Shown: positions 1 to 64,000 of the stretch, in pieces
Layout: every line of letters begins with the position of its first letter
How positions within the stretch are numbered: position 1 is the stretch's first letter
DNA from: an uncultured Bacillota bacterium
Lineage (GTDB): Bacteria; Bacillota; Clostridia; Lachnospirales; Lachnospiraceae
Assembly (NCBI GenBank): GCA_949291945.1
Contig: CASEXH010000033.1
Coordinates: 1-64,000, forward strand
Direction of reading: 5' to 3'
Length of the DNA: 64,000 nucleotides
Program-made: the position numbers and the translations under genes
The notes under the pieces: generated by a model
What the model was told of the DNA's origin: nothing
The model's database searches: none
What the model saw: only the letters and a program-made list of their open reading frames with translations

Positions 1-102
1 AGGAGTAAGACCCCTTGAAGACGACGAGGTAGATAGGGCAGAGGTGGAAGTGCAGCAATGTATGGAGCTGACTGCTACTAATCGGTCGAGGGCTTGACCA
101 AG
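1..102 (+). rRNA. 23S rRNA, 3' end (partial)
   Basis: The first ~100 bases match the conserved 3' end of bacterial 23S rRNA, with the CCCCTTGAAGACGACGAGG segment, GAGCTGACTGCTACTAATCG and the final GTCGAGGGCTTGACCA. The rest of the gene lies to the left of the window. The exact 3' end is set by family knowledge, not by a visible processing site. Between it and the first tRNA (103-325) I see spacer only and no 5S rRNA. Confidence 0.93.
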
Positions 103-325
103 AGTGAGGGAAGCGGCAGACGGGAATCTTTGGCAGACGGAAATGTTTACATTTCCGGATGGGAAAGAGGACCGGATGGCATTTGCGGAGCAAAGGACAC
201 GAAATAGACCGCAGGTCTATGAGTGACCGCTGACGAGCGAACGCAGCCAAAGGACCTCACCAAGCGGCAAAAGTTGGATAAACAGTTTTACATGTGTGGT
301 TTTGAAGGTACAGACCTTCTAATAC

Positions 326-399
326 GGCCCAGTGGCTCAGTTGGTTAGAGCGCCGCCCTGTCACGGCGGAGGTCGAGAGTTCGAGTCTCTTCTGGGTCG
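326..399 (+). tRNA. tRNA-Asp (GTC)
   Basis: Cloverleaf with acceptor stem GGCCCAG/CTGGGTC, anticodon loop CTGTCAC giving GTC, and T-loop TTCGAGT. CCA is not encoded. First of seven tRNA genes trailing the rRNA operon. Confidence 0.97.
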
Positions 400-431
400 T
401 TTGTTTCTGAAAAGAAACATATTTCTATAAT

Positions 432-504
432 GGGATCTTAGCTCAGCTGGGAGAGCATCTGCCTTACAAGCAGAGGGTCATAGGTTCGAGCCCTATAGGT
501 CCCA
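432..504 (+). tRNA. tRNA-Val (TAC)
   Basis: Acceptor stem GGGATCT/AGGTCCC, D-arm AGCTCAGCTGGGAGAGC, anticodon TAC, T-loop TTCGAGC. CCA not encoded. Confidence 0.97.
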
Positions 505-515
505 TTTTACAATAA

Positions 516-597
516 GGGCGATTTCCCGAGTGGCCAAAGGGGACAGACTGTAAATCTGCTGGCAAAGCCTTCGGTGGTTCGAATCCACCATCGCCCA
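516..597 (+). tRNA. tRNA-Tyr (GTA)
   Basis: An 82-base class II tRNA with a long variable arm, acceptor stem GGGCGAT/ATCGCCC, anticodon GTA in ACTGTAAAT, and T-loop TTCGAAT. Confidence 0.97.
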
Positions 598-620
598 TTT
601 AAAACTGAATACCACATCAT

Positions 621-693
621 GCCGATGTGGCTCAATTGGCAGAGCAGCTGATTTGTAATCAGCAGGTTATCGGTTCGAGTCCGATCATCGGCT
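621..693 (+). tRNA. tRNA-Thr (TGT)
   Basis: Acceptor stem GCCGATG/CATCGGC. The anticodon loop TTTGTAA gives anticodon TGT. T-loop TTCGAGT. CCA not encoded. Confidence 0.96.
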
Positions 694-703
694 TAGATAT
701 TAA

Positions 704-777
704 CGCGGGGTGGAGCAGTCTGGAAGCTCGTCGGGCTCATAACCCGAAGGTCGCAGGTTCAAATCCTGCCCCCGCTA
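704..777 (+). tRNA. tRNA-fMet (CAT), initiator
   Basis: Starts CGCGGGG and ends CCCCGCT plus A73, so the first base pair is an unpaired C1/T72. An unpaired 1-72 position is the hallmark of initiator tRNA. Anticodon CAT sits in GGGCTCATAACCC, with the GGG/CCC anticodon-stem pairs typical of initiators. Confidence 0.96.
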
Positions 778-783
778 CTTAAT

Positions 784-856
<73 letters not shown>

Positions 857-864
857 TTTTTTAT

Positions 865-937
865 GGAGCATTAGCTCAGTCGGTAGAGCACTTGACTTTT
901 AATCAAGTTGTCCGGGGTTCGAATCCCCGATGCTTCA
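865..937 (+). tRNA. tRNA-Lys (TTT)
   Basis: Acceptor stem GGAGCAT/ATGCTTC, anticodon loop CTTTTAA giving TTT, T-loop TTCGAAT. Last tRNA of the cluster. Confidence 0.97.
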
Positions 938-944
938 TTGGATA

Positions 945-988
945 AAATGGCTTAAATCTTTATATGATAAGGATTTAAGCCATTTTTC
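945..988 (+). terminator. Terminator of rRNA-tRNA operon
   Basis: Hairpin with arms AAATGGCTTAAATC and GATTTAAGCCATTT, followed by a T-rich tail, just after tRNA-Lys. Classic intrinsic terminator. Confidence 0.9.
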
Positions 989-1061
989 TTTTGGCTTTCT
1001 TTAGAAATATTCCATGGAATAGACAAACTTTTTTGCTAGGATAAAATGGGAGGTAAAAAGT

Positions 1062-1676
1062 ATGGATTTTTTTATTGGATCAGAAGATTATTTTCAATTT
1101 GTAAAGCCTTATCAGGAAGCTATGGACTTTCTTATGGTCCAGATTAATGTGCTGGATGAAGACTACAGAGAAAAATATAGAGATTATCCCATTCATAATA
1201 TACAATCTAGGATAAAATCCAAAGAGAGTATTCTGGGAAAATTAAAGAGGAAGAATCTTAAAGAGAATTTAGAAACAGCAAAGAATCATCTTACAGATAT
1301 TGCAGGAATAAGAATTATATGCTACTTTGAAGCAGACGTATATCACGTTGCGGAACAGATCAAGAAATATACAGATATGATTTGCATGAGGGAAAGCGAC
1401 TATATTGCAAATCCCAAGCCAAATGGATACAAGAGCTATCATATTATTTTAGGGGTGCCTGTCTATCATACGGACAGCAAAGAATATTATCCGGTGGAAG
1501 TGCAGATACGTTCGTTAACGATGGATCTCTGGGCCAGTATGGAGCACAGAATTATTTATAAATCTCCTAATGTAGATATAGAAAGATCAAGGAAAGTATT
1601 TTTAAAATTTGCAAATGAGCTGAAGGAATGTGAAAATCAGTTATTTGATTTAAAAGAAGAAAATAATAAAATGTAA
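1062..1676 (+). CDS. Small alarmone synthetase, RelA/SpoT domain (RelQ/YjbM type)
   Basis: A 204-residue protein made of a single RelA/SpoT nucleotidyltransferase domain, as in RelP/RelQ small alarmone synthetases, which make (p)ppGpp from ATP and GDP/GTP without the hydrolase, TGS and ACT domains of long Rel. Visible motifs are DIAGIRIICYF, the synthetase loop NPKPNGYKSYH, VEVQIRS and MDLWASMEH. The start ATG follows GGGAGG by about eight bases. It is followed at once by a small unknown gene and then a terminator, so the two may be co-transcribed. Family assignment is firm; the choice between RelQ and RelP subtypes is inferred from length and motif order. Confidence 0.9.
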   Translation: MDFFIGSEDYFQFVKPYQEAMDFLMVQINVLDEDYREKYRDYPIHNIQSRIKSKESILGKLKRKNLKENLETAKNHLTDIAGIRIICYFEADVYHVAEQIKKYTDMICMRESDYIANPKPNGYKSYHIILGVPVYHTDSKEYYPVEVQIRSLTMDLWASMEHRIIYKSPNVDIERSRKVFLKFANELKECENQLFDLKEENNKM

Positions 1677-1720
1677 TGGGACTGCTCTATAATATCGGGA
1701 GAAGAGAAGGAATTATAGAC

Positions 1721-2002
1721 ATGAAACATATTATTTGTGGATATCGTTTCATGAAATCAAATGGATATGTGGATATTAGTCGTATTTGTTTAAACCATTC
1801 TTATCCTTATAAGGACATCCGTGTATATAATGGAAAAAATGACCGTACTGAAAAAGAGACAGGGTTTATAGAAAAATATCTGGCGGAGACAAAATATGAC
1901 GATTATGACAGGCTGGACGTATGCCGATTGAAAGTAACGCAGCAGAACTGTAAATTTAACCGCTCTGACCCTTTGGCCACTTATACACTGAGGCTAACCT
2001 GA
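1721..2002 (+). CDS. Hypothetical protein, 93 aa
   Basis: A small, soluble, Tyr/Lys/Asp-rich protein without a domain I recognise. The N-terminus reads MKHIICGYRFMKSNGYVDIS. I chose the ATG at 1721 because GAGAAGGA lies about nine bases upstream. An in-frame ATG at 1676 directly after the upstream stop (TAATG) would add 15 residues and give translational coupling. It sits between the alarmone synthetase and the terminator at 2035, so it is probably the second gene of that transcript. No function is proposed. Confidence 0.55.
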   Translation: MKHIICGYRFMKSNGYVDISRICLNHSYPYKDIRVYNGKNDRTEKETGFIEKYLAETKYDDYDRLDVCRLKVTQQNCKFNRSDPLATYTLRLT

Positions 2003-2034
2003 ATTAAAAGCAGCAGCTTCAATTTTTACAAAAA

Positions 2035-2085
2035 AGAAACCAGAATCAATGAGGGGGGAAGGTTGATTCTGGTTTCTCTTTTTTT
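2035..2085 (+). terminator. Intrinsic terminator / hairpin H1-A
   Basis: Fifteen-bp perfect stem (AGAAACCAGAATCAA and its complement) around the loop TGAGGGGGGAAGG, followed by CTTTTTTT. It ends the transcript of the alarmone synthetase. The same loop core TGAGGGGG recurs in the hairpin at 2309-2346, where the stem sequence differs. Confidence 0.85.
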
Positions 2086-2198
2086 AATATTGTAAAATAT
2101 TAAAAAGAAGGAGAGCCGGTTAAAATTAATACCGGCATATGAAAAAGAAAAAGATTTTTGAAAAAGTCTTATCGGCTTTTACAAGTAATAATATAGCG
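2035..2198 (+). repeat. Duplicated structured element, copy A
   Basis: Copy A consists of hairpin H1 (2035-2077), the purine block AAAAAGAAGGAG (2102-2113), a short hairpin H2 with stem GCCGGT/ACCGGC (2115-2136), and a conserved tail starting ATATGAAAAAG and running to TAATATA near 2198. Copy B at 2309-2456 has the same order. The tails are nearly identical, whereas both hairpin stems differ in sequence but still pair. This lies in a 545-base stretch (2003-2547) with no recognisable protein gene. Confidence 0.7.
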
Positions 2199-2231
2199 GG
2201 AAAATGTGATGATTCTGTGATGAAAAAATAA
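2139..2231 (+). CDS. Possible 30-aa peptide inside copy A
   Basis: An ATG 26 bases after AGAAGGAG opens a frame for 30 residues beginning MKKKKIFEKVLSAFTSNN. In copy B two single-base deletions in the A and T runs truncate the equivalent frame after six codons. The nucleotide tail is therefore conserved better than the peptide, which argues against a selected protein. Listed because it is the only small frame with a nearby purine-rich block. Confidence 0.2.
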   Translation: MKKKKIFEKVLSAFTSNNIAGKCDDSVMKK

Positions 2232-2308
2232 AAGAAATGTGAAATTGCTAAAAATCACAAATTATTGACCGAAAATGTATTAGACCAGAAGAAAATCTGA
2301 TAACGCAA

Positions 2309-2456
2309 CAAGAGCAGGAATCTGAGGGGGCTGATTCCTGCTCTTGTCTTATAATCATAAAAAAGAAGGAGTAACTGACATTTCCTATGTCAGTATATGA
2401 AAAGAAAAAGATTTTGAAAAAGTCTTATTGGCTTTTACAAGTATTAATATACAGCG
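2309..2456 (+). repeat. Duplicated structured element, copy B
   Basis: Hairpin H1-B has a 14-bp stem CAAGAGCAGGAATC/GATTCCTGCTCTTG and loop TGAGGGGGCT. It is followed by AAAAAGAAGGAG (2360-2371), hairpin H2-B with stem ACTGACAT/ATGTCAGT (2374-2394), and the conserved tail (2395-2456). The stems differ from copy A while pairing is kept. H1-B is followed by only a weak T tract (TCTTAT). Confidence 0.7.
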
Positions 2457-2547
2457 TAAATAAGGATAATTTGTGACAAAAAGCTAAAAGAAAAATAAAA
2501 AAGGATTTTTTTGATTTATATTTTTTTAAGTTTTCCTTTTTAATTTC

Positions 2548-3321
2548 TTATTTTTCTGCTTTGTATGGAGGATCTGCAGGATAACTTCCCGCAGCTTTCT
2601 GCATGCCTCGCTGGATCGCATCTCTGGAGTTTTTCCAGTCTGCATCTTTATTTTTATAGTCGAATTTGTCGCAGAACCATTCCAAGTCATCCGTGACTCT
2701 CTGAAGGTTTTCTGTCATCAGAGGAAATAGAGTATCATAGAATTCTTTCTTTTCTTTATCGGAAAGAAGGACTTCTGCTGTTTCTACCAGATCGGCGAAA
2801 TGGGGGAGACAGAATCCCTTGCTGTTTTTGAAGAGGTCCTTAAATTCCGGATTTTTTCTGTATAACTCGAAGAAGGTATCCAGGTAGCGGTTGTAAGTAT
2901 TTCTGTAATAGTCACAGATATAACAGGAATCTTCCTGTTCTTTTACCCAGCTTCCGATAGAAGTCTTAGGATTGTCTGTATCAATCTTTGCTTTTTTAAA
3001 ATGTCCCAGCATGGAAGCCTTTCCCGGCGAAAACATTTTCAACTGCTGCTTCAGTTCTTCGTTTTTCTTTTTGAAATGAGTAGTCAGGATCAGACCGCAG
3101 CCCAGGCGGTTTCCATAGTCGAACATTTTTTTATAATGTTGCCGGCAAAAGCCCATTTTATCAGTTTCTGCCCGGACGTCGTCTTCCATATAGGAGGCCC
3201 CGGAACCCAGTACGAAGTCTATGGCGTGTTGTTCTAGATTTCGTTCGATAAAGCAGAAAGGGCATTCATCTTCTGCTTTAAAAGCATCCATTAAAGGAAT
3301 TGTGTATATTTTTTCTTTCAT
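2548..3321 (-). CDS. DUF6062 family protein
   Basis: A 257-residue cytosolic protein with repeated Cys/His motifs: CPFCFIE near residue 20, CRQHY near 59, CYICDYY in the middle and CLPHF further on. This spacing suggests one or two metal sites. The pattern fits the clostridial family catalogued as DUF6062, whose function is unknown. The start is preceded by GAGGAACTTGCT on the minus strand. It is transcribed alone, towards the duplicated element. The family name is from memory, so the motif description is more reliable than the label. Confidence 0.75.
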   Translation of the reverse strand: MKEKIYTIPLMDAFKAEDECPFCFIERNLEQHAIDFVLGSGASYMEDDVRAETDKMGFCRQHYKKMFDYGNRLGCGLILTTHFKKKNEELKQQLKMFSPGKASMLGHFKKAKIDTDNPKTSIGSWVKEQEDSCYICDYYRNTYNRYLDTFFELYRKNPEFKDLFKNSKGFCLPHFADLVETAEVLLSDKEKKEFYDTLFPLMTENLQRVTDDLEWFCDKFDYKNKDADWKNSRDAIQRGMQKAAGSYPADPPYKAEK

Positions 3322-3531
3322 AGCAAGTTCCTCGATTCTCGTTTTTTTAAGAGTAACACAAATAAGAAAAGAAGAAAAGAGAAGTAGTTACGAAAAATGT
3401 GGAAAACCTCAGAAAAAATTTTTATAGATGTGGAAAAAGAATTTCCGGTTGAAGATGATTTTCAGGTATCCCTGGAGAGGAAAAAGTGGTAAAATGGTTT
3501 TCAGAATATATACAGAATGGAGAGGAACGAA

Positions 3532-4821
3532 ATGAGCAAGGAATATCATATTGAAACAAAATGTATCCAGTCTGGCTGGAAGCCTAAAAAAGGCGAACCC
3601 AGAATGATGCCTATCATTCAGAGCACAACATTCAAATACGACACTACAGAAGAAATGGGACGTCTTTTTGATCTGAAGGACAATGGATATTTTTATACAA
3701 GATGTCAGAATCCTACCAATGATATGGTTGCGGCTAAGATTGCAGATCTGGAAGGAGGCGTTGCAGCGGTTCTTACTTCTTCCGGACAGGCTGCCAATTT
3801 CTATGCAGTGTTTAATATCTGTGAGGCAGGAGACCATGTGATCTGTGCTTCTGCTATTTACGGTGGAACTTTGAATGTATTAGGCGTTACTGCAAAGAAG
3901 ATGGGAATCGACTGTACCTTTATTGATGTAGATGCTCCTAAGGAAGAGCTGGATAAGGCTTTCCGTCCGAATACAAAGGCAGTGATTGCCGAGACCATTG
4001 CAAATCCGGCCCTGGTAGTTCTGGATATTGAGAAGATGGCAGATCTGGCCCACAGCCATGGGGTTCCTCTGATCGTGGATAATACTTTTGCTACACCGGT
4101 AAACTGCCAGCCGTTCAAATGGGGAGCAGATATTGTTACCCACTCTACTACAAAATATATGGATGGACATGCAGCCCAGGTGGGAGGCGCCATTGTGGAC
4201 AGCGGAAACTTCGACTGGGAAGCACATGCAGAGAAATTTCCGGGCTTGACAAAACCGGATGAGTCTTATCATGGAGTTATCTATACAAAACAGTTTGGAA
4301 AAGCTGCTTATATTACCAAAATCAACGCTCAGCTTATGAGAGACTTAGGTTCTATACCTTCTCCTATGAATAGCTTTATCCTGAATCTGGGGCTGGAATC
4401 TCTGGTGCTGAGAGTTGAGAGACACTGCTATAATGCCCAGAAAGTAGCAGAATATCTGGAAGCCCATCCCCTTGTAGGCAAGGTAAATTATCCGGGACTG
4501 CCTGGAGATAAATACTATGACCTGGCCCAGAAGTATATGCCAAAGGGAACCTGCGGAGTTATTTCCTTTGAATTAAAAGCAGGAAGAGAGGCTGCAGTGA
4601 AATTTATGGACAGCCTGAAACTGGCTTCTATTGTAACGCATGTGGCAGATGCAAAGACAAGTGTTCTTCATCCTGCCAGCCATACCCACAGACAGCTCAA
4701 TGATGAGCAGCTGGTGGCAGCAGGTGTTTCTCCGGGAATGATCCGTCTCTCTGTTGGAATCGAGCATATAGACGATATCATTGGGGATTTGGAACAGGCT
4801 CTTGCCGCCAGTGAAAAGTAA
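3532..4821 (+). CDS. O-acetylhomoserine sulfhydrylase (Cys/Met metabolism PLP enzyme)
   Basis: A 429-residue PLP-dependent enzyme of the Cys/Met metabolism family, of the O-acetylhomoserine aminocarboxypropyltransferase (MetY) type, which makes homocysteine from O-acetylhomoserine and sulfide. The PLP lysine is K208 in HSTTKYMDGHA. SGQAANFYAVF, IVDNTFATP and the C-terminal MIRLSVGIEHIDDI are family signatures. I chose the ATG at 3532, eight bases after GGAGAGG. The next gene, mnmM-like, starts 20 bases after the stop, so they form a probable operon. A methionine gamma-lyase role cannot be excluded from sequence alone. Confidence 0.88.
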   Translation: MSKEYHIETKCIQSGWKPKKGEPRMMPIIQSTTFKYDTTEEMGRLFDLKDNGYFYTRCQNPTNDMVAAKIADLEGGVAAVLTSSGQAANFYAVFNICEAGDHVICASAIYGGTLNVLGVTAKKMGIDCTFIDVDAPKEELDKAFRPNTKAVIAETIANPALVVLDIEKMADLAHSHGVPLIVDNTFATPVNCQPFKWGADIVTHSTTKYMDGHAAQVGGAIVDSGNFDWEAHAEKFPGLTKPDESYHGVIYTKQFGKAAYITKINAQLMRDLGSIPSPMNSFILNLGLESLVLRVERHCYNAQKVAEYLEAHPLVGKVNYPGLPGDKYYDLAQKYMPKGTCGVISFELKAGREAAVKFMDSLKLASIVTHVADAKTSVLHPASHTHRQLNDEQLVAAGVSPGMIRLSVGIEHIDDIIGDLEQALAASEK

Positions 4822-4841
4822 GATCTGGGGAAACCGGGATT

Positions 4842-5405
4842 ATGAATTTATATCAGATCACTTCCTGGAGCCAGGCATTATTCCGGCTTCAGGTTCCGGA
4901 AGAAGGACTTTATATAGACGCTACTATGGGAAACGGACATGACACTTTGTTTCTCTGTCACATGGCCAAAGAAAAAGGAAAGGTTCTGGCCTTTGACATT
5001 CAGGAACAGGCTTTGACAGCCACAGACCGGCTTCTCAGAGAACATCAGATGAGAGACCGGGCCACCCTGTATCTGGAAAGCCATGTTCACATGGATAGAT
5101 ATGCACAGGAAGAGTCGGCAGACGGGATCTTTTTCAATTTCGGCTATCTGCCGGGAGGGGATCATGCTCTTGCCACTCGGCCGGATACCAGTGTGGAAGC
5201 CATTGAAATAGGACTGAAGCTTTTGAAAAAGGGCGGCGTTATGGCTCTGTGTATTTATAGCGGAGGAGATACGGGATACGAGGAGAAAGAGAAGATTCTG
5301 GAGTATCTGAAATCTTTGGATGAAAAAAGATACCTGGTTATTTTAAGCAGCTTCTATAACAGAAAAAAAGATCCGCCTTTGCCGGTATTTGTTGTAAAGA
5401 AGTAA
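4842..5405 (+). CDS. MnmM-like tRNA (mnm5s2U34) methyltransferase, YtqB family
   Basis: A 187-residue class I SAM-dependent methyltransferase. The SAM-binding motif I is YIDATMGNGHDTLFL near residues 24-38, followed by VLAFDIQEQAL. FFNFGYLPGGDHALATRPD is characteristic of the YtqB/rRNA methylase-like family, shown in Bacillus to complete the mnm5s2U modification of the tRNA wobble base. Length matches the family (about 190). It is downstream of the sulfhydrylase gene by 20 bases and is closed by a terminator that reaches the next start codon. Confidence 0.82.
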   Translation: MNLYQITSWSQALFRLQVPEEGLYIDATMGNGHDTLFLCHMAKEKGKVLAFDIQEQALTATDRLLREHQMRDRATLYLESHVHMDRYAQEESADGIFFNFGYLPGGDHALATRPDTSVEAIEIGLKLLKKGGVMALCIYSGGDTGYEEKEKILEYLKSLDEKRYLVILSSFYNRKKDPPLPVFVVKK

Positions 5406-5414
5406 AGAAAGTAT

Positions 5415-5472
5415 GGGACTTGCGTTTTCTGACATATAATAAAGATAAGTCAGAACACAGGTCCCTGTTTTT
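5415..5472 (+). terminator. Probable terminator with interrupted stem
   Basis: Outer arms GGGAC (5415) and GTCCC (5461) and inner arms TTCTGAC and GTCAGAA form an interrupted stem ending in TGTTTTT. The T run touches the ATG at 5473, so the next gene has almost no leader of its own and no good ribosome binding site. Confidence 0.55.
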
Positions 5473-6339
5473 ATGTATAAAGAAAAAGATTCGGTTGTGT
5501 TTCTTCTTTTATTTTTTATACTTCTTCCCTATCTGATGACAGTCCTTATTCTGGGACGAAAGGCCTGTCCCCTAAGCAGAGAAATTTCTCTGGAAGAATA
5601 TGTACCGGCTGTGACAGCTTCCCAGATTTCTTGGGATTACAGCAAAGAAGCGATTAAGGTACAGACAGTGGCGGCCAGAAGCAATCTGTATGTCCAACAG
5701 GATAAAGCAGCGGAAAATCCGCTTATACAGGAGGCTGTGAGATATATAAGAAAACAGGATATGAACAGCCTCATGATGGAAAAATATCAGGTTTTTCTGG
5801 AGGCTGCCAGAGAAACCAGGGGGCAGGTGCTGAAAGAAAAAGGAGAAGTAAGGGAGATCCCCTATCATGCCGTAAGCGGAGGAATGACAAGAGATGGAAC
5901 AGAAATCCTGGGAGAAGCATATGGCTATCTTTCCTCGGCAGATACATCAAAGGATATAGATAGTCCGGATTATATGAAAGGCTGTTATTTTTCAGAAGAT
6001 GAGCTTGAAAATAAGATTAAGAAGAAGTATTCTGGATTTTCTTTTGATGAGGCGGGGACTGTAGAAGTGAAAATTTCGGATTCGGCCGGATATGTACTGG
6101 AAATTCAAATAGGAAATCAGGAATTTCAGGGAGAAGAGATAAAAGAGATATTGAATCTTTCTTCTTCCTGCTTTACTGTTCAGAAGCCGGAGGGGGAAAT
6201 ACGTTTTTTGTGCAGGGGCCAGGGCCATGGGATGGGAATCAGCCAGTATACGGTCCAGCAGATGTCTTTAGAAGGGAAAAAGTACGAAGAAATTCTTTCG
6301 TACTTTTTCCCTGAATTGAGTATAGAGTCTTTAAATTGA
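5473..6339 (+). CDS. spoIID: SpoIID/LytB-domain protein (stage II sporulation protein D-like)
   Basis: A 288-residue membrane-anchored protein. It has one N-terminal hydrophobic segment (about residues 9-27), then SLEEYVPAVTASQIS, whose glutamate corresponds to the catalytic Glu of SpoIID, a lytic transglycosylase of the engulfing septum. The C-terminal block CRGQGHGMGISQYTVQQM is the other SpoIID hallmark. SpoIID works with SpoIIM, SpoIIP and SpoIIQ during engulfment, and a SpoIIQ-like gene lies 1.2 kb downstream. The ribosome binding site is weak and the start codon lies in the T tract of the preceding terminator, so the start is less certain. Confidence 0.85.
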   Translation: MYKEKDSVVFLLLFFILLPYLMTVLILGRKACPLSREISLEEYVPAVTASQISWDYSKEAIKVQTVAARSNLYVQQDKAAENPLIQEAVRYIRKQDMNSLMMEKYQVFLEAARETRGQVLKEKGEVREIPYHAVSGGMTRDGTEILGEAYGYLSSADTSKDIDSPDYMKGCYFSEDELENKIKKKYSGFSFDEAGTVEVKISDSAGYVLEIQIGNQEFQGEEIKEILNLSSSCFTVQKPEGEIRFLCRGQGHGMGISQYTVQQMSLEGKKYEEILSYFFPELSIESLN

Positions 6340-6348
6340 AATGGCTGA

Positions 6349-6436
6349 CCTTAGTGTACTGTATCATTCACTTTCAGCATAATGAAAAGTTCAGGCAAGT
6401 CATTATGCGAAATGTGAGTGATACAGTATACTAAGG
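6349..6436. repeat. Long inverted repeat between convergent genes
   Basis: Two 37-base arms (6349-6385 and 6400-6436), starting CCTTAGTGTACTGTATCA and ending TGATACAGTATACTAAGG, match at 32 of 37 positions around a 14-base loop. No T tract follows on either strand. The right arm contains the stop codon of the minus-strand gene. It could serve as a bidirectional terminator or be a palindromic mobile relic. Confidence 0.85.
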
Positions 6437-7321
6437 TGCTGTGACCAGATTCAGATAGGAAGTTTCCACTGTGATCCCGTCTTCTGTAGAGACATCGGAA
6501 ATAAAAAATTCTACCTGATCTCCTTCTTTGATTTCATAAAATCCCTGGACATTAAAGGGATAGAGGAGGGTCATGGAACCGTGTATGGTAATATTGCTTC
6601 CATTTTTAATATCATTTCCGGAATAATCTTTCAGATTGGTGACTTTTGCCTCCATGGTAGTGGAGTCAGTAATAGAAGTAATCTCAGCCTGGAGACTTTC
6701 CAGATTGCTGCTATCCGGTATCAGATCAGATATTTGTGTATCATCAGAATCTTCTGCAGGAAGATCCTGAGCAGTTATGGTTAATACCCTTTTAGAACCG
6801 GGAAGATAGGTTACATCAAAAAGGGCATTCTCTGAATATGTATAGGACTGGACCTTGGAATTATTATCCAGCTCATCAGAAGGAACTGCGTAAGAAAAGG
6901 AATTATACAGATCTTTATTGATATTAAGAGTAAGAGTCTCTTCTTCTTCGCTGGTACCGGAGAGTTTGTAGGTATTCAAATTCAGAATATGCCGGTTCAT
7001 GGTAAATTTTGTGTTACTCAGCACAGCCCGGGAAGGATTTCTCAGTGAGAATAGATCCATGGCCCCTGTACGAAGAAAAACAATGCTGCACAGGAGTACC
7101 ACAAGGGCATAAAGAAAAGGAATATCCACATGATCATCCAGAAAATCCCGCAGATCAGGCAAAAGTTTATAAACAATGTAAAATATACTGGATAGGAGTA
7201 TAACTGCAGACAATATGTAATACAGAACCGGCGCCTGTGTGATGCGGTAGCACAGCAGCAGTATCAGGAAATCTATGAAGATAAATACGGCTGCGAAACA
7301 GCCCTTATAAGTTTTAACCAT
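6431..7321 (-). CDS. Membrane protein of unknown function, 296 aa
   Basis: The N-terminal ~90 residues hold three hydrophobic segments (about 8-26, 33-50 and 67-86). An external, acidic and Ser/Thr-rich domain follows, containing LTLNINKDLYNSF and ITAQDLPAEDSDD and ending YEIKEGDQVEFFISDV. The last part resembles a small beta-rich fold but I recognise no family. It lies between spoIID-like and spoIIQ-like genes on the opposite strand, so a link to sporulation is only positional. Its stop codon is inside the long inverted repeat. Confidence 0.7.
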   Translation of the reverse strand: MVKTYKGCFAAVFIFIDFLILLLCYRITQAPVLYYILSAVILLSSIFYIVYKLLPDLRDFLDDHVDIPFLYALVVLLCSIVFLRTGAMDLFSLRNPSRAVLSNTKFTMNRHILNLNTYKLSGTSEEEETLTLNINKDLYNSFSYAVPSDELDNNSKVQSYTYSENALFDVTYLPGSKRVLTITAQDLPAEDSDDTQISDLIPDSSNLESLQAEITSITDSTTMEAKVTNLKDYSGNDIKNGSNITIHGSMTLLYPFNVQGFYEIKEGDQVEFFISDVSTEDGITVETSYLNLVTAP

Positions 7322-7528
7322 TGAAAATCCTCCGCCTGAAGTGTTTTGCGAGCCTCAGTATTTTCATGCAAGCACGAAAATACATGACCTTTTGACCCTG
7401 ATATCATCATTTTATCATATTAGGGGGGAAAAGAGAAATAGATTGTGTATAAGTTTTCAGTTTCTGGCAATCCTATATTTGAAAAGAAAAAGGGGCGGAT
7501 TGCTCCAGGATAGGCAGAGGTGAAAATT

Positions 7529-8368
7529 ATGAATAAAAAGAGAAAAATTCGTTTACTGCTGGGCGGTATTCTGACTTTGGCGCTGGTGGCTACATGCGGT
7601 GTTGTATATCAGTCTGGGAGTAAGAGCACACCAAATGAGAAAGAACTTGTTATGGAGAACGAAGAGGATTCTGTTGACCAGGCAATAAAGACTGAGGACA
7701 GAGAGGACTCGGAGGAGGAAACGGAAGATGCCAATACATCTAACGTAGAAGGAACAAGAGATGTGGAAGACCAGGCGGAGTCAGAAACCGATGGAACGGA
7801 CCAGACAGAGGATACACAGGATCAGGGAACAAGTACTCAGGATACAGGAACCGAAGAGACAGATGAAAACCAGGAAGAGACGGCACAGGATTCTGAGACG
7901 GCTTCTGCTCAGATAACCGAGCAGGTGGAAACAGCCATGGCACCGGATTTGAATTTTACGGAAAGTTCTCTTATGGAGTGGCCGGTAAGCGGACAGGTAG
8001 TTATTGATTTCAATATGGATAATACAGTGTATTTTCCTACATTGAATGTTTATAAGACAAGCCCTGCTATTGCAATATCCGCAGAAGTAGGAGCGCCGGT
8101 TATGGCAGTGGCCAACGGACAGATTCTGTCTATTACGGAAAATGAAGAGACAGGAACTACAGTGACTGTAGATATGGGGAACGGATATCAGGCTATTTAC
8201 GGACAATTAAAGGATGTTCCTTTCCAGGCAGAAGAATATGTTTCTGCAGGAGCAGTTTTGGGATATATTAATGAGCCTACTAAATATTACACAAAAGAAG
8301 GGGCAAATCTCTATTTTGCTCTTCAGAAAGATGGGACTCCGTTGGATCCCCTTCAGTATCTTCCATAA
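7529..8368 (+). CDS. spoIIQ: SpoIIQ-like protein with degenerate M23/LytM domain
   Basis: A 279-residue protein with an N-terminal transmembrane segment (about residues 10-29), a long acidic Glu/Asp/Thr linker (about 40-135) and a C-terminal M23/LytM fold (about 155-279). The fold is visible in GAPVMAVANGQILSI and VSAGAVLGYI. The usual zinc ligands are absent: the YGHL histidine is Gln (YGQL) and the HLHFE motif reads NLYFAL. It is therefore probably a binding rather than a cutting domain, like SpoIIQ of Bacillus, the forespore partner of SpoIIIAH. ATG 7529 follows AGAGG by eight bases; an in-frame GTG lies at 7520. Confidence 0.75.
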   Translation: MNKKRKIRLLLGGILTLALVATCGVVYQSGSKSTPNEKELVMENEEDSVDQAIKTEDREDSEEETEDANTSNVEGTRDVEDQAESETDGTDQTEDTQDQGTSTQDTGTEETDENQEETAQDSETASAQITEQVETAMAPDLNFTESSLMEWPVSGQVVIDFNMDNTVYFPTLNVYKTSPAIAISAEVGAPVMAVANGQILSITENEETGTTVTVDMGNGYQAIYGQLKDVPFQAEEYVSAGAVLGYINEPTKYYTKEGANLYFALQKDGTPLDPLQYLP

Positions 8369-8394
8369 AAACGGAAGTGATTCACAAATTCAGG

Positions 8395-8460
8395 CTGTAA
8401 GAGTATAATAAAGTATGCGGAGAAAAATCCGCAGCCGATCATACTCTTACAGTCTTTTTT
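8395..8460 (+). terminator. Terminator after spoIIQ-like gene
   Basis: Outer stem CTGTAAGAGTAT/ATACTCTTACAG encloses a second stem (TGCGG/CCGCA) and is followed by TCTTTTTT. Confidence 0.88.
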
Positions 8461-8596
8461 GACGGTTCCTGCTTTTGCGGCAGATGGATCCGTTCTACAG
8501 GTAAAGTACTATTTTATCGGCAGCTTAATATATAGGGCGTCATGTCTTGCTCTGTATGCAGATGAGACGTCCATTACATAGATCAGGAGCAGAAGA

Positions 8597-8920
8597 ATGA
8601 ATTATACCTATATACTCCGGTGTCGGGATGGAAGCCTCTATACTGGGTGGACAAACAATCTGGAAAGGCGGCTGGCCTGTCATAATGAGGGAAAAGGCGC
8701 TAAATATACCAGGACCCGCCGGCCGGTGGAACTGGCCTATTATGAAGCTTTTCAGACAAAGGAAGAGGCCATGAGACGGGAATGGGAAATTAAACATATG
8801 ACAAGAAAAAGAAAAATCCTGCTGATAGAGCATCGGTCAGATAATGCAGAAGCAGCAGGAACAGATAAAGTAAGCCGACGGAAAGCCCGTCGGCCGGAAA
8901 ATATTAAAAAACCTTTATGA
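8597..8920 (+). CDS. GIY-YIG nuclease superfamily protein (YazA/YhbQ type)
   Basis: A 107-residue single-domain GIY-YIG protein. The core reads YTYILRCRDGSLYTGWTNNLERRL, with YIL and YTG replacing GIY and YIG as in the YhbQ/YazA group. The conserved Arg lies in the helix and the C-terminal REWEIKHMTRKRK is typical. The group is presumed to act on structured DNA, but the precise role is not settled. The C-terminus is basic. The last 17 bases overlap the 3' end of the convergent nagA gene. Confidence 0.85.
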   Translation: MNYTYILRCRDGSLYTGWTNNLERRLACHNEGKGAKYTRTRRPVELAYYEAFQTKEEAMRREWEIKHMTRKRKILLIEHRSDNAEAAGTDKVSRRKARRPENIKKPL

Positions 8921-10007
8921 GATCATACTGGCTGTCCACGATCAGCAGATCGCTGTATTTGCCGGGAGTGATGGATCCCACTTTATCGTAGATTCCAATA
9001 CTTTTCGCCGGATTTCTGGTGGCAGCGAAGATGGATGTGGATTCGGGAATGCCGAATTCTATGGCCTTTTTCATACAGTCAAAAAGGTTGGTGGCAGAGC
9101 CGGCGATAGTCCCGTCAGAAAGGGCGGCAAACCGGTCTTTCATATAGACAGCCTGTCCGCCCAGTTCGTATTCTCCGTCAGGCATTCCTGTGGCCATCAT
9201 GGAATCGCTGATCAGACAGATGCGCTCTTCCCCGAACATTTTAAAGGCAGCCCGGATCATGGAAGGATGAATGTGATAACCGTCGCATATCAGCTCGACC
9301 ATGCAGTTCATTGTATCAAGAGCGGCCCCTATGACTCCCGGATCTCTGTGAGCAAAGGGGGGCATGGCGTTGAAGAGATGGGTCACATGGGCGGCACCGG
9401 CCTCCATGGCTGCCTTGGCGCAGTCATAATCAGCGGTGGTATGACCGATGGAGATCATGACCTCATCTTTCAGCTCTCGAACAAAGTCAAGAGCACGTTC
9501 TTCCTTTGGTGAGAGGGTTACCAGCTTTATAATATTTCCGCAGCGTTCGTTGCAGAGACGGAAAAATTCCGGATCCGGAGGGCAGATATGTTCCGCCGCC
9601 TGGGCACCTTTTTTCTTTATGTCTACAAAAGGACCTTCCATATTGATCCCTGCGATCCTGGCCATGTCAGAGGAAGTTTCCATATCCTTTACAGAAGAGA
9701 AGATTTCCAGAAGTCTTTCTTTTGCCAGGGTCATGGATGTGGGACAGTAGGAGGTGATGCCATGGGATTTCTCATACTGGAGAATTGTCTTCAGCCCTTC
9801 AGAATCTGCATCGCAGAAATCATGACCAAAGGCTCCGTGGCTGTGGATGTCTACCAGTCCCGGAAGGACTTTCATACCCTGAGCGTCATAGACGCTTTTG
9901 TCTTCTGTCTCGGATTCTGAGGAGACAATCTTTCCTTTATGAATATAGATGTCTTTTGGCACAAAGGTGCCGTCTTCCTGGAATACCAATCCGTTTTTAA
10001 TAATCAT
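8904..10007 (-). CDS. nagA: N-acetylglucosamine-6-phosphate deacetylase
   Basis: A 367-residue amidohydrolase-fold enzyme that deacetylates GlcNAc-6-P to GlcN-6-P, feeding NagB and amino sugar recycling. Motifs: GLVDIHSHGAFGHDF (metal site), GINMEGPFVDIKKKGAQ, ISIGHTTADYDCA, HLFNAMPPFAHRDPG, LISDSMMATGMPDG with the catalytic Asp, and AGSATNLFDCM. Length is usual for the family. It is a single gene, not beside nagB. A second, ruined nagA lies next to nagB at about 37 kb, so this is probably the working copy. Confidence 0.93.
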   Translation of the reverse strand: MIIKNGLVFQEDGTFVPKDIYIHKGKIVSSESETEDKSVYDAQGMKVLPGLVDIHSHGAFGHDFCDADSEGLKTILQYEKSHGITSYCPTSMTLAKERLLEIFSSVKDMETSSDMARIAGINMEGPFVDIKKKGAQAAEHICPPDPEFFRLCNERCGNIIKLVTLSPKEERALDFVRELKDEVMISIGHTTADYDCAKAAMEAGAAHVTHLFNAMPPFAHRDPGVIGAALDTMNCMVELICDGYHIHPSMIRAAFKMFGEERICLISDSMMATGMPDGEYELGGQAVYMKDRFAALSDGTIAGSATNLFDCMKKAIEFGIPESTSIFAATRNPAKSIGIYDKVGSITPGKYSDLLIVDSQYDLIKVF

Positions 10008-10124
10008 ACTAAATCTCCTTTACATTCTGTATACTTTCTATCTGAACACCATTATAAAATCCCTGGCAGGCAAATTCAATGGATTACCTGTAAAGAAAAT
10101 TTTTTCTTTTTCAGAACAAAAAAC

Positions 10125-10217
10125 AGCTGCCGCATCAATCAAAATCGAAAATATTTATACATTTTATTCCTGCGTGCAATGTATAAAAATTTCTTATATA
10201 TGACTAATGCGGCAGCT
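10125..10217 (-). terminator. Nested terminator after rubrerythrin
   Basis: Outer arms AGCTGCCGCAT (10125-10135) and ATGCGGCAGCT (10207-10217) are followed on the minus strand by GTTTTTT. Inside is a second perfect stem, TTTATACATT/AATGTATAAA (10154-10187). It ends the rubrerythrin transcript. Confidence 0.75.
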
Positions 10218-10227
10218 ATTTGGAAAA

Positions 10228-10764
10228 TTAATAGTTTTCTACTTTTCGTTCAAAGTAAGCCTTTGGATGAGCGCAAACCGGGCAAATTTCAGGAGCTTCC
10301 TCTGCCATATGTACATATCCGCAGTTTCTGCACTTCCAGCCTAAAGGTGCATCCCCCTTAAAGGTTTTGTCAGCTTTGTAGCTTTCCAGCAGCTTCAGGT
10401 AGCGCTTTTCATGAGCTGCTTCTACTTTTGCAACCCCTTCAAATTTAGCGGCCAGCTCCGGGAAGCCTTCTTCTCTGGCTTCTCTTGCCATCCGGGCATA
10501 CATATCTGTCCACTCATAGTTTTCTCCTGCAGCGGCGTCCTCCAAGTTGGTTGCTACATCATGGATGCCGTGGATTTCTTTAAACCACATCTTGGCATGT
10601 TCCTTTTCTTGGTCTGCGGTTTCCAGATAGAGAGCGGCTAACTGTTCATAGCCGGCTTTCTTTGCTGCGGAGGCGTAGTAGGTATATTTATTTCTTGCCT
10701 GGGATTCCCCTGCGAATGCTTCCAGTAAGTTCTGTTCTGTCTTGGTTCCTGCGTATTTGCTCAT
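10228..10764 (-). CDS. rbr: Rubrerythrin
   Basis: A 178-residue rubrerythrin that reduces hydrogen peroxide in anaerobes. The N-terminal four-helix diiron domain shows [30 protein letters not shown] and [14 protein letters not shown] carrying the Glu/His ligands. The C-terminal rubredoxin-like domain has CRNCGY and [11 protein letters not shown], giving the FeS4 site. It lies downstream of the reverse rubrerythrin gene in the same orientation, separated by a highly structured 237-base spacer, and is probably part of the same peroxide response. Confidence 0.94.
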
Positions 10765-10843
10765 AGTAAAAACCTCCTTAATATGTATTTATATATTACA
10801 TAGTTTTGCGAAAAATTTAAAATAGATTCTAAAAATGAAGAAT

Positions 10844-10962
10844 CGGCCCATAACTCAAAGACCCCGTATGCTTGCATCGGGGTCTTTGACCCTTGCGGCA
10901 GGCCTACGTTCCACTTCGGTCAGTGCCTGCAGGAATGAAGGATTCTATTGATTTATGGGCCG
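10844..10962. other. Three-way-junction-like structured spacer
   Basis: Outer arms CGGCCCATAA (10844) and TTATGGGCCG (10953) enclose two hairpins: CAAAGACCCCG/CGGGGTCTTTG (10856-10888) and GCAGGC/GCCTGC (10898-10930). It sits between the two rubrerythrin genes and could attenuate transcription or protect the mRNA. No T tract follows on the minus strand that would mark a simple terminator. Confidence 0.6.
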
Positions 10963-11001
10963 GTTTTACAGTTTCAGTTTTACAGTTTTGAAAATTGGAA
11001 A

Positions 11002-11544
11002 TTAGCCGAAGTATCTCTTCAGAAGGCCTGCGAAAGCTTTTCCATGACGTGCCTCGTCTCTTGCCATTTCATGAACTGTATCATGGATAGCGTCCAGGTT
11101 AGCGGCTTTTGCACGTTTTGCCAGATCAAATTTACCAGCTGTAGCACCATTTTCAGCTTCTACACGCATTTCCAGGTTTTTCTTTGTGCTGTCTGTAACA
11201 ACTTCACCTAACAGCTCTGCAAATTTTGCAGCATGTTCAGCTTCTTCGTAAGCTGCTTTTTCCCAGTATAAACCGATTTCAGGATATCCTTCTCTGTGAG
11301 CAACTCTTGCCATAGCCAGGTACATACCAACTTCTTTGCACTCGCCTTCATAGTTTGCTCTTAAGTCTTCCATAATGTCTTCGCTTGCGCCCTGAGCAAC
11401 TCCTACTACATGTTCTGCAGCCCAGCTCATTTCTCCAGACTGTTCTGTGAACTTATCAGCAGGTGCTCCGCATACTGGACATTTTTCAGGAGCTGCATCG
11501 CCTTCATAAACATAACCACATACATTACATACAAATTTCTTCAT
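11002..11544 (-). CDS. Reverse rubrerythrin
   Basis: A 180-residue protein with the rubredoxin domain at the N-terminus ([25 protein letters not shown]) and the diiron ferritin-like domain after it. This is the reversed order of classical rubrerythrin, known from clostridia as a highly induced NADH peroxidase/oxidase component. Ligand motifs are [26 protein letters not shown] and [20 protein letters not shown] precedes the start. Its promoter overlaps a Fur-family palindrome, and the Fur-like gene lies immediately upstream. Confidence 0.93.
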
Positions 11545-11613
11545 AATCTTGTTCTCCTTTTCTTATTGAATTTTATTAAATCTGGCTTTGCCAGGTTTTT
11601 ACAGAAATTTAAT

Positions 11614-11632
11614 AATAGTAATGATTACTATT
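11614..11632 (-). promoter_or_regulatory. Fur/PerR-type operator upstream of reverse rubrerythrin
   Basis: AATAGTAATGATTACTATT is a near-perfect 19-base palindrome. A minus-strand promoter with -35 TTGACA (11671-11676) and -10 TAGATT (11648-11653), 17 bases apart, lies just upstream, so the palindrome covers the early transcribed region. It matches the operator of the adjacent regulator gene. Confidence 0.75.
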
Positions 11633-11672
11633 TTTTTCTCTATGTCAAATCTAACATACTAGAGAAAAACTG

Positions 11673-12080
11673 TCAACTACTTTTCTGTAAATTTTTTTTC
11701 TCCAGGCAATTTTTACAGATACCGTAGAAAGTTGTAGTGTGAGCAAGGATCTTCCCGTCAAAATTTTCAGAGGCTTTCCGGGTAATGTAGTCCATATCTG
11801 CCATTTCAATATCCTTGATGCAGTGGCAGTGGGTACAGATAAAATGACTGTGGGGTTTGGTGTTGCAGTCAAACCGGTCAGGGCCGTTCCCTGTGGAAAT
11901 CTTGGCAATTTCCCCCAACTCCACCAGGAGAGACAGATTCCTGTATACAGTTCCCAGGCTGATGTTGGGGAATTCTTCTTTGATCCCTGCGTATACATTA
12001 TCCGCAGTAGGATGTTCGTGACAGTTCCGGACAAAGTCCCGGATAGATTCTCTTTGCCTGCTGTATTTCAATGTAGCCAT
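11673..12080 (-). CDS. Fur-family regulator, PerR-like
   Basis: A 135-residue Fur-family repressor. The winged helix contains HPTADNVYAGIKEEFPNISLGTVYRNL. The regulatory metal region follows with DRFDCNTKPHSHFICTHCHC. Structural zinc CxxC pairs are CTHC and CKNC. Its position directly upstream of two rubrerythrin genes, with matching palindromes at its own promoter and at theirs, suggests a peroxide-sensing PerR role with autoregulation. Metal identity cannot be read from sequence, so Fur or Zur remain alternatives. The ATG follows AAAGGAGAGG. Confidence 0.87.
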   Translation of the reverse strand: MATLKYSRQRESIRDFVRNCHEHPTADNVYAGIKEEFPNISLGTVYRNLSLLVELGEIAKISTGNGPDRFDCNTKPHSHFICTHCHCIKDIEMADMDYITRKASENFDGKILAHTTTFYGICKNCLEKKNLQKSS

Positions 12081-12125
12081 GGGGATCCTCTCCTTTCTAT
12101 CGCCGGAATATCTCTGACGATTAAT

Positions 12126-12144
12126 AATAGTAATTGTTACTGAT
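12126..12144 (-). promoter_or_regulatory. Operator and promoter of the PerR-like gene
   Basis: AATAGTAATTGTTACTGAT shares the AGTAAT-N-RTTACT core with the operator at 11614. The minus-strand promoter is -35 TTGACT (12171-12176), 17 bases, -10 TATCTT (12148-12153). The promoter-then-box layout equals that of the reverse rubrerythrin gene, indicating autoregulation. Confidence 0.7.
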
Positions 12145-12193
12145 ACTAAGATAACATATTAGATTAAAACAGTCAAGTATCTTTTGCTATTTT

Positions 12194-12862
12194 TTATGGC
12201 TGCAGCTGCCTGAAACTTGACAGACGTCTTTCATACTGCTTTTTTGTCATAACAAACAGTCCTTCCCCGTCTTTTGCATGTCCTGTAAGGATACGGAAAA
12301 AGTCAACGATCCCCCAATAAATATTAACGCTAAATAGAATAGAAGCAATAACGGCAAGAGCAGGAATATCCATACCCGCAGAGGCTCCGGCAATGGAAAT
12401 TGTAAAGAAGAGAATGGCGGCCAAATCTATCAATATGGAAATAAGAGCCCGTCTTATATGACCAAGATAAAAGTTCTGTACACCAAACAGACCAAAAAAG
12501 AGAGCAAGAAGACCGGCGGCAGGAAGGCTTTTGGAAGACCGTAAAGTATACTTGGACAACGTCTGCTTTTTTTGGAAAACATATTGTCCGGTGGAAGTGT
12601 CAAAAAGCTGCGGGAGCTGATCCGGGGAGGCTTTACATAGATCCTTGTACTGCCTGGAAGTCAGCATAAAGGTATTGCCGCAATGGGGACATTGGGTACG
12701 GTAAGAACTGGTATAGCGCATAAAAGGGATCCAGAAAATGCGGGCAGTCTGCCGGGATTTCAGAAGAGGAAAATCTGTGGAAATATGGCAGACAGGACAG
12801 GTCATATTATGGAGGATCCGGTCAGTCAAGGTTACGGTTTTGATGTCAACTCTGTAAATCAT
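12194..12862 (-). CDS. Zinc-ribbon and TM2-domain membrane protein
   Basis: A 222-residue protein. The N-terminal half has CPVC and CPHCGNTF pairs, consistent with a zinc ribbon. The C-terminal half is a TM2 domain: ALFFGLFGVQNFYLGHIRRAL, then two further hydrophobic segments, and GIVDFFRILTG. TM2 proteins are widespread and poorly understood. I chose the ATG at 12862 with AAGGAG upstream; an in-frame upstream extension to 12931 has no good ribosome binding site. It stands alone between the PerR-like gene and the divergent LacI regulator. Confidence 0.78.
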   Translation of the reverse strand: MIYRVDIKTVTLTDRILHNMTCPVCHISTDFPLLKSRQTARIFWIPFMRYTSSYRTQCPHCGNTFMLTSRQYKDLCKASPDQLPQLFDTSTGQYVFQKKQTLSKYTLRSSKSLPAAGLLALFFGLFGVQNFYLGHIRRALISILIDLAAILFFTISIAGASAGMDIPALAVIASILFSVNIYWGIVDFFRILTGHAKDGEGLFVMTKKQYERRLSSFRQLQP

Positions 12863-13027
12863 AAAAATACAACACTCCTTCTTTTTTGCTCCCCTTGACA
12901 AATTTCTAAAGAAACCGTATTCTTTAGTCATTCGTAAGGAGAAAGATGCAATTTTATATTCCTATTATACAATTTCGCATTGGTGAAGAAAAGAGAAGAT
13001 ACTATAAAATCTTGGGAGGCCGGGGAT

Positions 13028-14008
13028 ATGGCAAGTATTAAAGATGTGGCGAATCTGGCTGGAGTAGGTCTGGGAACCGCTTCCAGAGCACTGTCAGGAA
13101 ACGGGTATGTAGCCCCTGAGACAAAAAAGAAGATTGAAGAGGCGGCCAGAAGGCTGTCCTATACGCCGAATGTCCTTGCGCAGAATCTGCTGAAGAACCG
13201 ATCCGGGATCATAGGTATACTGGTTCCGGCTCTGGATCACTGTTTTTTTTCCAGACTTGTCCAGGAACTGGAATCAGATCTGTATAAAAAAGGATATAAG
13301 ACGATGCTGTGTTGTACGGTAAGCGGAGAGCATGGGGAACAGGACTATCTGGATATGCTGGAAAATAATATGGTAGACGGGATCATTACAGCCACCCATT
13401 CTTTTAATGACGAGGCGTATCTGAAAAGCAACCGGGTGATCGTATCCTTTGACAGAGATTTCCAGGGGCGTATCCCTATGGTAAGATCCGACCATGAAGG
13501 AGCAGGTAGGATGGCAGCAGAGCGTTTTATCCGGCAGGGCTGCAGGAAGGTGCTGAATATTTATGGAGAAGATGCAAAAGAGGGGCATATCCTGGTAGGG
13601 ATCGCCCACAGGGAGTTAAGCGCCTGTCTGAAAGCTTCCGGGATAGAGGTGGCGGAGGAGTATACCAGTCAGGACAGATTCACTATGACTTATTATTCTG
13701 AAAAGGCAGGGGAGTGTCTGGAAAAATATCGGGATATTGACGGCGTCTTTGCTTCAGACCCTCTGGCAGAGGCTTTTTTGTGGGAGAGTGAGAGAAGAGG
13801 AAGGAAAGTTCCCCGGGATCTGAAGATCATAAGTTATGACGGAACGGAAATGACCGGGAGTATCTCTCCCAGGATCAGCGCCATAGTACAGCAGATTGAC
13901 AAAATTTCCGGGAATCTTACAGATATTTTGACAAGACGGATCCGGGGAGAAGAGATTATAGAGGATAAGATAACGGAAATTTTGTGGCGGCAGGGAGAAA
14001 CCTGCTGA
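13028..14008 (+). CDS. LacI-family transcriptional regulator
   Basis: A 326-residue regulator. The N-terminal helix-turn-helix reads ASIKDVANLAGVGLGTASRALSGNGYV with the hinge helix following at YTPNVLAQNL, then a periplasmic-binding-protein-like sugar domain (RSGIIGILVPALDHCFFSRL onward). The start at 13028 follows GGGAGG. The amylosucrase-like gene begins 134 bases downstream, preceded by a LacI-type palindrome placed on its own promoter, so this protein is the likely repressor of that gene. The effector sugar is unknown; sucrose or a derivative is a reasonable guess. Confidence 0.9.
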   Translation: MASIKDVANLAGVGLGTASRALSGNGYVAPETKKKIEEAARRLSYTPNVLAQNLLKNRSGIIGILVPALDHCFFSRLVQELESDLYKKGYKTMLCCTVSGEHGEQDYLDMLENNMVDGIITATHSFNDEAYLKSNRVIVSFDRDFQGRIPMVRSDHEGAGRMAAERFIRQGCRKVLNIYGEDAKEGHILVGIAHRELSACLKASGIEVAEEYTSQDRFTMTYYSEKAGECLEKYRDIDGVFASDPLAEAFLWESERRGRKVPRDLKIISYDGTEMTGSISPRISAIVQQIDKISGNLTDILTRRIRGEEIIEDKITEILWRQGETC

Positions 14009-14024
14009 AAAGGAAAGACGGGGA

Positions 14025-14074
14025 TTGACAAAGCAGATAGGAGTCCTTATAGTTAAATTGTGGAAAGGTTTCCA
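14025..14074 (+). promoter_or_regulatory. Promoter with LacI-type operator for the GH13 gene
   Basis: Perfect -35 TTGACA (14025-14030), 17-base spacer, -10 TATAGT (14048-14053), then TGGAAAGGTTTCCA at 14061-14074, right at the expected transcription start. The palindrome has the TGGAAA/TTTCCA halves of LacI-family operators, so binding would block initiation. Confidence 0.8.
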
Positions 14075-14142
14075 TAAAAGCAGGACACAGAACAAAGGAA
14101 ACTATTGTATATAGAATAAACCGGTAGAAAGGGGAAAAAGAA

Positions 14143-15948
14143 ATGTCAATGGACAGGCTGAAGAGTCTTTATTACGGACTCTATGGAGAAAACGGAATTA
14201 CCAATTTTTTCTATGATCAGCTGGTAGGGATCATGGAGACAGCCAAAGCCAACAGAAGTCCGCAGTTAAAGCGCCAGGATAAGAAAGGAAATTCCTGGTA
14301 TCTGTCGGAAAAGATGGTAGGCGTGATGCTGTATGTGGACAAATTCAGCGAGGACTTAAAGAAATTCGAGTCAAAAATTGAATATTTAAGCGATCTGGGA
14401 GTTACCTATGTGCATTTTATGCCGCTGCTCCAGCCGAGAGAAGGCCAAAACGACGGAGGATATGCGGTGGCGGATTATCTTAATGTGGATAAAAGACTGG
14501 GAACCATGGATCAGCTGGAAAGAGTTGTGGGAAAATTAAAAAGAAAAGGGATCCGTACCTGTATCGATTTCGTGCTGAACCACACGGCTAAAGAACATGA
14601 ATGGGCCCAGAGATCCAAGAAAAACGAACCCGGCTATGAAGATATGTACTATATGTTCGACAACTATGGGATCCCTTCAGAGTACGAAAAAACAATGACC
14701 GAGATTTTCCCTTCTGTAGCACCGAAAAATTTTACTTATTATGAAGATATCCAGAAGTTTGTTATGACCAGATTTTATGAATTTCAGTGGGATCTGAACT
14801 ATAAAAATCCCAACGTATTCAATAAGATCGCAGAGGTGCTCCTTACTCTGGCCAATAAAGGGATCGATATTTTCCGTCTGGATGCGATTCCTTATATGTG
14901 GAAGGAACTGGGAACAAATTGTATGAATCTTCCCCAGGTCCATACGCTCCTGAAGATGTATGAAATGATCGTGGAGGAAGTGTGCCCGTCAGTGATCTTC
15001 CTTGGGGAAGCTATTGTAGAACCTCATGAGATCGTGAAATATTTTGGTACGCCGCAGGAGAAAGAGTGCCATATTATGTATAATGCGTCTCTTATGGTCC
15101 TTCTGTGGAATTCCCTGGCTACCAGAGATGTAAGACTGATGGAAAAATCCCTTGCCATTGACTATGGAACGCCGGAGGACGGAGTGTGGATCAATTACGC
15201 CAGATGTCATGACGACATCGGATGGGGATTTGAGACGAATATTATCCGGGAGCTGGGAATGGATCCGGAGGCTCACAAACAGTTCATTATCCAGTTTATG
15301 GAAGGAAAATTTCCGGGAAGCTTCTCCAGAGGAGAACTGTATGAGTTTAATCCTCAGACTCTGGATGCGAGAAACAGCGGAACTATGGCCTCTATGTGCG
15401 GACTGGAAGAGGCTATAGTGGAAAAAGACCGGTATAAACTGGAGCTTTCTGTGAAGCGGATCCTTCTGCTGAACAGCATTATCATTTCCTACACAGGGAT
15501 CCCTCTTCTTTACAGCGGAGATGAGCTTGGACAGCTGAACTGGTGGGATTACAAGAAGGATTCAAAGATCGCCCATGATTCCCGGTGGCTCCACCGCCCG
15601 CCTATGGACTGGGAAAAAGCGGCTAACCGCCATGACCAGAGCACGGTAGAAGGAATTCTTTTCAGCAGGATCAAGGAAATGATCGAGGTCAGAAAGAGCC
15701 ATGATGTATTTTCCTCAAAACTTCATTCTATACCTGTGGATACCCAGAATAAAGCGGTGTTTGGCTTCCATAAGGAAAATCGGATGCTGGTGCTGGCAAA
15801 CTTCAGCGAACGGGAGCAGGTGGTGGACTGCAATACAGTCAACTGGTTCGGGCTGCCCGGGGAACTTCATGATCTGATCCAGGGCAAAACCGTAAGACTA
15901 TGGGAAAATATCGTCCTGGGTCCCTACGAATATTTGTGGCTGGTATAA
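14143..15948 (+). CDS. Amylosucrase-like GH13 enzyme
   Basis: A 601-residue alpha-amylase superfamily protein of amylosucrase type, which transfers glucose from sucrose to a glucan, releasing fructose. Seen: GGYAVADYLNVDKRLG near the N-terminus of the barrel, CIDFVLNHTAKEH, nucleophile D247 in FRLDAIPYMWK, acid/base E289 in FLGEAIVEP, and the RCHDDIGWGF motif with D357/D358, which is characteristic of amylosucrases and the closely related sucrose hydrolases. Length fits amylosucrase (about 630). Hydrolysis rather than polymer synthesis is possible. No signal peptide, so it acts on sucrose inside the cell. Controlled by the upstream LacI protein. Confidence 0.83.
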   Translation: MSMDRLKSLYYGLYGENGITNFFYDQLVGIMETAKANRSPQLKRQDKKGNSWYLSEKMVGVMLYVDKFSEDLKKFESKIEYLSDLGVTYVHFMPLLQPREGQNDGGYAVADYLNVDKRLGTMDQLERVVGKLKRKGIRTCIDFVLNHTAKEHEWAQRSKKNEPGYEDMYYMFDNYGIPSEYEKTMTEIFPSVAPKNFTYYEDIQKFVMTRFYEFQWDLNYKNPNVFNKIAEVLLTLANKGIDIFRLDAIPYMWKELGTNCMNLPQVHTLLKMYEMIVEEVCPSVIFLGEAIVEPHEIVKYFGTPQEKECHIMYNASLMVLLWNSLATRDVRLMEKSLAIDYGTPEDGVWINYARCHDDIGWGFETNIIRELGMDPEAHKQFIIQFMEGKFPGSFSRGELYEFNPQTLDARNSGTMASMCGLEEAIVEKDRYKLELSVKRILLLNSIIISYTGIPLLYSGDELGQLNWWDYKKDSKIAHDSRWLHRPPMDWEKAANRHDQSTVEGILFSRIKEMIEVRKSHDVFSSKLHSIPVDTQNKAVFGFHKENRMLVLANFSEREQVVDCNTVNWFGLPGELHDLIQGKTVRLWENIVLGPYEYLWLV

Positions 15949-15981
15949 AAAGAAAAAGGATAAGGGGAAGAAGAAAATATA

Positions 15982-16029
15982 AAAAGCAGGAAAGACTGAA
16001 AGGGTATCCAGACAGTCTTTCCTGCTTTT
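15982..16029 (+). terminator. Terminator after GH13 gene
   Basis: Perfect 17-bp stem, AAAAGCAGGAAAGACTG with its complement CAGTCTTTCCTGCTTTT, and a 14-base loop. Confidence 0.92.
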
Positions 16030-16220
16030 CCATTTGTTTTGAACCATTTTTAGAAAAAAGGAGAAAAACCAAAAAAACTTGCTCTTGCTTTTTATAGAAG
16101 ACTGTTGTAGTATAATAAATATCGAAACATAGTTTTTGAAACTACATAATAAAATTATGAATACCAATTAACAAAATGAAATATACTGTATAGGCAAAAA
16201 TAAGAACAGGAGTGGTGAGT

Positions 16221-16883
16221 ATGAAATTCAAGATTAAAGATCCGGGCAGTGCTATTACCCATTTTATCGGCTGTGTTATGGCCATTATCGCAGCGGCGCC
16301 TCTGCTTATTAAGGCTGCCAGGGAACCGGGAAGTATCTATATGATCGCAATGAGCGTGTTTATCCTGAGCATGATCCTGCTCTATGCGGCAAGTACCATT
16401 TACCATACGGTGGATTCTACGGAAAAGGTAAACCGGCGTCTGAGAAAAATGGATCATATGATGATCTTTATATTGATTGCAGGAAGTTATACTCCGGTTT
16501 GTATGATCACTCTGGAAGGACGGACGGGATATATCCTCTGTGCTGCAGTATGGGCGGTGGCGATTGTCGGCATTATCGTGAAGGCCTGCTGGATCACTTG
16601 TCCGAAATGGTTTTCTTCGGTGATCTATATCGGCATGGGATGGCTGTGTGTGTTCGCCTTTGTGCCTATTGTAAAAGCTTTTTCGCCGGCAGGATTCGGC
16701 TGGCTTCTGGCAGGCGGACTGATCTATACCATTGGCGGCGTGATCTATGCGCTGAAGCTTCCGATCTTTAATTCCAGACATAAGAATTTCGGTTCCCATG
16801 AGATCTTTCATCTCTTTGTTATGGGAGGAAGTATCTGTCACTTTATCGTGATGTATTTCTTTGTTATGCCGGTGGGTATGTGA
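16221..16883 (+). CDS. Hemolysin III family (PAQR-type) membrane protein
   Basis: A 220-residue, seven-helix membrane protein of the hemolysin III/YqfA family within the PAQR superfamily. Conserved residues include THFIGC in the first helix, AASTIYHTV, KMDHMMIFILIAGSYTPV and the C-terminal SHEIFHLFVMGGSICHFI, whose histidines are proposed metal ligands. The cellular role is not firmly known; members are linked to membrane lipid homeostasis. ATG 16221 sits eight bases after AGGAG. Monocistronic, with a shared terminator before the convergent AraC regulator. Confidence 0.88.
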   Translation: MKFKIKDPGSAITHFIGCVMAIIAAAPLLIKAAREPGSIYMIAMSVFILSMILLYAASTIYHTVDSTEKVNRRLRKMDHMMIFILIAGSYTPVCMITLEGRTGYILCAAVWAVAIVGIIVKACWITCPKWFSSVIYIGMGWLCVFAFVPIVKAFSPAGFGWLLAGGLIYTIGGVIYALKLPIFNSRHKNFGSHEIFHLFVMGGSICHFIVMYFFVMPVGM

Positions 16884-16908
16884 ATAACTGTATTAAAATG
16901 TGGATAAG

Positions 16909-16952
16909 AAAGCCTCATTCAGAAAAAAGTGTGGATTCTGAATGGGGCTTTT
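16909..16952. terminator. Bidirectional terminator
   Basis: Stem AAAGCCTCATTCAGAA with TTCTGAATGGGGCTTT (one G-T pair) ends in TTTT on the plus strand and is preceded by A residues, so it can also serve the convergent AraC gene. Confidence 0.8.
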
Positions 16953-16968
16953 GGTATTCCCGGGAGTC

Positions 16969-17790
16969 TTACAGTGTTTTTCCCTGATCTTTAAATTCTT
17001 TACGGAAAACTCTGGGAGTAGATCCGATATGCTTTTTAAAATAATTGCAGAAAGAAGGGGCGTCTTTAAAGCCGCAGGACAGGGCAACTTCTGTGATAGT
17101 GTAATCTGTGGAACAGAGCATCTGGACAGCCATTCTCAGGCGATGCCAGAGAAGATATTGTTTGGGAGAGGTATTTTCATGTTCCATAAATATTTTATAC
17201 AGATAGGTCCGGTCGATTCCCACATGTCTGGCTACATCGGAGATCCGGATATCATAGCTGAAGTTGTGCTCAATATATTCTTTGGCGGATCTGAAATAGT
17301 CGTCAGAGTAGTCCCGGCTTTTTTCCAGGGAAGTATTCTGCATAAAAGACAGGAGAAGGAGCAGGTTGCCAATCGGCTCCAGCTGCCGGCCGTGAGAATG
17401 GGTAAAGGAAGCCAGAAGACGTTCCATACAGCCCAGGAGAGCAGAAACATTGCTGCCGGGATTCTGGTAGATAAAGGAATCTGAAAAAACAGTCTGAGCG
17501 AATATCTCGGGACAGGCTTTTCCGTCAAAGCCCACCCAGGCGTAGCTCCAGGGATCTTCCTGATCTGCCTGATAGTAGGTGGATTCCATGGGGGGGATGA
17601 GAAAGGCATCTCCTCTTTTCAGGGTGTAGGTTACGCCATTTCTCTGAAAAATTCCTTTTCCCTGTAAAATTACATGAATAAGATAATGGGGCCGGACGGC
17701 AGGTCCGAAATAATGTCCCGGCTGACACTCTTCTTTTCCGCAGAAATAAACGGTGAGGAAAGATTGTTCAGAGGCAGATTTTTTTTCCAT
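16969..17790 (-). CDS. AraC-family transcriptional regulator
   Basis: A 273-residue regulator. It has an N-terminal cupin-like sugar-sensing domain (RPHYLIHVILQGKGIFQ and GDAFLIPPMESTYYQAD are typical) and a C-terminal double helix-turn-helix (ISDVARHVGIDRTYLYKIF and ITEVALSCGFKDAPSFCNYF). The start at 17790 has AAAAGGAG upstream. It diverges from the HAD/alpha-galactosidase/MFS operon, as usual for activators of alpha-galactoside use. The plus-strand promoter has a good -10 (TATAAT at 17891) but no clear -35, consistent with activator dependence. Confidence 0.88.
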   Translation of the reverse strand: MEKKSASEQSFLTVYFCGKEECQPGHYFGPAVRPHYLIHVILQGKGIFQRNGVTYTLKRGDAFLIPPMESTYYQADQEDPWSYAWVGFDGKACPEIFAQTVFSDSFIYQNPGSNVSALLGCMERLLASFTHSHGRQLEPIGNLLLLLSFMQNTSLEKSRDYSDDYFRSAKEYIEHNFSYDIRISDVARHVGIDRTYLYKIFMEHENTSPKQYLLWHRLRMAVQMLCSTDYTITEVALSCGFKDAPSFCNYFKKHIGSTPRVFRKEFKDQGKTL

Positions 17791-17951
17791 ATAAAAACTC
17801 CTTTTGGGAAAATCTGGGTGTTGATTCAAAAATGCAACAATTTAACAATAAATTATGTAAAAAAAGATAGATTCTGTGTTGATTAGATTATATAATAAAA
17901 AACGACGGACAGCAATGAACCAAAAAACCGGAGAGCAAAGGAGATAAGACA

Positions 17952-18749
17952 ATGGAACAGAAGCTGTTGTTTTTTGATATAGATGGCACGCTGATCACAG
18001 AGGGCACAGGAAAGATACCGGAGAGTACCAAAAAAGCCATAAAAATGGCTAAGGAAGAGGGCCATCTGCTTTTTGTCAATACAGGCAGGACAAGGACCAG
18101 TCTTCCGGAAAAGATTACCAGTCTGAACTTTGACGGCTATGTATGCGGCTGCGGCACCAATATTTTTTTTGGTGATCAGGAGCTGCTTTCGGCTAAGCTG
18201 AGCAATGAACTTTGCACCGAAGTGGCAAAGACGGTGCGAAGATACAAGGTTCCTGTATTTTATGAGGCCTCGGACGCCATTTATTTTGACTATGAAATAC
18301 CTGATGAAGACGGATGGGTGGGAAGAGCCCAGAAAATATTTGAACTTCAGGGAAGAGATATCCAGGAAGTGATAGAGGGAGGAGAAAAGGTTTATGACAA
18401 GCTCCTGACCATACTGAAGCCTACAAAGGAAAACCTGGAACTGAAGGAATATCTTTCCAGGTATTTTCTATGTATAGACAGAGGCCATGATATGTATGAA
18501 GTGATCCAGAAAGAATATTCCAAGGCCACGGGAATTTTCTTTCTGTGCAAGTATCTGGGAAAAAGTGTCGAAGACTGCTATGTGTTCGGAGACAGTGAAA
18601 ACGACCGCTCCATGCTGGAAGCAGTGCCAAACAGCATTGCTATGGGGAACGGAGAAGAGGCTATAAAGGCCTGCTGCTCTTATGTAACGAAAGATATTGA
18701 AGAAGACGGCATCTATGCAGCCATGGAACATTTCGGGCTGATCAGATAG
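17952..18749 (+). CDS. HAD-superfamily hydrolase, Cof type
   Basis: A 265-residue HAD phosphatase of the Cof/YbiV group. Motif I is FFDIDGTLI with the two catalytic aspartates near residue 10. Motif II is VNTGRT, and motif IV is YVFGDSENDRSML. The cap domain between them suggests a sugar phosphate or nucleotide substrate. First gene of the alpha-galactosidase operon, 28 bases before the galactosidase start, so it may dephosphorylate a sugar phosphate from that pathway. The substrate cannot be read from sequence. Confidence 0.86.
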   Translation: MEQKLLFFDIDGTLITEGTGKIPESTKKAIKMAKEEGHLLFVNTGRTRTSLPEKITSLNFDGYVCGCGTNIFFGDQELLSAKLSNELCTEVAKTVRRYKVPVFYEASDAIYFDYEIPDEDGWVGRAQKIFELQGRDIQEVIEGGEKVYDKLLTILKPTKENLELKEYLSRYFLCIDRGHDMYEVIQKEYSKATGIFFLCKYLGKSVEDCYVFGDSENDRSMLEAVPNSIAMGNGEEAIKACCSYVTKDIEEDGIYAAMEHFGLIR

Positions 18750-18777
18750 CGGAAAACAGTAGGAGGAAAAAAGAAAA

Positions 18778-20961
18778 ATGGCAATTATTTGTAAAGATAA
18801 TGTGATTACATTGAAAACAAAAAATTCTGTTTATCAGATGAAAGAGGATCGGGGATTTTTATTCCACACTTATTACGGTCCCAATGTAGGGGATACAGAT
18901 ATGTCTTATTTATGGAGGACCATTGACAGAGGATTTTCCGGAAACCCGGAAGGAATTGATGACAGAGGGTTTTCTCTGGATACCCAGCTTCTGGAATATC
19001 CGGGATACGGAACCGGGGATTACAGGGACTACTGTCTGCGTGTGGTTTATCCCGACGGCAGCCAGGTGACCAATCTGAAGTATGTGGACCATGAGATCCT
19101 GGAGGGAAAATATGCTCTGGAAGGGCTTCCGGCCATGTATCAGGGGGATGAGAAAGCAGAGACGCTGAAGATCACTCTGCGGGATATCCACAGACATGTG
19201 GAGGTACTTCTTTATTACGGTGTGTTCGAAAATCTGGATATTATTACAAGGGCATGTAAGGTGATCAACCAGGGAGAAGAGAGTGTACATCTGAGAAGAG
19301 CATATTCTATGTGTCTGGATTTCCACCAGAAAGATATGGATTTTATCCAGTTTTACGGACGCCATGCCATGGAACGTGTGATGGAGAGAAGTCCTCTTCA
19401 CCATGGAATACAGGGAGTAGGAAGCAGAAGAGGCTATTCCAGCCATCAGTATAATCCCTTTGTAATGCTGGCAAAACATGATACTACAGAAGACAGCGGC
19501 TGGTGCTGGGGATCCTGTTTTGTATACAGCGGAAATTTCCAGGCAGAGGCAGAAGTTTCCCAGGCGAACAATACCCGTCTGACCATGGGAATCCATGACA
19601 CCCAGTTTGATTTCCTTTTAGAGCCGGGAGAATCTTTTACTGCTCCGGAAGTTATGCTGTCTTTCTCATCAGAAGGTATGGGAAAACTGTCCAGAAACTA
19701 TCATAAGGCTATCCGCCGCAATATCTGCCGGGGCAAATTCAAAAACGCCAGAAGACCGATTCTGATCAATAACTGGGAAGCAACCTATTTTGGATTTGAC
19801 ACCGATAAGCTGCTGGAAATCGCCAGGGAAGCCAAAAATGTAGGCATTGAAATGCTGGTCATGGATGACGGCTGGTTTGGAAAGAGAGATGATGACAACA
19901 GCGGTCTTGGCGACTGGGTAGTCAATGAAAAGAAACTACCAGGAGGGTTGAAACGGCTGGTAGACGGGGTGAACGAGATCGGACTGAAATTCGGTATCTG
20001 GTTTGAGCCGGAAATGGTATCTGAGGATAGTGATCTTTACAGGGAACATCCGGACTGGGCTCTGAAAGTTCCGGGACATTCTCTCACAAGAGGAAGGAAC
20101 CAGCTGGTACTGGATTTCTCCAGAGAAGATGTGCGGCAGTACATTTTTGATAAGATGAGCGAGATCCTGGAAAGCGCCAATATTGAATATGTAAAATGGG
20201 ACGCCAACCGCCATATGACAGACGTATGGTCTGCAATGCTGCCGGCAGAGCGTCAGGGAGAGGTATTCCACCGGTATATCCTGGGATTGTATGATTTCCT
20301 GGAGAAGATCACACAGAAATTCCCGGATGTGCTCTTTGAGGGCTGCAGCGGCGGCGGCGGAAGATTCGATGCCGGAATGATGTACTATCATCCGCAGATC
20401 TGGTGCAGCGATGACACTGACGCCATAGAACGTCTGCGGATCCAGTACGGAACTTCTTTTGCTTATCCGGTTTCTACTGTAGGATCTCATGTTTCCGTTT
20501 GTCCAAATCATCAGACTGGAAGAAGCGTTTCCATGAAGACCAGAGGTGTGGTTGCCATGTCCGGTACTTTCGGCTATGAGCTGGATATTACAAAGATGTC
20601 TGAAGAAGACAAGAATGTGGTGAGAGAACAGGTCGAGGAATTTAAGAAATATTATGATCTGATCCAGCAGGGAGATTACTACAGACTGTCTGACGACGGC
20701 ACAAAGTCCAACTATGTGGCATGGCAGTTTGTTTCCGAAGATCAGAAAGAGTCTCTGGTCAATGTAGTAGTTCTCCGCACAAAGGCAAATCCGCCTTTCC
20801 AGTTCGTTTACTTAAGAGGACTCAAGGCGGAATCTCTCTATCATGTAGAAGGAACAGAATTAAATCTAACAGGAGCAGCTTTGATGAACGGAGGTTATCT
20901 CCTGCCTGTAGTCAGTGATGATTATGAGGCAGTACAGATTCATCTGGTTGAGTGTGAGTAA
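18778..20961 (+). CDS. Alpha-galactosidase, GH36
   Basis: A 727-residue GH36 enzyme that cleaves terminal alpha-galactose from melibiose, raffinose and related sugars. The N-terminal beta-supersandwich (about 1-310) precedes the barrel, which begins INNWEATYFGFD. MDDGWFGKRDDD binds sugar. The nucleophile is D475 in YVKWDANRHM, and the acid/base is in CSDDTDAIERLRIQYG (D545/D546). CSGGGGRFDAGMM is also diagnostic. No signal peptide, so it is cytoplasmic. Strong AGGAGG upstream. The MFS gene starts three bases after its stop. Confidence 0.95.
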   Translation: MAIICKDNVITLKTKNSVYQMKEDRGFLFHTYYGPNVGDTDMSYLWRTIDRGFSGNPEGIDDRGFSLDTQLLEYPGYGTGDYRDYCLRVVYPDGSQVTNLKYVDHEILEGKYALEGLPAMYQGDEKAETLKITLRDIHRHVEVLLYYGVFENLDIITRACKVINQGEESVHLRRAYSMCLDFHQKDMDFIQFYGRHAMERVMERSPLHHGIQGVGSRRGYSSHQYNPFVMLAKHDTTEDSGWCWGSCFVYSGNFQAEAEVSQANNTRLTMGIHDTQFDFLLEPGESFTAPEVMLSFSSEGMGKLSRNYHKAIRRNICRGKFKNARRPILINNWEATYFGFDTDKLLEIAREAKNVGIEMLVMDDGWFGKRDDDNSGLGDWVVNEKKLPGGLKRLVDGVNEIGLKFGIWFEPEMVSEDSDLYREHPDWALKVPGHSLTRGRNQLVLDFSREDVRQYIFDKMSEILESANIEYVKWDANRHMTDVWSAMLPAERQGEVFHRYILGLYDFLEKITQKFPDVLFEGCSGGGGRFDAGMMYYHPQIWCSDDTDAIERLRIQYGTSFAYPVSTVGSHVSVCPNHQTGRSVSMKTRGVVAMSGTFGYELDITKMSEEDKNVVREQVEEFKKYYDLIQQGDYYRLSDDGTKSNYVAWQFVSEDQKESLVNVVVLRTKANPPFQFVYLRGLKAESLYHVEGTELNLTGAALMNGGYLLPVVSDDYEAVQIHLVECE

Positions 20962-20964
20962 ATT

Positions 20965-22146
20965 ATGAGCGGACAAAAGAAAAAAAGGATTTCCGGAGAA
21001 GGACTGCTCCTGGTAGTTGTAGTGCTTTTCTGGTTCGCATTATATCTTCATATACCATACCAGACACCCTTCCTTACTGCAGCAGGAGTGGCGGCAGGAT
21101 TTACAGGAACTATTGTGGGAGCCTATGGGATCACTCAGCTGGTATTCAGGCTTCCTCTGGGAGTCCTGGCGGATTATGCAGGTAAGCATAAGATTTTTGT
21201 TATACTAGGTGCCGGACTGGCAGGCCTTGCCTGCCTGGTGCGGATACTGGTTCCTACCGGCCCCGGATTTCTGGCGGCGAATCTGATCTCCGGCTGTGCT
21301 GCCTCTATGTGGATCGCTTATATGGTCCTTTATTCTAATTATTTTTCAAAGAAGGAACAGCAGAAAGCCACAAGCAAGGTGATCATGGCCTGTAATCTGG
21401 GTATGTGCCTGGCTTTTGTATTCAGTTCCTGCTTTTATGAGAAAATGGGGATGGCTTTTCTATGCGGCGCAGGGGTGATCGCAGGAATTGCCGGCGTTAT
21501 TGGAGGCATTTTTGTAAAAGAGGATCTGATACCAATAAAAGGAAAGGGAGAGAAGCGGCCCGGCATTGGAACTTATCTTTCTGTATGCGGGAATAAGCGT
21601 CTGATCCTTTTTGCTCTTCTGGCTTTGATCCAGCAGGGAATTCAGATGGCAACGGCCATGTCCTTTACCACTCAGATCCTGGAGGATATGGGAGCTTCGG
21701 CATTCTTTATCGGCTGTGCCTCTATCTTTTATATGATCGCAGCGGTGGTTTCCGCTCAGTTTGCCTCCACAGATCTCTGTGAGAAAAAAGGAGCCAGATT
21801 TTACGTTCCTCTTGTATTTTTCCTCACAGCGGTCTATTGCATCCTGGTACCTGCGGTGGGAAATATTTATGCGATCTTTATCCTTCAGGCTTTTCCGGGT
21901 ATGTCTACGGGAATCCTTCTCTCCTATCTTACTTCCGAGTCTATGAATGAGATCCCCAGAGAGAAGAGTTCTACAGCCATGGGATTTTTTCAGGCAGTCT
22001 ATGCAGTGGGCATGGCCTTTTTCCCATGGGCGGTAGGCGTTTTGACAGAAAATTTTAATATCGGGACCGGATATGACTTTCTGGCTTCGGCAGCTTTTAT
22101 CGGGACGGTGGTTTCTGTGATCTACTACAGGAGGCAGCAGAACTGA
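20965..22146 (+). CDS. MFS transporter
   Basis: A 393-residue, twelve-helix major facilitator. The loop 2-3 signature appears as LPLGVLADYAGKHK. Its place directly after the alpha-galactosidase stop (three bases) makes it the likely permease for an alpha-galactoside or for a product of its cleavage, although its sequence is closer to general MFS permeases than to LacY or GPH sugar symporters. The substrate is therefore an inference from context. Confidence 0.84.
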   Translation: MSGQKKKRISGEGLLLVVVVLFWFALYLHIPYQTPFLTAAGVAAGFTGTIVGAYGITQLVFRLPLGVLADYAGKHKIFVILGAGLAGLACLVRILVPTGPGFLAANLISGCAASMWIAYMVLYSNYFSKKEQQKATSKVIMACNLGMCLAFVFSSCFYEKMGMAFLCGAGVIAGIAGVIGGIFVKEDLIPIKGKGEKRPGIGTYLSVCGNKRLILFALLALIQQGIQMATAMSFTTQILEDMGASAFFIGCASIFYMIAAVVSAQFASTDLCEKKGARFYVPLVFFLTAVYCILVPAVGNIYAIFILQAFPGMSTGILLSYLTSESMNEIPREKSSTAMGFFQAVYAVGMAFFPWAVGVLTENFNIGTGYDFLASAAFIGTVVSVIYYRRQQN

Positions 22147-22283
22147 CAGTTTTTTATGATGACGTTGGAGCCCTGGTATCTCATAAATCTACGAAAAAAT
22201 GTAAGGATTCTCTGTTGAAGTTACAAGAATGTAAGATTATAATAAAAAGTATAATTTAAAGGATGCAACAGGGGGATCATAAA

Positions 22284-23135
22284 GTGAAAGAGGATATTAA
22301 AGAATTCAGGAAAACAAGAAATTTTTTGATCTGTATTGATTCTGACGGCTGTGTTATGAACACCATGGACGTGAAGCATATGCGGTGTTTTGGCCCTTGC
22401 CTGGTTTATGAGTGGGATCTGGGAGAGTACAGAGAGGAGATCATCCGTCTCTGGAGAAAGGTAAATCTTTTAAGTGTTTCCAGAGGGGTGAATCGTTTCC
22501 AGGGCCTGGCCCAGGTACTGAAAAATATCCATGAAAATTATACGGAGGTAGAAGGTCTGGAGGGTTATCTGCGCTGGGCGGAATCGGCTCAGGAGCTGTC
22601 GGACAAAAGTCTGGAAGAGGCTTTTGAAAAAACAGAGAATATTTGTATGAAGAAGGCTCTGGACTGGTCAAGACTGGTAAATCAGTCTATGGCCATGGTA
22701 TCCGATACCAAGAAACCGCCGTTTGAGGGAACTGAGGATGCTCTGAGACTGGCCAGGGAGCAGGCAGATATCGTGATTCTTACTGCAGCGAACCGGCAGG
22801 AGATCAATAAGGAATGGGAGGTCTTCGAGCTTGCCCAGTATACAGATCTTCTTATGTCCCAGGAAAGCGGCCGGAAAGAGGAGTGTCTGAAAAGACTCCT
22901 GGAAGAAGGCTATGAGAAAGATCATGTTCTGATGGTCGGAGACGCACCGGCAGATCTGGCGGCGGCTCAGGCAGCAGGGGTTCTTTTTTATCCCATTCTG
23001 GCCTACCAGGAAAGAGAGAGCTGGGAGAACTTCTCAGAAGCTCTGGATCATTTTATAAAAGAAGAATATGCGGGAACCTATCAGGAAGAAAGAATCAGGG
23101 ACTTCCAGGAGAATCTGCATATAGAGACAAAATAA
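22284..23135 (+). CDS. HAD-superfamily hydrolase
   Basis: A 283-residue protein with HAD motifs: ICIDSDGCVMNTMD (motif I, DxD), ILTAANRQEINKEW (motif II) and VLMVGDAPADLAAAQAAGV (motif IV). A helical cap lies between motifs I and II. I chose the GTG at 22284 because AGGGGGAT lies seven bases upstream; the ATG at 22263 has no room for a ribosome binding site. It lies 137 bases after the MFS gene with a TATAAT-containing region between, so it may have its own promoter. Substrate unknown. Confidence 0.8.
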   Translation: MKEDIKEFRKTRNFLICIDSDGCVMNTMDVKHMRCFGPCLVYEWDLGEYREEIIRLWRKVNLLSVSRGVNRFQGLAQVLKNIHENYTEVEGLEGYLRWAESAQELSDKSLEEAFEKTENICMKKALDWSRLVNQSMAMVSDTKKPPFEGTEDALRLAREQADIVILTAANRQEINKEWEVFELAQYTDLLMSQESGRKEECLKRLLEEGYEKDHVLMVGDAPADLAAAQAAGVLFYPILAYQERESWENFSEALDHFIKEEYAGTYQEERIRDFQENLHIETK

Positions 23136-23528
23136 GAGAGAGGAACTGTCGGCGTTCCGGCCGACTTACTTATTGGCTTACGAGTTTGCATGAGCTAAAT
23201 ATGGGGACGCACTTCCTGGCGAGGGGCGTATCCGAAAATGATTATAGCACGAACCAGACATCCAAAGTACAGCTATGAAGGTATTGAAATTCATGATATC
23301 CCAGAGTGGCTGTTACAAGAATAAGTAATTCAGAAATCTCCGTCATTTGAAGTGAAAATGACGGAGATTTCTCTAAGATGACGGAGATATAGATACGGTT
23401 TGAGATAGAAAAATGTGTCAGGATGAAGGCAGTTATCTTAGAAAGTATAATTTTCCTTGTTTTACAGATAATACATTTAGCGAAAATAAGACGGATAAAT
23501 GTCAGAATGTAAAATGGAGGAATTTTTT
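23136..23528. other. Intergenic region with orphan peptide frame and hairpin
   Basis: This 393-base gap holds no convincing gene. A 28-codon frame at 23238-23324 ([15 protein letters not shown]...) looks like the tail of a lost gene and has no ribosome binding site. A perfect 17-bp hairpin with arms AGAAATCTCCGTCATTT and its complement lies at 23332-23372, and its right-arm core ATGACGGAGAT is repeated once more at 23378. Confidence 0.6.
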
Positions 23529-24071
23529 ATGAAGGCTACGGGAATTGTACGAAGAATCGACGATCTTGGAAGGGTGGTAATACCCAAAGAGATCAGAAGA
23601 ACACTGAGGATAAGAGAAAGCGATCCATTAGAGATTTTTACAGACAGAGAAGGAGAGATTATTCTGAAAAAGTATTCCCCTATCGGAGAACTGGGAACCT
23701 TCTCCAGGGAATATGCCGAGGCGCTGGCCCAGGCCGCCGGGTGCCTGGTCTGCATTACGGACAGAGATCAGGTTATCGGAGCGGCAGGAAGCGGTTCCAG
23801 GGAATATATGGATAAGAGGATCAATAGAGATCTGGAGGATATAATTTCTGATCGGAAAAACATGCGTATCACAGAGGGTAATTATCTGCGGATTTTAGAG
23901 AATGATAAGGGCGAATACGGATCTCAGGTAATCTACACCATTACCTGTGCAGGAGACACCGTAGGAGCAGTAGTGATCCTGGACAAACCGGGAGAACGGA
24001 AATTTTCGGAGACAGAAGAAAAGCTGGCTCAGGTTGCCGCCGGGTTTCTGGGAAGACAGATGGAGCAGTAA
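23529..24071 (+). CDS. spoVT: Stage V sporulation protein T (AbrB-type regulator)
   Basis: A 180-residue regulator with the N-terminal swapped-hairpin AbrB domain (MKATGIVRRIDDLGRVVIPK, EIRRTLRIRESDPLEIF) and a C-terminal GAF-like domain, as in SpoVT (178 residues in Bacillus). SpoVT tunes sigma-G-dependent forespore genes. The ATG at 23529 follows GGAGGAATTTTTT. It is monocistronic, followed by a strong terminator. Together with the SpoIID-like and SpoIIQ-like genes it indicates an endospore former. Confidence 0.94.
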   Translation: MKATGIVRRIDDLGRVVIPKEIRRTLRIRESDPLEIFTDREGEIILKKYSPIGELGTFSREYAEALAQAAGCLVCITDRDQVIGAAGSGSREYMDKRINRDLEDIISDRKNMRITEGNYLRILENDKGEYGSQVIYTITCAGDTVGAVVILDKPGERKFSETEEKLAQVAAGFLGRQMEQ

Positions 24072-24198
24072 AAACAGTTCCTACCGGCAGGGGAAATTAA
24101 AAAAATCCGGTCACATGTCCAGTCAAGAATACGGTTAAAATAGGAGAAATAGGAAATGTAACCGTAGGAGCAGATCCGGAAGTACGGTTAAGAATGAA

Positions 24199-24262
24199 AA
24201 AAGAGACCGCCAAACAGAAGATCAGGATAAGAAATCTGAAGTTTCTGTTTGGCGGTCTTTTG
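24199..24262. terminator. Bidirectional terminator between spoVT and pncB
   Basis: Stem AGACCGCCAAACAGAA paired with TTTCTGTTTGGCGGTCT, with A residues on the left and TTTT on the right, so usable from both convergent genes. Confidence 0.88.
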
Positions 24263-24304
24263 AAATTCTTGAAGAGTCAGTCTTAAAGGACCTGAAAAAT
24301 GAAG

Positions 24305-25768
24305 CTACTGGATGGAAGCCTGTCCCATCTGCTCCAGAAGATCTGTCTTGATTCTGTAGAGCTTATCGGAAAGATCTACATAAACTTCCTGAGGATTTAC
24401 CAGACGTCTTGTCTCATCCCAGAGGGTGTTCATTTCTTTCTGGCAGATGTCCCGGATTTCCATGACAGAAGGAGAAGTGTATACACATCTGCCTTTTTGA
24501 AAGACCGGAACAAGAAGTTCTCTTAAAGTATAGGTGCCGCCGTAGATCTTTGTTTTCTTCCAGGTTGCCATAGGATCGAAGATGATCATATCCTGACTTG
24601 GATCAAAGGTCTCGTCCTCCAGACAGATCAGATCCGCCCGGATTTTTCCGGTGGTTTTGTCATAGATACGCTGGATGGTCTTGTTTCCCGGATTAGTTAC
24701 TTTTTCGATGTTTTCTGAGAGTTTGATCTTAGGAGTAAATTCCTTGTCGTTTTTATTTTTAATAGCAGCAAGCTTGTAAACGCCGCCAAAAGCAGGATTT
24801 CCATTGGAAGTGATCAGGTTGGTTCCCACTCCCCAGGAATTGATCTTGGCTCCCTGGGTTTTCAGACTGTCGATCAGATATTCATCCAGATCACTGGAAG
24901 CAGAGATCACTGCATCTTCAAATCCGGCGGCTGCCAGCATTTTGTAAGCTTTTTTGGACAGATAGGCAAGGTCGCCGCTGTCAATACGGATTCCATAGCC
25001 TTTGTGAAGAATTCCTTCTTCCTGCATTTCCTTGAAAACCCTTATGGCATTTGGTACTCCGGAATTCAAAACATCATAAGTGTCTACCAGAAGAATACAG
25101 GAATCCGGATAAAGCTGGGAATAGGTCTTAAAGGCTGTATATTCATCAGGAAAACTCATGATCCAGCTGTGGGCATGGGTACCTTTCACCGGAACATCAA
25201 ACATCTGGCCGGTGAGAACATTGGAGGTTCCGATACAGCCGCCGATCATGGCAGCTCTGGCTCCGTAGATACCGGCATCCGGGCCCTGGGCCCGGCGAAG
25301 GCCGAATTCCATAACGCCGTCTCCCTTTGCTGCATATACCACACGGGAGGCCTTGGTAGCGATCAGACTCTGATGATTCAGCATATTGAGAATAGCCGTC
25401 TCCACAAGCTGGGCCTCCATTACAGGGGCTATGACCTTCATCAGAGGTTCTCTTGGAAATACAACAGTCCCTTCCGGAATGGCGTAAATATCACCTGTAA
25501 AATGAAATCCTCTTAAATACTCCAGAAAATCATTGTCAAAAATATTCAGGGAACGAAGGTAGTCGATATCATCAGGAGAAAAGTGCAGATCCCGGACATA
25601 TTCAATGATCTGATCCAGGCCGGCTGCAATGGCATATCCTCCGTCACAGGGATTTTTTCTGTAAAAGGCGTCGAAGACCACGATCTGATCGGTGGGATTT
25701 TTGAAGTATCCCTGCATCATGGTCAGTTCATATAAATCTGTTAATAAGGTTAAATTTAAGGCTCTCAT
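24305..25768 (-). CDS. pncB: Nicotinate phosphoribosyltransferase
   Basis: A 487-residue NAPRTase that makes nicotinate mononucleotide from nicotinate, PRPP and ATP in the NAD salvage pathway. Visible: LLTDLYELTMMQGYF at the N-terminus, EFGLRRAQGPDAG, the GTHAHSWIMSFP segment carrying the phosphohistidine region, DTYDVLNSGVPNAI and GIRIDSGDLAYLSKKAY. Length matches the long PncB type. The start at 25768 is preceded by AAAGGAGG; an upstream in-frame start is not needed. Downstream of the VanY-type gene in the same direction. Confidence 0.94.
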   Translation of the reverse strand: MRALNLTLLTDLYELTMMQGYFKNPTDQIVVFDAFYRKNPCDGGYAIAAGLDQIIEYVRDLHFSPDDIDYLRSLNIFDNDFLEYLRGFHFTGDIYAIPEGTVVFPREPLMKVIAPVMEAQLVETAILNMLNHQSLIATKASRVVYAAKGDGVMEFGLRRAQGPDAGIYGARAAMIGGCIGTSNVLTGQMFDVPVKGTHAHSWIMSFPDEYTAFKTYSQLYPDSCILLVDTYDVLNSGVPNAIRVFKEMQEEGILHKGYGIRIDSGDLAYLSKKAYKMLAAAGFEDAVISASSDLDEYLIDSLKTQGAKINSWGVGTNLITSNGNPAFGGVYKLAAIKNKNDKEFTPKIKLSENIEKVTNPGNKTIQRIYDKTTGKIRADLICLEDETFDPSQDMIIFDPMATWKKTKIYGGTYTLRELLVPVFQKGRCVYTSPSVMEIRDICQKEMNTLWDETRRLVNPQEVYVDLSDKLYRIKTDLLEQMGQASIQ

Positions 25769-25855
25769 AGGTAGCCCTCCTTTATGATTCAAGGGCTTTG
25801 CCCCGGGTATTTTCTGCCATTATAGCACTTTCACTCAAAAAAAGAAAGTTTTCTT

Positions 25856-26404
25856 CTATAAATTGTGATATTCTTCCAAAGTCAGTCCTGTCATAGTGAG
25901 ATATAGGGCAAGGGGTTCCCCTACATAGCGGATGTGCCAGGGTTCCCAGGGGAATCCGGTGATGTTTTCTTTGGTTTTGGGATAGCGGATCACAAAACCA
26001 TAGAGAGGAGCATGCTTTTCCAGCCACCTGCCTTCGGGTGTTTCTGCGAAAGATTCTTCCAGTTCCAGATTCACCTCCGGGCAGGAAAGATCCAGGGCAA
26101 AACCGGTCTGATGTTCGCTGGCTCCGGGAGGAGCTACGGCAGAACTTTTTCGCCGCAGAGCGTTCAGATACAGTTCTTCCTGCCGTTTATAGGAGCGGTA
26201 GCCGGATATCCCTATGATCCCCATTTTATCCAGGGCTGCCTGAGTAAAGAGCCGGCCGGCTGCTTTTGAGGCTTTTCGTCTGAGAAGCCGTTTTTCAGAA
26301 CCGGGAGGAGCGCAGAATGGGATTCCTGCTTCTTCCAGATCATCGGGTATGTAGTCAGGAGGAAGGAGATGAGTTTTATTTACAAGAACAGGATAATAGG
26401 ACAT
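25856..26404 (-). CDS. D-Ala-D-Ala carboxypeptidase, VanY/M15B family
   Basis: A 182-residue M15B peptidase that trims D-Ala from peptidoglycan stem peptides. Zinc ligands appear in SEHQTGFALDLS (His and Asp) and WEPWHIRYVG (final His), with SGYRSYKRQEELY upstream as in VanY. No signal peptide or transmembrane segment is visible, unusual for an enzyme of the cell wall. The N-terminus chosen at 26404 follows AGGCGGTG; a leader encoded further upstream has no good start. It may act on recycled muropeptides inside the cell or be exported in another way. Confidence 0.85.
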   Translation of the reverse strand: MSYYPVLVNKTHLLPPDYIPDDLEEAGIPFCAPPGSEKRLLRRKASKAAGRLFTQAALDKMGIIGISGYRSYKRQEELYLNALRRKSSAVAPPGASEHQTGFALDLSCPEVNLELEESFAETPEGRWLEKHAPLYGFVIRYPKTKENITGFPWEPWHIRYVGEPLALYLTMTGLTLEEYHNL

Positions 26405-26524
26405 AATACACCGCCTTTGCCGAAAATAATATAGAAACAATTTTACGGGATATATTTTATGCAGATGAGAGGAGAAAAATAACTATGGAGCCAGATTAGA
26501 AAGAGCAATTCTAAAAAAGGTATA

Positions 26525-26552
26525 TTGTAAAAAAATGTACATATGATATAAT
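26525..26552 (+). promoter_or_regulatory. Promoter of the antitoxin-like small RNA
   Basis: -35 TTGTAA (26525-26530), 16-base spacer and -10 TATAAT (26547-26552) with an extended TG one base upstream. Transcription would begin near 26559. Confidence 0.7.
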
Positions 26553-26558
26553 GCTCAT

Positions 26559-26636
26559 AGGCAAAAATGACAGAAATGCTCATTGAGCGTACGAAACTCC
26601 CCGAAGCGGCAACTTCGGGGAGTTTCTATTCCTTTT
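26559..26636 (+). ncRNA. Putative antitoxin RNA of a par/fst-like locus
   Basis: A short transcript of about 75-80 bases is predicted from the promoter at 26525 to a terminator with a perfect 14-bp stem (26593-26606 with 26613-26626) and a T-rich tail. Its 5' part (26563-26589) is a near copy of 26736-26763, which on the other strand is the start region of the toxin-like frame. The RNA can therefore pair with the toxin message at the translation start and at the shared terminator, as RNA II does with RNA I in the par locus of plasmid pAD1. Confidence 0.65.
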
Positions 26637-26671
26637 GGAGAGGGTGGCTTATACCCTAGGCTGGCTACCTG

Positions 26672-26758
26672 CTATTTATCTCCGTCCAGCCATTTGCAAA
26701 TGAACTAGGCAACAACACTTGCCGAAACGGAGATTAAAAATGACAGAAATTCGCTCAT
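26672..26758 (-). pseudogene. Fst-like toxin peptide frame interrupted by an amber codon
   Basis: The frame encodes MSEFLSFLISVSASVVA, then TAG, then FICKWLDGDK and a TAG stop. Read through the amber it is a 28-residue single-membrane-span peptide with a charged tail, the shape of Fst/Ldr-type and holin-like toxins. The usual residue at the interrupted position is probably Tyr (TAC), so one substitution could explain the TAG. A strong AAGGGGGT ribosome binding site lies nine bases before the ATG. It is called a pseudogene because of the in-frame stop, but suppression or a sequencing error is possible. Confidence 0.6.
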
Positions 26759-26763
26759 TGGCG
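26736..26763. repeat. Direct repeat DRb over the toxin start (DRa at 26563-26589)
   Basis: AAAAATGACAGAAATTCGCTC at 26736 repeats AAAAATGACAGAAATGCTC at 26563, both continuing ATTG(A/G)GCG/GGCG. Only one small insertion and one substitution separate the two 27-28-base copies. One copy lies at the 5' end of the small RNA, the other over the start codon of the peptide frame on the opposite strand. Confidence 0.85.
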
Positions 26764-26805
26764 CACACCCCCTTCCTCTACCTGTCTAGGGGTGGTAGCG
26801 TGTTC

Positions 26806-26834
26806 AGTATAGCATAGACCAAGAAACAAGTAAA
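26806..26834 (-). promoter_or_regulatory. Promoter of the toxin-like message
   Basis: On the minus strand, -35 TTTACT (26829-26834), 17 bases, -10 TATACT (26806-26811) with TG one base upstream (extended -10). The transcript would start near 26799 and run about 200 bases to the hairpin at 26593-26626. Confidence 0.65.
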
Positions 26835-26917
26835 ATATGTATTTTACAAAAAAGATAAAGATAATAGGAAGGAAAAATTTACCCGAACAAAAAAAATAAA
26901 AAAATTGAAAAAAGTGC

Positions 26918-26946
26918 TTGCATTTTGAAAAGAGATGCTATATAAT
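26918..26946 (+). promoter_or_regulatory. Promoter of tRNA-Gln
   Basis: -35 TTGCAT (26918-26923), 17-base spacer, -10 TATAAT (26941-26946), 31 bases before the tRNA. Confidence 0.85.
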
Positions 26947-26977
26947 ATCCATTGTTGCAAGACAACATTGAAAATAT

Positions 26978-27049
26978 TGGGCTATCGCCAAATGGTAAGG
27001 CAACGGACTCTGACTCCGTCATTTCAAGGTTCGAATCCTTGTAGCCCAG
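26978..27049 (+). tRNA. tRNA-Gln (CTG)
   Basis: Begins TGGGCTA, pairing with TAGCCCA, with G73. The anticodon loop CTCTGAC gives CTG. T-loop TTCGAAT. CCA not encoded. It has its own promoter and terminator. Confidence 0.96.
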
Positions 27050-27053
27050 CTAC

Positions 27054-27087
27054 GAATATCCCAGACAAACGTCTGGGATATTTTCGT
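27054..27087 (+). terminator. Terminator after tRNA-Gln
   Basis: Stem ATATCCCAGAC/GTCTGGGATAT with loop AAAC, followed by TTTTCG. Confidence 0.88.
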
Positions 27088-27115
27088 ATATAAAGAATCG
27101 AAGGAAGGGTGAGTT

Positions 27116-27823
27116 ATGGGATTTTCTTTTGACAGCAGAGTACGGTACAGTGAGACTGGAGAGGATAGAAAGCTGACATTAAACGGAATATTGAATTATT
27201 TTCAGGACTGTTGTACCTTTCACTCGGAAAGTGCAGGAGTGGGAATGGAATATCTGGAGAAAAAAGGTCAGGTCTGGGTGCTTTCTTCCTGGCAGATCAT
27301 AGTAAAAAGATATCCGGTTTTGTTTGAGAAAATCCGGATTTCCACCTGGCCTTATGCTTTTAAGAGATTTCTCGGAAACAGAAACTTTACTATGGAAGAT
27401 GAAAATGGAGAACTGATCGCTTATGCCAACAGTCTCTGGACATTTTTGGATATTGCTTCCGGAAGGCCAATAAATGTGGATGAGAAGCAGATACAGGCCT
27501 ATGAACTGGGGGAAAAGCTGGATATGGATTACTCTTCCAGAAAAATTGCTGTACCTGAAGATATGAAGGAGTATCCTTCCTTTCAGGTAAGGCCTCATCA
27601 TCTGGATACTAATCATCATGTAAATAACGGACAGTATGTGCTTATGGCCCAGGAATACCTTCCAAAGGGCTTTAAAGTGGGACAGATGCAGGCAGAATAT
27701 AAGAAGCAGGCAGTGCTGAATGATATGATTCTGCCAAAGGTAAAAGAAGAGAGAGATATTTATACAGTAGTGCTGGAAAATCCCGAAAAGGAAGTCTATG
27801 CAGCAGTGGAACTGCGCAGGTAA
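27116..27823 (+). CDS. Acyl-ACP thioesterase
   Basis: A 235-residue protein with two hot-dog domains, of the FatA/FatB-like bacterial acyl-ACP thioesterase family, releasing fatty acids from acyl carrier protein. Domain 1 contains LNYFQDCCTFHSESAGVG and WVLSSWQIIVKRYP. Domain 2 contains RPHHLDTNHHVNNGQYVLMAQEYLP, where the Asn-His pair forms the active site. AAGGGTG precedes the ATG. It is followed after ten bases by cvfB. Confidence 0.9.
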   Translation: MGFSFDSRVRYSETGEDRKLTLNGILNYFQDCCTFHSESAGVGMEYLEKKGQVWVLSSWQIIVKRYPVLFEKIRISTWPYAFKRFLGNRNFTMEDENGELIAYANSLWTFLDIASGRPINVDEKQIQAYELGEKLDMDYSSRKIAVPEDMKEYPSFQVRPHHLDTNHHVNNGQYVLMAQEYLPKGFKVGQMQAEYKKQAVLNDMILPKVKEERDIYTVVLENPEKEVYAAVELRR

Positions 27824-27833
27824 AGGAGAAAAA

Positions 27834-28673
27834 ATGATCGAATTAGGAAAAGTACAGGAGTTAACAGTAGTTAAGAAGGTAGATTTCGGCGTTTATCTGG
27901 GAGAAAAGATGGATGCCGGACAGGAGGAGCGGGTACTCCTTCCGAAAAAAAAAGTACCGGCCGGAACAAAAGAAGGGGACAGGTTCCAGGTGTTTATATA
28001 CAAAGATTCTTCTGACCGTCTTATCGCTACTACAGACCGGCCAAAGGCAGCTGTGGGAGAACTGGCGGTGATGAAAGTGGCTCAGGTATCCAGGATCGGA
28101 GCATTTCTGGACTGGGGACTGGAAAAAGATCTGTTTCTTCCTTATAAAGAGCAGACAAAGAAGCTTCATGAAGGAGAGGAAATCCTGGCGGCAGTCTATA
28201 TTGATAAAAGCAGCAGGCTGTGCGGGACTATGAAAGTATATCATTATCTTTCCACAGAAGCCCCTTATGAAAAGGAAGATACGGTTACAGGCGTTGTATA
28301 TGAGATCAGCAATAATTTTGGTGTTTTTGTGGCTGTGGATTATAAATATTCTGCAATGATACCTAGGCAGGAGGCGCAGGGATGCTATAAAGTAGGAGAA
28401 GAAGTTACCTGTCGAGTAAGCGCCGTGAGGGAAGATGGAAAGCTGACTTTAAGCCCAAAGAAGAAAGCATATCTTCAGATATATGAAGACGCAGAGAATG
28501 TTCTGGAAACTATCCGGGAATTTGACGGGGTTCTGCCCTTTGATGACAAGGCGGCGCCGGAACTGATTCAGAGAGAATTCGGACTTAGCAAAAATGCTTT
28601 TAAGAGAGCGGTAGGTCATCTTCTGAAAGAGAAAAAAATTGAACTAAAAGAGGGAAAAATCTGTATAAAGTAA
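27834..28673 (+). CDS. cvfB: S1-domain RNA-binding protein, CvfB family
   Basis: A 279-residue protein with tandem S1 RNA-binding domains and a C-terminal winged-helix module, the layout of CvfB of Staphylococcus, which influences virulence gene expression by binding RNA. Seen: GAFLDWGLEKDLFLPYKEQ and FGVFVAVDYKYSAMIPRQEA as S1 cores, and the C-terminal FGLSKNAFKRAVGHLLKEKKIEL. The ATG at 27834 follows AAAGGAG and lies ten bases after the thioesterase stop. Confidence 0.9.
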   Translation: MIELGKVQELTVVKKVDFGVYLGEKMDAGQEERVLLPKKKVPAGTKEGDRFQVFIYKDSSDRLIATTDRPKAAVGELAVMKVAQVSRIGAFLDWGLEKDLFLPYKEQTKKLHEGEEILAAVYIDKSSRLCGTMKVYHYLSTEAPYEKEDTVTGVVYEISNNFGVFVAVDYKYSAMIPRQEAQGCYKVGEEVTCRVSAVREDGKLTLSPKKKAYLQIYEDAENVLETIREFDGVLPFDDKAAPELIQREFGLSKNAFKRAVGHLLKEKKIELKEGKICIK

Positions 28674-28746
28674 TGCTTTTCCCAAAAATAAGATTATGTT
28701 ATAATCATGATAGCTTATGTGTTTATGTCCAAAAGGAGGAAAATCA

Positions 28747-29337
28747 GTGGACTCGATTGATTATTATGACCGATATGCTGTGCCATATTATGAAGAGACT
28801 GTAGATTTAAGTATGGAAGATCAGCTGGGACGTTTTGTAGAACTTCTGCCGGAAAGCGCAGACGTTCTGGACGTAGGATGCGGTTCAGGAAGAGACACCG
28901 TGTTTTTGGAAGACGAGGGATGTGTGGTGACCCCTATGGACGGGTCTGAGAAAATGTGCAATCTGGCCAGTATCCACACTGGAAAAGAGGTTCTTCATCT
29001 CCGGATAGAAGAGATGGAGTTTCAGAATGTTTTTCATGGAATATGGGCTTGTGCTGTTCTGGGACATTTCCCGCCGGAGAAGATCCATGATGTGATGGAA
29101 CGGATCCTGGCAGCTTTGAAAGAAGATGGTATCCTTTATTTTTCTGTTAGAAAAGGAGACCGCAAGGGCAGATACAATGGCAGGTATTTTTACGATTATA
29201 ACAGGGAATCACTGAATGATCTATTGGATTCTTTTCCTGAAATCCAGGTTCTTGATATATGGAAGACCAGTGACGTAAGGGAAGACAGAAATAATAAATG
29301 GTTTAATGTTCTGCTGAGAAAGCGGAGAGAAGAATAG
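28747..29337 (+). CDS. Class I SAM-dependent methyltransferase
   Basis: A 196-residue methyltransferase. SAM motif I is VLDVGCGSGRDTVFL, followed by VTPMDGSEKMC and WACAVLGHFPPEKIHDVMER. Related to the Methyltransf_11 group often annotated as tellurite-resistance or ubiE-like methylases; the acceptor is not evident. I chose the GTG at 28747 with AAGGAGG seven bases upstream. It precedes dnaE by 31 bases and may be co-transcribed with it. Confidence 0.8.
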   Translation: MDSIDYYDRYAVPYYEETVDLSMEDQLGRFVELLPESADVLDVGCGSGRDTVFLEDEGCVVTPMDGSEKMCNLASIHTGKEVLHLRIEEMEFQNVFHGIWACAVLGHFPPEKIHDVMERILAALKEDGILYFSVRKGDRKGRYNGRYFYDYNRESLNDLLDSFPEIQVLDIWKTSDVREDRNNKWFNVLLRKRREE

Positions 29338-29368
29338 AATAGCTGCGAAATATAAGGAGAGAAAGACA

Positions 29369-32300
29369 GTGGATTTTGCTCATTTACATGTACATACGGA
29401 ATACAGTCTGCTGGACGGTTCCAACAAAATAAATGAATATGTAGCCAGAGTAAAGGAGCTGGGAATGAACAGTGCAGCCATAACAGACCATGGAGTCATG
29501 TTTGGCTGCATTGATTTTTATAAGGCGGCAAAAGCAGCAGGGATCAAACCCATCATGGGCTGTGAGGTGTACGTTGCTCCCGGCTCTCGTTTCGACAAAG
29601 AGACGGGACATTCTGACGACCGGTATTATCATTTGGTTCTTCTGGCAGAGAATAATCAGGGGTACCAGAATCTGATGAAGATCGTGTCCAAGGGATTTAT
29701 TGACGGCTTTTACTATAAGCCAAGGGTGGATATGGAACTTTTGCAGGAATATCATGAAGGAATTATTGCATTAAGCGCCTGTCTTGCGGGAGAAGTTGCG
29801 AGAAATCTTGCAAGAAGTATGTATGAGGAAGCAAAAAGCGCCGCCTTTCGTTATCAGGAGATTTTTGGAAAAGGGAATTTCTTCCTGGAGCTTCAGGATC
29901 ACGGACTGCCACAGCAGAAGCTGGTGAATCAGCAGCTTCTCCGGATGAGCCAGGAGACAGGGATCGAACTGGTGGCTACCAATGATATCCATTATACCTA
30001 TGCAGAGGATGCTCAGGCCCATGATATCCTTCTGTGCGTCCAGACAGGAAAACGTCTTCAGGATGAGGACAGGATGCGGTATGAAGGGGGCCAGTACTAT
30101 GTAAAATCCCCCCGGGAAATGGAAGAATTGTTCCCCTATGCTCTGGAAGCTCTTTCCAATACCCAGAAGATTGCGGACCGCTGCAACGTGGAGATTGAGT
30201 TCGGCGTGACCAAACTGCCGAAATTTGACGTGCCGGCCCCCTACACTTCCTGGGAATACCTGAATAAGCTGTGTTATGATGGGCTGGAAGAGCGGTATAC
30301 AGACAATCTGGATCAGCTTAAGGAACGGCTGGGATATGAGCTGGGCGTTATCAAGAAAATGGGATATGTGGACTATTTTCTCATTGTGTGGGACTTTATC
30401 AAATACGCCAGGGACCACGATATTATGGTGGGACCGGGAAGAGGTTCTGCCGCAGGAAGTCTGGTGTCCTACACTCTTGGAATTACCAAACTGGACCCTA
30501 TTAAATATGATCTCCTTTTTGAGCGTTTCCTCAATCCGGAGCGTGTATCCATGCCGGATATTGATGTGGATTTCTGCTTTGAACGCCGTCAGGAAGTTAT
30601 TGACTATGTGGTGAAAAAATATGGAAAGGACCGTGTAGTGCAGATCGTTACATTTGGTACCATGGCGGCCAGAGGCGTTATCCGGGATGTGGGAAGGGTA
30701 ATGGATCTGCCCTACGCTCAGTGCGATACGATTGCAAAGATGATCCCCAATGAGCTGAATATCACCATAGATAAGGCGCTGACCATGAATCCGGAGCTGC
30801 GGAATCTCTATGAGTCTGATGAGACGGTAAAGACTCTGATCGATATGAGCAAGAGACTGGAAGGTCTTCCCAGACATACTTCCATGCATGCGGCGGGAGT
30901 AGTGATCAGCCAGAAAGCAGTGGACGAGTATGTGCCTCTTTCCAGAGCTTCCGACGGCTCTATTGTTACCCAGTTTACCATGACTACCCTGGAAGAACTG
31001 GGGCTTCTGAAGATGGATTTCCTGGGGCTTCGGACTCTGACCGTGATCCAGAATGCAGTGAAACTGGCCCAGAGAGACAAGGGGATCACTCTGGATATTG
31101 ACCACATTGATTATGATGACAAGAATGTATATGAGATGCTGGGAGCCGGAAAGACCGACGGGGTCTTCCAGTTGGAGAGCGCCGGGATGACCAGCTTCAT
31201 GAAAGAACTGAAACCTCAGAATCTGGAAGATGTCATTGCAGGGATTTCTCTGTACCGTCCCGGCCCTATGGACTTTATCCCCCAGTATATCAAAGGAAAA
31301 AATAATGCGGGGAGTATCCATTACGATTGTCCGGAACTGGAGCCTATCTTAAAGCCTACTTATGGCTGTATCGTATATCAGGAGCAAGTTATGCAGATCG
31401 TAAGGTCCTTGGGAGGCTATACACTGGGAAGAAGCGATCTGGTCCGCCGTGCCATGAGTAAGAAAAAGGCTGCAGTTATGGAGAAAGAGCGGCAGAATTT
31501 CGTTTACGGCAATGAAGAAGAAGGAGTTCCAGGCTGTATCAACCGGGGGATTTCAGAAGAAGTCGCCAATAAGATCTATGATGAGATGATCGATTTTGCA
31601 AAATATGCCTTTAACAAATCCCATGCAGCGGCCTATGCAGTAGTCTCCTATCAGACTGCCTATCTGAAGTATTATTACCCTGTAGAATTTATGGCTGCAC
31701 TTATGACATCTGTGATTGATAACCCTTCTAAGGTGTCAGAATATATCCTTTCCAGCAGGAAGATGGGGATTTCCATTCTTCCACCGGATATCAATAAAGG
31801 AGAGAGCCAGTTTTCTGTGGACAACGGGGCTATCCGCTACGGTCTTTCCGCTATTAAAAGCATCGGGAGGCCTGTGATAAAATCTATTGTAGAGGAACGT
31901 CAGGAGAGAGGAACATTTAAAAATCTTCAGGACTTTATAGAACGTATGTCGGGAAAGGAAGTGAATAAAAAGGCCATTGAAAACTTTATCAAAGCTGGAG
32001 CTTTTGACAGTCTTCCCGGAAACCGGAGACAGAAAATGATGATCTATGCCCAGATACTGGACTCTGTAAATCAGGAGAAAAAGAATGTTATGGCAGGTCA
32101 GATGAGCCTTTTTGATCTGGTTTCTGATGAAGAAAAGGAAGCCTTTGAGATCCGTATGCCGGATGTGGAGGAATATCCCAAAGAGGCCAAGCTGGCTTTT
32201 GAAAAAGAAGTCCTGGGCGTGTATATAAGCGGCCATCCTCTGGAAGAATATACAGAAAGATGGAAGAAAAATATCACCGCTGTGACTGCCGATTTCCAGC

Positions 32301-32851
32301 CTGATGAAGAGACCGGCATGCCAAAAGTAAGAGACGGCGCCAGGGCTGTGGTTGGCGGTATGATTACTGCTAAGACTATTAAATATACCAAGACGAACAA
32401 GATCATGGCTTTCCTTACCCTGGAAGATCTGGTGGGAACTGTGGAGATTGTTGTGTTCCCAAGAGACTATGAAAAGAATGTCCGTTTTATGGAAGTGGAC
32501 GCAAAAGTCTTTATCCAGGGACGGGTTTCTGCAGAGGACGATAAGGCCAGCAAACTGATCTGCGAGAATATTTATCCTTTTGATATGGTTCCACGGGAAC
32601 TGTGGCTTCAGTTTGAGACGAAAGAGACATTTTTGGAAAGAGAAAAGGAACTCTATGAAGATATTAAAGATTCCGATGGAAAAGATACTGTGGTAATCTA
32701 TATCCGTTCCCCGAAAGCGGTGAAGAGGCTGGGACCGTCGAAGAATGTAAAGATCGATGAGAAACTTCTTAACAATCTGTACGAAAAGTACGGCTATGAC
32801 AACGTAAAAGTTGTAGAAAAGAGTATTGAAAATATTCGAAAAATGCTATAA
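29369..32851 (+). CDS. dnaE: DNA polymerase III subunit alpha
   Basis: A 1160-residue DnaE-type replicative polymerase, which in Firmicutes extends primers beside PolC. The N-terminal PHP domain shows FAHLHVHTEYSLLDG. The catalytic aspartates lie in MPDIDVDF (D397, D399, D401), preceded by GPGRGSAAGSLVSYTL. The tandem HhH region and the C-terminal OB fold (VVGGMITAKTIKYTKTNKIM) follow, ending in the KIDEKLLNNLYEKYG region. GTG start after AAGGAGAG. Length is normal for DnaE. Confidence 0.96.
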   Translation: MDFAHLHVHTEYSLLDGSNKINEYVARVKELGMNSAAITDHGVMFGCIDFYKAAKAAGIKPIMGCEVYVAPGSRFDKETGHSDDRYYHLVLLAENNQGYQNLMKIVSKGFIDGFYYKPRVDMELLQEYHEGIIALSACLAGEVARNLARSMYEEAKSAAFRYQEIFGKGNFFLELQDHGLPQQKLVNQQLLRMSQETGIELVATNDIHYTYAEDAQAHDILLCVQTGKRLQDEDRMRYEGGQYYVKSPREMEELFPYALEALSNTQKIADRCNVEIEFGVTKLPKFDVPAPYTSWEYLNKLCYDGLEERYTDNLDQLKERLGYELGVIKKMGYVDYFLIVWDFIKYARDHDIMVGPGRGSAAGSLVSYTLGITKLDPIKYDLLFERFLNPERVSMPDIDVDFCFERRQEVIDYVVKKYGKDRVVQIVTFGTMAARGVIRDVGRVMDLPYAQCDTIAKMIPNELNITIDKALTMNPELRNLYESDETVKTLIDMSKRLEGLPRHTSMHAAGVVISQKAVDEYVPLSRASDGSIVTQFTMTTLEELGLLKMDFLGLRTLTVIQNAVKLAQRDKGITLDIDHIDYDDKNVYEMLGAGKTDGVFQLESAGMTSFMKELKPQNLEDVIAGISLYRPGPMDFIPQYIKGKNNAGSIHYDCPELEPILKPTYGCIVYQEQVMQIVRSLGGYTLGRSDLVRRAMSKKKAAVMEKERQNFVYGNEEEGVPGCINRGISEEVANKIYDEMIDFAKYAFNKSHAAAYAVVSYQTAYLKYYYPVEFMAALMTSVIDNPSKVSEYILSSRKMGISILPPDINKGESQFSVDNGAIRYGLSAIKSIGRPVIKSIVEERQERGTFKNLQDFIERMSGKEVNKKAIENFIKAGAFDSLPGNRRQKMMIYAQILDSVNQEKKNVMAGQMSLFDLVSDEEKEAFEIRMPDVEEYPKEAKLAFEKEVLGVYISGHPLEEYTERWKKNITAVTADFQPDEETGMPKVRDGARAVVGGMITAKTIKYTKTNKIMAFLTLEDLVGTVEIVVFPRDYEKNVRFMEVDAKVFIQGRVSAEDDKASKLICENIYPFDMVPRELWLQFETKETFLEREKELYEDIKDSDGKDTVVIYIRSPKAVKRLGPSKNVKIDEKLLNNLYEKYGYDNVKVVEKSIENIRKML

Positions 32852-32913
32852 AATAAGAACGATTCAATGTATAAATATAAAAACAAAGGGCTGCGAGAAT
32901 ATGGAGGAGAAAG

Positions 32914-33915
32914 ATGACTGCGAATAAAGAAATAAAAACAATTGGCGTTTTAACAAGTGGTGGAGATGCTCCGGGAATGAATGCGGCGATCCGTGCGGTT
33001 GTAAGAAGAGGCTTAAGCCGCGGAATCAAAATGAAGGGAATTTTAAAGGGATATTCAGGTCTTCTGAATGAAGAGATTATAGAGATGACAGCTGTAGATG
33101 TTTCAGATACTATCCAGAAGGGCGGAACTATTCTGTATACTGCTCGCTGCGCAGAGATGCGTACAGAGGAAGGACAGAGAAGAGCTGCTGAAATCTGTAA
33201 AAAACATGGTATCGACGGCCTTGTGGTAATCGGCGGTGACGGTTCTTTTGCCGGTGCGCAGAAACTGGCGAATCTGGGGGTAAACACTGTAGGTGTGCCG
33301 GGTACTATCGACCTGGACATTGCATGCACTGAGTATACCATCGGTTTCGACACTGCTGTAAATACGGCTATGGAAGCTATTGATAAAGTTCGTGATACTT
33401 CTACTTCTCATGAACGTGTAAGTATCATCGAAGTTATGGGAAGAAATGCAGGATATATCGCTCTGTGGTGCGGTATCGCAAACGGCGCAGAAGATATTCT
33501 CCTTCCTGAAAAATATGATTATGATGAACAGCGTATCATCAATAATATCATCGACAATCGTAAGAAAGGAAAGAAGCACCATATCATTATCAATGCAGAA
33601 GGCATCGGTCATTCTGAAGCTATGGCAAAACGTATCGAGGCTGCTACAGGAATCGAGACCAGAGCCACTATCCTGGGCCATATGCAGAGGGGGGGAACAC
33701 CTACCTGTAAAGACCGTGTATACGCTTCTATCATGGGTGCCAAGGCAGTAGATGTGCTTCTGGAAGGCAAGACCAAGAGAGTCATCTGCTATAGAAACGG
33801 CGAGTATGTGGATATGGATATCAACGAAGCCCTGGCTATGAAAAAAAGTATTTCCGATTATCAGTTCGAGGTCAGCTATTCACTGTCTCACAATTATACA
33901 AAAAATCAGGCATAA
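32914..33915 (+). CDS. pfkA: 6-phosphofructokinase
   Basis: A 333-residue group A phosphofructokinase, phosphorylating fructose-6-P in glycolysis. Seen: IGVLTSGGDAPGMNAAIRAVV at the nucleotide site, VVIGGDGSFAGAQKL, PGTIDLDIACTEYTIGFDTA carrying the catalytic TIDxD, and LGHMQRGGTPTCKDR. The glycine after GGDG is the residue usually found in ATP-dependent enzymes (Asp in PPi-dependent ones). GGAGG precedes the ATG. It follows dnaE by 62 bases, a common clostridial neighbourhood, and ends with a terminator. Confidence 0.95.
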   Translation: MTANKEIKTIGVLTSGGDAPGMNAAIRAVVRRGLSRGIKMKGILKGYSGLLNEEIIEMTAVDVSDTIQKGGTILYTARCAEMRTEEGQRRAAEICKKHGIDGLVVIGGDGSFAGAQKLANLGVNTVGVPGTIDLDIACTEYTIGFDTAVNTAMEAIDKVRDTSTSHERVSIIEVMGRNAGYIALWCGIANGAEDILLPEKYDYDEQRIINNIIDNRKKGKKHHIIINAEGIGHSEAMAKRIEAATGIETRATILGHMQRGGTPTCKDRVYASIMGAKAVDVLLEGKTKRVICYRNGEYVDMDINEALAMKKSISDYQFEVSYSLSHNYTKNQA

Positions 33916-33932
33916 AGATATTATCAGAAGAG

Positions 33933-33972
33933 AAAAAGGTGTGCGGCAAACCAATGCAGTACACCTTTTTTT
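33933..33972 (+). terminator. Terminator after pfkA
   Basis: Arms AAAAAGGTGTGC and GTACACCTTTTT with extra T residues. Confidence 0.85.
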
Positions 33973-34108
33973 GTGCGATACGCCTGGCAAGCGACTGCCG
34001 TGCTTGCACGAGCAGGCATTTGCAAGGCAACGGACAGCGAACGGCTTTGCCGTGAGCTGGCAGCGATACGTCCGGCAATTACCGAAACATTGAGGAGGAA
34101 TCAGGCTT

Positions 34109-34918
34109 ATGATCACAAGTACATCTAACGGACAGATAAAGAAGATACAGCAACTGTTGAAAAAGTCCAGGACAAGAAGAGAAGAGGGACTTTTTGCTGC
34201 GGAAGGGATCAAGATGTTCCGGGAAGCTCCCCCAGACAGGATTGAAAAGATATATCTGGGATCTTCTTTTGCGGAGAAAGAAATCTGGAGAGATATACTC
34301 CGGGAAAAAGGGCTGGAAGGGAAAAAAGAAAGCCTGGTAGAGATCGTGGAAGACAAGGTGTTTAAGAGTCTTTCAGATACAGTTACTCCTCAGGGAGTTC
34401 TGTGCCTGATAAGGATAAAAGAAAGCTCTCTGAAGGAGATGATTCCTAAAGACAGGCCGGCGCTTCTTATGATCCTGGAAGATCTTCAGGATCCTGGGAA
34501 TCTGGGAACAATTCTCAGAACCGGAGAAGGGGCAGGGGTAACAGGGGTAATCCTGTCCAAAAATTCTGTAGACATCTATAACCCCAAGGTGATCCGTTCT
34601 ACCATGGGATCGGTTTACCGTGTGCCTTTCTGCTATACATCTTCTATCCGGGAAGAAATCCTTCCCTGGCTGAGAAAGAAGAAGATTACCGGGTATGCGG
34701 CCCATCTGGAGGGAAAGAACAGCTATGACCGGGAGGATTATACAAGAGATACGGCTTTTTTTATCGGAAATGAGGGAAATGGGCTGAGCCGGGAACTTTC
34801 TGAAAATGCAGATATATGGATCCGGATTCCTATGGAAGGACAGGTAGAGTCTCTCAATGCAGCAATGGCCTCGGGAATCTTAATGTATGAGGCTTACCGT
34901 CAGAGAAGAAATCTTTAA
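34109..34918 (+). CDS. TrmH/SpoU-family RNA 2'-O-methyltransferase
   Basis: A 269-residue SPOUT methyltransferase. An N-terminal substrate-binding domain (about 1-100) starts ITSTSNGQIKKIQQLLKK. The knotted catalytic domain has ILEDLQDPGNLGTILRTGEGAG (motif 1), FFIGNEGNGLS (motif 2) and IPMEGQVESLNAAMASGILMYE split across motif 3. These enzymes methylate ribose of rRNA or tRNA; this layout is that of the RlmB/YsgA-like group. The exact target nucleotide is not deducible. GAGGAGG precedes the ATG. Confidence 0.89.
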   Translation: MITSTSNGQIKKIQQLLKKSRTRREEGLFAAEGIKMFREAPPDRIEKIYLGSSFAEKEIWRDILREKGLEGKKESLVEIVEDKVFKSLSDTVTPQGVLCLIRIKESSLKEMIPKDRPALLMILEDLQDPGNLGTILRTGEGAGVTGVILSKNSVDIYNPKVIRSTMGSVYRVPFCYTSSIREEILPWLRKKKITGYAAHLEGKNSYDREDYTRDTAFFIGNEGNGLSRELSENADIWIRIPMEGQVESLNAAMASGILMYEAYRQRRNL

Positions 34919-35067
34919 ATGTCTTTGCCCCTTGTACACTGAGGGTAAGAGAAAAACAGATTAGAAAAGCTGTTCAAAATGTTAAAACAGTAGAAAAATT
35001 TTACAAAATTACTCTTTTTAGTAATTCTTTCCTCTAAATTCTGTAAAATATGACAAAAATTACCCGC

Positions 35068-35096
35068 TTGACAATGAAATGTAACCCTGATAGAAT
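35068..35096 (+). promoter_or_regulatory. Promoter of the SleB-type hydrolase gene
   Basis: -35 TTGACA (35068-35073), 17-base spacer, -10 TAGAAT (35091-35096). The ~70-base leader carries an inverted pair TGTAACA/TGTTACA before the ribosome binding site. Confidence 0.82.
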
Positions 35097-35172
35097 ATGT
35101 CCGTAACAAAACTTAATAAATTTGTAACAAATGAAAAGAAAATGTTACAGACTTATCAGGAGGTTATATTTT

Positions 35173-36012
35173 ATGAAAGAGAGAATGAAAAAACTATTTG
35201 CTTGTGTGGGAACAGTTGGAGTGATGACTGTCACAATGGCGGTTCCGGCTATGGCGGACACAACAGGGGAGAATGAGAATATAGATACAGCAGAAGTCCA
35301 GGAAGCAGTACAGGAAGAGTCCTTTGACTGGTCAGATAAGGCGGCGGCAAATGTGAATACATATGCCAATATCCGCCAGGGTTCTGATATCGGCACAGAT
35401 CGGGTAGGCAAGCTTTCTGCAGGAGCTGTGGTAACTGTAGTAGGAGAAGAGAACGGCTGGTTACAGGTAGTATCCGGAGAGGTAGAAGGATATATCAGGG
35501 GAGACCTTCTGGTTACCGGAGACGCAGCCCGGCAGCTTTTTGAAGCTTCTTATGGAGAAGGTGCCGATATCGTGGGCGCTGAGGCTGTAGATGAAGCTGC
35601 ACTGGCAGCGGCAGAAGCCCAGGCGGCGGCACAGGCCCAGGCGGAAGCCCAGGCAGCCGCTCAGACGGCAGCTTCTGTATCACAGGGAGATCTGGATCTG
35701 ATGGCAGCCATTATCGAGTGTGAGGCCGGGGGAGAGCCTTACGAAGGAAAGATCGGCGTGGGAGCCGTGGTAATGAACCGGGTGAGAAGTTCTCAGTTTC
35801 CAAATACTATTTCCGAGGTTATTTACCAGAGCGGCCAGTTTTCGCCGGTAGCCAGCGGAAAGCTTGCTTCCGTGCTGAGCAGGGGCGCCAGACAGGACTG
35901 CTATGATGCGGCAAGAGATGTATTTGCGGGAGCAAATACAGTAGGAGACTGCCTCTTCTTCCATGCAGGAGGGGGAAGCGGACTGACCATTGCGAATCAG
36001 ACATTTTATTAA
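35173..36012 (+). CDS. Secreted cell wall hydrolase, SH3 and SleB/CwlJ-type domains
   Basis: A 279-residue exported protein: signal peptide (MKERMKKLFACVGTVGV to AMA), a bacterial SH3 domain (about 60-120, VNTYANIRQGSDIG), an Ala/Gln/Glu-rich linker (about 140-175), and a hydrolase domain of the SleB/CwlJ type at the C-terminus (AAIIECEAGGEPYEGKIGVGAVVMNR, with the catalytic glutamate). Family members cut peptidoglycan, some during spore germination; the SH3 and linker suggest a vegetative wall role here. AGGAGG precedes the ATG. Own promoter and terminator. Confidence 0.9.
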   Translation: MKERMKKLFACVGTVGVMTVTMAVPAMADTTGENENIDTAEVQEAVQEESFDWSDKAAANVNTYANIRQGSDIGTDRVGKLSAGAVVTVVGEENGWLQVVSGEVEGYIRGDLLVTGDAARQLFEASYGEGADIVGAEAVDEAALAAAEAQAAAQAQAEAQAAAQTAASVSQGDLDLMAAIIECEAGGEPYEGKIGVGAVVMNRVRSSQFPNTISEVIYQSGQFSPVASGKLASVLSRGARQDCYDAARDVFAGANTVGDCLFFHAGGGSGLTIANQTFY

Positions 36013-36056
36013 AAAGAAGCCTGGGAGGAGAACAGAACTTCTCTCAGGCTTCTTTT
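36012..36056 (+). terminator. Terminator after SleB-type gene
   Basis: Arms AAAAGAAGCCTGGGAGGAGA and TTCTCTCAGGCTTCTTTT form a long stem that begins at the stop codon. Confidence 0.85.
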
Positions 36057-36081
36057 AGCGTACGTAGAGTTTGTGCAAAAT

Positions 36082-36834
36082 CTACCAGTTTTTTATCTTT
36101 GACAAGGTTAGCAGCGAAGAAGACTCGTGATCCAGATAAATGAACCAAGAGGGATGTTCAAGCAGAGCGGTTCCCGGAATTTCCGAAATGGCGGATGGGG
36201 CTTCCAGAACAGATTTTACTGCAGGGGCTTTTACATTGTAGGGTATCAGACTTACAATGTTTCTAAAAGACTGAATAAAAGGTACAGAAGCACTGACAGC
36301 CTGTTTGGGCACCTCGTCAATGTGGGAGAACCAGCCTTCACCTACCTGCTGTTGCTTGCATTTTGAATCCAGATTCACAATGTGATAGGCTGTTGACGTA
36401 TGAAAATCCGCAGGTGGATCATTGAAGGCAATATGAGCATTTTCTCCAAAACCGATCATACCGACATCAATAGGTTTTTCAACGGCCTTGTCATTTAAAA
36501 AACGAAGCTGGGTTTCAATATTGCTTGTTCCGTCAATGTAATAGACTGCCTTGGGTGTTATATGAGCAACAAAGCGTTCTTTTATATATTTCTTAAAGCT
36601 GGCCGGGTGGGTATCAGGAAGCCCGCAATATTCATCTAAATGGAAAATTTCAATTTTATCCCATGAGACATGTTGAGAGAGCAATCCTTCATAAAAGGGT
36701 AGCTGAGATTGTCCGGTTGCAGCCATAAATCGGGCTTCTCCATTGAGAGCAACGGCCTGGTTTAATAATTCGGCGGCTTTTTTACCGGCCAACTGCCCAG
36801 CTTCGTGAGCATTTTGCATAATACGAATTTCCAT
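36082..36834 (-). CDS. nagB: Glucosamine-6-phosphate deaminase family protein
   Basis: A 250-residue NagB-like protein, converting GlcN-6-P to fructose-6-P and ammonia. Seen: ARFMAATGQSQLPFYEGLL, the active-site region IEIFHLDEYCGLPDTHPASF, VGMIGFGENAHIAFNDPPADF and LIPYNVKAPAVKS. Several signature positions differ from canonical NagB (ENAHIAFNDP for ENGHIAFNEP), so a related amino sugar isomerase is possible. ATG 36834 follows GGAGGAAATT. The ruined nagA lies directly upstream, so a former nagA-nagB operon is evident. Confidence 0.84.
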   Translation of the reverse strand: MEIRIMQNAHEAGQLAGKKAAELLNQAVALNGEARFMAATGQSQLPFYEGLLSQHVSWDKIEIFHLDEYCGLPDTHPASFKKYIKERFVAHITPKAVYYIDGTSNIETQLRFLNDKAVEKPIDVGMIGFGENAHIAFNDPPADFHTSTAYHIVNLDSKCKQQQVGEGWFSHIDEVPKQAVSASVPFIQSFRNIVSLIPYNVKAPAVKSVLEAPSAISEIPGTALLEHPSWFIYLDHESSSLLTLSKIKNW

Positions 36835-36847
36835 AATTTCCTCCTTG

Positions 36848-37165
36848 ACTTGAATTATCATAATAGGTAGTTTTACCATTTATTAAGACTTGTTTAATAG
36901 AAATATCCTCATCAAATATGACCAGATCGGCGTCTTTTCCGCAGGTGATATATGGTACGAACCAGACGATCATCTGTTGCAATACTTCCGCCAAAACCGC
37001 TTCTGTCTGTAAGTTTTGCCACACCATCCTCAATTATGACGGGTATGCCGCCAATTGCTCGTCTGGGCAGCCAGATTCTATTCCGACTATTTTTCCATTT
37101 TCAATCAGAAGATAACCGTATAGAATATCGTAAGGTAATATTATCTTTGCGTTATAAATCAATAC
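36848..37165 (-). pseudogene. Remnant of a second nagA
   Basis: On the minus strand, in order, one finds a NagA N-terminus (IYNAKIILPYDILYGYLLIE, then NGKIVGIESGCPDEQL) without a good start codon; then in another frame DGVAKLTDRSGFGGSIATDD and RLVRTIYHL, from near the C-terminus; and in a third frame GKDADLVIFDEDISIKQVLI. About 270 central residues, including all metal ligands, are missing, and at least two frame changes occur. This cannot be functional. The intact nagA at 8904-10007 presumably covers the activity. Confidence 0.85.
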
Positions 37166-37198
37166 TATGTGAAAGAATACATTAATTATGTGGAATAA

Positions 37199-37339
37199 TT
37201 CAGTGATAGTCAAGGAGAAAATGGGAATGTATGTGCGGAATATTTTGCAGCTCATGTAGATAAGAAAAAAGTATATGAAATATTTGAAAACGCCTATGAT
37301 TCGATTCCGGAAGGCAGGTACGGAAGAGACAAAATTTAA
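37199..37339 (+). pseudogene. Fragment of an unknown gene
   Basis: A 46-codon frame without start codon or ribosome binding site encodes a hydrophilic segment containing AEYFAAHVDKKKVYEIFENA and ends at TAA. In the same frame upstream an in-frame TAA follows EYINYVE. The sequence reads like the C-terminus of a decayed protein. I recognise no family. Confidence 0.4.
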
Positions 37340-37404
37340 ACCTGATAAATGGTACCATTTTAATACAGCTTTATAGAAAACATAAAACGTATTAGAAACT
37401 TATA

Positions 37405-37443
37405 GAAGACCGTGAACAGAAATGTTTTCGGTCTTCAGTTTTT
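37405..37443 (+). terminator. Intrinsic terminator
   Basis: Stem GAAGACCG/CGGTCTTC followed by AGTTTTT, after the decayed region. Confidence 0.75.
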
Positions 37444-37499
37444 ATATATTTCAAATTTGTAAAACATGTGCCAGATTTGTTAAATAATTCAAGAAAAAC

Positions 37500-37528
37500 T
37501 TGTTGATTTCAGAAAATTAAGATATAAT
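37500..37528 (+). promoter_or_regulatory. Promoter of the nfeD-qmcA operon
   Basis: -35 TTGTTG (37500-37505), 17-base spacer, -10 TATAAT (37523-37528). The leader has a small hairpin CTCTGTT/AACAGAG at 37551-37568. Confidence 0.78.
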
Positions 37529-37632
37529 AAAAACACCTATCAAAGCCTGCACTCTGTTTGGTAACAGAGAGCTCCTTTTGTATATTTATAAGGAAACTGC
37601 TTTGGGGAATAAAATAAGGAGAAGGTGGAAAA

Positions 37633-38079
37633 ATGGCAGTAACAGCGGGAATGATTCCTATTATCTGGCTTGTGATCCTGGCTGTTCTTGTGGTGATTGA
37701 GATCATTACACTGGGACTTACCACCATTTGGTTTGCGGGAGGAGCTCTGGCAGCTCTTGTAGTTTCCCTTCTTGGCGGTCCTATATGGCTTCAGATCCTG
37801 CTGTTTATCGGGGTTTCAGTGATACTGCTGATATTTACCAGACCCCTGGCAGTAAGGTATATGAATAAAAACCAGCAGAAGACCAATGTGGACAGTATAC
37901 CGGGAAAGACAGGAGTGGTAACAGAGACTATTGATAATCTGAAAGCAGAGGGCCAGGTGATGGTTGATGGGACGGTCTGGACGGCCCGTTCCCAAAATGG
38001 AGATACAATCGAAGAAGGAAAAGTAGTAAAAGTGCTGGCGGTGGAAGGCGTCAAACTTATCGTGGAGGTGGAAAAGTAG
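37633..38079 (+). CDS. NfeD-like membrane protein
   Basis: A 148-residue protein with two or three N-terminal membrane segments (about residues 8-80) and a C-terminal OB-fold typical of NfeD (GKTGVVTETIDNLKAEGQVMVDGTVWTA). NfeD proteins partner with SPFH/stomatin proteins in membrane microdomains, and an SPFH gene starts one base after this stop. AAGGAGAAGG precedes the ATG. Confidence 0.9.
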   Translation: MAVTAGMIPIIWLVILAVLVVIEIITLGLTTIWFAGGALAALVVSLLGGPIWLQILLFIGVSVILLIFTRPLAVRYMNKNQQKTNVDSIPGKTGVVTETIDNLKAEGQVMVDGTVWTARSQNGDTIEEGKVVKVLAVEGVKLIVEVEK

Positions 38080-38080
38080 T

Positions 38081-39013
38081 ATGACTGGTTTAATAGTAGC
38101 AATTGTGTTAATAGTTTTGGTATTGATCCTGGCAGCTTCCTGTATCAAGATCGTGCCTCAGGCACATGCACTGATCATTGAGAGACTGGGAATGTATCTG
38201 GCAACCTGGGGAACAGGACTTCATATTAAAATTCCATTTATAGACCGGGTTGCACGGAAAGTAAACTTAAAAGAACAGGTTGTGGATTTTGCTCCTCAGC
38301 CGGTGATCACAAAGGATAACGTTACTATGCGAATCGACACGGTAGTATTCTTCCAGATCACAGATCCAAGGCTGTTTACTTATGGCGTAGAGAATCCGAT
38401 CATGGCTATCGAAAATCTGACAGCCACTACTCTTCGTAATATTATTGGCGATATGGAACTGGATGCCACTCTTACTTCAAGGGAGATCATTAATACCAAG
38501 ATGAGAGCCTCTTTGGATGTGGCTACAGATCCCTGGGGAATTAAAGTAAACCGTGTGGAACTGAAAAACATCATTCCGCCTGCGGCTATACAGGAAGCCA
38601 TGGAGAAACAGATGAAGGCAGAGCGTGAACGCCGTGAGGCCATTCTCCGGGCAGAAGGTGAGAAGAAGTCTACTATCCTTGTGGCAGAAGGTAAGAAAGA
38701 ATCTGAGATCCTGGATGCAGAGGCAGAGAAACAGGCAACCATACTTCGTGCAGAAGCAGAGAAGGAAAGGATGATCCGGGAAGCAGAAGGTAAAGCGGAA
38801 GCAATCCTGAAAGTACAGCAGGCTAACGCAGATGGTATCCGCTTTATAAAAGAGGCAGGAGCCGATCAGGCGGTGCTGACATTGAAGAGTTTGGAAGCAT
38901 TCCAGAAGGCTGCAGACGGAAAGTCAACCAAGATCATTATCCCTTCGGAGATCCAGGGAATCGCCGGACTGGCTTCCTCTTTGAAGGAAGTCATCACAGA
39001 GGATAAAAAATAA
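38081..39013 (+). CDS. SPFH/Band 7 protein (QmcA/stomatin type)
   Basis: A 310-residue SPFH protein: an N-terminal membrane anchor (about 3-22), the Band 7 domain (VPQAHALIIERLGMYLATWG to about 190) and a long charged coiled coil rich in Glu/Lys/Ala with repeated ILRAEGEKKSTILVAEGKKES-like segments. Such proteins form large cage-like membrane assemblies and act in membrane quality control together with NfeD and proteases. Operon with the nfeD-like gene. Confidence 0.92.
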   Translation: MTGLIVAIVLIVLVLILAASCIKIVPQAHALIIERLGMYLATWGTGLHIKIPFIDRVARKVNLKEQVVDFAPQPVITKDNVTMRIDTVVFFQITDPRLFTYGVENPIMAIENLTATTLRNIIGDMELDATLTSREIINTKMRASLDVATDPWGIKVNRVELKNIIPPAAIQEAMEKQMKAERERREAILRAEGEKKSTILVAEGKKESEILDAEAEKQATILRAEAEKERMIREAEGKAEAILKVQQANADGIRFIKEAGADQAVLTLKSLEAFQKAADGKSTKIIIPSEIQGIAGLASSLKEVITEDKK

Positions 39014-39048
39014 TATGAGACCGTCAGGTTTTTCATAAAGAGAAAAAG

Positions 39049-39096
39049 AAGGCAAGGGGGCCGCTGCTTAGATGCAGGGTCCCCTTCTGCCTTGTA
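39049..39096 (+). terminator. Terminator-like hairpin after qmcA
   Basis: Arms AAGGCAAGGGGGCC and GGTCCCCTTCTGCCTT form an imperfect stem. A second inverted repeat (TAATTATTCAGC and GCTGAATAGTTATTA) follows at about 39110-39160. The rest of the 293-base gap to argF shows nothing else. Confidence 0.6.
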
Positions 39097-39306
39097 TGCG
39101 GAGTTAAGCTTAATTATTCAGCTATACAGCTTAGATTCGCTTATGGCTGAATAGTTATTAATTTTATCACAAAAAGAGAGCCGGGCTATTGCCCTGGAAA
39201 GGAAAAGCGTGTTATTATGGAGAGAAATTAGTGAAAAATTTTTGAAACCCTTGATGTCACGGATTTTATTTAAATGATATAGTAATAAATCAGGAGGAAG
39301 AGAGAG

Positions 39307-40305
39307 ATGGATTTAAAAGGACGGAATTTTCTTACACTGAAAGATTTTACAAAAGAAGAAATCGAGTATCTGATCGATCTGTCAGCAATGCTGAAGGAAA
39401 AGAAGAAAAAAGGAGAAGCGGTAGATGTCCTCAGAGGGAAAAATATTGCCCTGATCTTTGAAAAAAACAGTACAAGGACCAGGTGTTCCTTTGAAGTAGC
39501 AGCCAGCGACCTGGGAATGGGGAGTACGTTCCTGGATCCGAAGAGCTCCCAGATCGGTAAGAAAGAAAGTATTAAAGACACCGCCAGAGTCCTGGGAAGA
39601 ATTTATGACGGCATTGAGTACAGAGGTTTTGGACAGGATATCGTGGAGGAGCTGGCACGGTATGCGGGAGTTCCTGTATGGAACGGTCTTACAAATGAGT
39701 ATCACCCAACACAGATGCTGGCAGACCTTCTTACCATTAAAGAACATTTGGGAAAGGTGGAAGGATTGAAGCTGGTATATCTGGGAGACGCCAGATATAA
39801 TATGGGAAATTCCCTGATGATCCTCTGTGCGAAGATGGGAATGCACTTTGTGGCCTGTGCGCCGAAAAAATATTTCCCGGATCAGGAACTGGTGGAGCAG
39901 TGCCAAGGCTATGCTAAGGAATCCGGAGCGACCATTACTCTTACGGAAGATGTAAAAGAAGGAACCAAGGGCGCTGATGTGATCTGCACAGACGTATGGG
40001 TATCCATGGGCGAACCTGATGAAGTGTGGGAGGAAAGAATCCGTGAGCTGTCTCCTTACAAGGTTACAAAAGAAGTTATGGAGAATGCAGGAAGCCAGGC
40101 TATCTTCCTTCACTGCCTGCCGTCTTTCCATGATCTGGATACGGAGATCGGAAAGACAATGGGAGAAAAGTACGGCATTACAGAGATGGAAGTTACAGAT
40201 GAGGTCTTTGAGTCTCCTCAGTCTGTGGTATTTGATGAGGCTGAAAACCGGATGCACACTATCAAAGCAGTAATGGCTGCTACTTTGGGAGCAGAATTTT
40301 CATGA
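39307..40305 (+). CDS. argF: Ornithine carbamoyltransferase
   Basis: A 332-residue OTCase that makes citrulline from ornithine and carbamoyl phosphate. The carbamoyl phosphate site is [15 protein letters not shown]. Further signatures are [42 protein letters not shown] and the catalytic [12 protein letters not shown]. Length is typical. The other arg genes are not nearby, so it may belong to arginine breakdown (arcB) rather than synthesis. AGGAGG precedes the ATG, and birA overlaps its stop by four bases. Confidence 0.94.
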
Positions 40306-41147
40306 GCAAAGAAAAAGACGAGGAGTATTTCCCTGCCGGGCAGTTCCAGGAATGTCTCAGGACTGAAAGGATTGCCCGGCAGGTTCTGTGGAAAGAAGAA
40401 ATAGATTCTACAAATAATTGGGCCAGAGAATATGCAGGGAGCCGCTGCTGGATGGACAAAGGAACCGATCCTGACGGCACCCTTTTTGTGGCAGAAAAAC
40501 AGACGGTCGGAAAAGGACGCCAGGGACGGATATGGACATCTCCCCCGGGAGAAAATATTTATATGAGCCTTCTGTTGTGGAAACCAGAGATAAAAACAGT
40601 ATCGGCCTCCCGGCTTACCTTGGTCATGGGACTGTCTGTGGCCCGGGGAATAGAGATGCTTACAGGGAGAAAGGCCGGTATTAAGTGGCCGAATGATGTG
40701 GTATATTCCGGGAAGAAGATCTGCGGTATCCTTACTGAGATGAAGATACAGAAGGGAGAGCCGGAACATATTGTGGTCGGTGTGGGAATCAATGTGAATC
40801 AGACAGAGTTTTCTACGGAGCTTCAGGACAAGGCTACCTCTGTTTTCCTGGAAACCGGAAAAAAGGCAGACAGGATTGCTGGTATCGCCAGGGTCATGGA
40901 ATGCTTTGAAAAAAATTACAGAAAGTTTCTCAGGACAGAAGATCTGTCTCTGATGAAGGAAGAATATGAGAGTTTGCTGCTAAATAAAGACCGGCAGGTA
41001 CGGATCATAGAAAAAACAGGCCAGTGGCAGGGAACCGCCAGAGGGATTAATGACCGGGGAGAGCTTCTTGTAGAAGACAGCCGGGGATATTTGCGTGAAA
41101 TTATGTCGGGAGAAGTCTCTGTCAGGGGACTGTATACTTATGTATGA
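40302..41147 (+). CDS. birA: Biotin--[acetyl-CoA-carboxylase] ligase
   Basis: A 281-residue biotin protein ligase. Seen: [14 protein letters not shown], the adenylate-binding [43 protein letters not shown] and [12 protein letters not shown]-terminal SH3-like domain ends in [12 protein letters not shown]. It lacks the N-terminal DNA-binding helix-turn-helix of repressor-type BirA, so it should act only as an enzyme. ATGA overlap with argF indicates translational coupling. Confidence 0.92.
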
Positions 41148-41228
41148 GAGAAGCCGGACGAGATATGGACGGTAAATCATGAAGAGCCTGTCAGGCCCTG
41201 AAATCTTTGAATATAAAGGAAAATGAAA

Positions 41229-41564
41229 ATGTATAAAGATAAAGTAGTTTTATGCGGCGCCAGCGCCTATGAGCAGAAATATTATTTTAACCAGGATTTT
41301 TCCGCTCTGCCTCAGCAGATCAAGGATGAGCTCCAGATTATGTGTGTTATGTATACCGAGGAGATCGGGGGGATCCTTACCCTGGAATTTGACGAAGAAG
41401 GGAATCTTCAGTTCCAGGTAGAGGCACTGGAGGCAGACGCAATGTTTGATGATATCGGCAGCGTTCTGAGAATCAAGGAACTTCGGAAGACGAAGAAAGA
41501 GCTTTTGGAGTCCCTGGAATTATACTACCGGGTGTTCTTCCTGGGGGAAGGCATGGAGGAATAG
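41229..41564 (+). CDS. DUF6145 family protein
   Basis: A 111-residue acidic cytosolic protein (MYKDKVVLCGASAYEQKYYF at the N-terminus, ILTLEFDEEGNLQF, ELRKTKKELLESLELYYRVF). It resembles a small clostridial family catalogued as DUF6145, of unknown role. The ATG at 41229 is better spaced from AAAGGA than the one at 41223. It ends three bases before the pantothenate kinase gene, so the two are probably coupled. The family name is from memory. Confidence 0.75.
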   Translation: MYKDKVVLCGASAYEQKYYFNQDFSALPQQIKDELQIMCVMYTEEIGGILTLEFDEEGNLQFQVEALEADAMFDDIGSVLRIKELRKTKKELLESLELYYRVFFLGEGMEE

Positions 41565-41567
41565 GTC

Positions 41568-42359
41568 ATGCTGCTGGTTATTGATGTAGGAAATACCCAC
41601 ATTACCCTGGGTGTTTTTGAAGATAAAGAATTAAAGGGAACTTTCCGCATGACTACGGGATACAGCCGTACCTCTGATGAGTATGGGATTTTTATCTGCA
41701 ATATGCTGGAATACCGGGGGATTAATAAAAATCTGGTGGATGCTGCCATTATCAGTTCTGTTGTGCCGGATCTTATGCATTCTCTCACCAGCGGTATCAT
41801 AAAATATTTCCATATAACGCCTTACCTTGTAAGGTGGGACAGCTTTACAGGGATCACGGTGAAGACGGCAAATCCCAGGTCGCTGGGGGCAGACCGGATC
41901 GTAGACGCCGCCGCAGCCTATGAGCTCTACGGCGGTCCGGTGCTGATCGCTGATTTTGGTACGGCGACCACCTATGACCTGGTAAATGAAAAAGGAGAGT
42001 TTATAGCGGAGATTACTTCTCCGGGACTGGAGATCAGCGCCAGGGCACTCTGGCAGCAGGCGGCGAAACTCCCGAAATTTGCCATAGAAAAACCGGAATC
42101 CATACTGGCAAAGGACACCATTACCAGTATGCAGGCCGGGCTTGTCTACGGGTATATCGGCCAGGTGGAGTACATTGTGAAAAAGGTTAAGGAAGAATCG
42201 GGACTGGAGGATTTGAAGGTAGTGGCTACCGGAGGCCTTGGAAAGGTGCTGGCCCGGGAGACAGAATCTATAGACATCTATGACCAACGGCTGACACTGG
42301 AAGGCCTGCGGATCATTTATGAAAAGAACAAAGAAGCAGAGGGCAGAAATGAAGCTTAA
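41568..42359 (+). CDS. coaX: Type III pantothenate kinase
   Basis: A 263-residue CoaX enzyme that phosphorylates pantothenate at the start of CoA synthesis. It has the ASKHA fold motif [14 protein letters not shown] with the catalytic Asp, [21 protein letters not shown] and [13 protein letters not shown]. Length is typical. It overlaps dusB by 11 bases. Confidence 0.95.
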
Positions 42360-43305
42360 GATCGGAAATGTAATTCTGGAGAACAATCTGGTCCTGGCTC
42401 CTATGGCCGGGGTGACAGACCTTCCTTTCCGGCTGTTGTGCAAAGAGCAGGGAGCAGGACTGATCTGCACGGAAATGGTAAGCGCCAAAGCCATTTATTA
42501 TAAAAATAAAAATACAGAAAGCCTTATGGCCATTGACGAGAGAGAGAGGCCGGTGTCTCTTCAGCTTTTTGGCTCAGAGCCGGATCTGATGGCAGAGATT
42601 GCCAGGCAGATTGAAGAAAGAAATTTTGATATTCTGGATATAAATATGGGATGTCCGGTTCCCAAAGTGGTAAATAACGGCGAAGGTTCTGCTCTGATGA
42701 AAAATCCGGGACTGGTCCATGAGATTATCTATAAGGTGTCAAGAGCCATTAAAAAACCCCTGACTGTAAAGATCCGGAAAGGATTTACGGGAGACAGCGT
42801 AAATGCAGTGGAGATCGCCAAGATCGCTCAAGATGCTGGAGCCGCAGCTATCGCTATCCATGGAAGGACCAGAGAACAGTATTATTCCGGACAGGCAGAC
42901 TGGGATATTATACGGCAGGTTAAGGAAGCCGTCTCCATTCCGGTCATAGGAAACGGGGATGTGGATTCTCCCCAGAAGGCAGAGGCCATGGCCCGGGAGA
43001 CAGGCTGCGACGGCATTATGATCGGCCGGGGCGTTCAGGGAAATCCCTGGCTGTTTTCCAGGATTCTCCATTACCAGGAAACAGGGGAACTTCTTCCCCC
43101 GCCGGATAAGGAAGAGATCAAGAACATGATGCTCCGCCATGGAAGACTTCAGTTAAAGTACAAAGGGGCCTATACAGGGATCCGGGAGATGCGGAAACAT
43201 ATTGCCTGGTATACTTCAGGAATGCCTCACTCTGCGGCAGTGCGGAGAAAGGTCAATGAGGTGGAGACCTGGGAGGAGCTGGAAGAATTGATAAGGGGAC
43301 TTTAG
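42349..43305 (+). CDS. dusB: tRNA-dihydrouridine synthase
   Basis: A 318-residue flavoenzyme that reduces uridine to dihydrouridine in tRNA. Seen: [33 protein letters not shown], the catalytic cysteine in [33 protein letters not shown] and [16 protein letters not shown]. The ATG at 42349 lies inside the end of coaX with GAGGG upstream, giving translational coupling. The dusB-greA-lysS order is common in clostridia. Confidence 0.94.
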
Positions 43306-43339
43306 GGAAGCCGAATGCTTTGAAAATCAAACATTCCAC

Positions 43340-43368
43340 TTGACATCTATAAGGGTATTATTTATAAT
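43340..43368 (+). promoter_or_regulatory. Promoter of greA-lysS
   Basis: Consensus promoter: TTGACA (43340-43345), 17-base spacer, TATAAT (43363-43368). Confidence 0.92.
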
Positions 43369-43441
43369 ATTATGACTGTTAAGAAGCGTTTATAAGGGCA
43401 AAAGCCCATATATCAGAATATAAGAAAGGGTGTACAAAAAA

Positions 43442-43924
43442 ATGGAAGAAAAGAAAACACTGCTTACCTATGCCGGTCTTACAAAGCTGGAAGATGAACT
43501 TCATGATCTGAAGGTAAATAAGAGAAAAGAAGTGGCAGATAAGATCAAAGAGGCCAGAGAGCAGGGAGACTTATCTGAAAATGCGGAATATGATGCCGCA
43601 AAGGATGAGCAGAGAGATATAGAAGCCAGGATCGAAGAGATTGAAAAAATCCTGAAAAACGCAGAAGTCGTTGTAGAAGACGAGGTTGATCTGGATAAGG
43701 TCAGCGTTGGATGTAAAGTAAAAGTATACGACGTAGAGTTTGACGAGGAGATGGAATTCAGACTGGTAGGTTCCACAGAGGCCAACAGCCTGGAAGGCAA
43801 GATCTCCAATGAATCTCCAGTTGGAAAGGCACTGATCGGAGCGAAGAAGGGGGATACCGTTTCCGTTGAGATGCCTTCAGGAGTTATGGAATACAAAATT
43901 CTGGAAATTGAAAGAAACGTTTAA
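43442..43924 (+). CDS. greA: Transcription elongation factor GreA
   Basis: A 160-residue GreA that rescues backtracked RNA polymerase by stimulating transcript cleavage. An N-terminal antiparallel coiled coil ([17 protein letters not shown] to about 75) has the tip acidic residues in [16 protein letters not shown]. The C-terminal FKBP-like domain contains [21 protein letters not shown] 43442 lies eight bases after AAAGGGTG. It is followed by lysS after 26 bases. Confidence 0.95.
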
Positions 43925-43950
43925 TCATATATAGAAGGAGAGTGTACGAA

Positions 43951-45555
43951 GTGGCAGAACAGAAGAAAGGCCAGGAGCAGGACTTAAACCATTTATTACA
44001 GGTCCGCCGTGAAAAATTAGCCGATTTGCAGGCAAATGGAAAGAATCCTTTCCAGATTACTAAATATGATGTAACAAATCACAGTATGGAAATCAAAAAT
44101 GCTTTTGACGAGTTCGAAGGCAAAGAGGTTTCCCTGGCAGGACGTATGATGTCCAAACGTGTTATGGGAAAAGCCTCTTTCTGCAGTATCCAGGACCTGC
44201 AGGGATCTATCCAGGCCTATGTAGCCAGAGACAATCTGGGTGAAGAATCTTATAAAGATTTCAAAAAACTGGATATCGGCGATATTATCGGTATTAAAGG
44301 CGAAGTGTTTAAGACCAAGACCGGAGAGATTTCTATTCACGCCACTGAGGTAACTCTGCTCTCCAAGAGCCTGAATCCTCTGCCGGAGAAGTTCCACGGT
44401 CTTACCAATACAGACCTCCGTTACCGTCAGAGATATGTGGACCTGATTATGAACGAAGATGTAAAGGATACCTTTATTAAACGTTCCAAGATCCTGGCAA
44501 GTATCCGCAATTACTTAAACGGACAGGGATTTATGGAAGTGGAGACTCCTATGCTGGTTGCCAATGCAGGAGGCGCTGCAGCCCGTCCTTTCGAGACTCA
44601 CTTTAATGCTCTTGACGAGGACTTCAAGCTGAGGATCTCCCTGGAGCTGTACTTAAAGAGACTGATCGTAGGCGGTCTGGAAAGAGTTTACGAGATCGGA
44701 AGAGTATTCCGTAACGAAGGTCTGGATACCAGACATAATCCGGAGTTTACTCTTATGGAGTTGTATCAGGCATATACAGACTACCACGGCATGATGGACC
44801 TTACAGAGAATCTGTACCGTCATGTGGCCCAGGAGGTTCTGGGAACTACAAAGATTGTTTACAACGGCGTGGAGATGGATCTGGGCAAGCCTTTTGAGCG
44901 GATCACCATGGTAGATGCAGTGAAAAAATATACAGGAATTGACTGGAATGAAGTGGAAACACTTCAGCAGGCCAGAGCACTTGCAAAAGAACACAAGATC
45001 GAATTCGAAGACAGACATAGAAAAGGGGATATCCTCAACCTGTTCTTCGAGGAATATGTAGAGGAGCATCTGATCCAGCCTACTTTTGTTATGGATCATC
45101 CTATCGAGATTTCTCCTCTTACAAAGAAAAAACCGGACAATCCCGACTATGTAGAGCGTTTTGAATTCTTCATGAACGGCTGGGAGATGGCAAATGCCTA
45201 CTCTGAGCTGAACGATCCTATTGATCAGAGAGAACGTTTCGCTCAGCAGGATGCCAATGCGGCAGCCGGAGATGAGGAAGCAGAACATACAGATGAAGAC
45301 TTCCTTCACGCACTGGAGATCGGTATGCCTCCTACAGGCGGTATCGGATTCGGTATCGACAGAATGTGCATGCTGCTCACAGACAGCGCAGCCATCCGCG
45401 ACGTATTGCTGTTCCCGACGATGAAGTCACAGGGAGCGGCAAAGAACGCTGCAAACAACGAGGCACAGGCTGAAAAGACTGCTGCAACTGTAGAAAAGTT
45501 TTTGAGGAAATGGTTGACTTCGACACTTTCAGCAAGTCAGATTTCCGTGCCGTGA
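43951..45555 (+). CDS. lysS: Lysine--tRNA ligase, class II (frame broken before C-terminal domain)
   Basis: A LysRS with the anticodon-binding OB fold (about 55-150, [18 protein letters not shown]-type region) and the class II core. Motif 2 is [20 protein letters not shown] and motif 3 is [13 protein letters not shown], so the core is complete by about residue 490. After the linker [16 protein letters not shown] the frame ends in an unrelated tail, [16 protein letters not shown]. One extra T in the run at 45499-45503 would instead continue into the tRNA-binding domain at 45510-45845. In related Lachnospiraceae this domain is, to my knowledge, fused to LysS. GTG 43951 is nine bases after AAGGAG. 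Confidence 0.9.
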
Positions 45556-45845
45556 AGATCGAGGCGTGCGAAGCAGTTCCCAAGTCTAAGAAGCTTCTGA
45601 AGTTTACGCTGAACGACGGAACAGACCGGAAACGCACCATTTTAAGCGGTATTCATGAGTATTATGAGCCGGAAGAGCTGGTTGGAAAGACCTGTATCGC
45701 AATCGTAAATCTGCCGCCCAGAAAGATGATGGGCATTGATTCCGAAGGTATGCTGATCTCAGCAGTCCATGAAGAAGATGGAAGAGAAGGCTTAAATCTT
45801 CTGATGGTAGACGACAGGATTCCGGCAGGTGCGAAACTGTATTAA
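45510..45845 (+). CDS. C-terminal tRNA-binding (Trbp111/EMAP-like) domain, separated from lysS
   Basis: A 111-residue OB-fold tRNA-binding domain, as in Trbp111 and the C-terminus of Met[72 protein letters not shown] and final PAGAKLY. It begins in the -1 frame relative to lysS and has no ribosome binding site at its ATG, so it is more likely the natural end of LysS cut off by a one-base deletion, or joined by frameshifting, than a free gene. Confidence 0.8.
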
Positions 45846-45886
45846 ATCTTTGCGAAAGATTTCAAAAAGTAGGCTTTTGGTGGTAC

Positions 45887-45907
45887 AGTACGACAAGAGT
45901 ACGACAA
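45887..45907. repeat. Tandem AGTACGACAA repeat, candidate element end
   Basis: AGTACGACAA occurs twice with an 11-base period, about 40 bases after the lysS region and just before the first mobile-element gene. Helically phased direct repeats are typical of integrase binding near attachment sites. The other end of the element is outside the window, so the exact junction cannot be set. Confidence 0.35.
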
Positions 45908-45983
45908 AGTAAACTTTCTTAACGAGCCATAATAAATGATTTTAAAGAGTTCGTTTTAATCCAAATCAATAATTCGTATTATG

Positions 45984-46025
45984 AGGACACTTTTCTAAAA
46001 GAAATTTTAGAAGGGTGTCCTTTTT
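45984..46025 (+). terminator. Terminator near the element end
   Basis: Stem AGGACACTTTTCTAAAA with TTTTAGAAGGGTGTCC, loop GAAA, followed by TTTTT. It could end lysS transcription or insulate the element. Confidence 0.8.
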
Positions 46026-46096
46026 GTTATGGTCAAAAAATTATAAGTTGGAGGAAGAACAAAAGTTAAAAAGTACAGCGTTAGGAGCAAGGGAAA

Positions 46097-46573
46097 ATGA
46101 AATTGGAAAAAGAAATTATCAAATTGACAGAACTTCACCAGAACACAGATAAAAGGAATTTGATTCAGAGTGTTAATTATGTGTTGAAAAATGCGGGGAT
46201 TCATAGGAAGGAAAAAGTTCAGTGGATATGTAAGGTGACAGGTTCACCAGAAGGAACGGTATATACATGGCTTACTAATGCTGAATGTCGGCGCATGAAT
46301 AAAATTCCAATATATGCTCTGTGTCAGATGGCGCTCGCCTTAAGAATATCTGTATATAAGTTTTTCAGAGCCGATAATTCTGTGGCGGATAAAGAGAAAC
46401 AAAAGATTGACCGAAGATGTAAGTTATATTGGCATCTGCGGAGAAATGTGGCAGAAGATTTATGGAATGGTACTCATGCCGAAAACGATATATGGCAGAA
46501 ACAAACACTAGATATTAAGCGAGAGTTTCTGGACGGATTATATCTGAAAATGATGAGTGACGAGTTAAATTAG
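46097..46573 (+). CDS. Helix-turn-helix-like hypothetical protein
   Basis: A 158-residue protein. The central part (about 30-95) resembles an XRE-type helix-turn-helix (KVQWICKVTGSPEGTVYTWL, then IPIYALCQMALALRISVYKF). The C-terminal part is rich in charged residues (DIWQKQTLDIKREFLDGLYL). No family is recognised with confidence. As the first gene of the element it may be a regulator of excision or transfer, but that is only positional. The ATG lies after AGCAAGGGAAA, a mediocre ribosome binding site. Confidence 0.65.
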   Translation: MKLEKEIIKLTELHQNTDKRNLIQSVNYVLKNAGIHRKEKVQWICKVTGSPEGTVYTWLTNAECRRMNKIPIYALCQMALALRISVYKFFRADNSVADKEKQKIDRRCKLYWHLRRNVAEDLWNGTHAENDIWQKQTLDIKREFLDGLYLKMMSDELN

Positions 46574-46600
46574 CAAAAATTAATAGTGGAGGAAAATCAG

Positions 46601-47068
46601 ATGACAAAGAACACAGCGAAAGGTGCAAAACAGGAAAGAAAAATTATTTTTAAGAACAAAGAACATGAGAAATTTTACAACACCTATCTTCCAAAATGCC
46701 CGTCTCAGGATACTTACCATAAAACACTTGTCTATTGTTTGGGACTGTCAGAAGATACCAGACAAAATGTAAACAGGATCTATGATTTTAAAACAGGATT
46801 TATAAAGCCGGAGTGTCTGCAGGAAGGCTGGCAGACCAGCGGAAGCGAGAAGATTGTCCGTTTGGCATTTAATCTCTATACAGATGGGACGCCGACAACG
46901 GATGAATATGACGATACAGAGGAGCAGATCACAGAGACACAGCTTTATTCCGTCAGCGATATATTCTGCACAGGGGACGCTAAATATTTTTGGGAAGCGA
47001 TCAAAATCCGCTATCCGGATTACTGCTTCTATGTGGATTGGGAGGAGATGTTTTATGCTGAAGATTAG
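46601..47068 (+). CDS. DUF6075-like element protein
   Basis: A 155-residue soluble protein (KIIFKNKEHEKFYNTYLPKC, TYHKTLVYCLGLSEDTRQNV, DFKTGFIKPECLQEGWQT), similar to a family of conjugative-element cargo proteins catalogued as DUF6075 (name from memory), function unknown. I chose the ATG at 46601 because GGAGGAAAATCAG precedes it. It ends 14 bases inside the next small gene, so the two are coupled. Confidence 0.72.
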   Translation: MTKNTAKGAKQERKIIFKNKEHEKFYNTYLPKCPSQDTYHKTLVYCLGLSEDTRQNVNRIYDFKTGFIKPECLQEGWQTSGSEKIVRLAFNLYTDGTPTTDEYDDTEEQITETQLYSVSDIFCTGDAKYFWEAIKIRYPDYCFYVDWEEMFYAED

Positions 47069-47237
47069 GCTGCAAGGAACCGTGGAGGATATTCGCTGGT
47101 TTAAACGTCTGCTGAAGAACCACTCGGAGATACGGGTTCTCTCAGTATCGGAGATATTTTCTAATAAGGGGACAAACCGATATTTCCGCTCCTATGCGGA
47201 AGTGGAAAAGACAGAAAAGAAAGAGGAAGAAAGGTAG
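47055..47237 (+). CDS. DUF3970-like small protein
   Basis: A 60-residue protein, MLKIRLQGTVEDIRWFKRLL onward, with SVSEIFSNKGTNRYFRSYAEV and a Glu/Lys-rich tail. It matches the short family DUF3970 found in conjugative elements (from memory). The ATG lies inside the previous gene and the stop is ten bases before parA. Too short for more inference. Confidence 0.7.
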   Translation: MLKIRLQGTVEDIRWFKRLLKNHSEIRVLSVSEIFSNKGTNRYFRSYAEVEKTEKKEEER

Positions 47238-47246
47238 GTAAGATAT

Positions 47247-48032
47247 ATGTGCAGAATTATCGCAATCGCAAACCAAAAGGGCGGTGTCGGAAAAACAACG
47301 ACGTGTGTAAATTTAGGTATCGGTCTGGCAAGAGCCGGCAAAAAGGTGCTTCTGGTGGAAGCAGACGCCCAGGGCAGTATGGCAGTGAGTTTGGGCATCC
47401 AGGAGCCGGATGAGCTGGATGTAACTTTAGTCAATATCATGGAAAAGGTTATTAATGACGAAGACGTAGAGCCGGGAGAAGGCATTATCCACCATGAGGA
47501 AGGGATTGACTTTATCCCCGCCAATATTGAGCTTGCCGGACTGGAGACTTCCCTTGTAAACGTCATGAGCCGGGAACAGGTGCTTCGCCTGTATCTGGAT
47601 GGGGTAAAAGGAGATTACGATTATATCCTGATCGACTGTATGCCCTCTTTGGGGATGATCACCATCAATGCCCTGGTAGCGGCGGACAGCGTTCTGATCC
47701 CGGTGGAGGCGGCTTATCTTCCGGTAAAGGGATTACAGCAGCTTATCAAGACTATCGGCAAGGTACATAGACGGCTGAATCCCAGGCTGTCCATTCTGGG
47801 GATTCTGCTGACAAAGGTTGACCGCCGGACAAACTTCGCACGGGATATTTCCGAACAGATCCGTGAGGTATACGGCAATAACATCCATATCTTTGAGAAC
47901 TGTATCCCGATGTCTGTACGGGCGGCGGAGACAACAGCGGAGGGAAAGAGTATCTATCTTCACGATCCGAAAGGAATTGTGGCAGAGGGATACTGCCACT
48001 TGACCGGGGAGGTGCTTGCAGATGAAAAGTAA
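47247..48032 (+). CDS. parA: ParA-family partition ATPase
   Basis: A 261-residue ParA/Soj protein. Deviant Walker A NQKGGVGKTTTCVNLG at residues 9-24, switch region YDYILIDCMPSLGMITINAL (Walker B), and LLTKVDRRTNFARDI. ParA ATPases position plasmids or chromosome origins with ParB and a centromere site. parB starts 11 bases before its stop. With the iteron-bearing repA next to them, this is a plasmid-like maintenance module within the element. Confidence 0.94.
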   Translation: MCRIIAIANQKGGVGKTTTCVNLGIGLARAGKKVLLVEADAQGSMAVSLGIQEPDELDVTLVNIMEKVINDEDVEPGEGIIHHEEGIDFIPANIELAGLETSLVNVMSREQVLRLYLDGVKGDYDYILIDCMPSLGMITINALVAADSVLIPVEAAYLPVKGLQQLIKTIGKVHRRLNPRLSILGILLTKVDRRTNFARDISEQIREVYGNNIHIFENCIPMSVRAAETTAEGKSIYLHDPKGIVAEGYCHLTGEVLADEK

Positions 48033-48921
48033 AAGTGCGGAAAAGATCAGGCTGACTTCCTATGACGAACTGTTTGGAGCAGAAGATAACAACGTGGAGG
48101 GAACTTATACCACTGTTCCATTGAGCCAGCTCCGACCTTTTAAAAACCATCCGTTTAAGGTACTGGATGATGAAAAAATGCAGGAGACAGTGGAAAGTGT
48201 CATTCAGCACGGCGTGATCCAACCAGGGATTGTGCGCCCTTGTGCAGACGGATATGAGGTGGTGGCAGGACACCGAAGATGGCGGGCCTGCGAGCTGGCA
48301 GGAAAGCCAGAGATGCCGGTGATTATCCGTGAGTTGGATGATGACGCCGCTACGGTGCTGATGGTGGATACCAATATCCAGAGGGAGAACCTTCTGCCTA
48401 GTGAGAAAGCCAGGGCATACAAGATGAAATATGAGGCGATGAAACATCAGGGCAGCAAAGGGGACAAGCATACGGCAGATGTTGTAGGTGAAAAAGCCGG
48501 GGACAGCGGGCGGACGGTGCAGAGATATATCCGGCTTGCCAGCCTGATTGATGGGCTTCTGGAGCTGGTGGATACAGGCAGGATTGCGATGGTAGCCGGG
48601 GAGCGCTTATCTTTTCTGAAGCCGGAAGAACAGGAGATGGTGCTGGAAGCAGCGGAGAATATTGGCGCTTATCCGTCACCGGCCCAGGCAGGACAACTCA
48701 AAGCTATGAATGAGGAAGGAACACTGGCAGAAGGAAGCATCTATGCGCTTTTGGTAAAGAAAGAGGGCGAAAGACAGAGCGTGACGATCTCGCCAAAGAA
48801 GATCCGGAGTTACTTCCCGGCGGCATATACAAAAACACAGATTGAGGAAGTGATCTATTCGCTTCTGGAACAATGGAAACAGGGAAAGGAGAAAGAAATA
48901 GATGCAGGAGATACAGTTTGA
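48022..48921 (+). CDS. parB: ParB/Spo0J-like partition protein
   Basis: A 299-residue ParB: N-terminal ParB/sulfiredoxin domain (VPLSQLRPFKNHPFKVLDDE, VAGHRRWRACELAGK, DTNIQRENLLPSEKARAYKM), a central helix-turn-helix (GRTVQRYIRLASLIDGLLELV) and a C-terminal part. The GxxR-type CTP box appears as GHRRWRA. I chose the ATG at 48022 inside the end of parA. It overlaps repA by 20 bases. The cognate parS is unknown; the 25-bp palindromes of this element are candidates. Confidence 0.93.
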   Translation: MKSKSAEKIRLTSYDELFGAEDNNVEGTYTTVPLSQLRPFKNHPFKVLDDEKMQETVESVIQHGVIQPGIVRPCADGYEVVAGHRRWRACELAGKPEMPVIIRELDDDAATVLMVDTNIQRENLLPSEKARAYKMKYEAMKHQGSKGDKHTADVVGEKAGDSGRTVQRYIRLASLIDGLLELVDTGRIAMVAGERLSFLKPEEQEMVLEAAENIGAYPSPAQAGQLKAMNEEGTLAEGSIYALLVKKEGERQSVTISPKKIRSYFPAAYTKTQIEEVIYSLLEQWKQGKEKEIDAGDTV

Positions 48922-49993
48922 TTATTTCCGTGGGATGGAAGCGGAACAGTATAGTTTTTACCGTGTTCCAAAAGTGCTGTTTACCGCAGAATGTTTTAAA
49001 TCCCTTTCCTGCGAAGCAAAGGTTTTATACGGTCTGATGCTAGACCGTATGAGCCTTAGCATCAAGAACCGCTGGTTTGACGAGGAAGATCGGGTGTATA
49101 TCATTTTTACCGTGGAAGAAATAGCAGAGCTTCTGAGTTGTGGGACACAGAAAGCAGTAAAGCTGATGAAAGAGTTGGACAGCAGCCAGGGGATAGGATT
49201 GATTGAAAAGAAACGTTTGGGTCTGGGGAAACCGAATGTAATCTATGTGAAAAACTTTATGCTGAAAGAGAAACAATCCTTTGAGCAGGAGGAAAAAGCA
49301 CCGAAAAGCCTTGAAAATACGCAGAATAGTGAAAATCACAATTCAAGGATTGTGAAAACCACAAATCAGGAATTTCCGGAATCACAATTCAAGAATGGTG
49401 AAAATCACAATTCAGGAATTGTGAAAACCACAAATCAAGAATTTCCAGAATCACAATTCAAGAATGGTGAAAATCATTCTTCAAGAATAGTGAAAATCAC
49501 AACTCAAGAAGTTCCAAAATCACAATCTAATAATACTGATATTAACAAGACTGATTTTAGTGAGACTGATCCTATCCAATCTAATCTATCCCTCTCCGCA
49601 GGTGAAGTGTGCCCTATTAACAGTGATATGATGGAGCGGATGGAAAACTACCGGGAAATCTTACGGGTAAATGTGGATTATGAGGGCTTTGTAGAGAAAG
49701 GCGAAGGAGAGGACGTGGGCGAGCTTATTGAGCTGATGGTGGAAATCCTGATGCTGCCGGATGATACTGTGGTGCGTATCGGAGGGGCAGACAAGCCGGT
49801 ATCCGTGGTTAAGAGCCGGTTTTTAAAGCTGACGTATTCCCATATCGAGTATGTCCTGTTCAGCCTGCATCGGAATACGTCCAAAGTGGCGAATATCCGG
49901 GCGTATCTTTTGACGACACTTTATAATTCGTCTATGACGATGAATCATTACTACCAGGCGGAAGTGAACCATGATCTGTACGGAGGTGGCTGA
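48902..49993 (+). CDS. repA: Replication initiator RepA, RepA_N family
   Basis: A 363-residue protein. The N-terminal RepA_N winged-helix domain (about 1-125: YSFYRVPKVLFTAECFKSLSC, EAKVLYGLMLDRMSLSIKN, EIAELLSCGTQKAVKLMKEL) is that of theta-plasmid initiators. A central repeat region (about 145-213) consists of three 23-residue units. The C-terminal DUF6017-like part ends with YLLTTLYNSSMTMNHYYQAE. The repeats coincide with nine 23-bp DNA iterons. RepA_N plasmids are known to carry their origin inside the rep gene, so this gene probably contains the element's origin of replication. Confidence 0.9.
   Translation: MQEIQFDYFRGMEAEQYSFYRVPKVLFTAECFKSLSCEAKVLYGLMLDRMSLSIKNRWFDEEDRVYIIFTVEEIAELLSCGTQKAVKLMKELDSSQGIGLIEKKRLGLGKPNVIYVKNFMLKEKQSFEQEEKAPKSLENTQNSENHNSRIVKTTNQEFPESQFKNGENHNSGIVKTTNQEFPESQFKNGENHSSRIVKITTQEVPKSQSNNTDINKTDFSETDPIQSNLSLSAGEVCPINSDMMERMENYREILRVNVDYEGFVEKGEGEDVGELIELMVEILMLPDDTVVRIGGADKPVSVVKSRFLKLTYSHIEYVLFSLHRNTSKVANIRAYLLTTLYNSSMTMNHYYQAEVNHDLYGGG
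49336..49542 (+). repeat. Nine 23-bp iterons within repA (candidate origin)
   Basis: A 12-base core, best form TCACAATTCAAG, recurs at 49336, 49359, 49382, 49405, 49428, 49451, 49474, 49497 and 49520, always exactly 23 bases apart. Variants are CCACAAATCAGG, TCATTCTTCAAG, TCACAACTCAAG and TCACAATCTAAT. Three repeats make a 69-base unit that keeps the reading frame. Exact helically phased spacing is typical of initiator-binding iterons. Confidence 0.88.
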
Positions 49994-49994
49994 G

Positions 49995-50330
49995 ATGTAT
50001 GAGTTTGTAAGAAAAGTGATTGCTCCGGTAGGGGCGGCGGCAATCCTGGCGGCGCTGTTCTATCCTTTCTGTGTGGAAAACGGGCAGTGCGATTACCTGA
50101 AATTGTGGATATTTATGGGAATCCCCTTTGGCGTACATACGATGTTCCTGTGGATTATCCCGAAAGGTTTTGATATTGGCGGTACGGTAGGGATGTTTGT
50201 ATTCAATCTGCTGATCGGCGGTGTGATTGGCGGTTTTGTCCTGGCCTGGCGTCTTTTGATGGCAGCCTTTTATCTGGTGAAAATGGTTTTCGCCGGGATC
50301 TCAAGGCTTATGAGGGCAAAAGCCGTGTGA
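49995..50330 (+). CDS. Small membrane protein (DUF6050-like)
   Basis: A 111-residue protein with three or four hydrophobic segments (VIAPVGAAAILAALFYPF, LWIFMGIPFGVHTMFLWI, GMFVFNLLIGGVIGGFVLAW and LLMAAFYLVKMVFAGI). It resembles the element family DUF6050 (name from memory), function unknown. The ATG at 49995 follows GGAGGTGG and lies one base after the repA stop. Confidence 0.75.
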   Translation: MYEFVRKVIAPVGAAAILAALFYPFCVENGQCDYLKLWIFMGIPFGVHTMFLWIIPKGFDIGGTVGMFVFNLLIGGVIGGFVLAWRLLMAAFYLVKMVFAGISRLMRAKAV

Positions 50331-50423
50331 AATTTTACAGAAGTAGAACAAGTGAATGAGAGAGTTACGAAAGCAGCTAAGTCCATATACCTGGCTGCTT
50401 TTTTTTGTCTTTATGGCAGGAGT

Positions 50424-50448
50424 ACTTTGCGACACTGTGTCGCAAAGT
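50424..50448. promoter_or_regulatory. 25-bp palindrome, copy 1 (upstream of xre)
   Basis: Arms ACTTTGCGACAC and GTGTCGCAAAGT around a single T: a perfect palindrome apart from the centre, 27 bases upstream of the XRE start. Three further copies occur at 52395, 62320 and 62358. Confidence 0.85.
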
Positions 50449-50474
50449 AAAAATCCATCATGGAAGGAGGGACT

Positions 50475-50852
50475 GTGTTGGGGAACCGTGCGGGATCGCA
50501 GAGGCTGATCCAGTTGGGGGAACGTATCCGGCAGAAGAGGAAAGACAGCCATTTATCCCAGGAAACCTTTGCGGAGAAAGCCGGTATCAGTGTCAACACA
50601 GTGAGCCGGATCGAGGGAGGGCAGGCGGCGATGTCCGTAGAGATTTTCGCAAAGCTGGTGGAAGTCCTGGACACGGACGCTGATGAACTGCTTGGAAGAA
50701 GGGCAAAGGCAAAAGAGAATGATCCGGTGGAAACAACGGCTGCCCGTATCCGGCGGCTGAAACCAAAAGAACAGAAGATCGTGATCCAGACCATGAAAGC
50801 CCTAATGGATGGGATGGAGGGAAAGGACGGATGGAAAGTTCCACAGATATGA
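50475..50852 (+). CDS. XRE-family transcriptional regulator
   Basis: A 125-residue regulator with a classic helix-turn-helix (LGERIRQKRKDSHLSQETFA, EKAGISVNTVSRIEGGQAAM) and a C-terminal helical tail (RIRRLKPKEQKIVIQTMKAL). The start is GTG 50475 or TTG 50478, both after AGGAGG; the ATG at 50460 overlaps that ribosome binding site. A 25-bp palindrome lies just upstream, so it may be the regulator's own operator. Probably a switch for transfer genes. Confidence 0.87.
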   Translation: MLGNRAGSQRLIQLGERIRQKRKDSHLSQETFAEKAGISVNTVSRIEGGQAAMSVEIFAKLVEVLDTDADELLGRRAKAKENDPVETTAARIRRLKPKEQKIVIQTMKALMDGMEGKDGWKVPQI

Positions 50853-50955
50853 GGAGAACCGGCTGCAATTTCCCTATATCTGCTAAGGGATTTTTTCTGC
50901 ACGGCTGATACACTGGAAACACAGACACAGGAATTGTGGAAGGAGGGAAGGAACA

Positions 50956-51117
50956 TTGACCAGGGAAGAAAACCTGATTTATCGGAGAAGCTGTCCTTAT
51001 GATGCTATGGGAGATTATTCGATCCTGATGGAAGAAAACCAGGACAGGGTAAAAAATCTGGAAGAAAAGCGGAACCGAACGGAACCAGAAAAAGATCCGA
51101 TCCGGCAGTACCGGTAA
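50956..51117 (+). CDS. Small hypothetical protein, 53 aa
   Basis: A TTG-started frame with GGAGGGAAGG upstream encodes 53 charged residues beginning MTREENLIYRRSCPYDAMGD and ending DPIRQYR. No domain is recognised. Small frames of this kind are common at this place in related elements. The good ribosome binding site is the main support. Confidence 0.55.
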   Translation: MTREENLIYRRSCPYDAMGDYSILMEENQDRVKNLEEKRNRTEPEKDPIRQYR

Positions 51118-51272
51118 GTACATAGACGCAGAGATAATCTGGCGGCAGAAGGAGTTTCAGGCTCCCGTTAAAAAAAACGGGTGTGCCGGAAACCTTTTTT
51201 GCTGCCTTTTACCTGGATTCCTGTGCGCTGCCATCTGGCCGCCCGTAGCCTGCGGGCAGAAAGGTGGCTGTT

Positions 51273-51923
51273 ATGGTGACATTACAGGATTTAAAGTGGA
51301 TCGTAAAACAACCGGAGAAAGAGGAAAAGGCTCCAACGGCCCGGCATTTGCTGGAGCATGGGAAACGGGTGGTAAGCATGGAAAATGGAGGGGATGTGCA
51401 GCTTCTGGTGTTTTTGGAAGGCTGGGCGCTTTACCGGGTAGGGAAGTATACTACAGTTTTCTCCGTACATGGCTGCGGCAGTTATTGTTATGAGAGCCAC
51501 GGACGGCAGATTTTTGTGGATGCCGCTTTCTTTGAGGAACGGGAGTGGTATGTGCGCCTGATGTTAGAGGGAGAGGATCGTCTGATGAAAAACCGGGAAT
51601 CAAGCCGGAAAGGAAAGGTCGTTTCTTACCATGCGGTTTCCGAGGAATGGTTTTTCCTGTCTTCCCCGGTATTGCCGCCTCTGGAGCAGTTGATTGAAAA
51701 AGAGCAGATTTTGGAGCTGATGGGGCTTCTGACAAAGCGGCAGAGGGATATTGTGATCCTGTATTTTTACTACGGGGAAACCCAGTGGGAGATTGCAAGG
51801 TCACTGGGAATTTCCCAGCCTGCGGTTTCCCAGGCGCTTATGGCGGCGCTGCGGCGGATGCGGGAAGGGCAGGAAGAAATCTTTTCCGGTAAAGAAGTCC
51901 GTTCCGGGAGGTGCGCCGTATGA
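51273..51923 (+). CDS. Sigma-70 region 4-type regulator, first of a pair
   Basis: A 216-residue protein. The N-terminal ~125 residues (TLQDLKWIVKQPEKEEKAPT and onward) match nothing I recognise. The C-terminal part is a sigma-70 region 4-like helix-turn-helix, LTKRQRDIVILYFYYGETQW then EIARSLGISQPAVSQALMAA. Region 2, needed for promoter melting, is absent, so it is a sigma-like activator rather than a full sigma factor. ATG 51273 lies eight bases after AGAAAGG. It overlaps the next gene by four bases (ATGA). Confidence 0.8.
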   Translation: MVTLQDLKWIVKQPEKEEKAPTARHLLEHGKRVVSMENGGDVQLLVFLEGWALYRVGKYTTVFSVHGCGSYCYESHGRQIFVDAAFFEEREWYVRLMLEGEDRLMKNRESSRKGKVVSYHAVSEEWFFLSSPVLPPLEQLIEKEQILELMGLLTKRQRDIVILYFYYGETQWEIARSLGISQPAVSQALMAALRRMREGQEEIFSGKEVRSGRCAV

Positions 51924-52366
51924 GAGGGAAACGCCCAAAGGAGCGGAAATGTTATATTCTTCGTGCCGGGGATGGGACTGTGGTGGAAGTCACCAGGGAG
52001 GTCTATCTGGAATGGTATCAGTCCCGGCGGCGGGAGCGCTACCAGAATGAGAAAAAGCAGAAATACGGCGTATTTAGCCTGGAAGCCCTGTCGGAGAAAG
52101 GAGTTCTACCAGATGGGAGGGCAGACAGCCCGGAAGAGATGGTGATCCGGGAGCTTTGTGTGGAAAAACTGCGCTCTGTGATAGAAGATCTGACAGAGGC
52201 AGACGCCTACCTTCTGTATCTCCTGTTTTTTGAGGAAGTGACGGTAAAAGAAGCGGCGCAGCTTTGCGGGTGCAGCCGGAAAACCATTGCCAACCGGAGA
52301 AAGCGGATTTTAAAGGAATTGAACGAAAAACTGAAAGCGATGGGGATCATGGGAGGATACTTCTAA
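51920..52366 (+). CDS. Sigma-70 region 4-type regulator, second of a pair
   Basis: A 148-residue protein with an N-terminal segment (CYILRAGDGTVVEVTREVYL, EWYQSRRRERYQNEKKQKYG) typical of element-borne sigma-like proteins, and a C-terminal region 4-like helix-turn-helix, LFFEEVTVKEAAQLCGCSRK with TIANRRKRIL. It lacks region 2. It is translationally coupled to the preceding gene by an ATGA overlap. The pair may act together on element promoters; this is inference from arrangement. Confidence 0.82.
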   Translation: MRGKRPKERKCYILRAGDGTVVEVTREVYLEWYQSRRRERYQNEKKQKYGVFSLEALSEKGVLPDGRADSPEEMVIRELCVEKLRSVIEDLTEADAYLLYLLFFEEVTVKEAAQLCGCSRKTIANRRKRILKELNEKLKAMGIMGGYF

Positions 52367-52388
52367 AAGGTTCCTGCCAGAATACAGC

Positions 52389-52425
52389 ACAGCCACTTTA
52401 CGACACGGTGTCGCAAAGTGGCTGT
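52389..52425. promoter_or_regulatory. 25-bp palindrome, copy 2, with extended arms
   Basis: The core at 52395-52419 (ACTTTACGACAC, G, GTGTCGCAAAGT) differs from copy 1 at one left-arm position without compensation. Flanking ACAGCC/GGCTGT extends the inverted repeat to 37 bases. It lies between the sigma-like pair and a convergent small gene, so it could also work as a terminator. Confidence 0.8.
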
Positions 52426-52441
52426 TGCCATGATAAAGGAT

Positions 52442-52651
52442 TTAGTGATCTTCCGGAAAACGTATCACAGGGCGCTGTTTGATTTTTTCTTTGCTTACTT
52501 TCCGCTGAAGGCAGAATACCATATCCGGGGTGCGCTCAAAAAATCCCCGGTCTTTTTTCCAGCTCATACCGCATCTGCAGTGCTGCAAGCCGATAAACTG
52601 CTGTTTCATTTTTCTGCCGCATCGGGGGCAGACTTTATTGCTTCTTCCCAT
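52442..52651 (-). CDS. Small zinc-ribbon-like protein
   Basis: A 69-residue, minus-strand protein with CPRCGRKM near the N-terminus and HCRCGMSW about 15 residues later, a four-cysteine ribbon, followed by a basic tail. GGGAG lies about nine bases before the ATG. It is the only gene of the element region on the minus strand in this window. Function unknown; DNA or RNA binding is possible. Confidence 0.65.
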   Translation of the reverse strand: MGRSNKVCPRCGRKMKQQFIGLQHCRCGMSWKKDRGFFERTPDMVFCLQRKVSKEKIKQRPVIRFPEDH

Positions 52652-53159
52652 GGAGCCATCTCCCTTGATTAAAAATCTTTTCTATGATTCTGAATTATAC
52701 CATTTCTGAAAAAATTCCGAAATATTTTTTTATCACCCTATATTTTCCCCTCTGAAACCTCCTATTGGTGAGAGGGTGAAGTTCTAAGACACATTCTTAT
52801 ATTTTCCCTTTCGCTGAACCTTGAAAACTTCATTGCCTGTCCAGACGGATACCTGGCAGTTGAGTATGCCTTTTTGCGTACCCTGCAGGAGAAAACGCTG
52901 CGGAAAGTGAACCGGAGCAGGAACGGGTCTGGAATGAGAACAGGCGCAACGCTCAGAAATAAGTTTTCAGCCTGCCAGGTGCAGGCTGGATAACAGCAGA
53001 TACCATGCGGGGAAGCCTTTGATTGGCTTCTCCGTATTCATGTGCTGTTATCAGCGCAATTCCGGGAAAGGAGGGCAGGAGCCATGGACAGATAAAAGTA
53101 AGGAGAACTTTTTGGACACAGTGATATTGTCAAGGAACAAAGAAAGAGAGGTTTAGTTG
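52652..53159 (+). other. Leader region of the surface protein gene, strongly folded
   Basis: This 508-base gap has no convincing gene. At 52989-53052, perfect outer arms GATAACAGCA/TGCTGTTATC enclose an inner stem CGGGGAAGCC/GGCTTCTCCG (one mismatch). Short degenerate frames in the region look like non-coding sequence. The A+T-rich part at 52680-52810 could hold the promoter, but I cannot pick a convincing -35/-10 pair. Confidence 0.5.
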
Positions 53160-56100
53160 ATGAAAGGGAAAGGAAAAAGGATACTTTCCGGTCTGCTTTC
53201 GCTTTTGACGATCCTGACTTCCGTGGTACAGCCGGTGGTTACTTATGCCGCAGAGCCGGAGCCGGCAGGATATGAAGCACAGTATCCGGCACTGGAGACG
53301 GTGCGGGAGTATCTGGATGCAGAAGAAGTGGTAACAGCGGAAGATTATGAAGTGGAAACAGGAAGCAGTTTTGATGTGGAATCGGATTTTTCCGGCTTGG
53401 AAATACATGATGAAAAAGTCCGGGTGACATTCCATGAAGCAAAAAATGAAACCGGGCAGGACTATGACGGGAACCATGCGGACACCTATCGGGCAGTCTA
53501 TTTTGTGGAGCCGTTAAGTGGCCATCCGCCTTATCATATCTGCAGGAATATTATCGTGAAAGAGCCGGTGGCAGAGAAACAGTCGGAGAGCCACTCTGAC
53601 GGAATAGGAACCAGTGAGGAGAGTACAGAATCGGAAAGTGAGGACGAAGATTCAGAACTACAGCCGCAGACAGAAACAGAGACAGTGACAGAACTGCCGG
53701 AGGAGGCAGAAATGTTGTCGGAAGAGGATCTGGATGCGGCGTTAGAGGAAACGGAGGAACAAAAGACAGTCGATGAGGAAAGTGGCCTGACGCTTGGGGA
53801 AGTGCTTCTGCAGGCAGAGGATCAGGGCATTGATATCCAGGGACTTGAAAACGGAGAGAGCGTCAGTTTTATAGCGCAGGCTCCTGCGGCACGGGCAGCC
53901 AGGGCGTCACAGTCTGTCACCATTACCCAGGGAAGCTATTATTACTATGCAGACTATGGGCTTGGCTCCTATGTGACGGCACCCTTTACCGTGTCTTTTG
54001 GGAACGTGACGGCGACAGCTTACTGTATCCAGCCGTCAAAACCGGGGCCGGGAAGCGGTACTTATCAGATTACCAAACTGGAGGGGAATCGGGAACTGGC
54101 AAAGGTGTGTTATTACGGAACAGAGGCATCTGGATCAGCTTATTTTTTTGCAAATCACCACACGGATTTTTCTGCCGGGAAACGGTTTATCGTGACACAC
54201 CTTGCGGCATCCTACGCTAATGGGAGTGAAGATGCTTTTTACGGAACCAACAGCACTGGGGAGGCGCTGGCAAAGGAACTTTATAACTATGCTGTGAGCC
54301 AGCCGGATATTCCGGATGTGGAGATGTCCTTTTCCAATGCTAATGTAAGTGCCTATGTGGACGGCGAACAGCAGAGGACAGAAGAAATTACGTTCAAGGC
54401 ATCCAGCCAGCAGACGATTACTCTGGATCTGCCGGATGGGGTAAAACTCCATAACGTCAGTACCGGAAAGGTCAGTGCTGCGGGAGCAAACGTAACCATC
54501 TCCGGCGGCACACGGTTTTACCTGACAGCCCCGCTGACACAGACGCAAGATGTATCCGGTTCCTGGTCAGCAAAGATGCAGGGAAGTATCACCAAAGACT
54601 ATTCTGCCTATAAGATTACGACAGGAAGTGATACACAGGATCTTGCACTGGTATTTGGAGAAGGCGTAGAAGATGAGAAGTATGTGAGCCTTTCGGTGAA
54701 GTGGATTGAGCTGGCAAAGGTGGAAGTGATTAAGGTAGATTCTAAGCACTCGGACGCAAAGCTGGCTGGAGCTGTGTTTGGCATTTACAGCGATAAAGAC
54801 TGTACAAAGCTGATCACGCAGATGCCGGCAACTGATAAAAACGGTTCTTCTGTAGCAGAAATCATTAAGACGCAGAATACTGTGTACTTAAAAGAGATCA
54901 CGGCTCCAACCGGATACCGCCTGAATACTTCTTCTTATAACGTGAACCTGGTGGCAAACCAGACGACTTCTGTTACAGTTCCAGATCAGGAGCAGCTTGG
55001 GGAACTGACCATCTATAAAGAAGGGGAAGTGCTGGCCGGAGCGGATATAACAGATGATGGTGTAACCTTCCGTTATGAAAGCCGCAGGCAGAAGGGCGCT
55101 GTGTATAACGTCTATGCGGGAGCAGATATTGTAACAGCCTATGGAGCGAAAGTCTACAGTAAAGGGGATCTGGTAAAAGCGAACCTGACTACAGATTCCG
55201 ACGGAGCCGCAGTGCTGAAAAACCTCCATCTTGGAACCTATGTCATTAAAGAAGTGCAGGCCCCGGAGAATTTCTATAATGCCGGGGAGGAAAAGACGGT
55301 AACACTGTCTTATGCCGGACAGAACGTGGAAACTGTATTCAGCGAGAGTACCTTCCATAATGACAGGCAGAAAGCGGAAGTTTCTGTATTAAAAAAGGAC
55401 AAGGACACCTTAAATCCTCTGGATGGCGGCGTGTTTGGATTGTATGCGGGAAGCGATATTAAAAATGCGGACGGAAGCGTTGTGGTATCGAAGGGAACGC
55501 TGATCGGGAAAGCGGTGACAGGAGACGACGGAAAAGTTGTCTTTACGGCAGATTTGCCCATTGGATTTTCTTATGATGTGAAAGAGATCCAGGCCCCGGA
55601 GGGGTATGTGAGAAATCAGGAGGAGGTATATTCCTTTACCTTTTCTTACACCAATGACAGCGAAGCAAAGGTAACCTTTCGTCATACGTTTACCAATGAA
55701 CGTGTGAATGCCACAATCAAGCTGCAGAAAAAAGACGCAGAGACGAACCAGGCAGTTCCACAAGGGGATGCCACACTGGAAAATGCAGTGTATGGCCTGT
55801 ATGCCCGTAAAGATATTGTACACCCGGATGGGGCAACCGGGGTGATCTACAAAGCCGGCGAACGGGTGGCGACGCTGACCACGGACGAGAACGGGGAAGC
55901 GTCTGTAGAAAACCTGTATCTTGGGGAGTATTTTGTCAAAGAGATCACGCCTCCCGTGGGGTATCTGGCAGATGAGAGTGAACATGATCTTGTGTGCAGC
56001 TATGAAGGAGATCTGACCGCAACCGTGGAGCGGGAGTGTGTATCACTGGAACAGGTAAAGAAGCAGCCTTTTGAGATCATCAAGGCAGCCAATAATGGGG

Positions 56101-59100
56101 AGACGGACGCTGATCTCCTGTCTGGGGCTGGATTTACCGCCTACCTGCTCTCTGACCTTACAGTAAAGGAAGATGGCAGCTATGATTTCGATTCCGCAGA
56201 ACCGGTGGTGATCGGGGAGAACGGGGCGACAGAAATGTTTACGGACGAGAAAGGATATGCCTGCAGTATTGCCCTTCCTTATGGCACATACCTTGTCCGG
56301 GAGACCACCACGCCCCATAATTACAAGCCGGTGGACGACTTTATCGTGCGGATTACAGAGCATAATCCAACTACGCCACAGGTATGGCGGGTGCTTCTGG
56401 ACGAGAAATTTGAAGCAAAACTGAAGATCATCAAGCAGGATGATGAGACGAAAAAACCGGTGCTTCACAAAGGTACAGAGTTCCGGATCTATGATCTGGA
56501 TAAGCAGGAATACGTTGAGCAGGTGACAACCTATCCTACAACAACGGTTCACAAGACATTCTTCACCGATGAGGAAGGATATCTGATCCTGCCCCAGAAC
56601 CTAAAAATCGGGCATTACCGGATCGAGGAAGTCACAGCGCCTTACGGATATACACTGAATGAGAACTATTTTGAAATTGCCGTGGATTCCGATACCGCTT
56701 ACCAGGTGGACAGTGTTTCCGGGGATGTAATTATTGAAGTAGTTTATGAGAACCATCCGGTGAAAGGACAGTTAAAGATTGTGAAGCAGGGCGAAGTCCT
56801 GGACGGATTCAGCAAGGACTTTGTTTATGAAGTAGAAAACCTGGCAGGCGCAGTCTTTGAAGTGTATGCTGCGGAGGATATTTATACTGCGGATTTCCAG
56901 AAAGACGCAGAGGGAAACCGTATCTTAGAGTACGCCGCTGGAGAGCTGGTGGGAACTGTGACTACCGATGAAAACGGGGAGGCATACTTATCGGATCTCC
57001 CTCTTGGAAGCTACAAGATTGTGGAAGTTACCGCCCCGGAGGGCTTTGTACTAAATGGGGAAGCGCAGACAGTGACTTTCACATATAAAGACCAGGAGAC
57101 GCCTGTAATCGAACAGGAAGCTGTTTTCCAGAATGAACGCCAGAAAGTGGAAGTGTCTGTGGTGAAAAAAGATGCAAAGACACAGGCAACCGTGGAAGGC
57201 GCAGTCTTTGGGCTGTACGCAAAAGAGGATATTCTGGCACACGGCGAAGTGATTGTGAAAGCGGACACGCTGATTGGAAAAGCGCTGTCTGATGAAAACG
57301 GCAAAGCTGTATTTATGAATGACTTACCGTTTGGCCGCTACTATATCAAAGAAGAAGCCGCACCGGACGGGTATGTTTCTTCCGATAAAGTGGTAGAAGT
57401 GACTGCAGAGTATCAGGGGCAGGAGATTCCCGTGGTGGAACTGGCCTCTGAATATGAAAATGAGCCGACAAAGATTTCTGTGAAAAAGACGGATCTCACA
57501 ACCGGCGTGGAGCTGGAAGGCGCAAAACTGACCGTCCTGGATCAAGACGGGAATATCGTAGACAGTTGGACTTCCGTGAAAGGAGAGGAACACCTGATTG
57601 AGCGGCTGACCGTAGGCGAGACTTATACGCTTCGGGAAGAGCTGGCCCCTTATGGGTATCTGAAAGCGGAAGAAATCACTTTTACTGTGGAGGATACAGC
57701 GGAAATCCAGAAAGTGGAAATGAAAGACGATGTTCCGGAAGGGACGCTGATCATCAATAAGAAGGGCGAGTTCCTGGAAGATGTGACACTTGTTGATACC
57801 ATTGGCGGCTGGATCAGCCATATCTTTGAATATATCACCGGCGCTTTAAAAGATGTAACCTTTGAGGTATATGCCCTGGAGGACATCAAAGCGGCAGACG
57901 GAGAGAGCGAGGATTATTATAAGAAGGATGAGCTGATTGCCACGATTACCACAGATGAAACAGGCATTGCGAAGCTGTCTGGCCTTCCCCTTGGAAAATA
58001 CTATGTGAAAGAAAAGGAGACTGCGGAAGGCTATGTGCTGGACGGGGAAATCCGGGAAATTGACCTGACCTATGTGGATCAGGAGACAGCGGAAGTTACC
58101 TGGAATGGAGACTGGCAGAATAACCGCCAGAAGGCGGAAGTATCTGTCCTGAAGAAAGAAAAGGATACTGACCGGGTACTGGAGGGCGCTGTGTTTGCTC
58201 TTGCCGCAAAAGAGGATATTACCAATAAAGACGGGGATGTGGTTCTGGAAGCAGGAGCCGTGATCGAGGAAAAAGCAACCGGGGAGGATGGAAAACTGAC
58301 TTTTGAGGCGGATTTGCCCATCGGATTTTCCTATGTAGTGAAAGAGACTTCCCCGGCTCCGGGATTTGCCACCACAGACGAGGTGCAGGAGTTTACTTTT
58401 ACAGCGGAATCTTCTGATAAAACGACAGTTTCTTACGAATTTATCTTTGAGGATGAACCGACAGTCTTTGAATTTACCAAAACTTCCCTGACAGATGGAA
58501 AAGAAGTGGAAGGAGCGAAGCTGACTGTAACCGATGAAAATGGCGAAGTTGTGGATGAATGGGTATCCGGCAAAGAGTCGCATATCATTAAGGAGCTGGT
58601 GGTCGGACAGACTTATACCATGACGGAAGTGCTTCCGGCTCCGGGGTATGTGACGGCGGAGAGCATCCAGTTTACTGTGGAAGATACCGCCGAAGTCCAG
58701 AAAATCGAGATGAAAGATGATGTGACAAAGGTAGAGATTTCTAAGACGGATATTGCCGGGAAGGAGCTGCCGGGAGCGAAGCTCACCATCCTGGACGAGA
58801 ATGGTGAGGTAGTAGAGAGCTGGACTTCCACGGAGGAACCGCATTATATTGAAATGCTCCCTATTGGGAAGTACACACTCCATGAAGAATCCGCACCGGA
58901 AGGTTATCTGATTGCGGAGGATGTAGCCTTTGAAGTAAAAGACACCGGTGAAATTCAGAAGGTTGTGATGAAAGATGAGGCGGAGCCAGAAGAAACACCG
59001 GAGACGCCGGAAACACCGGCAACCACGGTGGATGCACCAAAAACCGGGGATCACACACCGATTGTTGCACTTATGATCTCCTGCGGCCTGGGGCTTGCCG

Positions 59101-59153
59101 GGATTGTTGCAGCCGCAACTTGGATGAAAATGAGAAAAAAGAAACAGGATTGA
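53160..59153 (+). CDS. Giant sortase-anchored surface protein with SpaA/Cna-B repeats
   Basis: A 1997-residue exported protein: signal peptide (MKGKGKRILSGLLSLLTILT to TYAAEP), a Glu/Ser-rich stretch (about 140-235), a thioester-domain-like module (about 255-395; Cys289 in TAYCIQPSKPG), then about 13 SpaA/Cna-B isopeptide domains (about 520-1940). Each of these has a KE(I/V)xAPxGY-like glutamate motif, for example KEITAPTGYRL and HEESAPEGYLI. A Pro/Thr/Glu linker, sorting signal APKTGD, membrane helix and RKKKQD tail follow. It probably forms a long stalk for adhesion or mating contact. ATG 53160 follows GAGAGG. Confidence 0.92.
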   Translation: MKGKGKRILSGLLSLLTILTSVVQPVVTYAAEPEPAGYEAQYPALETVREYLDAEEVVTAEDYEVETGSSFDVESDFSGLEIHDEKVRVTFHEAKNETGQDYDGNHADTYRAVYFVEPLSGHPPYHICRNIIVKEPVAEKQSESHSDGIGTSEESTESESEDEDSELQPQTETETVTELPEEAEMLSEEDLDAALEETEEQKTVDEESGLTLGEVLLQAEDQGIDIQGLENGESVSFIAQAPAARAARASQSVTITQGSYYYYADYGLGSYVTAPFTVSFGNVTATAYCIQPSKPGPGSGTYQITKLEGNRELAKVCYYGTEASGSAYFFANHHTDFSAGKRFIVTHLAASYANGSEDAFYGTNSTGEALAKELYNYAVSQPDIPDVEMSFSNANVSAYVDGEQQRTEEITFKASSQQTITLDLPDGVKLHNVSTGKVSAAGANVTISGGTRFYLTAPLTQTQDVSGSWSAKMQGSITKDYSAYKITTGSDTQDLALVFGEGVEDEKYVSLSVKWIELAKVEVIKVDSKHSDAKLAGAVFGIYSDKDCTKLITQMPATDKNGSSVAEIIKTQNTVYLKEITAPTGYRLNTSSYNVNLVANQTTSVTVPDQEQLGELTIYKEGEVLAGADITDDGVTFRYESRRQKGAVYNVYAGADIVTAYGAKVYSKGDLVKANLTTDSDGAAVLKNLHLGTYVIKEVQAPENFYNAGEEKTVTLSYAGQNVETVFSESTFHNDRQKAEVSVLKKDKDTLNPLDGGVFGLYAGSDIKNADGSVVVSKGTLIGKAVTGDDGKVVFTADLPIGFSYDVKEIQAPEGYVRNQEEVYSFTFSYTNDSEAKVTFRHTFTNERVNATIKLQKKDAETNQAVPQGDATLENAVYGLYARKDIVHPDGATGVIYKAGERVATLTTDENGEASVENLYLGEYFVKEITPPVGYLADESEHDLVCSYEGDLTATVERECVSLEQVKKQPFEIIKAANNGETDADLLSGAGFTAYLLSDLTVKEDGSYDFDSAEPVVIGENGATEMFTDEKGYACSIALPYGTYLVRETTTPHNYKPVDDFIVRITEHNPTTPQVWRVLLDEKFEAKLKIIKQDDETKKPVLHKGTEFRIYDLDKQEYVEQVTTYPTTTVHKTFFTDEEGYLILPQNLKIGHYRIEEVTAPYGYTLNENYFEIAVDSDTAYQVDSVSGDVIIEVVYENHPVKGQLKIVKQGEVLDGFSKDFVYEVENLAGAVFEVYAAEDIYTADFQKDAEGNRILEYAAGELVGTVTTDENGEAYLSDLPLGSYKIVEVTAPEGFVLNGEAQTVTFTYKDQETPVIEQEAVFQNERQKVEVSVVKKDAKTQATVEGAVFGLYAKEDILAHGEVIVKADTLIGKALSDENGKAVFMNDLPFGRYYIKEEAAPDGYVSSDKVVEVTAEYQGQEIPVVELASEYENEPTKISVKKTDLTTGVELEGAKLTVLDQDGNIVDSWTSVKGEEHLIERLTVGETYTLREELAPYGYLKAEEITFTVEDTAEIQKVEMKDDVPEGTLIINKKGEFLEDVTLVDTIGGWISHIFEYITGALKDVTFEVYALEDIKAADGESEDYYKKDELIATITTDETGIAKLSGLPLGKYYVKEKETAEGYVLDGEIREIDLTYVDQETAEVTWNGDWQNNRQKAEVSVLKKEKDTDRVLEGAVFALAAKEDITNKDGDVVLEAGAVIEEKATGEDGKLTFEADLPIGFSYVVKETSPAPGFATTDEVQEFTFTAESSDKTTVSYEFIFEDEPTVFEFTKTSLTDGKEVEGAKLTVTDENGEVVDEWVSGKESHIIKELVVGQTYTMTEVLPAPGYVTAESIQFTVEDTAEVQKIEMKDDVTKVEISKTDIAGKELPGAKLTILDENGEVVESWTSTEEPHYIEMLPIGKYTLHEESAPEGYLIAEDVAFEVKDTGEIQKVVMKDEAEPEETPETPETPATTVDAPKTGDHTPIVALMISCGLGLAGIVAAATWMKMRKKKQD

Positions 59154-59234
59154 TACGATAGGATTGGGCGTTTGTGGACAGCCGTGTGTTTCCATGAACG
59201 CCCTTTTTAATTTTGGAGAAAGAGGTGGATAGAA

Positions 59235-59384
59235 ATGAAATGGTTGATCGCTGCGGGCGGGGTACTGGTGTTCCTGCTCTTATTTGGACTGTACTGCTGT
59301 ATTGTGGTCGGTGCAAGAGAGGACAGGCTCCTGGAAGAACTGGAATGGAAAGGCAGGCAGGATGCAGACGGAGAAAACGGATAG
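59235..59384 (+). CDS. Small single-pass membrane protein, 49 aa
   Basis: MKWLIAAGGVLVFLLLFGLY is a membrane segment, followed by CCIVVGAREDRLLEELEWKG and a short acidic tail. AAGAGGTGGATAGAA precedes the ATG. It overlaps the next small gene by 23 bases. No function known. Confidence 0.65.
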   Translation: MKWLIAAGGVLVFLLLFGLYCCIVVGAREDRLLEELEWKGRQDADGENG

Positions 59385-59628
59385 AGGGAAATATGCGCCG
59401 GATAAGCCAAAAGACTGCGCTTATTGTTACTTTTGGCACAGCAGGAAACAGAAATGTACAAAGAAGCGCTGCTATTATCTTTTGCCGGAAGAAAGGCAGG
59501 AGCATGGCGGTAAAGAACAAGGGATGCGTGGGGACTGTAAAACCTGTCCATATGGGCTGCACTCCCCCTGTATCGGCTACTGCCTGCAGAAGATCCTTCT
59601 GGAGATGGGGCTGTGCGGTCAGAAATGA
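59362..59628 (+). CDS. Small cysteine-rich protein
   Basis: An 88-residue protein with about ten cysteines in CAYCYFWHSRKQKC, RCYYLLP, CKTCPYG and CIGYCLQK, suggesting one or two zinc sites. Found in this position in related elements, function unknown. GCAGGCAGG lies just before the ATG. A competing frame over the same bases lacks the cysteine pattern and is rejected. Confidence 0.65.
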   Translation: MQTEKTDRGKYAPDKPKDCAYCYFWHSRKQKCTKKRCYYLLPEERQEHGGKEQGMRGDCKTCPYGLHSPCIGYCLQKILLEMGLCGQK

Positions 59629-59650
59629 GGAAGAAAGAAGGTGATCGGCT

Positions 59651-60169
59651 ATGCAGGATGAAGTTAATCAAAAGGTGGTGACACTTTGTATCAACGGTGG
59701 GAAGATTTCTGCCCGGATACTGAAAAATGCGCTGGTAAAGCTCCTGCGGAAGATGGAGCAGATGAAGCGGGAACAGCGGCAGGCTGCCAGAGCTTCCAGA
59801 CAGCAGAAAGAGCCGGTGGAATATCACGGGAAACAAAGCATGGAAAAGCTGATGAAGCAGAACTGCCAGCTTACCAATATCGAAGTGACGGACGGGAACA
59901 TCAAATCTTTTGAAAAATATGCCCGTAAGTACAATATTGATTTCAGCCTGAAGAAAGATACTTCCGTATCGCCGCCCCGGTATTTTGTGTTTTTTAAAGC
60001 TAGGGATGTGGACATCATGACGGCTGCCTTTAAAGAATATACCGGGAAACAGCTTTTTAAAGGAAAGAAACCGTCCCTCAGAAAAAAGCTGTCCTTGGCA
60101 AAAGAGCGGCAGGCAAAGCACCGGGAGCGGGAGAAAGACCGCCGGAAGGAGCGTGGGCCGGAGCATTGA
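59651..60169 (+). CDS. PcfB family protein (DUF3801)
   Basis: A 172-residue protein of the PcfB/DUF3801 family (VVTLCINGGKISARILKNAL, EYHGKQSMEKLMKQNCQL, DFSLKKDTSVSPPRYFVFFK, and a very basic C-terminus). In pCF10-like systems PcfB is located at the transfer machinery beside the coupling protein PcfC. The VirD4 gene begins within its stop codon, consistent with a functional pair. Confidence 0.88.
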   Translation: MQDEVNQKVVTLCINGGKISARILKNALVKLLRKMEQMKREQRQAARASRQQKEPVEYHGKQSMEKLMKQNCQLTNIEVTDGNIKSFEKYARKYNIDFSLKKDTSVSPPRYFVFFKARDVDIMTAAFKEYTGKQLFKGKKPSLRKKLSLAKERQAKHREREKDRRKERGPEH

Positions 60170-62112
60170 GTGAGAAGAAAACTGTAAAACAGAAAAATAA
60201 CAGGTCTGTAAAAGAAACAGTAACATTGTTTCTGGAAAAAGGCAGGAAGAAGTTATCAGAGACAGTCAAGGGCATTCTGCCGTCTCTGGATTGGAAGCGG
60301 CTCCTGATCCGAAACTTTCCCTATGGAATTGTATTCTATCTCGTAGACAAGGTGGCATGGCTGTACCGGTACTGTGTCGGGGATTCCCTGATCGAAAAGT
60401 TAGGGGTGCTTTTCCTGAATTTTTCCCTGGCATTTCAGAACGTCTTTCCCAGCTTCCATCCCCAGGATCTCTGCATTGGCGTTATAGGCGCTGTCCTTGT
60501 GAAGCTGGCGGTGTATCTGAAAGGAAAAAATGCAAAGAAATACCGGCAGGGCGTGGAGTACGGCTCCGCCCGGTGGGGGACGCAGAAGGATATAGCGCCT
60601 TTCATTGATCCGGTCTTTGAGAACAATATCCTTTTAACGCAGACAGAGCGGCTTACCATGAACAGCCGTCCGAAGCTGCCAAAGTATGCCAGAAATAAAA
60701 ACGTGATTGTAATTGGCGGCTCCGGTTCCGGCAAGACCAGATTTTATGTGAAGCCGAATTTAATGCAGATGACACCAAATGTTTCCTATGTAGTCACTGA
60801 CCCGAAAGGCACGATCCTGGTGGAATGCGGGAAGATGCTGCAGAGAGGTTCCCCGAAGATGAAAGACGGGAAGCCGGAGCGTGATAAAAACGGGGAGATT
60901 GTGTATGAACCGTATAGGATCAAGGTGCTGAATACCATCAATTTCAAGAAAAGTATGCACTATAATCCCTTCATGTATATCCGCAGTGAGAAGGATATTT
61001 TAAAACTGGTGAATACCATCATTGCAAATACCAAAGGAGAAGGCGAGAAATCTTCTGAAGATTTCTGGGTGAAAGCCGAGAGGCTTTTGTATTGCGCACT
61101 GATTGGCTATATCTATTATGAAGCGCCGGAAGAAGAGCAGAACTTTTCCACGCTTTTAGAGCTGATCAATGCGTCGGAAGCCAGGGAAGATGATGAAGAA
61201 TTTAAAAATGCCGTAGACGAGCTGTTTGAGGAACTGGAACGGGAGAAGCCGGAGCATTTCGCTGTGCGCCAGTATAAGAAATATAAGCTGGCGGCGGGCA
61301 AGACAGCAAAATCCATCCTTATTTCCTGTGGGGCCAGGCTTGCGCCCTTTGATATAGCGGAGCTTAGGGAGCTGACAAGCTATGACGAGATGGAACTGGA
61401 TATGCTGGGGGATCAGAGGACAGCCATGTTTGTGATTATCTCTGACACGGATGATACTTTTAACTTTATCGTGGCGATTATGTATACCCAGCTTTTCAAC
61501 CTGCTCTGCGACAGGGCGGATGATGTGCATGGGGGACGGCTCCCTTATCATGTAAGGCTTTTGCTTGATGAGTTCGCCAATATCGGGCAGATTCCAAAAT
61601 TTGATAAGCTGATCGCAACCATCCGAAGCCGGGAAATTTCGGCTTCTATTATTTTGCAGTCCCAGAGCCAGTTAAAGACTATCTATAAAGACGCTGCCGA
61701 AACAATTTTAGGGAACTGCGATACCATGCTTTTCCTGGGCGGCAAGGAGGGCAGCACCTTAAAGGAAATCTCGGAGACGCTTGGAAAAGAGACGATTGAC
61801 CTATATAACACCTCAGATACCCGTGGGCAGAGCCGGTCTTACGGCCTAAATTATCAGAAAACCGGAAAAGAACTGATGAGCCGGGATGAACTTGCTGTGA
61901 TGGACGGGAATAAGTGTATCCTTCAGCTTCGTGGAGTACGCCCGTTTTTCAGCGACAAATTCGATATTACCCGGCACAAGAGATATAAGTTGTTGTCGGA
62001 CTATGACAAAAAGAACAGCTTTGATGTGGAGGCGTATATGAAGCATACGTTGAAACTGCGGATGAAAGAGGAATTTGACCTCTTTGAAGTAGAGGGGAAG
62101 GAAAGTGAATGA
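60166..62112 (+). CDS. VirD4/TraG-type coupling protein
   Basis: A 648-residue type IV coupling ATPase that hands the relaxase-DNA complex to the channel. Two N-terminal membrane segments (about 42-62 and 100-120), Walker A GGSGSGKTR with K190, Walker B LLLDEFANIG (D468, E469) and the conserved ASIILQSQSQLKTIY. TTG start at 60166, overlapping the PcfB stop by four bases, with GGAAGGAG somewhat far upstream. Its stop overlaps the next gene by four bases, indicating tight coupling. Confidence 0.95.
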   Translation: MSEKKTVKQKNNRSVKETVTLFLEKGRKKLSETVKGILPSLDWKRLLIRNFPYGIVFYLVDKVAWLYRYCVGDSLIEKLGVLFLNFSLAFQNVFPSFHPQDLCIGVIGAVLVKLAVYLKGKNAKKYRQGVEYGSARWGTQKDIAPFIDPVFENNILLTQTERLTMNSRPKLPKYARNKNVIVIGGSGSGKTRFYVKPNLMQMTPNVSYVVTDPKGTILVECGKMLQRGSPKMKDGKPERDKNGEIVYEPYRIKVLNTINFKKSMHYNPFMYIRSEKDILKLVNTIIANTKGEGEKSSEDFWVKAERLLYCALIGYIYYEAPEEEQNFSTLLELINASEAREDDEEFKNAVDELFEELEREKPEHFAVRQYKKYKLAAGKTAKSILISCGARLAPFDIAELRELTSYDEMELDMLGDQRTAMFVIISDTDDTFNFIVAIMYTQLFNLLCDRADDVHGGRLPYHVRLLLDEFANIGQIPKFDKLIATIRSREISASIILQSQSQLKTIYKDAAETILGNCDTMLFLGGKEGSTLKEISETLGKETIDLYNTSDTRGQSRSYGLNYQKTGKELMSRDELAVMDGNKCILQLRGVRPFFSDKFDITRHKRYKLLSDYDKKNSFDVEAYMKHTLKLRMKEEFDLFEVEGKESE

Positions 62113-62336
62113 GTGATTTATTTAAAGAAATGCAGGCAAAAATCGGCTGTCAGTATCTTTCAGATCTTCCTTATTATAAACGGGCGGTCTGGTATGAACT
62201 GCGCCGGATGCCCCTGGGGGAATATGGCCAGGAACAGTTGGAGGATTTCGCCCGGTATGTATTTGGCGTGAGATACTCCGTTTTAAAAGAAGTCATGGAT
62301 CGATTGGAGGCAGAGCCGGACTTTGCGACACCATGA
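62109..62336 (+). CDS. Small hypothetical protein, 75 aa
   Basis: A 75-residue soluble protein, MSDLFKEMQAKIGCQYLSDL onward, with PYYKRAVWYELRRMPLGEYG and a leucine/arginine-rich middle. Coupled to virD4 by an ATGA overlap. Its last codons lie within palindrome copy 3, which thus encodes part of DFATP. No family recognised. Confidence 0.68.
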   Translation: MSDLFKEMQAKIGCQYLSDLPYYKRAVWYELRRMPLGEYGQEQLEDFARYVFGVRYSVLKEVMDRLEAEPDFATP

Positions 62337-62344
62337 CGCAAAGT
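62320..62344. promoter_or_regulatory. 25-bp palindrome, copy 3 (over a stop codon)
   Basis: Left arm ACTTTGCGACAC intact, centre degenerate (CATGA), right part CGCAAAGT. It covers the stop codon of the small gene after virD4 and lies 13 bases before copy 4. Confidence 0.75.
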
Positions 62345-62357
62345 TTGCTGCATCAGA

Positions 62358-62382
62358 ACTTTACGACACGATGTCGCAAAGT
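62358..62382. promoter_or_regulatory. 25-bp palindrome, copy 4
   Basis: Arms ACTTTACGACAC and TGTCGCAAAGT, with the same G-to-A change in the left arm as copy 2. Copies 3 and 4 are placed 38 bases apart start to start and precede the next small gene by 16 bases. Confidence 0.82.
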
Positions 62383-62397
62383 TGGAAAGGGGAGTTT

Positions 62398-62628
62398 ATG
62401 GATTTTTTTACAGAGGCGGTTGATGTTCTGGCGGCTATTGTCCGTGCGCTTTCCCGGCCGGATTCTCCAGAAGATTATTTTGGAGGATGTTGGGAAATGT
62501 GCCCGGTGAAGTCAAGGGAGACTGTTCTGCCGCCGGTAAAAATCACACGTTTATGGCCGCCCATCCGGGCGGAGCCGGGAAAAGATAGCGGCAGGCAGAG
62601 ACAGATTATAAATGAAACAGCAAAATAA
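62398..62628 (+). CDS. Small hypothetical protein, 76 aa
   Basis: ATG 62398 with GGAAAGGGGAG upstream opens a frame beginning MDFFTEAVDVLAAIVRALSR and continuing with a polar, Arg/Lys-rich tail (EDYFGGCWEM, then KITRLWPPIRAEPG). No domain recognised. The good ribosome binding site is the main support; the 25-bp palindrome just upstream may regulate it. Confidence 0.55.
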   Translation: MDFFTEAVDVLAAIVRALSRPDSPEDYFGGCWEMCPVKSRETVLPPVKITRLWPPIRAEPGKDSGRQRQIINETAK

Positions 62629-62744
62629 AAAAGAAAGGATAAGGGAACCGGATTCCCGGAAGATTTGAGCGGCTATGGAAAGATGGCGGCTCTTTTTTTG
62701 TCTCTGCCGGTAAGCCAGAAAGGAATCCGGTTTCCAGGTAGCAT

Positions 62745-62957
62745 ATGGCATTTTTTAGCTCGGCAATTTCTATTTTGCAGACACTTGTGGTGGCTATTGG
62801 AGCCGGCCTTGCAGTATGGGGCGTTATTAACTTGCTGGAGGGATACGGAAATGACAATCCAGGGGCTAAGTCACAGGGAATTAAGCAGCTCATGGCCGGA
62901 GGTGGGGTTGTCCTCATTGGAACACAGTTGATTCCCTTGCTTGGAGGGCTATTCTGA
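62745..62957 (+). CDS. Maff2 family membrane protein
   Basis: A 70-residue protein with two membrane segments (SILQTLVVAIGAGLAVWGVI and GGGVVLIGTQLIPLLGGLF) joined by LLEGYGNDNPGAKSQGIKQL. This is the conserved Maff2 protein of Tn1549-like elements, which resembles the small VirB2/VirB3-like membrane subunits of type IV systems. It lies 20 bases before the VirB6-like gene. Confidence 0.88.
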   Translation: MAFFSSAISILQTLVVAIGAGLAVWGVINLLEGYGNDNPGAKSQGIKQLMAGGGVVLIGTQLIPLLGGLF

Positions 62958-62977
62958 CGTAGAAAGGGGACTCATGT

Positions 62978-63850
62978 ATGTTCGATGGCATTTTTGAGGC
63001 AATCGAGAACTGGATGAGGGATCTCCTGACTGGGATGGTGACGTCCAACCTGACGACAATGTTTACCGATGTTAATGAAAAGACCGGGGAGATTGCGTCC
63101 CAGGTTGGACAGACGCCCCAGGGGTGGAACGGCAGTATTTTCAGCCTGATACAGAACCTTTCTAACTCGGTGATCATTCCCATTGCGGGGATGATTATTA
63201 CTTTTGTCCTGTGTTATGAGCTGATTACCATGCTGACGGAAAAGAATAACATGCACGAGATTGACACCTGGATGTTTTTTAAGTATTTCTTCAAGATGTG
63301 GGTAGCGGTTTGGATGGTATCCAATACGTTTACGATCACTATGGCTGTCTTTGACGTGGGCCAATATGTGGTCAATGCGGCGGGAGGCGTGATCAGTTCC
63401 GATACAGCGATCAACGTGGAAACCATGCTGGACGCTATGGAGACGGCGATGGAATCTATGAACATCGGGGAGCTGGTAGTGCTTGCCCTGGAAAGTATGC
63501 TGGTGAGCCTGTGCATGAAGATTTTATCTGTCCTGATCACGGTCATTTTGTATGGCCGTATGATTGAAATCTACCTTTACACCTCGATTGCGCCGATCCC
63601 CTTTGCCACTCTTTCCAACCGGGAATGGGGGCAGGTGGGAAATAACTATTTCCGTGGGCTTTTAGCCTTGGGATTCCAGGGATTTTTCATGATGGTGTGC
63701 GTCGGCATTTATGCGGTGCTGGTATCTACCATTGAAATCTCCGACAACATGCACTCAGCCCTTTTCGGAATAGCGGCTTATACGGTAATTCTCTGTTTCA
63801 GCCTGATGAAAACGGCAAGTTTAAGCCGCTCGGTCTTCAATGCGCATTAG
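62978..63850 (+). CDS. VirB6/TrbL-like conjugal transfer membrane protein
   Basis: A 290-residue polytopic membrane protein with about six hydrophobic segments after an N-terminal amphipathic part (MFDGIFEAIENWMRDLLTGM). Seen: SVIIPIAGMIITFVLCYELI, MEIYLYTSIAPIPFATLS and FQGFFMMVCVGIYAVLV. It matches the CD0411-like VirB6/TrbL proteins of Tn1549-type elements, which form part of the mating channel in the inner membrane. AAAGGGGA precedes the ATG. Confidence 0.87.
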   Translation: MFDGIFEAIENWMRDLLTGMVTSNLTTMFTDVNEKTGEIASQVGQTPQGWNGSIFSLIQNLSNSVIIPIAGMIITFVLCYELITMLTEKNNMHEIDTWMFFKYFFKMWVAVWMVSNTFTITMAVFDVGQYVVNAAGGVISSDTAINVETMLDAMETAMESMNIGELVVLALESMLVSLCMKILSVLITVILYGRMIEIYLYTSIAPIPFATLSNREWGQVGNNYFRGLLALGFQGFFMMVCVGIYAVLVSTIEISDNMHSALFGIAAYTVILCFSLMKTASLSRSVFNAH

Positions 63851-63861
63851 GAGGCGACGGG

Positions 63862-64000
63862 ATGGAACAGAAGAAATACAACATTATTTATGCCGATCCG
63901 CCATGGCGATATGAGATGAAAAAAGGGCAGGGAGTTGCGGAGAATCATTACTCTACAATGGGGATAGAAGAAATCTGCAGTCTGCCGGTACAGGAAATCT
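63862..64000 (+). CDS. MT-A70 family adenine methyltransferase (partial)
   Basis: The first 46 residues are visible: YNIIYADPPWRYEMKKG contains the catalytic DPPW motif of MT-A70-type N6-adenine methyltransferases, followed by ENHYSTMGIEEICSLPV. AGGAGG precedes the ATG. The gene runs off the right edge. In the element it may methylate DNA to evade host restriction during transfer; this role is an inference from location among transfer genes. Confidence 0.88.
   Translation, partial: MEQKKYNIIYADPPWRYEMKKGQGVAENHYSTMGIEEICSLPVQEI

Follow-up and report, generated by a model that had tools for sequence, protein, structure and literature searches.

A predicted multicopy small RNA family of Blautia with anti-start-codon and anti-Shine-Dalgarno segments

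In enterobacteria, envelope stress reduces the synthesis of envelope proteins through the sigma-E and Cpx sRNAs (MicA, RybB, CpxQ), and HtrA belongs to the CiaRH regulon. The csRNAs of Streptococcus, of which each genome contains several, are preceded by the CiaR box (NTTAAG-N5-TTTAAG), i.e., hexamer repeats 5 bp apart, and carry unpaired anti-Shine-Dalgarno (anti-SD) and anti-AUG (CAU) sequences and a terminator (PMC3091779). LhrC1-5 of Listeria, also multicopy, are induced by envelope stress via a response regulator (LisRK) and bind Shine-Dalgarno sequences (SDs) through CU-rich sites in a single-stranded region and in the terminator loop, the UCCC sites being redundant (PMC4132741). The RNA proposed here for Blautia resembles the csRNAs in being multicopy, in its direct hexamer repeats with 5-bp spacing, in the combination of anti-SD and anti-AUG, and in its terminator. 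It differs from them in its bacterial family, in its box (WTCACA-N5, in up to four repeats, instead of NTTAAG-N5-TTTAAG), in an anti-start segment that reaches the Lys codons, and in a covarying hairpin between anti-AUG and anti-SD. With LhrC it shares the multiple copies, the CU-rich SD-binding sites and, presumably, induction by envelope stress, but the Blautia sRNA is predicted to form a bipartite duplex with SD and start codon. A C-rich motif directed at the SD is also found in sRNAs of the RsaE and FsrA type of Firmicutes, from which it differs in structure and in that the C-rich loop is limited to one tandem locus; in comparison with MicA, RybB, and CpxQ, sequence, regulators, and targets all differ. 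No homology to csRNAs or LhrC was found in this analysis.

The window (the whole stretch of 64,000 nucleotides analyzed) is part of a Blautia genome of 55 contigs and 3.66 Mb. Two units, copies A and B, are spaced ∼256 bp apart and do not abut. In window coordinates, both come after a cluster of rRNA and tRNA genes and a small gene resembling RelA/SpoT, and before a minus-strand DUF6062 gene; the same tandem locus is also present in public Blautia records. The small protein encoded at 1062-1676, adjoining the tRNA cluster, resembles RelA/SpoT-type synthetases by eye; an open frame of 108 aa (1676-2002) separates it from the sRNAs, and this flank is variable, with other genes occupying it in related species. 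A sequence-only reading had placed the two units at 2035-2198 and 2309-2456 with the same order of elements, which was borne out when the sequence was reexamined. The arms of the first hairpin (H1) of copy A (∼2036-2049/2063-2076) lie within a longer inverted repeat (2020-2092, 87% paired); those of copy B (2308-2322/2333-2347) are 100% paired. On the plus strand, AAAAAGAAGGAG occurs at 2102-2113 and 2360-2371, followed by the second hairpin (H2), the stem of which is GCCGGT/ACCGGC in copy A (2115-2136) and ACTGACAT/ATGTCAGT in copy B (2374-2394). After H2, a 101-nt repeat (2144-2244/2400-2500) is 75% identical between the copies. The conserved tail described previously exists, but its ends had been set ∼45 nt short, and it is a promoter on the minus strand, consisting of a −10 box and direct repeats.

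The folding energy of the hairpins was far lower than that of dinucleotide shuffles (z of −4.6, −4.3, −5.3, and −2.7). Among 76 H2 sequences, 98.9% of the cells were paired and 105 double changes were counted; shuffles gave 22 on average, and sliding gave 1-5. This alignment was fitted to the covariance model and thus leans towards structure; the 19-sequence MAFFT alignment on which the model is based gave the same picture (98.2% paired, 13 double changes). The earlier view that the stems differ yet stay paired, and that an RNA structure is under selection, is supported by these data. When the non-Watson-Crick cells of H2 were sorted by strand, 19 read as G-U on the minus strand and a single one (A-C there) as G-U on the plus strand, for which reason the RNA was assigned to the minus strand. 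The direction of the promoter and the U-run after H1 agree with this assignment and reverse the strand read before. Judged from its sequence, each unit very probably encodes a minus-strand sRNA. A peptide gene or leader on the plus strand, with a layout of RBS, hairpin, and start, is scarcely credible and was rejected: unit A does contain a good SD-like AAGAAGGAG and ATG AAA AAG AAA, but SD and ATG are ∼25 nt apart, the frame is broken in unit B (as already recognized), the G-U pairs favor the minus strand, and −10 box and repeats face the opposite way. The block "AAAAAGAAGGAG ... ATATGAAAAAG", despite its likeness to an RBS followed by the start of a peptide, is complementary to an anti-RBS.

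Read on the minus strand, the order is four 11-bp repeats, −10 box, 5′ hairpin, CUUUUUCUUUUUCAUA, H2, CUCCUUC, H1 or a different terminator further downstream, and usually a U-run, where CUUUUUCUUUUUCAUA is the complement of AUG plus Lys codons and CUCCUUC an anti-SD. The promoter of copy A (2190-2243, minus strand) was delimited by the consensus of 64 promoters and a pattern match at 2190-2221 (0 mismatches); it is composed of TTCACA (2243-2238), TTTATT (2232-2227), ATCACA (2221-2216), and ATCACA (2210-2205), and of the −10 box TATATT (2195-2190). From the position of the latter, the transcript is predicted to start at ∼2183. The core of this sRNA (2102-2183, minus strand; covariance model R2 match at 2103-2243, 139 bits) comprises a weak 5′ hairpin, the anti-AUG/anti-Lys-codon segment CUUUUUCUUUUUCAUAU (2137-2153; recognized by motif conservation and by cofolding with a lipoprotein mRNA), H2 (2115-2136; covarying according to pairing counts and G-U versus A-C), and the anti-SD CUCCUUCUUUUU (2102-2113; recognized by CUCCY conservation). 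A UUUUUCAU-like motif is present in 66 of 67 units and CUCCY in 64 of 67. H1 of copy A (2030-2080, minus strand) is terminator-like, with the C-rich loop CCUUCCCCCCUCA and T-runs on both strands. Copy B, also on the minus strand, has a promoter with weaker repeats (2446-2499; −10 box TATATT at 2451-2446), a predicted transcript start near 2440, and a core at 2359-2440 (anti-AUG 2395-2410, H2 2374-2394, anti-SD 2359-2371; R2 match at 2361-2499, 89 bits). Its H1 (2308-2347) is a perfect 15-bp hairpin with the loop AGCCCCCUCA and lacks a clear T-run in the host genome, T-runs being present in related species; the weakness of promoter repeats and T-run in this copy counts against the model favored here. 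The 5′ hairpin, which is variable in sequence, is weak in both window copies; of 62 units compared with mononucleotide shuffles, 58% fold here at p ≤ 0.05. In a second sRNA subclass (loci L029, L030, L031, and L131), the 5′ hairpin is strong and AT-rich (UAAAAAUAAU/AUUAUUUUUA), and the C-rich loop is missing from the terminators.

Within the tandem locus, the loop CCCCC(C)UC was kept in 23/23 distinct H1 sequences despite changes in the stems, and in most of them a minus-strand U-run follows H1. Such conservation would be expected if the sRNA acted mainly via the C-rich H1 loop, or on few specific mRNAs instead of the exported-protein mRNAs as a class, and RsaE, FsrA, and LhrC all contact SDs through UCCC motifs (PMC4132741). 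The dispersed copies, however, lack this loop and retain the anti-AUG/anti-SD core, which makes the core the common denominator and this alternative unlikely. For some dispersed copies, no hairpin plus U-run was found within 130 nt downstream. Because several are without a clear downstream terminator, their 3′ end is uncertain; H2 and its U-rich tail may terminate the transcript in these cases. That the H1s are ordinary terminators, a possibility raised earlier, is correct insofar as H1 of copy A resembles a bidirectional terminator, but leaves H2 and the rest unaccounted for. Combined with a dispersed repeat devoid of regulatory function, which would fit the dispersal of the copies, ordinary terminators are a very improbable explanation, as, across 94 genomes of the family, the stem letters vary around a constant promoter, anti-AUG, and anti-SD.

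The search of related genomes with a covariance model, proposed together with the initial description, yielded more copies with covarying stems. Each of the 20/20 Blautia genomes examined contained between one and six; the four in the host genome are on contigs C33 (twice), C10, and C21, so that the tandem pair represents two of the four. Positive genomes numbered 94/299 in the family sample, 5/196 in the order sample (all five in the same family), and 1/299 in the phylum sample (the host genome alone), all of which are lower bounds owing to the stricter filters used. In G404 and G498, both from a single different genus within this family, nine sRNA copies per genome are present. The Rfam library includes a model for LhrC. 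At the gathering threshold, a scan of the window with Rfam 15 returned tRNA and rRNA only, a permissive scan only chance-level matches, and LhrC was without a match at E up to 10, which is in line with the earlier statement that no named RNA family has this layout. Nothing relevant turned up when the literature was searched for sRNAs or start-site maps of Blautia. We file these RNAs as a new multicopy family of a known kind, apparently csRNA-like in action.

The consensus of the 64 aligned promoters is TTCATA, TTCACA, AACACA, and ATCACA in 11-bp repeats, then nine bases and TATANT, which can be generalized as four WTCACA-N5 in tandem. Four bases of the −10 box, TAT and the last T, never vary, and conservation of the CA cores is 86-98% in repeats 1, 3, and 4. 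A simple scan for sigma-70 promoters and terminators gave nothing above chance, which is expected because the promoter is of the activator type without a −35 box and the loops exceed the limit of the scan. In the host genome, box plus −10 pattern (≤3 mismatches) matched 52 times, versus 19 times for the reversed pattern; many single box matches are therefore due to chance, and conservation across genomes was used to separate the real ones. Among the genes preceded by a box were those for two HtrA-like proteases and FtsH, for an FKBP-type PPIase and an ABC ATPase, as well as the third sRNA copy. The HtrA2 box recurred in 7/7 further genomes searched (gene confirmed in three), those of HtrA1 in three, ABC in two, and FtsH in one. 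On the strength of HtrA, FtsH, and the PPIase, and by analogy with CiaRH, CssRS, and Cpx, we lean towards envelope stress as the theme of the regulon.

In every readable genome (19/19), TTCACA-N5-NACAAA followed by TATANT also stands before the gene of an OmpR-type response regulator, an arrangement that looks like autoregulation. This regulator (G000:C1:51855-52523, locus L227), the box of which is conserved genus-wide, belongs to an uncharacterized two-component system; in several species its gene lies directly 3′ of the apparent end of ssrA (tmRNA). A second two-component system (P0001, P0002) adjoins HtrA1 in four genomes. At locus L150 (3358-5480 and 8075-9496), an operon of MutS2, response regulator, and histidine kinase diverges from an HtrA-like gene, and the two have stayed linked in at least four species. 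Both response regulators are generic OmpR/PhoB members that score below all equivalog cut-offs, and the two systems are candidate regulators of the sRNAs. PhoP was discarded as regulator, the host's pstSCAB-phoU-phoPR promoter having TTTACA-type boxes, not WTCACA. Activation of the sRNAs by an OmpR-type regulator via the WTCACA repeats is likely.

The sRNA is complementary to GGAG...AUGAAAAAGAAA. GGAG-N4-12-AUGAAAAAGAAA (pattern GGAGN{4,12}ATGAAAAAGAAA) occurred 10 times in the host genome and not at all in the reversed control. One match was not in a gene; each of the nine real genes (9/9) codes for an exported or membrane protein, and five of the products are, by eye, solute-binding lipoproteins. 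Apart from this genome-wide pattern search, target statistics were derived from a 460-kb sample of stretches with 383 called genes, 74 of which were classified as signal-peptide-like by a crude predictor. Predicted binding was stronger for the latter than for the other genes with all four copies (Mann-Whitney p between 0.0002 and 0.007), but not with reversed sRNAs as control (p between 0.14 and 0.61). The preference is modest and to some extent inherent, as an MKKK start is by nature frequent in signal peptides, and it thus indicates a match of design rather than repression. Cofolding with the lipoprotein gene of locus L177 resulted in a bipartite duplex with intact H2 (−35.3 kcal/mol), the rank of this gene varying with the sRNA copy from the 0.8 to the 43rd percentile.

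Under the model we favor, the two tandem genes would give rise to trans-acting sRNAs from the minus strand, activated by an OmpR/PhoB-type response regulator binding to the 11-bp WTCACA repeats together with two HtrA-like proteases, FtsH, a membrane PPIase, and an ABC-transporter operon. Target mRNAs would have a strong SD and start with AUG AAA AAG AAA, the chief ones encoding solute-binding lipoproteins that begin with MKKK. The U-rich segment would pair with the start codon and Lys codons and CUCCUU with the SD, with H2 forming a third helix across the RBS spacer; ribosomes would be kept from binding, and less exported protein made under envelope or secretion stress. The sequences themselves establish the covarying structure and its strand, the promoter repeats, the number of copies, the sharing of the box, and the complementarity; we infer transcription, regulator, stress signal, targets, and repression alike. 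A block of translation initiation by such bipartite pairing is fairly probable, and the model of an envelope-stress sRNA repressing exported-protein mRNAs is, as a whole, on balance probable. Action on the entire class of these mRNAs, through their shared "Shine-Dalgarno plus AUG-Lys-Lys-Lys" signature, is a more tentative and rather doubtful extension.

Lachnospiraceae, including Blautia, are major gut bacteria, the regulatory RNAs of which appear almost unstudied, and for this family the boundaries are defined, a regulator can be proposed, and the target rule lends itself to testing. Should the class-wide rule hold, envelope stress would lower the entire export load and not that of chosen genes, and an sRNA can target the export class through the common sequence at the start of signal peptides.
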